Positions 1 to 64,000 of a DNA stretch of 64,000 nucleotides are shown in pieces (within the stretch, counting starts at the first letter, position 1; each line of letters begins with the position of its first letter). Under the pieces are notes generated by a model, which saw only the letters and a program-made list of their open reading frames with translations, did not search any database and was not told the origin of the DNA. This DNA comes from Pempheris klunzingeri (lineage: Eukaryota > Chordata > Actinopteri > Acropomatiformes > Pempheridae): positions 12,476,501-12,540,500 of the forward strand of contig NC_092016.1 of NCBI RefSeq assembly GCF_042242105.1, in the 5' to 3' direction. The position numbers and the translations under genes were made by a program.

Positions 1-590
1 CTCAATGTACTTCCTCAGTGTAATGTTGCTCTCTTGATACCTCCGTGCGTTTCTCCTCTGCCCATCACCATCAGTTGCCTGTTGTAGTGACTCCATGGTG
101 CTGCGTCCCCTCTCAGCACCAATATAATCTAATCTGTAAATAACTCTCGACTCAGCTATGGCCAGTACATTCTCAGATGACCTCACTCTAACCTTCAGGT
201 GTCATTTTGTTTTTTGTTTTTCTCTCAGCAAACCAAAATCACTACATTCAAGTATTACAGTTGTACAGTTCCTCGGATTCTACACACATTTAATGTGCTG
301 GTCTTAGCCGCTCTGCTGTACCTTTTTATGGCATTATTTTTTACATGTTAGACAATATATTGTGACCATGTCCTATGCAAATATGAAAAATAACAGATTG
401 TTGAATAATGTATGTTGTCATAACTTGTATGCATGAAATAGTGAAGTTTACATTTGGAAATAAATTCTTAAAATAAGCAGCTACAATATTGTTTTGTGCT
501 CTTTTACTTTTGTGATGCTTTGTGATTGCTGCTGAATAGTGGCCACTGTGGCCACTATCAACAGGATTCAACACATTATGGGTTAATGAT
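1..590. other. Gene-free left edge, possible 3' UTR tail
   Basis: No coding exon is recognisable here. An AATAAA on the plus strand at 459-464 follows AT-rich sequence, so this could be the end of a plus-strand 3' UTR. In human, KLF13 lies beyond the 3' end of OTUD7A and is read towards it, so a klf13 3' UTR is a reasonable guess. It rests only on synteny and cannot be shown from this sequence. Confidence 0.25.
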
Positions 591-838
591 AGATGCTAAG
601 ATTTTTAGATTAGACAAACACGATACAACATTAATTTGTGGACTTCCTGGTCAGTAGATTTAAGACAGAGCAAGCTGTTTCCCAGCGTTTCCAGTCACTA
701 TGCCAAGCTAAGATAACCAGCTGGTGGCTGTAGCCTTAGCATTCCTTTTACCATACAGATATGAGGGTGATATCAATCTTCCCATCACACTCTTGGCAAG
801 AAAGTGAATCCCAAAATGTCAAACTATTCCTTTAAATC
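591..838. repeat. Teleost interspersed repeat copy (probable MITE)
   Basis: The stretch ends with 'aatgtcaaactattccttta' (about 817-836), a wording I recognise from a short non-autonomous element found many times in teleost genomes. Ends and class were not determined; there is no coding capacity. Confidence 0.4.
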
Positions 839-2528
839 AGGGAACTGACTCAGTAATGTCAAGTTTAGGTCACACAAAGTGAAGCTGTAGAGGCAAGATC
901 CCTGAGTGCACTGATAAATTAAACTTTTAATATATATATATATAATATATATATAAAATATTATTTTATCATCAGATTATTTAGCAGATTTTTAAGGGTT
1001 ACATACAGATCACACCCTTCGGTTGCACAGCCTGCCATGTGACTCAGTATTATTCTTGCAACAGGAAGTACACCTTGTTCCCTCACTTCACCCATGCAAA
1101 TATTTACAGTAACTGCTGGGGTATCAACAATGGGTGGAGCACCAAATGCTGGGGACTCCTTCCTTCCTTATTGTATTTCAGACCAAATGTACTGATAAAT
1201 TGTATGAGGTTTCCTGTATATGCCCGGTTCACTTCTAACCACAGAAGAACGGATGATTCACTACAACCTACAGCCTCTCCTGGTGCAAAGTGTTCCCTTA
1301 ACTCCGTGCGACAGAGAAAAAACTCACCCCTCACTCCACCTGCATTCGCTGCTCTGCAATATCACTGCCAACATGCTCTCAACCCTCTCCTAAGCCGAGT
1401 GTGTCCACCAACACCAGCAGAGATCACAGGCGTGGCCTTTCCTGCTCACAATGAATCATGCAATGTGGAGTGAGACAGGAAGGAAGAGAAACGAACGAAG
1501 GCATTAAAATTCTTGATGAGGAGCCTGGTGTTCTCCCTGCTCAATCTGTACACCTCCTGTCTCCGGGCAGGTTGGAGCTACCAGCACACCACGCTACACA
1601 AACAGACAAGCTGCCACCCCTGGCACCACCACACAACTTGGTGTGCCATCACAGCCGGCGTGTTCCCAGAGCTTGTTTTTCATATTCGTGTGGCAACATG
1701 AGGGACTTCTGCGTAGTTAGTTTTTATGTGTTTATATTTAACTTCAATTTTTTAAGCTTTGAATGTTGGCAGGGAGCTGTTGTCAAGGATAATTGAGCAC
1801 ATAAATATAAAAATCTCTCTACCTTGCCTCGCTGTGCTGGTGAAGCCTTTGGTCATGCAAGAGTAGAGTCTCACTTGAGTCCCTCTGCAGACCGCTAACC
1901 GAGCTAATTCACACATAACTCGCCGTATTACAAGAAAGATCTCTGGTTTCGCTGGTTGTGTGGGTGAGGCACATATTCTCTCTGGGCTGCATGTCTTTTA
2001 GTCACATGTTTATTCTCAAGATGACACATTTTCCCCTCTGTAGTGAGTTATATTGCTGCAGATGCAGGGCAAAGTACAGGCAGTTCTATGAGCTGCGAGA
2101 GCACATCTTTGCTGGTATCACCCTGCAGACAGGATGTGGGGGCGGTGGAGGTGGTTTCAATTTGACTGATTTATCTTTTCAGTCACACCTTTTCTTTGGA
2201 TTATCAGCTCCTGAGCACCTCTCCAGGTGAGATTCTGTACGCAGAATAAACTCGGGTATTTGGAGAGAACCTCATCCACGAGTTATTTTGAATGCATTGT
2301 CTGACGGAAAGTACAGTACAATGTGTGAAAGAGATGGAAGATGAGGGTATGAGTGGGTGGTGTTACCAGCGCTGATTGGTGCACCCAACCTAGACACACT
2401 CAAAGTCTATAGTGTGGGAGGCTTTGTGGGCTGGAAAGGGTCTCTGCTTCACTGAGGTGTGTGGGCATGGCTGACTTTAAGACTCAGTGGAATTGATCCA
2501 CAGAAAAAGAGGGAGATGTGGTCAGCAA

Positions 2529-2549
2529 CAGCAGCAGCAGCAGCAGCAG
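2529..2549 (+). repeat. (CAG)7 microsatellite
   Basis: Seven uninterrupted CAG units lie 23 bp before a (GT)n run. No exon contains it. Confidence 0.95.
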
Positions 2550-2569
2550 TGGTCCTAATTACACAGTGG

Positions 2570-2571
<2 letters not shown>

Positions 2572-2606
<35 letters not shown>

Positions 2607-2612
2607 GTGTGT
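2572..2612 (+). repeat. (GT)n microsatellite
   Basis: About 20 GT units with one GC interruption, in intergenic DNA. Confidence 0.95.
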
Positions 2613-3984
2613 CTACGTCCCTCTTCTTCCATGCCAAACCCCAGAAGGCAGGCTGAAGGGCCATGTGATGCCACCCACTCTCGAGTGCAGTGCATGGCAG
2701 GGCTGGCGCTAGATCCTGCAGAGCGGGTGGGATGAGCTCAGATATTGGAGGCTGGCACTGGCTGAGAACAAGGCTTAGCTATGGGAGGAGGGGGTGTGGG
2801 GGTGGGGGAGTTTGGCATTACCACTCACTGCAGCAGAGGCATCAAAGGCAGCAACCTGCTTAAAACGCAACAGCACTGTAAATACTGTCAGGTAGAGTGG
2901 CTTACAATCTAGTGATGAGACTTGCTGATGAGAATAGTACAAAGAGGATCTAAATATTCAATTTATACACCCATAGATATGCATAATTGTCCAACATTTT
3001 AATTTCACCATGTTAATGAGAGAACTGCTCACCATGAAAATCAATATTTATGAACTATTGTGTTGTGTTAAGGTCTCTAATGGGTTCTAATTATGCGAGG
3101 AAGGAGACAGATGCATCTGAGAGGGAAATAAAAGGCAGTTTAGAATTTCTGTTTCCTGGTGTTTTTGTATGAGTCTTGGTTTGAAATGAGCTGAGTGAAT
3201 TTGACAACATGGAGGCTGTGCTGAGCTGTTTGAGGGGATGAGAGGCCTGCCAAACGACTGCTGTATGCCTGATAGAGCTCTTTGTTGCTTTGAGAAGCAA
3301 AGAGAGGTCCCTCATGCAAATTCAAAGGAAATTCTGAGAAAAGGGGATCCAAGAAAGAACACAATGCACTCTGTCTCATTCAGTAGTTGTTTTGGAGGAC
3401 GCAGGATACAAGGGCTAGGGATACATTGCTCTGAAGAGAGAGGCCCTCGTGCGCCTTTGTGTGACTGACATTAAACATCACGTGGGGATGTAATTCATCT
3501 TCAAAACTTTCAAACAGGTCATTTCATATTCTTAGCAGCCACAGTCCACGTCCAGTCCAAACGTGACTTGAAGCAGTTGGGTTGAGTCTAACCCACATCT
3601 TTGTCTCCTGCAGTCACAAGACTATACGCTCAGTCAGAAGTATGCATTCCATCCCACACATAACAGGCTGCTGCCCACTAAGCAACCTTCTCCTCACTCT
3701 CCCTCCACCAACTCAGTCAGTTGCTACTGTACGCACTGCAGATTCTCGAAAAAGCAAGAGATAATTTTACCTCGTACTCATAGTTTGTTAAAAAAGATAT
3801 CTTAAAAAAATCCTCAAATGTTGCAATTTTTTTATTTACAGCTCATAAGTTGTGGTGTATTCTAACAGACAGTCAGAATTTGATTTGTTACTTTGTTTAC
3901 ATGTCTGTTGACAGGCCATTGTTTCTCTCCTCATCTGCGGTATACTGTATATTATAGTTTAACAAGACCTTAATGTCTACAGTT

Positions 3985-4560
3985 ATGCTAGCAGCTTTGT
4001 GAGGCTGTACTTTGGCAAACTGTTGCTTTGAGCTAAATGCTAACATGCTTATTAACACTAAGCCAAGTGGGCTACAGCTTAGGCTGATGGGAATGTTATG
4101 CAGTTATTTGGTCAAAATACAAAGCATTGGACAAATTAGTATTTCGTACTAATGACGGCCCTGGTGGAACATTTAAGGGAACACCAAAGTTATCGCAATT
4201 CATCCAGAGGGGGTTGTTGATGTCTGTATTGAACTTTATGGCAATCCATCCAATTTTTGACATTTCACGCAAAACCACAAATGTAAACCTAATGGCTTGA
4301 AGAAAGGTCATCTGGGAACCATGAATGTTTGTACAGCATTTTGTCCAATCCATTTGTTAAGATCATTTTCACCAGATATGTGAAATCTTTGACCAGCTGG
4401 TGGAGATGAAGATGAAATGTCAAAGGATCACCTGTCGTTAAGATTCATCCTCTGTGGTGCGCGAATGTCGGTACAAAATCCCATGACAAAAAAGTGGTGG
4501 AACAACTGATCAACCGACTTACACTGACATCCCTAGAGCCATGCTGCTAGCATAGCTTAA
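3985..4560 (+). repeat. Teleost interspersed repeat with internal sub-repeats
   Basis: The segment runs from 'gctaaatgctaacatgctta' through two related 'attcatcc' blocks to 'catccctagagccatgctgc'. I recognise this succession of phrases (nnaattcatcc, atggcaatccatccaat, aaccacaaatgt, the final tagagccatgctgctagc) as a very common degenerate repeat in spiny-rayed fish. Its transposon class is unknown to me and no ORF survives. Confidence 0.6.
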
Positions 4561-5208
4561 AAAAACAACAAAAAAACTCCATATGTTCTAAATCAAAGAC
4601 GATAATCTGACCGAAAGCCTTTGGTAAGAGCTTTGAACGCGCTAGAAAGAAACCCCTCTTACTGTTATTCTCATGGGCTGCTTTTCTCTGCATTTGAAGT
4701 TTAAAAAGAGCTGTAATTAAGTTCATCCTTACATATCTGCAATGACTAGTAAATGATTAAACCTCTCTTTGAACACCCTGAGCCATTTTTATGAAGTGTT
4801 TGATACCACTTGTCTTGGTATGTGACTTGCTCGCATGCATCAAGGCTTCACCAGATTTAACCATCACCGGGGTGGAGGACACTTCACATGAATGCACTTG
4901 CAGATTTTCTGCTGATTTTCAAAGGCCTCTTGCGCTGTGTGGCGTCAGTCCTCCTGCCAATGTAGGAGTGTCTCTGGAGGAATCAGGCAGAGTTACAGCT
5001 CACAGCCTGGAATGCTGCCCTACTTGGCAGTCCACTCCTAAGAGTCTCAACTCTAACCTCAGACCCATTTTGGTGGAAAATTTTCCCCTCAGTCTGTTCT
5101 GTTTGACTCATTCAAAAAGCCAACATAAGATAAATTACTTTTTTCCATTATTGCTATGTTAATAAATAACCATTGAAAGTGTCCTATTCTAAAAATGTAG
5201 ATAGCCTC
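4561..5208. other. Intergenic, nothing recognised
   Basis: No exon, RNA gene or repeat could be supported. A 123-codon open frame at 4791-5162 has no family resemblance and no splice-site or codon support. Confidence 0.4.
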
Positions 5209-5493
5209 TTAAAGGGCCACTGCACTGATATTACACATGAAGGTTTAGTCGTCATTTGGAGTACTTTATAGTCATATAGTGTCTTCTCTAATGATGTGTG
5301 CTGATGGTGTCATTTTTTAAAGAAAGTCTCCTTACAAACTTTAAAAAAAACAGGTAGAAGAGTTTGTCAGTAGAAACTAATAAGATGCATTATGGAAATC
5401 ACAATCTTCGGGTTAATCAATTTTGAGATTCTTAAAAAAAAGAGCTCCAACTTTGTTGAAGTACACTATAAAAATGCTGAAGTAGCCCTTTAA
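5209..5493. mobile_element. piggyBac-like MITE with TTAA target duplications
   Basis: A 277-bp element (5213-5489) begins AGGGCCACT and ends AGTAGCCCT, inverted repeats matching at 8 of 9 bases. It is flanked on both sides by TTAA (5209-5212 and 5490-5493), the target-site duplication of piggyBac elements. The interior is AT-rich and non-coding, so this is a non-autonomous copy. Confidence 0.65.
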
Positions 5494-6989
5494 AGACACA
5501 GCTAAACTCTGCTAAGCATCAGTTACACTTTCCTGGAAAAAGTAGGACAGATCAACTGATCGTCTTCTGTGTTTGTTGTGTGAAACATCATAACCACATC
5601 TAGTCCTAATTAGTTCTGTTACACCAATTCCAACCTGTTACCCTTTGCTTTTAGGCCTCACTACAACACAGAATGGAAGCATGGAAGCAAATAATTAGCA
5701 AAAAAATATATTGTAGTGTATGTCAAAAGAAACCTAAACGAGTCTCTGTTCTTTTCAAATAGCTTAAAACAGATTAAGAGAATCCTCAGCCTATAGATGA
5801 AATCTATAACCTCTAGATTTCTCATGATTGCCGCCCTTGAAGAAAAACAAAAATGACACAGACACACCATGTTTGTAACAATAAACTATTTTTTTTTCAT
5901 ATTTACATCTGTACCTAATGTGCAAATTAATAATTTAAAGTAGTGTAAAACTCTTAAAGGAATACAAAATCATATCTTACAGTCCTAACATGGTGAGAGT
6001 CCATGAACTGGTCACATAGAAACAAGGAGGAGCAACACTGCAGTGTGTACAGGAGAGAGACAGAAGCGAACCCAGGGAGCAGTGGACATCCTTGGCCAGG
6101 ACACACTTAGTTAAGGACAGCATGGTACATTATCCAAGCATCACCAGAACAAACAGCAACACAAACACTGCGTCGTTACAGTAGTCATGTCGAATGAGCA
6201 GAAAGCACTTGGAGGCCCAGGGTTTTACAAACCCACTGATTGGTTAAAGCACTGATGATCACAAAAGGCTTGAGGTGCTCTTAGCAGCAGGTGCTTCTTT
6301 TAACGGCCTCTAGCTATGGAAGAAGAACAGACAATCTCACACTGGACCGGTGACAAATCTATACTGCAGGCCACCACATAGTGCTAATAGCATGATTGCA
6401 CATCGTGTTGTGTGAGTAGGGGGGAGGAGACACTTAATCACACTTCAGACGAATACGCATCGGCCTGCTCTCGCTACCCACAATTCTTCTCATCTAACAC
6501 ACTGACCGAATAGAGTAGTTAACAGGCGACTCAGAGAAACACACCATAAACACTGCATATTTTAGAAGCAATTCATCATATGCACATTGTTAGGTGTTTG
6601 CCACAGAAAACATTTTGAAAATTTGAGTTGTAATTTTTTTTTTTTCTAAAGAAGCCAGTTTGGCAGTGCTTGTGGTCTTTAGGAGGTAAACTACGGGCAG
6701 AAAGGTGAAATGATATCTTACACAATATTTTGAGTCCAATTCTGACACAGCAAACCTTTGCACCGTGGTAAGAACAAAAGTACACTTAACAAATGAGATA
6801 GTTTTACATTTCATCCTAATCCAACATTACAATCTATAATGCTTACACATTTTAATTCCTGTAGTTCAAATTTGTTTACAAAAGCACACCGTGACAATCC
6901 TTTACAATTTACAAGACACAGTTAACCTACAGTAACTATATTATTGGTGCATAGACAAAATTGGGAGAGGGTGTAGCAAAAATCACCAA
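5494..6989. other. Gene-free; possible distal otud7a 3' UTR
   Basis: No coding exon. Minus-strand transcription from otud7a may continue here, because 3' UTRs of this family can be long. I could not place a minus-strand AATAAA below 6990. Confidence 0.3.
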
Positions 6990-7501
6990 TTTATTGCTTT
7001 AAAGTCTAATATTAATCTCCCGTTAAATTTCTTTTGATTGCAAAACAACTACAAATTTTCCACAGATATTTGAAGAACCAAGCAGAGGTATTGCATTCAA
7101 CTGATTACAAGAGCTAAGATGTTCCCTCCTGATGAGATGCAAATCTTTTGTACTTTGAAAAATAAGAACTTTCCCTCACATACAGAAAGTTACATCACAG
7201 AGAGATGACTTTTACTCTAAAACAAGTAAAAGACTAAATTCAATGAGACAGAAAAAAAACAACCCCAAAACATAATAGCACGATTTCTGGCCAAAGCTGC
7301 TCACTGTTTCAAGTTCTGCTTCCCCCATCATAAAGTAATAATCTTTACTAACAAGGGAAGGGTGACAGGAATACAAGAGCATTCTTGAACAAAATAGGAA
7401 AATGTTTTCCACCATGTTATTCTAAATGCAGAGTGCAGATGGTGTAGTTCCCTCAAGTCTCCTGCGGCCTTGCTGACAAGTGGCTGAAGTGGCTGTGATG
7501 G
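6990..7501 (-). other. otud7a: otud7a proximal 3' UTR with candidate poly(A) signal
   Basis: Sequence after the otud7a stop codon on the minus strand. The first AATAAA hexamer read from the stop (plus-strand TTTATT, 6990-6995) would give a 3' UTR of about 530 nt. Further distal sites are possible. Confidence 0.45.
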
Positions 7502-23973
<16,472 letters not shown>

Positions 23974-25781
23974 CTGGGGGGAAAAAACAGCAACGGGAAA
24001 CACAACCGGCCTTAAACACACCATTTCACAGTGAATCCACATCACCCACTAACCCCTGTGAGAAAACTATCACTGGATGACTCCTCTCTCTTATTTTAAT
24101 CCCAGCCTGTAGCCTCAGCCTGCTTGCGCTGATGCCACATACTGCTGATAATTCATAATACTGTGAATAACACTCCACTCCCTGTGCTCCTCCCAGCTCT
24201 TGCTAACAGTCCTAACATAATATCCAGCAGCACAGATGTAATATCAACAACACAGCCAAAGGTTCTATCCAGGACACACCTGCCTATCTTCAAAGCCTTT
24301 GGCCCACCGCCCATGATCATAACAACACTAACCCTCTTCCTGCCACCGAGTGTCAACCAGGGGTTTCTGGGTATGATCCAGTATCTTGAACCACATCAGT
24401 AATCTGAGTTGGACAGCAAGGAAGGATGCCTGGCAACTGTTTGTGGAGCTGGGGAGATTCAGTGTGATGTTATTTAGTATGATCCTCACTGGAGAGCATG
24501 TTAACATCACGGCTATATAGCACTGGGGCTCTAATGAGCAACAAATATTGCCTTGTTAGGTCATAAACAACATTTCTAAGATGCACACGCGTTCACTCCC
24601 TCAGGCCACGGAATGAATGAGTCCATGCATAGCTTTCATTCCACTTGAGGCTGTGTGGGTGACAGAGGAACGGAGCTCAGAGCATTGTCGGTGAAGAAAC
24701 AAACACCCACAGGTTTGCAGCTCTGATACCAGGCCCCAGTGTGCGGACCGGAGGTTTGAGGGCTGCTCAGGCCTGTGGCTTTGACCTAAAGAGGAGTGAG
24801 AGCATGGCAAAGACATTCAGATACTCTGCCTCTGCCCACGCCTCTGAGCAGCAGGCAGCAGAGAGGCTCCAACTCACAGTGTGCCACATGACATGACTGT
24901 CCATCAGGGTTTGGCTCAGTGTTGTGAACCAACAGACGCTAAATAAAGCTGACGCAAAACAAATGCTCAAATGCTGTTGTTTCCTGCTTCTGACGCTGAG
25001 GAATATTAGTGGATTACTCCAAAAGCGGGATGAACGGGACATCACTGCATATCTTTTACTGGCTGGGACAGAACAATCTCAGAAATGTCCCTTCTGTCAG
25101 TATTATCATCACATGAAAATTAAAAGCTCATGACAATAAAAAAGACAGACAGTTTATCCAGACTGCTTGATTGTTGGCACCAGAGAGAAAAATATCTTTG
25201 TTCAAGGCCCAGCAACTTTAGTCTTTATCATATGCAATATTAATGAGTCAAAGCTGCACTTAAGCTGTAGTTTAGCTGACCCAGTTACAGTCAGCCATTT
25301 GCATTGTGGTGCATGTGCATTGTTGTACTGAGAGGGTCTAAGCACATGTAAACTACAGGAAACACAGGGTGACATTATCGTTGATGCATATCATGTTATC
25401 AGATCAAGGAAGGCCCAAAATGCAACCTTAAACTAAATGTTGGTTAGTTAGTTTGGCAAGCTTGCTCCTCACTCCCCAGTACCCCAGTCTGGCCTCAATC
25501 CTCATTGCAGGAGAAATGTAAGTTAATTATGATCATGGGCATTATTATATTTCATCTATCACACCATATTTCATATAATGATGATAGTGGTAATATTATT
25601 ACATTGTATTACTATTATTGTTGTTGTCGTTATTATTATTATTATATTGCTGTTACATCATGTATACTACAACAGTAATGTGTCTTTTTCTGTCTCTCTA
25701 CAGCACATGCCATAGCCCTTGCTTTACATGCTAACCCCAAGATCATCAAATATGAATACATTTCACCACCGCTCAATGCAA

Positions 25782-25790
25782 ACACACACA

Positions 25791-25827
<37 letters not shown>

Positions 25828-25830
25828 ACA
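25782..25830 (+). repeat. (CA)n microsatellite
   Basis: CA repeat with two GA interruptions. Confidence 0.95.
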
Positions 25831-26479
25831 CCATACTTAATCTGGCCTAATCTCTGCTCCTGGACTCTTCTCATACCATTACATAAATCATCATAACTGC
25901 TTTATGTTATTGTCTGTATATCTGTCCATCATGTCTGTCTACCGTGTTTATCTTCTGGATCACTGTTTTTCTGATGTGCTATTTCCTCAATTTAAAACAT
26001 TTGAGTGTACTCATTTCAGTTATAAGAAAACCTCTTACAAGAAATTCAAAAGGTTTAAAAGTCAGTTGCCTTCTCTGACGACCAATGAGACAACAGATGT
26101 GCACATAATTACACTCTCTAGGGGTGGACCCTTAACTTACAGACAGTTACAGTGCAGAATAATAGGCTGTCCATCAAGTGAGAATCACAATATTGCTTTG
26201 CGGGGCAAAAAGCCAAGACTGTAGTGGTGTGGAGTGAGACAGATAAATAGCTGAATATTATAAGTCATGACCTCACCTTTTCCCTTAAGAATAGCCCTAT
26301 TCAGATCGTTTCCCTGTGGGAGGTAATTATGACTCAGAAACACCCTAACGCATGTTTTTCTATCTGACGTAAAACCTGGGAGTGTCTACCTTCCTGGTAA
26401 TCAGAATGACAATTTGCATATTTGTCACACAAACAATGCATCAGGCTTCTACAAAATATGAAGGCTTTATAACAGCACT

Positions 26480-26700
26480 GTGATCTACTTTAAAGGATGA
26501 GGCTGACGTTTGTCTATGTTCTTCCTTATTTTTAACAATTCCCACAAAAACACTGGAGCCAACTATGTGTTTCAGATCTGTACTATATAGGTTTCCTGCA
26601 AAAGTAATCTCCTAAAACAACTGGGAAATGTAGTTTTCAGCAAATGTTGCTCAAACAGGAGTAAACAGTGCATTTGTAAAGGATAGTCCTTATATCAGGC
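26480..26700. repeat. Probable teleost interspersed repeat
   Basis: The text 'taaaggatgaggctgacgtt', 'cactggagccaacta' and 'gggaaatgtagttttcagc' matches my memory of a short repeat common in percomorphs. Boundaries and class are uncertain. Confidence 0.35.
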
Positions 26701-26754
26701 TTATATCAGATTAATACACATTTGGTGTATCAGTGAACATCTGTGGCATCAGCA

Positions 26755-27080
26755 GCAGTGGTTACTAAGCACATTTATTCAAGTACTATACTTTACGCAC
26801 GTTTGTGACATGCTTGTGCATTTTATGTGACTTTATACTTTTTATTCCAACTATGTTTATTTGACAGCTATATTTACTAGTTACTTCGCAGATTAAGATT
26901 TAACACAAAACATATGATCAGTTTGTGAAATATGACACATTGTGACAAAACTACCTCACCCTGCATAATGCAGTTAAAATTACCTCCAGGTTGACCAACT
27001 ACAGAAAAATGCTATTTTCGAAATTAATGCATCAGTGACAGTAATCCAATAATGTAACACTGTATAAATAAGTATTACAA
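26755..27080 (+). repeat. Teleost repeat, hAT-MITE-like
   Basis: Runs from 'taagcacatttattcaagta' through 'gattaagatttaacacaaaa' and 'catatgatcagtttgtgaaa' to 'agtaatccaataatgtaaca'. I recognise this block order from an abundant non-autonomous element in fish genomes. Assignment to hAT is from memory only. A second copy is at about 29,310-29,690. Confidence 0.5.
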
Positions 27081-29141
27081 CCACAGGGGCCTATTGTCTG
27101 CACAACTAATACTTATTTTTGGCGTATTTTGCTGATGAACACTTCGGTACTGAACTTGGTTGTATTGCTACATTTATGTCAGTAAAAGATCTAAGTACTG
27201 ACCAAGGCACTGTATGTGGGCTTGACTCAAAAAATAGTACACTACCTGGTCTATCGTAATAAAGAAACCCAGGGCAGCAATGTATTTCAATAGGATCTAG
27301 ACAACAATGGAGATCTATGGCAAAGCAATTTGCTCTTTGCATGGGCTTTGTTGATAATCACTAAGGTATAGAATACCTGCAGCCTCGTCCTTTTAATGTT
27401 ATTTAGGAGCTGTCCCTGACTATGCAGATTCAACTTTCTTCTGTTAGTTATCACACATACTTTCTGTATTTTCGCTGAGGGTTGTTGAGAAGCCATCTGA
27501 TGACCACGGGACTATCAGAACCAGACGCAGCTCTAGTCCATGGCGTCAGAGGCAGCAGAGGAGAGGAAGACACTGGGGATGCAGAGGACCCTGAAACACA
27601 CAGAAAGATATTGAGAGTCACCACCCTGAAACACAGAGTTATGACCCTTCAGTCTGATTGACTGAGTTCATTTTGAAGCTGCTGTAAAATACCCAACTGA
27701 CGCACATCTGTGATTGCATCTGAGTTAATAAGCTACTCCAAAATAACCCCTCGAGCCATTACTTTCATCATGTGTCATTTAAAAACCGCTTTGTTTACTT
27801 GTAATGACTTTAATGACCAATTTCCTACTTTTGCAACCTTTTTACTATGATGTTTTTTATGAAATTATATCACTTAATGCCATGCTTGAGTACTTTTAGA
27901 ACAGCAGAGGGGTTTTAATCTGCTCTGTGATATATGTAACTACAACTTTCAGCTGTTGTAAGATCCCTTTAAAGCAGCATCTTTTATTCCTGGATGCATA
28001 AACATTTCCTTAATCAGCCATATGTTTAGGTAGTAGCAGCACTTAAAAGCAGCACTTTTTTTTCCTTTAGATCCCACGTAATCACATTTTCAGGTTGTCA
28101 CACTGAAACGCAGGTGTGTTTGTGACACCAGCGTGGTAAAGGAAGTGCAGAGCTAGCCTCACATCCCTTGCTTTTACGTAACGAAACGCAAACATGCTGA
28201 CGCCGGTAAAGGCAAATAAGGTCGCTGCTGGGTTTTTTCGTGTACTAGGATGATCCTGCATGACACAGCAGACGGAGATGTGATCATGGAGACGACCACA
28301 CGTGGAAACACTGAGAGTGAGAGCCGCACAGAACAACAGTGGAAACTCAGAGGAGATTGTGCCATGTCTGTCCCCTGCGGATCGCATCAGCCGACGCCTC
28401 TCTCCACCTTTTCAGCAGAACACTGGCAAGTGCTGAGGAGTTAGCGTCAAAGCCCTCCTAAGTGCGACTGAAATATCCTTCAGTGTCATGCATAATTCAA
28501 ATGAACAGTAAAAAAAAAGGTTCATATACTGTATGTGTCCTCTGTTTATTTCTACAATCTATCACAGCAGCTTTAACCACAGCACTATGCGTTACCTTCG
28601 AAATCAGAGCAGTTCCTCACTTAAAATGACAACCAGTAAATTGTAGAGTAAATTTGGGAATCAGTGGATGCTGATTTTTACCCGTGAGCTACGCAAAGTT
28701 AGAAAATCATAAATTAGTTGTTGATGTGATTACCTATTAGCCTATTACCACTTCAGCCATAGCTGCTGGGCATGCATGCTAGTGATGGCTATAAGAAATG
28801 TATATTCATATTTTATGTATATTGTATGTATATATACCACTGGAAATAGTGCAAGATTAGTACATGCAGAAGTTACTTGACTGACATTCTCAAGTAAAAG
28901 TGAGATTACATGAGCTTAAAAACAAGCAGAAGTTCTAAAATAGAAAGCTCGTCTGGGTGACAGTCATTATGAAAGCAGGATTATGACTGATATTTCAATA
29001 TGAGCATGCACCACTGCCCAAATAACCTCTTCAATTTAGTGACCTCCGAAGTGGTGACTTGGAGGTCAATTGAAGAATATTTATCTAAGATTTTGTCATG
29101 AATGGAAATGGAAGTTTAAAAGGTTAAAATTGCATAACTTT

Positions 29142-29248
29142 AGAGTTCAGTGTGTTGCTCAAAGAAACTGGAGGAGCTGGGGACCAGACCACCAACCCTA
29201 TAATTAATGGCCGAACTGCTGTGCCACCTGAGCAACAGCTGCCCCCGA
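29142..29248 (-). mobile_element. tRNA-derived SINE
   Basis: On the minus strand it opens GGGGCAGCTGTTGCTCAGGT, with an A-box-like TTGCTCAGGTGG (29235-29224) and a degenerate B box GGTCTGGTCCCC (29190-29179). It continues CAGCTCCTCCAGTTTC and ends TTGAGCAACACACTGAACTC. The closing phrase is diagnostic of a common teleost tRNA-SINE family. Confidence 0.7.
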
Positions 29249-29309
29249 TGTAAACGCCAATTCCCCTCATTGCTTCACCATAACTATCCTGTAAGTGTTA
29301 TTCTTTCAT

Positions 29310-29690
29310 GGTGGAAAGTGACTAAATACATTTACTGTACACATACTGCACTTGAGTAAAATCCTGAAATACTAGTACTGTACTTGAGTATTTCCATTTC
29401 ATGCTTCTTTTTACTTTTAGTCTATGACATTTATCTAAAAGCGGACGTTACTCGTTACTTTTCATCCATTTTTATGGAAAACGTGGTCCACTTTCAAAAC
29501 ATGTGGCATTATAGTAGATTAAACTAATGATTACTTATTAATGCAAATATAGATGACATAGTGGAAAAAGAAGCACACTAAAAGTACATTTTAATGCCAA
29601 TAACTCTGTACATTTACTTAAGTGAAGTTTTTAATGCTTGACAATTACTTTATTGTGTTCATGCTACAACTACTTGCATAAATGGTCTGA
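29310..29690 (+). repeat. Second copy of the hAT-MITE-like teleost repeat
   Basis: Starts 'gtggaaagtgactaaataca', continues 'gtacttgagtatttccattt' and 'cttctttttacttttagtct', the head of the family whose tail is seen at 26,755-27,080. It then degenerates. Confidence 0.5.
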
Positions 29691-30206
29691 ATTCTTTCAT
29701 TTCTAAAGACTTGAAAGCAAATACTTTATATTACAAAAATCAACCAATGAAAGCATAATAACAGAATTTAGGGTTCATCATACAGCACTTGACGATGCTC
29801 CTCAATTACAATATTAAAAGTACACAGTGCATGTTACCACACCTGGTAATTAGTGTATATGCAAGTATATTTAGGTCACAGATGAACAGAAAATGTTTAC
29901 TGCAGGCTGCGTCTCTGATGTTGTGGTCTCTACACAAACACTTATGTCTTTAGACCACAGGGGAAAACATGTGCTCTTGCGACCAGCAACTCATATGTTT
30001 TTGCTCTCTTACAGTCTTCCCATTATGCTGCTGAGGAGCAGACATATTCGTAACAGAACAGGGTCAAGTTGTATATTCTCTTGTATACTCCTTACTGTAA
30101 TCACAACCAAACACACACGCATTGTTTGCCTCCTATGGTCCACTGACCTGAGAGCATTCTGCCCGCTGTATGTCCCCTCCATATTTACAAGGGTCTGTTT
30201 GTAAAA

Positions 30207-30208
<2 letters not shown>

Positions 30209-30241
<33 letters not shown>
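30209..30241 (+). repeat. (AC)n microsatellite
   Basis: About 16 uninterrupted AC units. Confidence 0.95.
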
Positions 30242-30243
<2 letters not shown>

Positions 30244-31874
30244 ATTTGATTTATTTCTTAATCATCTGCCTGCCCAAACACTCTCTCCCAGCATCACTAT
30301 TCTGTAGCTATTCGGCTATTCGGGCCTCAAATTAGCTATAAAATGTCTTTCAATCGCAGTCAGATGTAGCGTTTAGCATCAGATATGGTTTGATTGAAAC
30401 GCATACTTAAAATATGCAAGCTCATATATATTTTTTCATAAATATCAGTCATAATTTTAATGCAAGCAGACACACGCAGAGCAGAACCAACTATTATAAA
30501 TGAGACAGCTGTTCGATCTGCCCCACTGAGAGCCGTACGTTGCTGATGTTTGTAATTTAAGAACCAAAAGACATCGTGCGACATTTAAAACGTGGTTTCC
30601 ATGGCATGTGGCTATTTGACAACTACTACCACTTTACTAGATCATCATTACCAGCTGTCTATCAAGTTATGCTGATGATATTTTTCATCTATCAAGTTTA
30701 CACTTTACACCACAAGACAATAAACCTACCTGTGTGAATTCTTGAGTTGAGTAAGCCGTTTCTCAGAGAAGGAATAACGTATCTTTAGTGAAGTTGTGAA
30801 AAGATAAAAAAAAGCAGATATTTTTCATGCTTCCTCAAATATAATTAGATGCAAAAGCACCTTACACTATGCATGCTAACAGTTCCCCACCCACCATACT
30901 TCCTTTTTTTTTTTAGCTTCACTACTTTAATCCACCAATAAAGTAGAAAGTATGAAACGACTTACTGTGAGTGATTCTATCGAACTTAACAATGAAAACT
31001 TGCAGCCTTTGTTCCGTGAAAACCGGACAGTGCAAAGTAGACAATCAGAGGAAAATGATGCAAATTTAGTTTCCAATTTACAGAAGCTTATTTGCTGTTT
31101 AATACAAATTTTCTTTTCCATAAGGTGCACCCTTCCACGGAAATTGTGAAACAGGCACTGTTTCCATAATGCACATGTGTATACGTAGCTGTTTTACAAT
31201 AATAGGATGAGTTATAGCTGAGATAATTGTCTCCATAGTGAGCGGTGATCGCCCACATGGAAGGAAGATACACAGCAGGTGGGAGGTGAACATACTGTAC
31301 AAACATTGTACTACAAGCACTGCATCTCCTCTATAACTGGAAATGGTTAGGCAGCAAATCCTTCATGCACACCAAGGTTAACAGCAGTGTGTAGATTTGC
31401 AGTATATTTTATACTTAGTTGTGAGTTTATGTAGATGTCAGAGAGCTCACGAGTGCCCCGAGTGGACTGTATGCTACAGTATTACACTTACTGTTGTTTA
31501 GGGACATCAGTGTTATGGAAAAATAATTTTTTTACACACTGTTAGGCATTATTAATTTATGTTCACTGCATTCATCTTATTTCTATATCATTTATATTTG
31601 TGTTTCCACTTTCTGTTTCACATTGTCTGCTTCGGCTAAGGCTTCTGATGCCCTCCATTTCACGGAATGCTTTTCACAATTCCCCCCAAAAAATGCTTCC
31701 AAAAGACAGCATACAGGCATTCAGTATGCTGTGCAGATGAGCGACACAATTACACAACCCCCCCCACAACATAATGCAACTTAATAAACTGTTCTGGTCG
31801 ATTGAGGCTACTGCCAGTAGAGAAATTGGTATTTCGATTGGTATTGGTATCTTTACCAACAGCACCTTGTGAGT

Positions 31875-31898
31875 CTGTGTGTGTGTGTGTGTGTGTGT
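31875..31898 (+). repeat. (GT)n microsatellite
   Basis: Twelve GT units. Confidence 0.9.
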
Positions 31899-34800
31899 TT
31901 ATACGTCTGGCTGTGGGCAGATTTTGTCAACGCGATAGCATCCAGTCATGAAACTACACACAGGTGTGTAGTTAAGAATCCAATGAAGGCCGAGTTTGGA
32001 CGTGGGTATGGTCCACACAAGGGCACTGGAAGTAGGGGGGTAGTGAGTAAGGGGACTTTAACCCCCAACACTTTATGTTCCTGCCCCACATTTGTTTTAA
32101 GGTGGCAGATCACTGTATCCCACCATCAACCATTATTATCACTAACGACTACTAATGACAGCTAACATGATACATCAGACATAGTCCACATATACACATA
32201 ACAGTATTTTGTGGAAAAATCTGTTGACAATGACCATTACATGCTTAAAGAACAAAAAAAGATGACATGAGGAGAAGTTGTATTAAACATGTACTTGAAT
32301 GTCCCTGTCCATATTTCACACAGCACACAAACTGATTTGACATCCCATTGCAAGTTCGTCTCTAGTTTTTTTTATTTTTTTGTTTATAACGCAAGTCTTC
32401 CTGTATGACTGGTGAAAGGTGGTACAGTTTAATTCAATAATCAGTCATTGTTTTAGCCCTTTATGGCTGTTATTTCTCTATACGTTGTGATTCAAGCAGA
32501 TTAGTGATCTTGAATATATCAGACTATTATCTTCAGATATCTCTGCTGATAAAGTCTTTGTGCTGAAACAGTAAATTTGTTGAGTAAATCTATGAATGAG
32601 TGACTGATTCAGTGAAACTTTGTGGAGGGACTAGCTCTCTCCACAGAATAGCCTCTTACCCAGTATAGTAGGTGGCACCAGTCCAGAGAGTCCAAATGAC
32701 CTTTGAAACCTAAAACCTGAGCCCGATTTACAAAATAGTGGCAAGAGACCTGCCCAGCAAGGGTTGGACATAAGATGTGGGCTTGTTGGTTAAACACAAA
32801 TTAAGTTAGTCAAACCTCTGACAGTCTGATCCCTCCTCTGATGGACAGAATATTTTGGGTTCTTCAAGGAAGGCAGAGAATCGCATCTTACATTTTGGCT
32901 TAGAAAAACAACTCCGACAAGCCAAATGTGGCAATCACCACCAGTGTGTGAGCTGAGCTGCCGTTAGCAGGGCCAAGCACCAACAGGCTCAAACTGCTGT
33001 GTTCAACATTGCTAGATAACCACCCTATGATCCCTGTCTCAGGAGTGTATGAGTGTGTGAGTACACAAATCTGCATATGTGTGTGTGCATGTGCACGTGC
33101 GTGTATGGGCAAAAACACTAAAAATTGCATGTTCGCTACTCACTGTGCCCTCAGTGTGTTTACCAATCTCAAAGCCAACAGAGCAAGTGCTTTCACGAAG
33201 GGCTGCCAAAACACAGGAGACAGCTAATAAAAGATGGCATTCATTCTTATCCCGTACTTACTCACATGCCTGTGCACAGCAAAATGTCAAGACACACTCA
33301 CTGTTATGGTCAGAGAAAAAAAAAACATGATTATTTGCTATCTGAATATACTAGGAGACCGAAACATCAGCTATTGATATAATTCAATGAATGCTGGAAA
33401 AAAATACAGCAATGGAAAATATTGTTACATTAGATTTGAGGTAATTGTATATTGGAGAGACAAATGAACACAATTCCAAGGAAACAGATCATTTCCACCT
33501 TGCATCAATACTGAATAATCAACACAATCCATTAGCGTACTTCATAACACGGCACACTTAAGTGGCATGGAAAATTCATGTAATGGGATATTATAATGTC
33601 TCACCAAACTACAAACTAAGCACTTCCAGTATTTCAAAGTCCTTGCTTGAGAGCACAAGATTCAATCAGTGAATTTCAATGCAGAGTGGAAGCAGCACTT
33701 GCTATTCAGCCTTCATATCAGTCAGTCAGCCTCAATCTCTGTCCCTCCTCCTCCTCTCTCTCCTCTTCCTGCCACAATGGAAAGCTTGTACTTGTGCCGA
33801 TTGTGTATGTGCCTCACCAGCGCTCAGAGTGTAGGAGAAGCAAACGTGCACACGTGTGTTTGTACATGCATACATGCTGTCATCTAGACGATGTTACAGG
33901 CGGCCTGTGGAATGTGTGACGTGTTTCAATCAGTGCTGGTGGATGACATATTCAAGCAAGGGCTCTTCACCTAGCACCGGCTCATCAAGTTAAGCCATTT
34001 TGATTTTTGAGGGCTCCATTTATGTCTGTCTGTCTCCCCAGTTACCACCTGGCAGTGTGCGAGGTCCCTCCTTCTCCCTCCGTTATGCTCTGACCACTGG
34101 TGGGACTTCCCCTGCCGTCAGGACCCACAGACGACATTTATTTGCTGTGACCTCGGAGCACCCCGACAAACTGAGAAATCCACCGCTGAGCCCACTTCCA
34201 CAGGCAAGAAGATGGAGAGACCAACAGAAAGAACGCCAGGAAGGCGGAAGGACTGACTCTGCTGCATGTCAGTCAAACACTAACCACTCCTTGATCCGAG
34301 GCAGAAAGTGTAATACTCTTTACTTCTAGACGGTCTGTAATTAAACCATGCACAACCACTCACACAAATACTTTCTCTTTCTCTTTCTCTCTGTTAATCC
34401 TTCTCTAAACTTAAAAAAAAAGCCAGTCTTCTGTGAAGCGACCCTTCACATGCTGCGAGAAAGATGCTGCTGGAAGCAATAATGTCACTTTGCATTTCAT
34501 TGCTGCATCGCACACTGCCAGCACAGCATATGTATGGGCGGGAGAGTTGTTGTCAATTTGCAAAAAATGCATCATCGCATTAATATTAGAGGTAAATTTC
34601 AATTAATGCTGCAGTGTACAGCATGAGCACTGCACTGTCCATTTACCTGAGGGGCATCAAAATTATACAGTTTACCGCTTCCATATAAACTTTGCTTACT
34701 TACCGACGCAAAAACGACAGGTTGCACATCATGTCTCCAAAAAGCAACAACCAGTGTTTACAGCGCATGCAACAAATCCGTTTCACAAAGCAACTAATAA

Positions 34801-35555
34801 TTCTTCTGTCTGACCTTAAAGTCAAGTCAAATCGTCAGTTCTAACATAGCTGCAGACACAGCTCAGCTGTGTTGCAGCGTGCACCCAAACAAAGAGCTGG
34901 TTGCTGAGGGGCACAGAACAAGATCATAACCCTTTAAAATGTCAGTCCCTCCAGCTCTACTACCACAGCGGGCAATACCCACTTTTCACGAACAGACCCT
35001 TTTCGACGTAGTGCCACAAGCAGACAGCTGTGACTAGAAATCAAAGCCTCACTAAGTGCGAAGTGACTTTACTGTTGATTTGAGGAAAGCACAAAGGATA
35101 TGACACACTTGTGATGTATATTAATGACACGGTGAAAGGGGGCTTTCAAGCATGGAAACGAAGAGACATAAAGAACTGCTTGCTATCTGAATAGTTATCT
35201 TCTGATGCCACGTGAGATAAACAGACCAACTAGCTGAAGCCAGCTGGTGTTTCCTATTTGAGTTTGTGCTGAGGGACGGTGTCCTCTCAAGTGTTGAACA
35301 CACAGAATCTTTTGCTTGCTTCCACTGTCCTTGCCAGCTCAAAGACCTACATGTAGCTCAACTCTTGAGGATATCTGTGAATAAGTAGATTGACAGGCTT
35401 TATCTGTCTATCATCACCTACAGATCAGTGGTCAGTGATGAATTGTGGGTATACTGTTACTGTACATATATATTCTTTATATCTGAGTCCAAAGGATGTA
35501 TATAGTAGGTTACAATGATGTCTCCTATGAATCTAAATTTTCTATTTCAGAAATG

Positions 35556-35558
<3 letters not shown>

Positions 35559-35633
<75 letters not shown>

Positions 35634-35646
35634 ACACACACACACA
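35559..35646 (+). repeat. (CA)n microsatellite
   Basis: About 44 CA units with a single GA interruption near 35,629. Confidence 0.97.
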
Positions 35647-36756
35647 GAGCCACTTATAGCTAAGCTAAGCAGCTATACAGTACTTCATGTTCTCTTGTCA
35701 ACCTGATTATTTCATTTTGGTCCCATGGAAAAAACAAAACAGGAAAACAGCATTTACTGCAAAGCAGAGCACAAGATCTCCTAGCTAGATCAACGACAGT
35801 CTGTAGTTTCTCAAAACAAGCATCTGAGATGTAATAAAATAAAGGAAATAATTGTATTCAGCTGAAGCTCTACTTTGATCATAGGGCAGCTAAGATGTCC
35901 CAAAATGACAAATAGTGAAACAAGAATTTCATTATCTCCACAGAAACTTCAATAAGACGGGAAACACTAGAAGAGATTGTTTGGACACCTGTTATATATC
36001 TGTATTCTACAGAGGGGCATCACCACTGGATAGTTGTACATGTTCAGTTAAGTAGGTGGAGAGGGCAATATCATATAAACTTATTCTTAATTTAGTATCT
36101 GAAGAAAAGAGATTAAACCCATAAACCTGCAGGTTCTTGAGTTTAAAAAAAAAAAGTTTTCTGGCTAAACCACAAGAATAGTCACCATGAGTTCATGAAT
36201 TTTGAACTGTTAAAACACATTTCTGAGTTCTAGTGGTGACGTCAATTAAGTTCCTTGTTACTGCCTGTGTTTTTGACTGTTGCGTGCACATCCATCAAAG
36301 CAAACCACATGCATACACATATTGAAACGCATCGAGTGCTTGCACTCTGTCAAGCCACTTTTTCGGCAACAAAGTTCCATAACTGGAAAGTGAAAGAGAA
36401 AAGCAACTGTGAGTCATTCTCTTTGTTTTATGTATAATGTCAATGAATGATTACTAGCTAATGTTTTACTCAAGTTTAAGAGACATGCGAGAGGGAAAAA
36501 GATCTCTGTAAAGGAGTGCCTTAGGAGACTAACTGTGGTCAGTGTATTCTCACAGGTAATGCCCCAAGGTTCCCCAAATGTTAAAAAATGTAAAGAATCA
36601 AACACTCAAGCCAGTAAATAAAAAATGAGCACAAAGACAGACTGGAAACCAAACAATGATCTGATCACAACATTAACATGCTCTTACTGATCAGAAGAAC
36701 AGGACAGAAGGCGCTTCTTACTCCGACTGAAGGAAGCTACATTTAACCCTAAATTC

Positions 36757-36830
36757 AACCACAGGGCCACAAGGGCTTCCGCCACTTGTGGCCCTGTGGT
36801 TTCTTTGTTTGTTTAGTCGTTTGACTAAAC
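36757..36830. repeat. Two adjacent perfect hairpins
   Basis: First hairpin: arms 36757-36773 and 36785-36801 are perfectly complementary over 17 bp (AACCACAGGGCCACAAG) around an 11-base loop. Second: GTTTAGTC (36811-36818) and GACTAAAC (36823-36830) around a 4-base loop. Possibly a small foldback element; function unknown. Confidence 0.85.
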
Positions 36831-39602
36831 GATTAGCTATGAACTGATGCTAAGCAGCCAACTTTGGAACAGCAGACTTCATCTGATACCTTAACTGTGC
36901 CTGTCAAGGATGCTTGACCAAAGCACAAATCAATAGTTAACGGAAGCTGCAAAAGAACTGCATTAATGTGATGAATCTTAATTTTAGAGGTTCTCTATAC
37001 AAGATCTCAGTATCTCAGACAAATACAAATGTGCGCGTCCACCACCCCTTGCTGCTACTGCCGTGGTCGGGTCCCTCATTCTTTCTCATTCATTCTGTAC
37101 ATAACTGCTGACTGACAACCTCATTCAGCTTTTGTACTGCTGTGATAGATCAGTAGCTTGGCTGAGTCTAACACTGGACAGCAGCTCTGACTTGTGTTTC
37201 GGCTCAGTTTCACTGCGCTACAGATTCGCTCGCAAGGCGATTCATAGAATCGCACGTACTAACATGCACGTGGAGCTGTCCCGGCTACCATAACAAAAGT
37301 CAGAGAAGCTCACATTACAACACACACAGAGTGAGTGTGACTTCATTCTCTACTCAGATCAACATTACTCCAAATAGTTGCTTAATTCTATATCAGTGTC
37401 CGTAATGTTATATACACTTAAGTTAATTGTTGGCCAACAGAAGCCGACTGATGAACAAGAGAACAAATAACATAAGCAGAGGTTGGCATGTGTTCACCCT
37501 GAGCAACATGTCCTGACAGAGCAACTCCAGAGACGGCTTCTACAGACACACAGAGCCAATACTACGACAGACTTCAAGCCAGATAGGAAGTTTCTGTGTT
37601 TGCTTTGTTGTTTTAAGTAACTGCTGCATGTTCTCCAAACTGGCCTCGGGCGCCCCCACAAAGAGGGCATTCAGTGGGTGTGGGTGCATTGCGGAGGAGA
37701 GATGTGTCATATCAGTATCAGTAACTGACATTCATGTTGTAGTGACTGGTGATGCAAAAAAAGATTTTACAGTTCTAAGGATTTTCACTAATAAATGAGT
37801 TTTAGAAATAGCAGAGATGGTCAGTGATTTATTGACGTAGTAGAGCCTATCGTCTGATTATTCTAGTTTGTACACTTTTAATAGTTTAAAGCAAGTTAAG
37901 ATGTAATGAATCTACATTTGCTTTAAATAACTAACATCAGTTCCTTACTTCACGAGTTTTGTGAGCTAAAAAAATGTAACATGCCGTGCCACTTTTTTGA
38001 TTATTGTTCATTTTATAATTCGACAGGAATAATTTGTGTAGTACAAAGTCAGTTACTTATCCTTGTTATCCTTGTTTATTAGCTAGTCATTGATGTGACA
38101 TTATCCAGGCACTGTTTAGTTATTTTTATTTAGTTATACCAATTATTTATAAGATAGATTTAACCTAGTTTTTGGATTTTTATAAAATCAACCCTTATTG
38201 TAGATGCTATTAAGGGTTGGAATTTTTCCAGCAATAGCTATTTAAAGTCGGAGTCCGCCATTCCAGCTGCTGCTCAAGGAAAGTTAGCTGCCCTAAAGAA
38301 TTCAGGGAGTACTGAACCATACTGGCTGCTACCATGGGCATCGCCAAATCAACTAAAATGCAAAGTAAGGTTCTAATATATACACAGTTTTCCGGCTAAG
38401 CTGCTAAATATTAAGGATGATTCATTCCAAACATATCTGATTTGTTCTTATAAGAAATAATTCTCTCATGAGAAATTTTCCACATGGCACCTACTTGTCA
38501 GAGGGGCTCACATGGTGTCCAGACCCACAGTGGAGACAGTATGACAGACAGCCAATAAGCCTAAGGGAGCTTGAACTAAAGGGTGAACAATTGGCACAGG
38601 TCTCCTCCTCTTATTCTTGTAAAATTAATTCAACTGTGTACAATACAGTATGTGCAACTGTGCGATTGTTAACAGGGGGAGATAATATATGATATTTATG
38701 ACATATGATAATTACAGTGTACAAAAATATAGACTACTGCATTTCTTGACCCTCCTGAGTCATCTCAGCTGTGTTCTTCTTCATCTCTCCAGAAAATAGG
38801 AGAAATATTTCTATGGCTGACAACGGGCAAATTTTCTCTCCAGCACTCCACAAATGACTTGTGTTAACCATTTGATGACGTGCGCTGTATCTCACGGAGT
38901 ACAGATGAAAGAAAGGGCAGTGACAGTCACAGACTGCACAGCAAGTGTTTCTCTATTTAAGAAAATGAATGACAGGAAGCAACAGTGGTTTCTCCAGGTG
39001 TTGTCTAACCTGCATTTCCCTTCTAATATCTTTTTCAAAGGAAATAAACTGTGAGACAAAATGGAGATAGACTGAGTTTCCAACAAATGCAGCTGGGTAT
39101 AGCAGCGAAAAAGGAGGCCTGACCTCTTTTTCTGAATGAATGAAAATGACCTACGCTGTGGGCCTGCATGAATCTAAATTGAGTCACCAAGGGTATCCTG
39201 TGCAACAGTGTTCTGTTTGATTTAGAAACTGCTCCCTTGCTGATTCGAGGCAGGACAGGGGATGGCTGTGCCCGCTGGGCCTTGTGGTGAAAATGTTACA
39301 ATGGCAGACGTCTCCAGCAGCCAGCCTGCTCCCAGACACGGCACCGGGCAAGTGAAGCAACACAAATGCAATTAGTTGTAGGAGGCACAGACACACACGT
39401 GTACACACATCACACACAAGCAAAGGCTGTCACAGAGGATGTGTTCTTGGACAAACACAACATCTAACTCCTGTTGCTGCCTGTGTCACATTTGGATAGA
39501 GACTGAGAAAAAGCTCACAACCCGTGGCCTCTTTCTGTATGGGGGTGTCACTCTCAGCTCATTGGTGATGAAAGTTCAATCTCAGACAATGTGTTAAATG
39601 TA

Positions 39603-39607
<5 letters not shown>

Positions 39608-39660
<53 letters not shown>

Positions 39661-39665
39661 TATAT
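39608..39665. repeat. (TA)n microsatellite
   Basis: About 29 TA units with one CA interruption near 39,655. Confidence 0.95.
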
Positions 39666-42600
39666 GCCAACTCATTCATTACAATATTCCGTAATAACAA
39701 CACCTTTTGCTAAACTTAAGGGTTAATTAGAACTTCAACGGGCACAATCCCTGTTACACCATATTAACACAAGTTGTACAGTACATTAATGTACAGCCAA
39801 TGCAGGATTGGTGTCTTCAGGGGCAGTGCTATCATGATACATATTATTAAAAAATACTGCTATTATATTGCAATTAAAGCAGTGACATTTGCACATATGT
39901 GGTGAGAGTCCATGTAGCTTTGCGGTGTAGCAGAGCATTATCTTGTTTAAGGAGGGTAGTTAAATTTGGTTAAATGTGTCAAGCAGCATGTAATTTAGTG
40001 ACTTATGTGTTAAACAGGTTTGTTTTGGTCTCAGCGTCTGGATTCATTAACCTGAGCCGTAAGCGCGAGATAAAAAAAAACGACTTACTAGTGCACTCAG
40101 AGATCCATTCCCACTTTTAGAAATCAAACATCAGCCATTATGATTGAATTCTGAAGCCAACGCATGCCTTTAAAGTGCTGTTAGATGCTAGCTTAAGGAA
40201 AAGTGTCTGTGTTCAATATTAATGGGAAAGGCCCAAAATTCTCTCTTGAAAAATATTTTATTCAAAAGAAGAGTGCGCCTTAATGGCCAATGTCACTTTT
40301 TTCATGTTGATTTAAAAAAAAAAAGTGTTCATCACGTTAAGGATGAACACAGGCTGCGTTTGTGGGGGTGTTTGCTTGACTGACAAGTGCCTCAGCCTTT
40401 CACAGTCGGCCACAGCAGTTGCCGCTTCCCCGTCTCACCACAGCCCCCACAGGTTTCCCAATCTTGGCTCAAACTAGGATTTTCTGGCTCCAGTAACTTA
40501 CAAAACAGGCTAAAGTTCTGTTATCCAAACATCCTTTCAAAAACCTACAGGTCTGTGGGTCCCTTCAGACTATAGTTACAAGCCACGTAGGATCTGTTAT
40601 ATATATATACACCTCTTCAGTGATCCAGACATAAAAAAAAACGACAAATGTAAGACACAAGCTAGCCTTGCAAACACTGTCAAATCTAGATCCACTAGGA
40701 AAAAAAAGGCCATAAATCATGGTTAAATGTTTTTGCAGTCAACTTATTACAGCACATCTGTGGTTTGAAGCCTTTACCACAGCATGAAAGGGAATACTGG
40801 TGTGAGGATTTATTACAGCTTTATTGCACATGGCTTACGACTTAATTTGACGGTGATTCCGAGGTACATTTCATAATGTCACATATCCACAAACAGATTT
40901 AAGAATGGGGTTTGCTCACTGGGAGACACATTTCCCCATAAGGATCTATGCAACATCATGGCGTCAGCATACAGGCTCACACAGGCACACAAAGTAGTGA
41001 CCCCCTTCCCTCCTCCCCTGTTTTGCTGTGTGAGTGGAGCCCCTCTGCCTGCCTCCATGGCCTCTAGCTGACCTCCCTCCGCCTGCAGACGGAACACCTA
41101 ACATTGCTTCCCCACCTGTAGAGATGGCTGGAGAGAACAGGGCCCACTTCAAAGCATGCAGTGATTGGGCCATGATTACCGTGGGCTCTTGACTCATTTC
41201 ATCTCCTCTGAAGGTCTTAACTCTGGAGGAATCGGGCATGGAGACATGGGATTTATTTTGCAAGGAAACAGGAGATTTAAGCCCCCTTTGCAGATGCTTT
41301 TCGGGGTCCACAAGATGATTTATTTGGCTCATTCTTTTAGATCCTTGACTAATGATACCAGCGGAAAAATACACCATTGCTGCTGGGTCCCCTGGTGCAA
41401 AACATGTATCAATGTAAATGTGAGACGTTATCTTAATACTGCAACCTGTGTTTTTTTTTAGCTTATGATGATAACTTTTGCTGCTCAGGGTTTTGAAGTA
41501 GGTGGGGGCAATTGGCACAGATGTTTGCAAAGGAATGTCATTTTGTATCAGTTGAGAGGCAGTTTGATAAAGCGGCAGTGCCACAGTGACATGAAAGCCC
41601 AACTGGGTTCAACAACAACCGTCATCTCTGCTCTGCTTTTCTGTAGCTAAATGCCAGTGACAGGAACAGAATTCACTGTGGTAACTGATCAGGTGCCAAG
41701 CGCCCTCTCCCCAGTGCCCTGCTGCACTGAAGCCCTCTGTGGAGCTGGCATGGCCTGGCTTGCCCTGGCAGCCATGGGCCCTGCTTTGTATCTCTGCCCC
41801 GACCATTCAAGCTGTCTCCAAATCAGACTCGACTGCTGTCAGCTGCCCGTCTCCCAAGCTGGTGTTAAGCATTTGGACGGGGGCAATAGGTGGCTAAATA
41901 AGTTATTCAGTTGAGACAGCAAACAAGTTGATTTGATGTAAATCATCATCTTCCAAATGACCAGGAAGGAAACCGTGGTGAGTTTATTCCACTAGTGTTG
42001 CACCTAGCTCAAATAAAAACTGCTTGGATTAAAGATAGATTGAAGATATTATGTAGGTCTTTGTCAGCGGACATGATTATGGTTTTAAAATACCATAGCA
42101 ATGAATTAGTGAGCTCACCATCTTTACAAGGCAGTCGTAGTTGGTAGATATTGTGAACCAGGCCAACAATAAAAGAAACGTATATGAGCACCAGGATTAA
42201 ACCAGGCAGTGGCATTTGCAGTTATTGTATGGCTTCCTATATTTTAAGATGAGCAGATAGTGAAACTGCTGTGATTTATTGCATGAAACCTATAGCAGTT
42301 GTGTATTTCATCACCATCTACATGTTAAGCCATCTGGCCCATAAAAAAAAAACACACTGTGATAATTGATATTCCAGGTCTGTAAAAAAGAATCACAGCC
42401 TTCAAGGCTTCAAAACCTCAATAAGGCAATTTGTTTGAGGATAAGCCACCATCACAAAATATGCCCAGCTGTCTCAGATATTATATTGCTACTGTATGTT
42501 CCTACATCACAAAGGTCTGTGACTAAGCATGCAGATTCAACACCACATCCATGTTTACAGACGTCTCATCCCAAACCGTCGAGGAGATTTGTGGCCTCGA

Positions 42601-42801
42601 TGCATTTGCCTTCGACCTAAATTTTATAAAAAGGTATTCGCACGGAACCTGAAGTTGAATGCATCGAGGCACGTACTCGCATAAAGGCAGGTGCACCTGT
42701 CTGCAGTGGTAGCCTATTGTGTTAACTATCAAATGAGCCATGAATCGGCCTGTCGCGCTGTATGTGGGTGGGTGGGAAACAAAAACATGTCTGACTCTTA
42801 C

Positions 42802-43198
42802 CGTTCTGTTTTCAGTCATTACTCCCCATCCTAAGGTTTTCGGTCCAGACCTCTGACGATCCGTTAATTCCTATCAGGCTGCCTCACTCTCTCCCTCTCC
42901 CTCGCTCATCCCCATGTCATGTTTCTCCGCTGCAGCAGAACAAAGCCACGCCTCCTCCGACTGACGCGTGACGTCAGCCGGCGACGATGACGCCCTCGGT
43001 TACACATCCCGGAAGTAGCCGCGAGAGGCCGCTGTGTCTCAACAAAAACAAACCACTTCAACTCGGTTTTAAACCAAATCTCAGGAATAAATAGCGTCCA
43101 GCAGCGTAGGGCTTCATCAAAACGACAACAATGATACGTTAGAAAGAAAACAAATGCTCGGGTTGAATGTATCACAGTGTTTTAAACCGCAAAGAACG
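42802..43198. promoter_or_regulatory. CpG-rich, apparently bidirectional promoter
   Basis: A compact GC/CpG-rich block in otherwise AT-rich DNA carries a full palindromic CRE (TGACGTCA, 42969-42976) and an ETS-type CCGGAAGT (43009-43016). Donor-like sites point both ways: plus-strand AACG|GTAAGAC with the exon ending at 43198, and minus-strand AACG|GTAAGAG with the exon ending at 42802. The plus exon would be the first exon of the cysteine-rich gene; the minus exon would be a non-coding first exon of otud7a or another minus transcript. Confidence 0.6.
43154..43198 (+). other. Candidate first exon 3' end of the cysteine-rich gene
   Basis: The exon ends at 43198 with donor GTAAGA and joins the acceptor at 44021-44022. 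An ATG at 43154 reads in frame through the junction (15 codons, then 7 more) into the signal-peptide ATG at 44044. It has a poor context (C at -3 and +4), whereas ATG 44044 has G at -3, so 44044 is preferred. A leader start would add 22 residues. An earlier ATG near 43131 opens a three-codon uORF. Confidence 0.5.
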
Positions 43199-44022
43199 GT
43201 AAGACTGTTAAAACTAGCTTAATTTAAGCTAACAGAAATCAATTATTCTTCCATAAAGCAATATAGTCCGAGAAAAGTTGCTCACAAAACCAGTAAAAGT
43301 AGCTTATGAATTGTTTTCTTCTTTCTTTTCAAATTAAAGTGTCCCCTTTAGCTTTAAAAAACACAAAACTTAATCTGTAAGCCATCATCAGTCCACTTAA
43401 TGCATTTTAGCTGGGCTAGCTATAACTTAATTAAACCTAGTGTTAGCTAACGTCAAATCTTTCATCATGCAGTTGAAGCCTGTGGCGTATGACGGTCACC
43501 CATTTTATATTTAGTTTATATAAATCCACACCATAGATAGGCTATCTAAATAATCCGGTTTTGACTTTTGGCTGCATTATATAACATCATCCTAGTGACA
43601 GACTTAGACATTTCAGTACCTACCAGTAAATTGTAGCCACAGGTGTGTCTTTACAAAGGTATTTTGTTTTGTCAGGGGTTGTCAGAACCGGAACCTTGTT
43701 TGTAATTAGCAGGCTAAACACTGTGCAAACAGACAAACACTCCATTGCATTAATATGAATTGTGGGAAATGTGTGTACTATAAGGCTACCGATCTATTGT
43801 GACACAGAAAGTGGGTTGTTCTGTCTTTTTCCTCTCATTTGCTAAATCCTGACCGCAGTCCACGCTCATTGTCCGGTGCTTCACATGATCAAACTGGTCC
43901 AGCAAGTTATTTCTGAGCTGGTGTCACAGACCTCCATATCGATCTGCCAGCGGACCTGCTGCACGGACACTGCGTCTTTGAAGACAATCCTGAGTGTTTG
44001 CTGTTTTTCTTCTCACTTGCAG

Positions 44023-44221
44023 TGGAAGTCCTCGGGCTCAGCCATGAGGTGCTTGGCCGCTTTTCTGATCTTTCTCTCCGGTGTCGGATTTATTGGATGC
44101 AAACCCTCGTCGTCCTGTCCCAGTGGACAGTTTATGCTGAAGAACCAGTGTGTTCTCTGTCATCCCACCTGCTTTGAGTGCGACGGACATGAGCTGTTTG
44201 AATGCACTACCTGTGGAGTTG
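44023..44221 (+). CDS. Cysteine-rich gene, signal-peptide exon (residues 1-60)
   Basis: The acceptor at 44021-44022 follows a T/C-rich tract. 21 bases of leader precede ATG 44044. Encodes the signal peptide and the first repeat core CVLCHPTCFEC. Donor GTAAGC, phase 1. Confidence 0.85.
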
Positions 44222-47200
44222 GTAAGCACATTTTTTTTTCCTATGCACGTACTTTGAACACAGGATAAAACCACGGGTGACTAATCCAAAAGAAAAAGGG
44301 CGAATTATATAAGTATTAAATATTTAATTTTCGTCACACTGCGATGCATTAGATTCACCCAAAGAGGGGTTTTTAAGGGCAATGCTTGTATACCTTAGTT
44401 TCTGCAAGGACCAAGGAAAAAAATAAATAATCACCAGCTAAACAAACGATTAATTCAAATGAGCATTTCTATTACTGTCTGGATAAAGTGTGAAAATGTG
44501 AACACTAAATTGCTTGTCATTGGCCGACATGAGTCCTCTGTTTTGAGCATTTTTTTTTTTCTTGGCTCCACAGATGCTTGAATAAAACAAAGCCATGTCA
44601 CAGACTCATTAATCCAACTGAAAGGGAGGTGGAGTTTTTTGTCAGAGCTGCACAATTTAATGGTTACCAAAGCCAAAGTTCTTTTAAAGGCTTTTGAATT
44701 AAGGGAGGTGCACTCAGCTCTGGTTTACCATTTACTCTTGTTAAACAGTCAGAGATTGGCTGTAGAACTTGAGATTTCTCTGTCACAGGGGCACTTTGAA
44801 ATGGGCAAGAAATGAAGGTGTGATCATTTTTCTCCCAAGTTTTCACTCGATGTAATCTGATCATGTCAGAATGGGGCCTTTGTTAATCAGAGGGAGAGGA
44901 AAAAATATCCCCTTGGGCTAGAAGTGTTACTGTTGCAGTTCACTGGGCTTAACCTGCAAAACCTGCACTTCTCTCTTCCTCTTTCCCTCTCACACACACA
45001 CACCCCCCCTTTTGGAATACATGCATTTTGACGTTGCTACGATCATGCACTTGTTTTTACTAACTGTGTGCCCCATGTGTTTTTTGCTGTTTTTGCTTGA
45101 CTGATTTTTGTTTATTCCATTTGTATATCTGTGTGATGCTCTTTGTGAAAGAACATCAAATGCCAAAAGCCTCACTCCTTACTCTGTGGTTTGTCGTCAT
45201 ATAGGGGCCACATTTCTCTGTGCATGCTGAGGTTAAGGGTAGTAGAGGGGTGAGAGGGGCTGCAGCAGCTTGTTGCCTCTCTCCTCCCTGTCTCACACAT
45301 CTTCTGTGCAGCGCTGAGCAGATGAGACAATGCTGTAACTCAGCTGCTTCCAGAAATGCCTCCGGTGCCACAGCTAGGCTAGTGGCAGGTGGCAGAGTAT
45401 TAATCATTTTGGGCCAACACAGGACTCTGTCTCTGCCCACGGCTCTGATCTCTGATTGCCTTTGTTTACATAAGTTGGAGCATCATCAGTCAGGAAGTGA
45501 TCTCACACTGTGATCTGTTCGTTGCAGGCTTACAGTCAGCATGCTGGGCTGCAGCCATCAGTTCATGATGTTGTTCATGGCTTTAACATCTGTTTGCTCT
45601 GCCATTATTTTCTTTGTCAATAAAGCATGCATAATGAAATGCTTGCCACTGATTCACTTATTAAGCTCCACGAAATTTCTTTCCTATCAATAAAACGGTC
45701 TCTCTGTTATATGTATTAATACTCATCATCGTCATTTGCTGACGGCTCTGAACTCTCACACAGTTGTCAGCATGTCTTTTCCTCTACCCTTCATCCCATG
45801 TAATCGTCAGGTCCATTTGGCTCTACCTCTGCATTTATTATGTGGAGCTCATTGATTTTCACTTTCAGAAGAGTCCAGATTTTTGGAAAAGGCGTTTCCT
45901 GGCAGGAGTTCCATATGGCTAATGGCATCTTTATTACAGGATAAACTAGCGGAGGCTTTATATTAACAAGTCCTCTGTGTCCTCCTTCTCCTCCTCCTCC
46001 TCCTCCTCCTCCTCAGATGAAGATGGACAGGAACGTTTCCTTCACCAAGGTCGCTGTCGGATACACTGCCCCCGGGGACTCTATCCTGACAGGGGTCACT
46101 ATACCTGCCTGTCCTGCATAGCTAATTGTGAACTCTGCACAGACGGCAACATATGTGCCAAATGTCGGGAACACTACAAACTCCAGAATGGGGTCTGCCA
46201 AACAGCGTCCTGTGACATAGGTAAATGTAAAGCAGAATTTCTGAGTTGGCTGTAGGCTAACAGAAAGGTATTTGGGCTTGTTATGCTGGGTCTCTGTGTC
46301 TCAGGGCAGGTGCAGGACCCTGATACAGGAGAGTGCATTGACTGTGAGATGGGCTGCAAAACATGTTCTGTGGGTAAGTGAAACCCTTACTGGATCAGCA
46401 TTCACCATCCTGCTCTCTCTCCAATGTAAGGAGGATCTGTGATGTTTGTTAAAACAATAATGCACAGCGGAGCACACACACATGCAGCCATGTAGCCAAG
46501 AGTTGTAGCCACATGAATTCTAATTAATCACCTTTTCTCATTTGTACACAGAAGACCCTGAGATCTGCAACAGCTGTGTTGAAGGTTATGTTTTGTGAGT
46601 TTTTTTTCCCCCTCATTTTATTATTGTCTTGATGAGATGACTTTTCTGGCTTCCCATGTCCTCTGCTATAAAATCAAGCGCATTCTCAAGTATAATTTGA
46701 AAAACCTAAATTTAACACCAAGGCTGCAACTAACAATTACTTTCAATGAATGTAACTGTTATATTCTCAAATAATTGAGAAGTTACTAGAAAAACTAGTA
46801 AAGAAGTTGACATTCTTAAACTGTATTTTGTGTAACACTCCAAAACCCTGATATTTAGTTTACAATCATAAAACTGTGAATAATTGTGCTTGAGAAGTCG
46901 GAATCATTGTTTGTTTTTTTGGCATTTTTTGCTTGGAAAATGGCAAAGGTAATCAGTCAATCAACAATGAATACAGTGAAATGTCTTTTTTCAGAAGTTT
47001 TAATTCATGGACGTTTAAGATTCTGCCAAGAAATAATTAACCTCAAAATGACCTTGTGGTGGTTTTTATTTGTCTTACCATTGTCTTGCAAGATTGAGAG
47101 TTAGGTAAATCAATATGCAGTATGCAGGGTAATGTACTTTTCCATATATTGGCTTATAGAATTTTTTTAAATTATTGTCCATACCACGAGAAACTTCATT

Positions 47201-50200
47201 TCACCTGTATTTCAGTTTACACCGGTGCATCACTTGGACCCAGTGTGTAACACAAGTTACAGAGCAAGAACAGGCCTCCAATTGTGTACCCCCCCACTCC
47301 CCCCGAGTTTAGGCCTCCAGGTATTGTGTGAATCAGGTTACCTTCCATTCCGAGTCATATGCTGTTATCTGAGCCTTGGTTTGAGCACAGGAGAGCGGTC
47401 TGCTTCACAGAGATACTTAACAAAGTGTGTTTTTATGTTATGTGTGAGATGGAGGGGAGAGGAGAGAGAAAGAGAGCAAGTATAAGTGGAAAGCATAGCC
47501 AGTAGCAGGTGTGATTATATAGGGTACACCATCTTGACTTTACTGACTGCTCGTCTGAATCACAGCAGAGGAGGGTTGAAGGAAAATCCACCGCCTCACT
47601 GCACTCCCCTCCTGTTACTGCTGTTACATAGGTACAGCGAGATACTCGGTCTTCTCTGACTTTTACTTTATTAGTAATGGTTTCAGAGATTTAAAATGAC
47701 AGATGGTCTCGGTAATATCTGTGGCCGCTGTACTTTGCCTTGCGAGGAAAACACCAATAAAAGAAGCCCAATAGAGCATGGGGTGATCATGAAATGCAGG
47801 AAGAGCCTCACTGCGATAAACTGTGACAGATTCCAGCACTTAATACCACTATTAATGTTTTGAGGGTAGTAATGGCAAATGTTTAAGTTGGGCAGCTTTT
47901 GCTCAACTGTGTGGAGTCAATGTTATTCTCTCATATAACAGTGAGTATTACAAAGACTTTCAGCATGATGGATGCTTGGTATTTATTGACATTTTCCTTC
48001 CTCTCTAAGGAAGCAAGTGCAGCTGAACCAAAAGAATATTGAGATTCACTCTTAATATGGTCTATATAGTTTATTTACTTAAGCCTTCTTAACTTTAGGG
48101 ACTACTTACAGCATATTTTCAGCTTTTCTTAACTAATTCAGGGGGTAAAAACCCTAAACAAAAGTTGCTTTGGAAATGCTAATGCGCCCTCCTGGAATGG
48201 ATAGTCTAATATTTGCTCTGAGGGATTTTTAAACATCCCACAGATTCTTAAGTAGAATACTGTTTCCAGGCCAGAGACAGGGCCTGGTCTGCACCAGCTG
48301 CTATTGTGAGTGAGTTGATGGATGCAGTGTGGCGCCTCCAGCTGTTCCTTCTCAAACAACCACTGCATCTTAGCACCAAATCCACGGCAACGCAGTAGGA
48401 AGTTCAGCTTGGGCTGTCAGTGATCGGATTCTCTCATGTAGGGAGGTGGAAGAGGAGGCAACAGAGGATGTTATACTATAAAAGCTAATGGCTTAAATTC
48501 CTATTTAGCTCGTTTCATTTAGAGTGGTAAGTCTGTAAAGTAGGTGTCATTCTTGCTTTAGTGTTTTATGTGTGACATATATTGCAACTTCTGAGCTCCT
48601 TTAGGGTAGTTTTATTTTAATTTTTTTTTTTTTTTTAGGACAGCCGTCTCATGTTTAATAGCTCAGTTAGGCCCCAAAGGACTGATAGGATAGGTTAATG
48701 ACAGAAATCTCCCCATGCCTCTGGGCTACAAATAAAACACCAATTAACTTTCTGCCTTAAGAAGAGAATAGAACCATGATAAGCTTGAAGAAAAGCAGCC
48801 TACATTATGTTGTTGTCTCTGTTTGCCGTCCTTACTGACGTTTGATTGAGCGCGCCCGTTGGCCGAGGGCTCTATTGAAGTCAACAATACAGCGGCAGGT
48901 GTGCTGTGGAGTGACAAAGTGCATGTTGGGATTGCGTCTTGCATGTGGTGTGTTTTGTCTTTCCTCTGGTTTTGGTTCATCCATATGGGCCAAAGGCTGC
49001 CTGCAGCAGCTTCATTCTTCATTCACTATAAATCTTTGAAAGTTCCATTAAACCACAATAGTTTTCCTCAGGCCTTTGATATTTCAATAGCTTTGTTCTG
49101 CATGTTTGTGTTTAAAAAAATAAAAAAAATAGGCTCCTTTTATGCAATAGCTGTGACGGACAGTTTTAGTTCACCATTTAATTTTAGGATTGAATTAACC
49201 TTTTCTTTTACAGTTTCAGACGCCAGTGTCGCAGGCATTGCCCCCAGAGCACCTATGAGGACTGGGGCAGGGGTTTGTGTCTGTCCTGTCCATCACCATG
49301 CACTGATTGCAGGAGCAACACACACTGCCTTTCCTGCCAGTCTGATTACTTCCTCAATGGTACCAGTAGCAAATAATTATCATTTCTGTGTATATTTTGC
49401 TTGCTATTAGCATACTAAAGGATTCAGGCGACCCTTTCGTCCTATACAGTTCTAGCAGAAAATGTATTTAATATACTCATAAATCACTGTGTGTCAGAGT
49501 AATCAATCATTCTTGTTAAAGACTAGTGATGGCACTCTTGAGTCATCATTTGGATTGCAAATCATGTTCGTGTCAGCAAATCTGTAACATGAGATATGCA
49601 AATGTTTGGTTTATGCAAACCAGCAATTGGGATAGTGTTGTTAGGTTGTGTTCTCTATAGACATCTCTGTTAAAGCTTTGAGATTGTAAATAAAGCCTGT
49701 AGCTACTAAAAAAAGAAGATTAGCAAGAACACCACAGCACTATCAAAGATTATTTAACATGTACGGGTTCATATTTTATGGACTTGTGCTTGTACATTGT
49801 GCCAGACAGCATCTATCACGGATGATCAGCTTATTCTCTCTTCAGCCACAAGGTCCCGTTTCAAAAGATCTAGGTCATTGTTTTGTGCTTGGGCATGTGG
49901 ATGGAATTTGGAGAGGGAGAGATGGTGGAGAAGGATTTAAACAGTTGTGGAACACATGAAGAGATCTTTTCTGAGACCATATCAGAGCAACCTAAAAGGA
50001 ACAGATTGTGCTGATGCTAATGCATCGTGTTTTTCAAATTAAATGTACTTTTTGGCATTTTGCGATTCAAATCATTTATGTTTAAGCAACAGATAGTGAT
50101 CAGGGAATTCTGGAACAGATAACCTGGCTTTCAGTGAAACATCTCCAAAATAAGAACGGGTTAAAAAGTACAGTGAGGTAGTAATGTCATTTCCTCTGTG

Positions 50201-53200
50201 TACTGCTCTGTCCTATCAGGAGGCGAGTGTGTCAAACAGTGCCCACAGCAAACCTTCAGTGACTCCAGTGGATGGCGCTGCCAGCCTTGTCACAGTTCAT
50301 GCCAGACGTGTCACGGACCTCATTCAACAGACTGTGACCTTTGCCTTGGTGGGAACCCTCCTCTACATGGGCAGTGCCCCCTGGTTAACTGCCCACTGGG
50401 ACAGTTCTATGACGGTAAGAGTAACAATGTTAATCTCATTTTCTCCGTTTTTTTTTTTTCTTTAGAGATATGTAGCTTTGTAGGATTGTGAGTCCTATTT
50501 GATTTACTATAAAACAAGAACTGAATGGCTGGCTGTGGAGTCAGATTATTCCCAATAACATGACACTTGGCTGGTTGATTCCCTGATGGAAGTAATTGCT
50601 TTTCTCATATGGGAGGTCAGTGCAGAGGTCAGTACAGTGTCCCTGGAAGCTAGAGGGATTCACTGTCCTCCTCAAGGACACTTACACATGGTGGGCTGCT
50701 TGCCACTGAGACGGGGCTTGAACCCTGCTGAAGGATCGCTAGGTTGAAGGACGGGCCCCCCTCTCACTGTGTCACCCTGCTGCACATACACCGCGTCACC
50801 TCTCGTTCAAGAGCACTTTTTTTAGTCGAACACTTTTAAAAGGCTCCTCTGCCTCAAGCACGGGGCTCTTCACCAGCTTCCCCTTTGGTGTCTGTGTCAA
50901 CAGTGTTGGAATACAGTACTCCATTATCTTCAGGCATACAGGGTAATCAGGCTGATCATTTATATTTCTGCCTCAGTGGTTTGATTATTTACATCCTTGT
51001 TTAGATCAGCCTGTTCATTGTCACTTAGTCCATTTTTAGTCATTTTCTAAACTGCCCATTGCTGACCATTGTGACAAAAATACATTTTCAATTGATTTTG
51101 TAACCTTGTACATTGTTTCACTGCAAGAATATCTGAGTTTTACACTTTTACACTTGAAATTTCTATGTCAGTAACAGGTAGCTTTAGCTATACATATGTT
51201 TAAATATAAATAGCTTACATGCCATGATGGTGACTTCCACTTCCAAGTTGCTGTAACAATAGTCCAAGATGTTAGACACTGTACAGATTCCTATAATAAC
51301 AAGTGGTAAGTTGCAGGTGTCATATACACGAACTTACTGAAAACACAATGCAGCCTCCACTGCACTCTGCCAGTGTTGAGCAATCAGTGGCACCAAGCAC
51401 TTTATGACTTGCTCACAGCTTATTGTGCTTCCCTCTAGCGGTGAAGGTAGGTCAAACAGAGAGTTCTCCAGTCAGCATTCAGTTTTAACAAGACTCTGTT
51501 TTTTTTTCCCCAATGTGACGATCTGTTATAGTATGAGATAAGGTTACTCTGTTTATCGTTTTAATTTCAGGGAAATACAGTGAATGTCACGCATGTGATG
51601 CATCCTGTAAGACCTGCTTTGGCCCACAAGCGCTGGATTGTTCTTCATGTTTCAAAGGTATAAATGTTTTCTTTTTTCAGTCATGGCAAAAAAATGTAAA
51701 CATTATCCCAATGAGCATTGTGTTTTATGGGTTTTTGTTTTCACAGGATATTTCCTGGATCAAGACAGTTCTTGTGTAGTGCAGTGTCCGTCCGGCTCCT
51801 ACGCAAACTCTGCGACTCAGTTATGTGAGGACTGCTCGCCAAACTGTGAGGCCTGCATGGACACCAGTGATAACTGCATCAGCTGTTCCAAAGGCAGCTA
51901 TAAACTTTTTCTCCACCAGGGGCGGTGCTGGTCAAATTGCCCGGAGTAAGCAGCTGCATAAACTAAGCAATACAACAAAGTACAAAGTACTATATATGGT
52001 GTTGTTTTTGGGGATTTTGCTCTTTAGGCTTTATCAACTGTCTCCTGACTTTACTTTCAGAGGTTTCTTTGAAGTAGCGGAGGGGTCATGTGAAGCCTGT
52101 GATAGCTCCTGTCTGACATGTGATGGGATCAAGTCCCAGTGTCTGTCCTGTGCTGATGGCCACTACTTAGAGAGTGGTATGTGCAGACTCAACTGTTCAC
52201 TGCGAACATATCCTGCAGATGATGGTACCTGCAGACGCTGTCCTCCCCACTGCGATGTTTGCTCAGACGACAGGACCTGTTTCAGTGAGTTATTAGCTGT
52301 GTGTGCAACTGAGCTTTACATGGAAAGATATTCCAAGTGGATGATATTGTGTCATGAAGTCCTTAAGTCTCTTAAAACTTAACCAATCCTCTTCTGTATT
52401 ATTTCAGAATGCAGTTTCCTCTACTTGATGCTGAACGGTGTGTGTAAGGCTAGTTGTCCCATGGGCTATTATGAAGACATGGAGGAGGGTCGCTGTGGTC
52501 AGTGCCACCCCACCTGTGGCAGCTGTTCAGGGCCCCTGGCAGATGACTGTGAGACCTGCTCGACATTTAGCCCCAAACTCTATAAGGGGACATGCTCCAA
52601 AGACTGCCCCAGTGGTACTTACTATGAAACTGAAGCTATGGAATGTCAAGGTTAGCCTCTCAATACTCTTTTTTTTTTTAAGCATTGTTTCTGACCATGT
52701 ACGCTGTCTGACACTGTCTTTTAAATCTTAAATCAGGTCCCATTGTTCATGCACAGAGGCATCTCACCCATGGAAACTAAATTTAAAATAGTAAATGTAT
52801 CGCCTTTCAAGATATAGAATGTGGTTTCCATGGCTTGTAAAACTAAACATTAGGATGAGGAATTGTAAGCACAGTTCAGACCCTGGATAGTGGGATTGGA
52901 AAGGTGCAGGTGGCTTAACAGATAAAAAGTAATAAAATGATAAAGTAGTAGAAAGAGAAATGTCTTGATATAAACTTTATCTGATAAGTCTTACAAGGGA
53001 CCCACAATGACATTTTTCAAGCCCGTGTCTAGAACCACAACAGTGTCACTGCCGTGTATTGTCTCATAGGTTTAGTGATGATGAATTGCAGTAGTATGAC
53101 ATTCCAGTGATGTAGTCTGATTTCTCTGACTATGTGCAGAGTGCCACCAGACTTGTATGAGCTGCTCCGGCCCAGACGCAAACCAGTGCACGCAGTGCGA

Positions 53201-56200
53201 GAGAGGACTCGTGCTTGATCCCAACACACTGTTGTGTGGTGTCACAGGTGACACAGACTGCCCACCCAGGACCTACCTGCACGATGACCAGTTCACTTGC
53301 ATGGGTTGCCATCGGCACTGTTACTCTTGTGAGGGCCCGGGCAGCGATGAATGCCAGACCTGTGCCGTCCCCAAATACCTTCAGAGTGAGCATTTTCCAC
53401 GGATATTCGACTGCACACACTGATGCGGTTCAGGGTGTAAAAAACAAAACTCAGCAGCAAAGCAGGTTTTTACAAAGTGCATTTATTATGCAACCATATA
53501 ACGAAGTGAAATCATGTATCTCCTGACCATCAGCTCTTCAGGGACTCAATACCAGTCTTATTTTTAACTCTGACTAATTTAATTTGAGCCTTTACAGAGA
53601 TTTTTGTCAGCTTGTCTCAGCTTTGCAGTTGATGCCCCCAGTACACATTAAAAATTGGCTTCATAATGATGGTTCTTCTGAGAGCATTTAACAGATAGAA
53701 GCAACATGAATTTCTATACTGAAGTGGAAGCACTGAAAGGAGTTAAAAAGCCAGTCAAAGCTGAAGAATTAAAACAAGTTGAAGATTTACTACCTGTGTG
53801 ATATTAGTGCCATTGTCATTAGCAACAAACAGGCATGTTGGCCCAGCGGGGTGTGAACCAGAGACCTTTTTCAATCTTCTCTTTAACCAGCACTGAATGA
53901 GACCCTGATAGGTCGCTTCTGATAACTTAAAGACTCCAAAACAAAACTCCTGTGGGTTCATTTTTGTTACAGTTTTAGAAGAAGAAGACTAATGGGAACA
54001 TTTTGAATATATAATTTGTGATATTGTGATATTTTTGCTTAACCACAGTATCTTTCTGTGTTCTTGACATAATCCAGTCTAGCCTCCAGTCTAAAGATGG
54101 ACTAGTTAGTAGGGAATCTTTGGCAATCCCACAATTGAAAAGGATTCCGTGTTTTCCAGGTATTTATTTAAGTTAACTGTATCAACTTTGAAGGTAAGAT
54201 GCTTCAAAGTTGATACAGTTAACTTAACTTAGTCCTCTTCCTGTATGAAAATAGTGAAACGAAAGTAGTTTTATCGACCAACATCACTGATTAAATGTTT
54301 TTTTTTGTAAAAACAGAACAGGTGTTCTGGAGTAAAAGGGAAAAGAGAAAAAGCAAAATGCTTCACTGTGTTTGCAGAGGAAAACTTAACGTTGGTATCA
54401 AACATGGGCTTTTTTAAAGCTGAACTACATGAATACAAAAGTATGTGTGTGATGCACACTTTCAGGGTGTGATGTCCCCTCACCTCCCACCTTTTTCATT
54501 CTGTCAGCACAACTTTCTTAACCAGCTAACTAATGAATCTTTGGCATTTGTGAATTGATTCAGAATCATAGAGGATTAAAAAGTGCGATTCTTATGTGAA
54601 CTGATATTTGTTCACCCACTAGTCGGGTGCCAAAAAGTGTCCAGATGAACAGGAAAGAAAAACTAAATCAAAATGAAAAAAAGAGTACATGAGTGGGTAG
54701 TAATAAATTGAGAATGGAGCTTTTTGTCCTGTGTGCCTTTTTCCAGACAGCACCTGTGTGAGCGACTGTCCGGCTGGTACATACAGCACAAGGCAGGAGG
54801 CTGACGGCACAGAGCTGGGATTCTGTTTGCCTTGTGACCACGCCTGTTCCACCTGCTCCGGAGCATTGCCTAGGGATTGCCTCACGTGCTCTCCAGGATT
54901 CCTGCGTCTCCTTCACCTCTGCATCACCCATTGTCCCACAGGGTACAAAGCTGGGGCTCCACCATAATCTCAGAAACATTTACTTAGCATTGAAACACGA
55001 CCTCTATTGAGTCCACTTTGCTCGTTTCCTGGAGATGAGCCAAACTTTCCCTGAAAACTTTTATTTTCAGTTCCATTTTTGACAGCACTTGACTTTTTTT
55101 TTTTTTTTTTATGTATTGTTATTAATATTTTTTTTATTTTGATTTGATTATGTCTACCAATAGAGTTGTGGCTTCAGCCCATTGTTAAGATTTTGGTGGT
55201 GATTTGGGTTTGTTTTTTTTACCATTGACTGATAATGACCATTTTTCACTTAGTTCTTACCACAGGTAGAACTTACATCCGTGAGAATGAAAAATCTATG
55301 TACGGCTGACTTGTAAATAATGATTATTTCATGCATCTTTTTTCAGGTATTACAGAGAGGGCTCCCAATGTGAGAAATGTGACCAGTCCTGTGAGCTGTG
55401 TACAGGACCAGGGCCCGAGTCCTGCAGGGCCTGTCTCCCTCCTCTTCTGGAACTGCAAGGCACCAAGCTGTGTGTCGAGCGCTGCCCACACCGCTTCTAT
55501 CTGCTGGCTGATGTGTGCAAACAGTGTCACACAAGCTGTCAGACCTGCACAGGTACGCATGAAGGAGCTGTTAAGTAAAGCTCTGTAGTCAATGTTTTTT
55601 TTTTTTACTTGCGTAAGAAGTCGGACCGTGTGTATGCATATGTGTTTGCAGATGCCTCGCCTCAGGGGTGTGTGACGTGCGACTGGGGCAGCACTCTAAA
55701 GGATAATGTTTGCTATCCGCGTTGTGAGGAGGGGCGATACTTTTCAGAAGAGGTTTGCTCTTAGTTATGAGTCATGTCACATATTGCTTTGATTATTTAT
55801 TTATTTACCCAATATGTAATAGCAAAAGATCAGTATTTCTTTTGTATTGTCATCCAAAGCAAAGGGTAAAGCTGTTCAATTTAAATCATTAGATTAGTGC
55901 ACCAGGACACATCATAAGAGTGTTATATTCATTAACGAGATGCTGCTGATGTCCATTTCAAATTCTTAATCACACTTACATAAGTGAATAACTAAAGGCC
56001 CTGACAACATTTTTTCGTATCTAAGTATGGGCGATGTCCACTTTAGCACAAATAGCTTTGGTTATTTCTGTGTTTGTGTTGTTTGTGGGCTCCTCATACT
56101 GGTTTAGGTTCAGCTGATTCAGCTGTTGTTTGCTTGTGTTGCCAGGCCACTGTTTATTAGGATGAAGTGAGTGTCAGGTTAATTATAACTATATTCTCCA

Positions 56201-57099
56201 AACTTGGTGCTTGGTTTATAATGAATATTTGATGCTGTAAATAAATACTTAAAATGAAGTTGTGTTTTTTTTAACCTTATGTAGCATTTTTCTTCAACAA
56301 GCAACAGAAAGTACAGACAGAAACTTAGTGTAACTCAGATTTGTCCAAACAAGGTTTCATTCTCTTTTCCAAATATCGTAACATTACCAACTAGCAACTG
56401 ACATGTTTTTCTTTTATTTACCCAGTGCAGTAATTTGTGAAATTGTGCCATCGTAGGAAACTTGTGAACCGTGCGACAGCTCATGTCGGCATTGCACCGG
56501 GCCCAGACCTGAACAGTGTCTGACTTGTCACCGGGATTCTGCTCTTCATGCTGTGGAGAACCGCTGCGCCCGCTGCTGTCAGGCCGGTGGGAATGACACC
56601 GATTGCTGTGTGTGTGACAGCCGCTCAGGTAGAGACCCTGTCTGCCTATCATAAGTCATCATAAACACAGGATTGTTCAGATACGATCATCTATTAAAGG
56701 CAGCTTTCTGTTCTAGCTCTGTGTGTGGAGGTCCCCCAACCCAAGGCAGGAGACGATCAGGTAGCAGACCTGAATATGTCCACTAGAGCTCTGAAGCACA
56801 CCTCAGCCGCGTTGCCTATTGCCCTGCTGCTAGCACTGGGGTTGGCCCTGGCTGTGTTCGCTTTGGTCAAGGCCCATGCCAGGAAGAGGCTTTGCTGGAG
56901 CCAGAGTTATGAGAGACTGAGTGGCAGCGGCAGCATCAACATGCCCCACGGGGTGCCCGAGCCAGACAGCGGAGACGAGGTGGATGTGGTGTACACCAGC
57001 AGAGGTGGATCAGTATATCGGCGCTACAGCTTCATCCACGAGCAGGACGCAGATGCAGACCAGGATGTGGACGAGAGCACTTGTCTCAATCATTCCTAG
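44044..57099 (+). CDS. PCSK5-like furin-repeat type I membrane protein without protease domain, 16 coding exons
   Basis: Coding exons: 44044-44221, 46017-46220, 46305-46373, 46552-46594, 49220-49359, 50220-50414, 51571-51657, 51747-51945, 52061-52284, 52408-52650, 53140-53385, 54747-54942, 55347-55552, 55652-55752, 56457-56628, 56717-57099. All are GT-AG, phases agree, and the joined frame is open: 2,886 bp, 961 residues. It begins with a signal peptide (MRCLAAFLIFLSGVGFIGC). I count 16 C-x2-C-x3-C-x2-C cores of furin-like repeats over about residues 30-830, then a sequon (NMS, 854), one membrane helix (about 864-885) and a 76-residue tail. The tail has YERL (899-902) and two acidic clusters. 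This layout matches the C-terminal half of PCSK5 isoform B, but no propeptide, subtilase or P domain is present. Eleven of 15 introns are phase 1, as in shuffled extracellular modules. Expected at the cell surface or trans-Golgi/endosomes. Function unknown; I do not recognise a named orthologue. Confidence 0.85.
46017..46220 (+). CDS. Cysteine-rich gene exon, residues 60-128
   Basis: The acceptor is preceded by a pure (TCC/CTC)n run at 45981-46014 that forms the whole polypyrimidine tract. Core motif CLSCIANCELC; phase 1 on both sides. Confidence 0.85.
46305..46373 (+). CDS. Cysteine-rich gene exon, residues 128-151
   Basis: Small 69-bp symmetrical exon with core CIDCEMGCKTC. Acceptor TCTCAG, donor GTAAGT. 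Confidence 0.85.
46552..46594 (+). CDS. Cysteine-rich gene micro-exon, residues 151-165
   Basis: Only 43 bp, encoding EDPEICNSCVEGYVL, the end of a repeat. Acceptor TACACAG, donor GTGAGT; phase changes from 1 to 2. A 2.6-kb intron follows. Confidence 0.75.
49220..49359 (+). CDS. Cysteine-rich gene exon, residues 165-212
   Basis: Two AGs lie 6 bp apart (TTACAG and TTTCAG). Only the second, giving RQCRRHCPQSTYEDW, keeps frame with the upstream exon. Core motif CLSCPSPCTDC. Donor GTACCA. Confidence 0.85.
50220..50414 (+). CDS. Cysteine-rich gene exon, residues 212-277
   Basis: Encodes GECVKQCPQQTFSDSSGWRC and the core CQPCHSSCQTC. Symmetrical phase 1 exon; acceptor CTATCAG, donor GTAAGA. Confidence 0.88.
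50628..50785 (-). mobile_element. Degenerate tRNA-type SINE
   Basis: On the minus strand there is a B-box-like GGTTCAAGCCCC (50724-50713) and, further on, GTGTCCTTGAGGAGGACAGT, which echoes the GTCCTTGAGCAAGACACTGA tail of teleost tRNA-SINEs. The A box is not clear. Located in an intron of the cysteine-rich gene, opposite orientation. Confidence 0.45.
51571..51657 (+). CDS. Cysteine-rich gene exon, residues 277-306
   Basis: 87-bp symmetrical exon with core CHACDASCKTC. Acceptor ATTTCAG, donor GTATAA; only 89 bp separate it from the next exon. Confidence 0.88.
51747..51945 (+). CDS. Cysteine-rich gene exon, residues 306-372
   Basis: Encodes GYFLDQDSSCVVQCPSGSYA and core CEDCSPNCEAC. Ends phase 2 at a GTAAGC donor; reading past it meets a stop at once, which supports the splice. 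Confidence 0.88.
52061..52284 (+). CDS. Cysteine-rich gene exon, residues 372-447
   Basis: Two cores, CEACDSSCLTC and CRRCPPHCDVC. Acceptor CTTTCAG, donor GTGAGT. Confidence 0.9.
52408..52650 (+). CDS. Cysteine-rich gene exon, residues 447-528
   Basis: Core CGQCHPTCGSC followed by the linker CSKDCPSGTYYETEA. Acceptor ATTTCAG, donor GTTAGC, phase 1. Confidence 0.9.
53140..53385 (+). CDS. Cysteine-rich gene exon, residues 528-610
   Basis: The core CQECHQTCMSC is split over the upstream junction; a second core is CMGCHRHCYSC. Acceptor TGTGCAG, donor GTGAGC. Confidence 0.9.
53780..53900 (-). mobile_element. Possible degraded tRNA-like repeat
   Basis: On the minus strand CTCTGGTTCACACCCCGCTG resembles a B box with flanking stem, but A box and tail cannot be placed. 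Confidence 0.2.
54169..54226. repeat. Perfect 25-bp inverted repeat (hairpin) in an intron
   Basis: Arms 54169-54193 and 54202-54226 are exactly complementary over 25 bp and enclose an 8-base loop. It sits in the 1.36-kb intron of the cysteine-rich gene between the exons ending at 53385 and starting at 54747. Origin could be a foldback element, a palindromic duplication or a small-RNA hairpin. Confidence 0.95.
54747..54942 (+). CDS. Cysteine-rich gene exon, residues 610-675
   Basis: Encodes NSTCVSDCPAGTYSTRQE and core CLPCDHACSTC, ending CPTG at a GTACAA donor; the next exon supplies YYREGSQCEKC. NST is a potential glycosylation sequon. Confidence 0.9.
55347..55552 (+). CDS. Cysteine-rich gene exon, residues 675-744
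   Basis: Cores CEKCDQSCELC and CKQCHTSCQTC with CVERCPHRFYLLADV between. Acceptor TTTTTTCAG, donor GTACGC. Confidence 0.9.
55652..55752 (+). CDS. Cysteine-rich gene exon, residues 744-777
   Basis: Encodes DASPQGCVTCDWGSTLKD and CYPRCEEGRYFSEE. The only phase 0 boundary of the gene is its 3' end (donor GTTTGC). Confidence 0.87.
56457..56628 (+). CDS. Cysteine-rich gene exon, last repeat, residues 778-835
   Basis: Core CEPCDSSCRHC, then an unusual terminal cluster CARCCQAGGNDTDCCVCD with paired cysteines and an NDT sequon, which differs from the other repeats. Confidence 0.9.
56717..57099 (+). CDS. Cysteine-rich gene, membrane and cytoplasmic exon, residues 835-961
   Basis: Stalk, helix LPIALLLALGLALAVFALV, positive stop-transfer KAHARKR, then a tail with YERL, DSGDEVDVVY, SVYRRYSF and an acid-rich EQDADADQDVDE near the C-terminus. 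Stop TAG at 57097-57099. Confidence 0.92.
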
Positions 57100-57364
57100 A
57101 TTCATCCATGCCTGAGCTTACAGTAAGTGAGGAATGTATCGTGGATGCTCACAATATGAAGACTCAAAATAGTTTAGTTACTTTTTAAAAGAGAATGTAG
57201 CTGTATTTTGTTTTGGTATGTTGGTATGGTGAAAAAATACATAGACGTATGTATGAATTTTTCTTTTTTTTACTTGATATCAGAGATTTTTGTTAAACAG
57301 TAACATGATCATGTATAATAATTTAAATCTGCATGATTTGTTGTAAATAGAAATATATAAATGA

Positions 57365-57370
57365 AATAAA
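57365..57370 (+). terminator. Poly(A) signal of the cysteine-rich gene
   Basis: AATAAA 266 bp after the stop codon, giving a short 3' UTR that ends near 57,390. Confidence 0.75.
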
Positions 57371-57399
57371 ATCTTTCCCATTTGAGTGTTTCTCAGTGT

Positions 57400-57841
57400 A
57401 TCTCGACTATATTATGATACTATTCTGAGAATATTCTAATTTTCAAACTAGAGTTTACTAAATTATATAGAAAATGTGAAAGTCTCACTCTAAGCTACAG
57501 AGGGATGCTATAAATTCACGTGCACAAAACATGAATAGCAACTCGGGAAAAATGCTTTTCTCCAACACGTCAAATATTGTCACATGAAGGTGTAGTCTGC
57601 GGTTTGCGGGCTCTGCCTCACGTCTAAGAAGACACAGCATTATTGTTGAACCATGCACCAGGACATGCAGTAGCTCAGATCAGAAGTCTTGTTTAGTTTG
57701 TCCACACCTTAGTTTTGACACACCTTCTTAGGAGGCTGATTCAGCTTGTGCTGCGTTAAATGAAGCGCTGCTGCCGGCTGCAAACCTGTAACCTGCACTG
57801 AAGACGAGGTCACCTGTGCTGTGTTCTCCACATCCAAGGCG
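57400..57841 (+). promoter_or_regulatory. gcnt3: gcnt3 upstream region (promoter and 5' UTR)
   Basis: Only about 450 bp separate the poly(A) signal of the cysteine-rich gene from the gcnt3 start codon, so the promoter or a non-coding first exon must lie here or further upstream within that gene. No TATA box or CpG block is obvious. Confidence 0.4.
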
Positions 57842-59134
57842 ATGGCTCTTGTAAGGCTGAAGGCGAAGTGTCAAATGTTGTTGAGGACCCTCTCTCTCAT
57901 CCTTGTGGGTATGTTCCTCTCTGTTTTCCTTTGGGGAAACTGGCTCCAGTCATTGTCTGGCCTTAGGATACCACAGCAGTTCTCTGCTGACCTGCCGGGC
58001 TGCGTGGCCATCATCAGTGGAGACATGGAGGGCAAGAAAAACGAAGTAGAAGTGCTTCTGGCATCCAGGAAAAGACTGAATTTGTTGTCTGAAGACTTCT
58101 ATCTCAACATTACAAAAGACTGCCCAGCGTACATTGAAAAGAGAGGCTTCATCACAGCACCTCTCAGTAAAGAGGAGAATGATTTTCCTATCGCCTACTC
58201 CATGGTGATCCATGAGAAGATTGAGATGTTTGAGCGACTTCTTCGTGCCGTTTACGCTCCTCAGAACATCTACTGTGTGCATGTGGACCAGAAATCCTCT
58301 AAACAGTTTCAGGAAGCTGTGAGGGCAATTGTCTCCTGCTTTTCTAATGTTTTTGTAGCCAGTAGATTGGAAGGAGTGATATATACCTCATGGTCCAGGG
58401 TGCAGGCGGATTTGAACTGCATGAAAGATCTGCTGAGCTCATCCGTCCAGTGGAGGTACTTGCTTAACACCTGCGGGACAGATTTCCCCATCAAAACCAA
58501 CAGAGAGATAGTTGAGGCGCTGAAGGCTCTCAGGGGGAGAAACAGCATGGAGTCTGAGACCACCAGTGACCACAAGAAAAGCCGTTGGCAGTATCATTAC
58601 TATGTCACGGACACTGTCGTCATGACCGATGTGAGGAAAAGTCCTCCACCCATTAGCAGCCCCATGTTCTCAGGAAATGCTTACTTTGTGGTCACAAGAG
58701 CCTTTGTGAAACATGTGATGCAGGACAGAGAGGTTCAGGAACTTCTGGAGTGGGAGAAGGACACATACAGCCCTGATGAGCACCTGTGGGCCACTCTGCA
58801 GAGGATGCCCTCTGTTCCCGGATCAGTGCCTGCTCACATCAAGTACGATTCGTCAGATATGCAAGCCCGCGCTCGCGTGGTGAAGTGGAGTTTTTTAGCA
58901 GGAGATATGAAAAACGGGGCCCCTTACTATCCTTGCACTGGGTCTTACAGAAGAGCAGTTTGTGTGTACGGAGCTGGCGACCTCAAGTGGCTCCTGGGAC
59001 GCCACCACCTGCTCGCAAATAAGTTTGATCCTGGGGTTGATGATGTCGCCATTCGATGTTTGGAGTCTGTTCTGCGTTTTAAGGCTTTAGGCCATGACCC
59101 ACTGTCCACAGATCAATATTCCACTTTTTTGTAA
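57842..59134 (+). CDS. gcnt3: Core 2 beta-1,6-N-acetylglucosaminyltransferase, GCNT3-like
   Basis: Golgi type II membrane enzyme of glycosyltransferase family 14, which adds GlcNAc in beta-1,6 linkage to mucin-type O-glycans (core 2, and core 4 for GCNT3). Single-exon ORF, 430 residues, close to human GCNT3 (438). The first ATG in a good context is at 57842 (G at -3 and +4); the frame is open slightly upstream but without an ATG. A signal anchor spans about residues 13-31. A sequon NIT (89-91) precedes a conserved Cys. Family blocks present: [58 protein letters not shown] (with the acidic catalytic candidate in PDEHLW), [16 protein letters not shown] and [12 protein letters not shown]. Several positions also fit GCNT1, so the choice of GCNT3 rests on the N-terminal half, GAPYxPC context and linkage to bnip2. 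Confidence 0.9.
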
Positions 59135-59811
59135 AGCTTATTTAAATTCATATATTTAACTTGACATTTCAAATGAATAACACTTCATGTTTGAAACAAG
59201 TAAATATCATAGAAACTAGATTAATTTATTATGGAAAATTCATCAAGGATCTACTGAAGTGTCTTAAATATTCTGTTCCTGTTATTGTTGGAATATTGTT
59301 AGAGATCTTACATAATTTCTTATAATATTCTGTGCATATTGTTATATATCATTGTCAAGTTATTGGTATGGATCTTGTGATTTCTTACATTTTATACTGT
59401 ATGATTTCAGAGGAATCTGTATTTGTGATGCCATCTTGTGGATTATGAGTGGAAGTGCTCCACAAAGTAAAAACACTGCCTTTAAGAATTTGGTGACTAT
59501 CATTTGAGTGTTGTTGCACAGACTCTGCTGCCTTTAAGAATTTGGTGACTATCATTTGAGTGTTGTTGCACAGACTCTGCCTTTGGTCACCATTATCAAT
59601 GAGTGCTGCCGCATGAGTGTTTTCAATCTTGTTACCACTGCAAAATTGGCACTTAATATAAAAAAAATACACAACAATGATGCGGATCCATGACTTTACT
59701 TGGAGGAAATGTTACATTAAGACCTACATCTTTGCTTGCAGATTGTTGCTCTCACAAATGTTCTCCCTCCACAAGTCAGGGGGCACATTCAAGTGAGGGG
59801 CAAAAAATAAA
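59135..59811 (+). other. gcnt3: gcnt3 3' UTR
   Basis: AT-rich, non-coding, containing a perfect 52-bp tandem duplication; ends at the AATAAA at 59806-59811. Confidence 0.6.
59476..59579 (+). repeat. Perfect 52-bp tandem duplication
   Basis: Unit 59476-59527 is repeated exactly at 59528-59579 (starts CTGCCTTTAAGAATTTGGTG). No difference between the copies was seen, which implies a recent event. Located in the gcnt3 3' UTR. Confidence 0.97.
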
Positions 59812-59819
59812 ACTTTATT
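59806..59819. terminator. Back-to-back poly(A) signals for gcnt3 and bnip2
   Basis: AATAAA on the plus strand (59806-59811) and AATAAA on the minus strand (plus TTTATT, 59814-59819) lie 2 bp apart. The near-palindrome AATAAAACTTTATT could end both convergent genes. Confidence 0.65.
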
Positions 59820-60330
59820 TTCCCCAGGCAGGATTTTAACAGAACGTCAGCAGTGAACAGTGAAAAAGGTGCCATCAAAACTTGTTCTATGAAATGCCAC
59901 TCAATGGGTCAGAGACCTAAAATGCAGTTTAAAATCAGAGCAACCATAAAAATATATTAATTTCTCTCCTTTGTCACCTTTTGAATATAAATATATATTT
60001 AAATGTAATAAAGCAGAACATGCACCAACCATCTGTAACAGAGTGCCTTAAATAATGTGTAGATACAACAGTAACTAGGGAACACCAATAAGCGAAGTTT
60101 GACATGATATACGGGCAGTAAATATAAAAGATTAAAAATGACAGCATGTGGAAAAACGCCGAGGATCAAACTGTAAAAAGTTCCACAATGTAACAGGCAG
60201 CATAGTTTCAAAAAGGCACTTTCTTGATGCAAAGAGCTAAGTCTCCAGTCGCGTTGCCCAGAACATTCTTCATCGTTCTCCTCCTCCTCTTCCTCCTCCT
60301 CCTCCTCCTCATCTTGCAGTGCGAGCAGGG
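59814..60330 (-). other. bnip2: bnip2 3' UTR with (GAG)n tract
   Basis: Just after the stop, the minus strand contains a purine tract of GAG/GAA triplets (plus 60273-60311), then unique AT-rich sequence to the AATAAA at 59819-59814. Confidence 0.6.
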
Positions 60331-60394
60331 TCACTCTGGAACAGCAGCAGCAGCAGCAGCGATCTCCACTTTGCCGTGCATGTCTTGGTCGATT
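60331..60394 (-). CDS. bnip2: bnip2 terminal coding exon with polyalanine end
   Basis: After a TTTGCAG acceptor the frame reads [11 protein letters not shown], six GCT-encoded alanines, VPE and TGA. It aligns with VDQELNGKQ of mammalian BNIP2, but the tail differs. The (GCT)6 is the antisense of a CAG run. Confidence 0.85.
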
Positions 60395-63300
60395 CTGCAA
60401 ACAAATTCAACAGCGATCAGGCTCCTGTGTGACCTGGACGGCGGGCTGTCTAACAGGCCACGGTTCACTCACAGTCGAACTCACGTCGTGCTGCTACACT
60501 GCTTCATAGACACACTTTCCATATGATCACATCCTGGAATGTGATCGTTACTTTTATGTCACTAGAAGGGAATTCTTTACGTGAGAGAACATTTCTATTC
60601 TCACTCACACTTTCACATTTCCCCACACATGCCTGTTTGATTTGTTTGTATTTTACATCCTTAACAACTTTTATTCACAATTAAAATATTATCCATTCAC
60701 TTTTTCAGGAAAACGTTGGTAATACCTGCAAAATACAAAGCAATCAATTCAATATCAGTTGTGTTATTATGAGGTTCTTCCATTGAAACTTGTACTTCAA
60801 TGCCTAGTGCACACACTGCAAACAGTCGTACACTAAGTATATGCACACAGTATATACAATCTTTGCACTTTTGCAAACCTGTGAATCGTCCATTACAATC
60901 TATAGCCATGTGGTGAGTGCAACTTTTGAGCTTAAAATGTGTAATGTGTGTTGATACTGTCAGTAAGACTTGGCTTAGGTCCATGGGAATGTGAGAGGTT
61001 TTAGTGCTTTTGTCTTGCAAGTTCAACTTAGAGACTTGTGCACCTAATAACAGAATACAACTAATTGCTGCAGTGTTTTATATGCAATACTAAGTCTCTT
61101 CTACAACCCTGCTGTTATTACTTTTCTAATGTTCCAACATCCCATGATATATTTGCAAATAAATTAAATAACCCCAGCAATTGGAGCAGACGATCTCTTG
61201 CGTGCATGAGTTAAGCTGACAAAGGTTTGTGGCAAATACTAAACATCAGCAGGGCGTGGGTATGCAGTGAGTCATGCAAGAGCTGTGAGAGTGAACAAGC
61301 TGGGTGTTCAGTGAGGGTGAGTTACTGAGGGGAACCATGTGAGGACATCACGGCTGCAGCGAAACCACACACCAGTGACTAAGAGGAGCTACTTCTTTGT
61401 GCTTCCACCAAATTCAGTTGCACAGACACACAACAAACTTACCCAACGTCGACCACGTCAAATAGTAAACCTGATTTTTAAAAAGACACATGCAGGTAAG
61501 TGCTACTTGATGGCCTGAATTTGATATCGGAAAGCAGCAATGCAACCATCCACCCATAAACCATTCGACCATGTTATTGACAGAACTCATAACTTTCTGA
61601 CAGGCAGCATCACAGTGAAAACAGTACCTTGTAAAAAAAAAAAAAGGTACGTGGTGTGTTTAAAACCCCCATGCAGATAGCTGATATTTTGGGGGGCTGT
61701 AAACAACAAAAAGAAATTTAATGTGAATTGGCTTTGAGATGAACTTCACAGATTTGGCTCAGAAATGGGATTTAGTTGGTTAAACAATCACCAAGCCACC
61801 TATTTTGGGAAACTAATCAAACAGATTAAACCTCCTGAATCTACTGAGGGGAAAATGTGGGGCACTAGGGAGGAAAGTTGTTGATTTTGGCCAGAGGGTA
61901 ACAGCAAATCATCCATCTACAAAATACGCAGGACAGAGTGAGGTGTATTGGTGCATTTCTGAGAGCCAATCGATCATTTCCTTGTTAGTTTTGTGAAATG
62001 CGAAAAAAAAATAAAAATAAAATGCTGAAACTAATCCTGGGTGAAAGTGCATATACCTTTTACGGCTTTTCCTATTTTTTTCGTCGTCAAACCTTTGGAG
62101 GGGGCAGGGAAACGGAGTTAAGGAAAGGAGAAATACACAGCCAAAAGCAACCAAACATCCAAAAGAGCAAAAACATTTGATGAGTATTTGTGCTGAAGTA
62201 TCTTCAAATGCCACGAAGATACAAGATCTGCCTCAGGTTAAGCCACATCAAAGAGAAATACAGCATGAGCAGTTTCTCACCGTGAGCTCTATAGTTGACT
62301 CACATCAGCAACGGCGAACGCTCAAAAATGAAGGCTGTATTCTTTAAAAGCAGTTCATAGAACAAGATGATCTGGGGGCACACCTTTAAGTGATGTTTAC
62401 ATGCTAAGGAGAACTCTAAGTGCATATTTGCCACAAAAAAAAAGAAGTTAATATATATTTGTAGTTTGTATATATTTGTAGTATTCATTTAAATCTCTTC
62501 TCCATCATATAATAGTGCAAGTGAGACAATAATGCTTATAATGCCAAAGTGTCCAAGATTTTGGAAAACGCCTAAATCCTGCCTGGGAATCTTGGGGATT
62601 TGATCTAATAAGCATTGCGCAAACTGAGTCACACTCATAATGACTGACATCTTGTCTACACTGGCCACATAGGAGGAGAAGAATGTTGCTGTAGCACCAC
62701 CTACAGATGAGATGCGGCCTAATCTTGCAGGTTCAGTTAAAGCTGACACTGTACAAGCACAAAAAGTACCTACGACAGACTGATAGTAGGGAAAACATCA
62801 AGGCAAGTAGCATCATGGTAATAACGTTTATTTTAGGAATTATCTAATTGTGTTTTGTACCAAGTGTCGTGAAGATCGGGTGAAACTTGTAGAAGTGAAG
62901 AAATGGAATGTGACGTTCACGGCTGTGGTCATGGTTCATTTACTTATTCACTAATTAAGTGAGCAGCCAAGTATTGCTCCATTGCACAGTGGTTTCTATC
63001 TGCAAACCTGGAATCACCAGATGTACAAAAAACAAGTCTAACTATGCCGCTGCCATCATGGCAGTAGCTGCTACCACGGTGGCAGCTAATGGGGATACAG
63101 ATAAATAAACAAATTAATAAATGAACTGGGAACCACCCTGACATGTAAACCAACCATGTGAATGCTTACTTCAATGTTAGCGTTTGACCATTAGCACCGT
63201 TTAGCACCAATATCTGTATTGGCCTTGGGCTTCTATTTCTTATCTTGCAGACATCCAACTACTTTGTCTTGTTTTCAGAGAATCTGAGAAGTGCTGATGT

Positions 63301-64000
63301 GTTTGGGTGGAGCATACTTACTGCTTGATACACTCTGGTATGGACACATACTCCATTGGGACCAGTTCTGCAAGGTCTGTCAAGCTGTACACATACTTGA
63401 TTTTCTGAGTAAACTTGGAGCTGTGAAAAGCAGGAAATGTCACAATCTGAAGGTTACCCGAGGAGAGCTATGTTTCATTATTCCAAAGACCTTAAACATT
63501 AAGTCTTACCTTATGAAAGGTTTTGTAAGTGCCAGCAGGGTGCGAATAAACCAGGAGGGATGGACAATTATCAAAGACTTCAAGTTCTTCCTTAACCTGT
63601 TTAAAAAGAGAGTGAGGAGCTGTCAACAAGGTAATCACACATCGCACATGATGATGCTTTTGCCTCTGCATCTCTTGTAAATACTATTTGTTTGGAGTGT
63701 CGAAAAACCACTCAGACTCACCTCCTATCAATCTGTTGATAACACTTTCTGAGCCAGCCGACGGTTGGCATCTTTTTCCGAGAGGTCGCCCCGTTCAAAT
63801 ACACAATCATATAGTTCTCAGCAACCAAAAGCTCCAGCGTGCCGATGACATACCTGCGCCGGGGAAATTCAATTAGGGCTGGTTCTACAATGTTTGCTCA
63901 CAAGGACTGGGAAATTCAAATAACCACTCACTTGAATAAATTGTCCATGATGTATCTGTAATTTGGCTGATTGCTCTCAGGCATAAAGCACACGGCAAAC
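60331..64000 (-). CDS. bnip2: BNIP2, BCH/CRAL-TRIO domain protein, 3' part
   Basis: Cytosolic scaffold of the BNIP2/Cdc42GAP-homology group, which binds small GTPases and their regulators. Visible coding exons in transcript order: from beyond 64000 to 63932, 63853-63722, 63596-63510, 63420-63322, 60394-60331. All junctions are GT-AG with matching phases. They encode the last 149 or so residues: [114 protein letters not shown]. This is the CRAL-TRIO-like BCH fold and fits BNIP2 rather than BNIPL, PRUNE2 or ATCAY. The short C-terminus [11 protein letters not shown] ends in six alanines and VPE. The gene continues to the right of the window. Confidence 0.93.
63322..63420 (-). CDS. bnip2: bnip2 exon, end of BCH domain
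   Basis: Encodes [20 protein letters not shown] and [12 protein letters not shown]. Acceptor TTCACAG, donor GTAAGT. A 2.9-kb intron follows. Confidence 0.94.
63510..63596 (-). CDS. bnip2: bnip2 exon, BCH domain
   Basis: Encodes [20 protein letters not shown] and LALTKPFI. Acceptor TAAACAG, donor GTAAGA. Confidence 0.94.
63722..63853 (-). CDS. bnip2: bnip2 exon, BCH domain
   Basis: Encodes [20 protein letters not shown] through CYQQIDR. Acceptor GCGCAG, donor GTGAGT. Confidence 0.93.
63932..64000 (-). CDS. bnip2: bnip2 exon (cut by window edge)
   Basis: Encodes [20 protein letters not shown] of the BCH domain; donor GTGAGT at 63931-63930. The 5' end of the exon is outside the window. Confidence 0.92.

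Follow-up and report, generated by a model that had tools for sequence, protein, structure and literature searches.

The window analysed here, a 64-kb stretch of the Pempheris klunzingeri genome, contains a gene (hereafter the window gene) which, judging from its sequence, is very probably a free-standing C-terminal half of a proprotein convertase gene of the PCSK5/6 family. This degree of confidence applies to the identity and descent of the gene and not to the cycling-scaffold role considered below. The gene would descend from a PCSK5/6 copy that arose in an early vertebrate genome duplication. It has kept the exons specific to the PC5B isoform, coding for furin-like repeats, the membrane helix and the sorting tail, and is without the pro-, catalytic and P domains and the first repeats, apparently having gained a promoter and a signal peptide of its own. 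It is regarded as a separated C-terminal half because of its exon-by-exon match to pcsk5, the homology of its tail and the neighbouring gcnt gene. The literature searched, which did not extend to subscription papers, showed no account of a PCSK5-like gene without a protease.

Structure of the window gene

The features of the locus are as follows.

7502..23940, −, otud7a, head to head with the window gene (zf-A20)
42601..43200, strand not assigned, promoter-like region rich in CpG, possibly serving both the otud7a side and the window gene
43009..43198, +, inferred 5′ exon, putative (start arbitrary; donor 43199, acceptor ending 44022)
44044..44221, +, coding exon 1, with repeat 1 and a signal peptide called from hydropathy; exon probably begins at 44023
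46017..46220, +, exon 2, repeats (script and exon finder)
46305..46373, +, exon 3, 69 nt, length equal in both pcsk5 genes
46552..46594, +, exon 4, 43 nt, length equal in contig-19 pcsk5
49220..49359, +, exon 5 (script and exon finder)
50220..50414, +, exon 6 (script and exon finder)
51571..51657, +, exon 7 (script and exon finder)
51747..51945, +, exon 8, 199 nt, length equal in contig-19 pcsk5
52061..52284, +, exon 9 (script and exon finder)
52408..52650, +, exon 10, 243 nt, length equal in both pcsk5 genes
53140..53385, +, exon 11 (script and exon finder)
54747..54942, +, exon 12 (script and exon finder)
55347..55552, +, exon 13 (script and exon finder)
55652..55752, +, exon 14, 101 nt, length equal in contig-19 pcsk5
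56457..56628, +, exon 15, last repeat (script; exon finder, 3′ part only)
56717..57099, +, exon 16, stalk, membrane helix 866-885 and 76-residue tail (script; tail aligned to pcsk5 tails)
57365..57370, +, polyadenylation signal AATAAA
57842..59134, +, core-2/I-branching transferase of gcnt3 type, single open exon (Pfam Branch 2.3e-61, PDB 2gak)

The 16 exons, read from the sequence and confirmed with a script, occupy positions 44044-57099 of the plus strand and give an open frame of 961 residues (2886 nt of coding sequence including the stop codon) with GT-AG borders at all 15 introns, so that the phase-matched 16-exon model of the preliminary description was reproduced with the same two ends. 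A six-frame scan of the 64 kb found 16 C-x2-C-x3-C-x2-C cores, all of them on the plus strand inside the window gene and nowhere else, while the two alternative frames of the spliced message contain 21 and 65 stops and no cores. Repeats 1-15 have eight cysteines each, and 12 cysteines are present from the 16th core onward. According to hydropathy, by which the signal peptide was also called, the product has only two strongly hydrophobic stretches, namely the N-terminus and the helix 866-885. The 76-residue tail comprises YERL, an acidic SGDE stretch, the VVYTSRGGSVYR box and an acidic end; the cysteine cores, membrane helix, acidic tail and signal-like N-terminus described earlier are thus all present. 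The GC content at third codon positions is 58% vs 38%-50% across the 2-kb sections of the window. An exon finder based on dynamic programming, with splice-site and residue scores trained on the window gene itself, recovered 13 of the 16 exons exactly; of exons 1 and 15 it found the 3′ portions, and exon 16, having no donor, was beyond its reach.

In Pfam, the product matched GF_recep_IV with 80.6 bits (cut-off 29.5) and Furin-like_2 with 47.3 bits (cut-off 28), which places its repeats in this family; a CD1107-like match was under its cut-off. The 56.4-bit match to the Pfam VSP profile is attributed to shared CxxC repeats, and an assignment to Giardia VSP proteins was rejected, as these end in a CRGKA tail and the window-gene product ends in CLNHS. 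Matches in the PDB were weak (11 R-spondin sequences and one EGF receptor), with none for the tail, and an R-spondin identity was discarded due to the absence of a thrombospondin type-1 domain in the Pfam results. Scans of viral contigs for relatives confirmed none.

The CpG density reaches its highest value in the window, 28 per 400 bp vs a mean of 6.5, at 42601..43200. This region contains TGACGTCA at 42969 and CCGGAAGT at 43009, which we take to be CRE and ETS motifs, respectively, as well as a minus-strand donor at 42801. The donor GTAAGA at 43199, located at the edge of the strongest CpG peak, is the sole plus-strand GTRAGW in 42401-44000. Since a splice acceptor upstream of the window-gene ATG ends at 44022, an upstream exon is likely, and the transcript probably begins with an exon ahead of the first coding one; from an ATG at 43154 the reading frame would continue into coding exon 1 and gain 22 residues. 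The CpG peak, the donor, the acceptor and the polyadenylation signal are predicted to frame one transcription unit.

Relationship to the pcsk5 genes

The same genome possesses two full pcsk5 genes with protease, repeats and tail, on contigs 7 and 19, and a pcsk6 gene. The genome search that lists no subtilase within 4.7 Mb of the window gene on its contig placed the ends of the catalytic and P-domain exons 0.9-6.3 kb ahead of each pcsk5 repeat array. The intron phases of the window gene are the same as those of the contig-19 pcsk5 at 15 of 15 positions and those of the contig-7 pcsk5 for the first 12, the pcsk5 exon models having been built by the finder trained on the window gene, with one exon skipped near the end on contig 7 and, on contig 19, a questionable exon of 40 nt placed ahead of the tail. 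Five of 14 exon lengths are identical to those of the contig-19 gene, and the summed length difference is 102, with a minimum of 150 among 200,000 shuffles. Repeat 1 aligns with a 137-nt pcsk5 exon. The tail aligned to the pcsk5 tails with scores of 74 and 62 (the latter for contig 19), neither reached by any of 2000 shuffles, although the best shuffle scores were 56 and 60, so that 62 barely exceeds the higher of them. Searching the whole genome with the tail missed the pcsk5 tails at E ≤ 10, and single repeats did not match their pcsk5 counterparts in order; the repeat register is therefore taken from exon structure and global alignment, not from single repeats. The relation to PCSK5B, with the same exons and phases and a homologous tail, is thus stronger than the PCSK5-like label originally given to the gene claimed.

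The gene downstream shows 60% identity to human GCNT3 and 56% to GCNT1, and otud7a was assigned by 11 stretches matching human OTUD7A. The order otud7a-window gene-gcnt3-bnip2 compares with pcsk5-rfk-gcnt1 on contig 7, so the pcsk5-gcnt neighbourhood expected from PCSK5 descent is found beside gcnt3 as well. BNIP2, GTF2A2, GCNT3 and OTUD7A are listed together for a chicken interval, with PCSK6 itself not listed (PMC11050503). The window and the following 10 kb were searched for gtf2a2 without a match.

Absence of protease sequences and alternative origins

The window gene contains no S8 subtilase catalytic domain with the Asp-His-Ser triad characteristic of the PCSK5 enzyme. A tblastn search of the 64 kb with the human furin catalytic and P domains gave no subtilase below E 0.9; in a control on shuffled DNA, 118 of 120 planted exon-size catalytic pieces with 30-50% substitution were recovered at E up to 1, and this control included catalytic-domain pieces only. 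The lone match below E 1 (14 residues, minus strand 2196-2237, E 0.92) was rejected, its flanks not being subtilase-like by eye. No P-domain match was found below E 2 with the human furin query, nor at E 0.01 when PCSK5A and PCSK6 served as queries. A search of the rest of the window for remnants of pcsk5/6 repeat exons gave nothing better than E 1.5. A stop-masked Pfam scan of the three plus frames, in nine upstream stretches together spanning 501-44999, yielded only a sub-threshold DUF and was not counted, as a control stretch carrying exons 1 and 13 of the window gene in frame was also blank. The nearest subtilase on the contig, among the matches listed, lies 4.7 Mb off on the opposite strand. 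The earlier statement that the window has neither subtilase nor P domain therefore holds, with tblastn in place of a profile scan of the upstream DNA and a planted control for the catalytic domain, and a protease-less, membrane-anchored product is supported within the window and, among the listed matches, within 4.7 Mb.

It is highly improbable that the window gene is still attached to protease exons outside the window as part of a long convertase gene. The acceptor at 44022, which makes an upstream exon likely, and the frame remaining open through it would agree with such a gene, but no subtilase lies within 4.7 Mb on the contig among the matches listed, the CpG peak with its donor is located only 0.8-1.4 kb upstream, otud7a intervenes on the opposite strand and the hydrophobic signal immediately follows the ATG. 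A slightly less improbable, though still very unlikely, explanation is a relic open by chance or recently dying. The genome showed no further copy, which would fit decay; against this, all 15 introns are GT-AG, eight cysteines are retained in each of repeats 1-15 and the frame is free of stops and frameshifts, an intactness hard to keep beyond the age of the pcsk5 copy split.

The window gene shares 35-36% identity with either pcsk5 copy vs 50% between the two copies (1000 of 1000 column bootstraps), and, if rates were similar, it would be older than the split between them; part of the 35% figure could reflect fast evolution, in which case the gene would seem more ancient than its true age. 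This equidistance weighs against a partial duplication, in which one of the fish pcsk5 genes would have had just its 3′ half copied later, inserted beside gcnt3 and provided with a captured promoter. The PC5B-type exons and the absence of protease relics in the window are what such an event would leave, yet a random insertion would not place a gcnt gene after the window gene, as after the contig-7 pcsk5, and we consider this origin unlikely.

The separated C-terminal half might more specifically have been cut off from PCSK6 (PACE4), a tentative suggestion with appreciably less than an even chance of being right. The pcsk6 gene shows the front half only, complementary to the window gene, ending in what we presume to be a PLAC-type exon, and the window gene may thus be its lost back half; the two do not overlap and jointly cover nearly all of pcsk5 except about one exon. 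The ancestral PCSK5/6 gene would have had a long membrane-bound form, split in the copy on the 15q-like chromosome, with the front half becoming secreted PACE4 and the back half staying beside GCNT3, gaining a promoter and a signal peptide as an independent membrane protein, and surviving in this fish, with a possible loss in tetrapods. Within the 30 kb analysed at pcsk6, no B-type tail box was present and, apart from the repeats of pcsk6 itself, window-gene matches were absent save one with E 0.9. The pcsk6 gene is located on contig 1, with snrpa1 0.5 Mb and tm2d3 5.9 Mb away. As otud7a has no second copy there (the other match, C8, was taken as otud7b), this genome alone does not tie pcsk6 to the window locus. 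PCSK6 is described as conserved from fish to primates in one source (PMC9656567), and no PCSK6 match in a cichlid is reported in another (PMC4992253).

Predicted function and related systems

The window-gene product could plausibly, at about even chances, serve as a type I membrane scaffold or receptor that has no enzymatic activity and cycles among the surface, endosomes and the trans-Golgi. The repeat array would bind extracellular or luminal partners, and cycling would be directed by a YxxPhi motif, an acidic cluster with a CK2-type serine and the VVY-VYR box; a decoy for convertase partners is a guess. Heparan-sulphate binding, attributed to PCSK5B in the preliminary description, is not supported here: the ectodomain has 62 K+R vs 110 D+E, its most basic 30-residue stretch goes no higher than +4 and it showed no consensus heparin motif. 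It has no cationic segment like that at PCSK6 734-760 in the cysteine-rich domain, to which heparan-sulphate binding is assigned in PMC9656567.

The closest known system is the C-terminal half of PC5B (PC6B), with which the window gene shares exon order, phases, several exon lengths, the cysteine core, the membrane helix and a tail in which an acidic region is accompanied by a VVY/IVY...VYR box. It differs in having no pro-, catalytic or P domains or first repeats, in its 35-36% identity, and in having its own signal peptide and promoter-like region. PCSK6 (PACE4) belongs to the same family but is a secreted enzyme with a short repeat region, encoded on contig 1. Furin has two repeats and a tail with a tyrosine and an acidic cluster; the repeat core, type I membrane anchor and tail type are common to both, whereas the window gene has no protease and an array eight times longer. 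R-spondins and the cysteine-rich domains of the EGF receptor contain similar furin-like/growth-factor-receptor repeats, and unlike them the window gene has 16 repeats in one array and, by Pfam, no thrombospondin or kinase domain.

These comparisons suggest that the docking arm of an enzyme became a separate protein. The label "PCSK5-like" for such a gene may wrongly imply an enzyme. A natural separation of the docking and sorting arm of a convertase from the enzyme would isolate the roles of the PC5B repeat array and tail, and it offers a concrete explanation for PACE4 being without the membrane arm of PC5B; if the PACE4 origin is true, PACE4 and the tail it once had might still come together as a membrane convertase in two pieces.

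Gene model and transcription unit

The window (contig 5, 12476501-12540500) is vertebrate DNA, taken to be from a teleost fish on the basis of the genes around it and of its 646 Mb genome. The 16-exon, 961-residue model proposed in the preliminary description was reproduced by joining exons by hand from the region 43.5-58.5 kb, with GT-AG introns throughout. Its 16 repeat cores are the only such cores found in the 64 kb by a six-frame scan, each of repeats 1-15 contains eight cysteines, and both growth-factor-receptor and furin-like repeats score above the Pfam cut-off. Hydropathy indicates strongly hydrophobic stretches at the N-terminus and in one membrane helix, with no others, and the tail carries YERL 13 residues past the helix, YSFI and a serine in the acidic stretch SGDE, and its end is acidic. 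Intron 11 contains, around 54168-54226, a short inverted repeat (ATCAACTTTGAAG...CTTCAAAGTTGAT) noticed by eye.

The coding model stands, but a probable upstream 5′ exon (donor 43199, acceptor 44022) had been overlooked. CpG density in the window is highest at 42.6-43.2 kb (28 CpG per 400 bp versus a mean of 6.5). This peak includes the motifs TGACGTCA and CCGGAAGT, and splice donors lie in its region at 43199 on the plus strand and at 42801 on the minus strand; a good acceptor with 85% pyrimidines ends at 44022. Because of the peak, this plus-strand donor and the acceptor, the transcript likely has an extra 5′ exon; an ATG at 43154 is in frame across the putative junction, but the ATG at 44044 immediately precedes the signal-like stretch. 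The peak between opposed donors is a possible bidirectional promoter, and the minus-strand exon may be the otud7a 5′ end or an antisense RNA. The donors on the two strands either side of the peak (42801-43199) are near-identical (AGAACG/GTAAGA). Other features are:

7.5-24 kb, opposite strand: otud7a, upstream of the gene
57365: AATAAA, 3′ of the gene
downstream, same strand: gcnt3-type transferase
past the window end, after gcnt3: bnip2 (by match to the human protein)

Correspondence with pcsk5

The absence of a subtilase from the window, stated in the preliminary description, was borne out: tblastn with human furin gave no match below E 0.9, and 118 of 120 planted catalytic pieces were recovered at 30-50% substitution. 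Among the best candidates genome-wide, furin matched two convertase loci on contig 1 and others on contigs 2, 4, 5, 7, 8, 12 and 19, the contig-5 locus being furin-type (17.24-17.27 Mb, minus strand, 4.7 Mb from the window gene). The best candidates of the Peptidase_S8 profile include further sites on contigs 1 (11.4 Mb) and 6, and a stop-containing weak match at 23.9 Mb of contig 5. With the 961-residue protein as query, the genome yielded the gene's own locus and then repeat arrays of weaker score, mainly those of contigs 7, 19 and 1:

contig 7, plus strand: pcsk5, catalytic and P-domain exons 5522738-5543904, 18 repeat cores 5550160-5580221, tail near 5581134
contig 19, minus strand: pcsk5, catalytic and P-domain exons 16057796-16050209, 19 cores to 16036892, tail near 16035183
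contig 1, 28.44-28.457 Mb: pcsk6

Scored against human proteins, the contig-7 locus is PCSK5 (710 bits versus 689 for PCSK6), the contig-19 locus is only slightly nearer PCSK5 (560 versus 557 bits, 56% versus 53% identity), and the contig-1 locus is PCSK6 (catalytic and P domain 658 versus 612 bits for PCSK5; PLAC-type end exon 77% versus 47%). In contig-19 pcsk5 (16057796-16035183) the protease half is much more diverged, with 56% identity to human PCSK5A versus 76% for contig 7, and some furin matches there contain stops, perhaps through intron read-through. Stretches flanking pcsk6 (L028 659-1279; L030 4243-4914) contain, by eye, transposase frames, which we take to be Tc1/mariner-like.

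The pcsk5 loci were modelled with an exon finder using the splice and residue scores of the window gene, with exon lengths and phases left free. From its 137-nt exon on, contig-19 pcsk5 has the intron phases 1,1,1,2,1,1,1,2,1,1,1,2,1,0,1, identical to the window gene at 15 of 15 introns (the string was matched in 47 of 200,000 shuffles); past these, the model has a doubtful 40-nt exon ahead of the tail exon.

Lengths (nt) of exons 2-15 and their counterparts
Window gene: 204, 69, 43, 140, 195, 87, 199, 224, 243, 246, 196, 206, 101, 172
Contig-19 pcsk5: 201, 69, 43, 143, 201, 84, 199, 215, 243, 237, 178, 221, 101, 208

The length differences sum to 102, the minimum over 200,000 shuffles being 150, and their mean rises from 7 nt in register to 65-72 nt once the register is slid. 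In contig-7 pcsk5 the first 12 phases are identical to those of the window gene, after which the finder skipped an exon. Counting against the correspondence, single repeats fail to find pcsk5 counterparts in order, as is expected because the repeats are old, with about 22% identity outside the cysteines.

Both pcsk5 tails contain IVYMGQDGTVYRKF. The 76-residue tail of the window gene aligns locally with score 74 to the contig-7 tail and 62 to the contig-19 tail (maxima of 2000 tail shuffles, 56 and 60). When the last exon was searched against the whole genome (E up to 10), the pcsk5 tails were not returned, so this homology is visible only in direct comparison.

Age and origin of the gene

Over 775 gap-free columns, the contig-7 row of which includes an exon-finder error near its end, the two pcsk5 arrays are 50.2% identical to each other and 35.2% and 35.9% identical to the window gene, and they are mutually closer in 1000 of 1000 column bootstraps. 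Unless the window gene has had a much higher rate of evolution, it thus predates the divergence of the two fish pcsk5 copies.

The genes after pcsk5 on contig 7 are rfk on the minus strand and a gcnt1-type gene on the plus strand, an arrangement shared with mouse, in which Pcsk5, Rfk, Gcnt1 and Prune2 adjoin one another (excerpt of PMC11018349); a human 9q21 deletion list has all four with TRPM6 (excerpt of PMC10218196). The gcnt1-type gene (C7:5592890-5594849) matches in three separate pieces versus the one-exon gcnt3 of the window. The order otud7a, window gene, gcnt3, bnip2 agrees with a chicken chromosome 10 interval listing BNIP2, GTF2A2, GCNT3, OTUD7A, KLF13, TRPM1, TARSL2 and TM2D3; this list names no repeat gene in the excerpt, and unnamed genes may be omitted from it (excerpt of PMC11050503). 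No gtf2a2 was found in the window or the following 10 kb. Human PCSK6 is flanked by TARSL2 and TM2D3. From these neighbourhoods, the window gene fills the PCSK5-equivalent slot of a duplicated block that in birds also carries PCSK6 neighbours.

The gene may also be read as the severed back half of PCSK6 (PACE4). The pcsk6 gene here is a front part (protease, P domain, short repeat region, PLAC-type end), and the window gene starts at the exon that in pcsk5 comes after one 103-nt exon, ahead of which the finder placed a doubtful 112-nt exon in contig 7. Within the DNA searched, neither gene was seen to contain what the other has. Such complementary halves would be the expected remnant of one long PCSK6 gene after a split; the loss of opposite parts by two different ancestral copies would leave the same picture. 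The genes concerned lie on two contigs, with pcsk6, snrpa1 and tm2d3 on contig 1, otud7a and gcnt3 on contig 5, and furin-type loci on both. An origin as the back half of PCSK6 is therefore possible, though less likely than not. A cichlid survey includes a PCSK-like gene without furin repeats, termed possibly incomplete or an assembly error (excerpt of PMC4992253), which might represent the opposite situation, a convertase lacking its repeat arm.

Novelty and proposed role

The repeat type is already known, as is the corresponding half of PC5B, the long membrane-bound PCSK5 isoform; no description of a free-standing gene made of this half was found in the literature searched, and the gene is probably already in fish databases under a PCSK5-like name. 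PC5B resides in trans-Golgi vesicles as a membrane-bound protein, and a title cited in the same source credits the sorting by its tail to two acidic clusters (excerpt of PMC9296861). Judging from charge, the protein is unlikely to bind heparan sulphate; binding of TIMPs or substrates is possible. The protein would cycle between surface, endosome and trans-Golgi, and its repeats would hold partners without cutting them.
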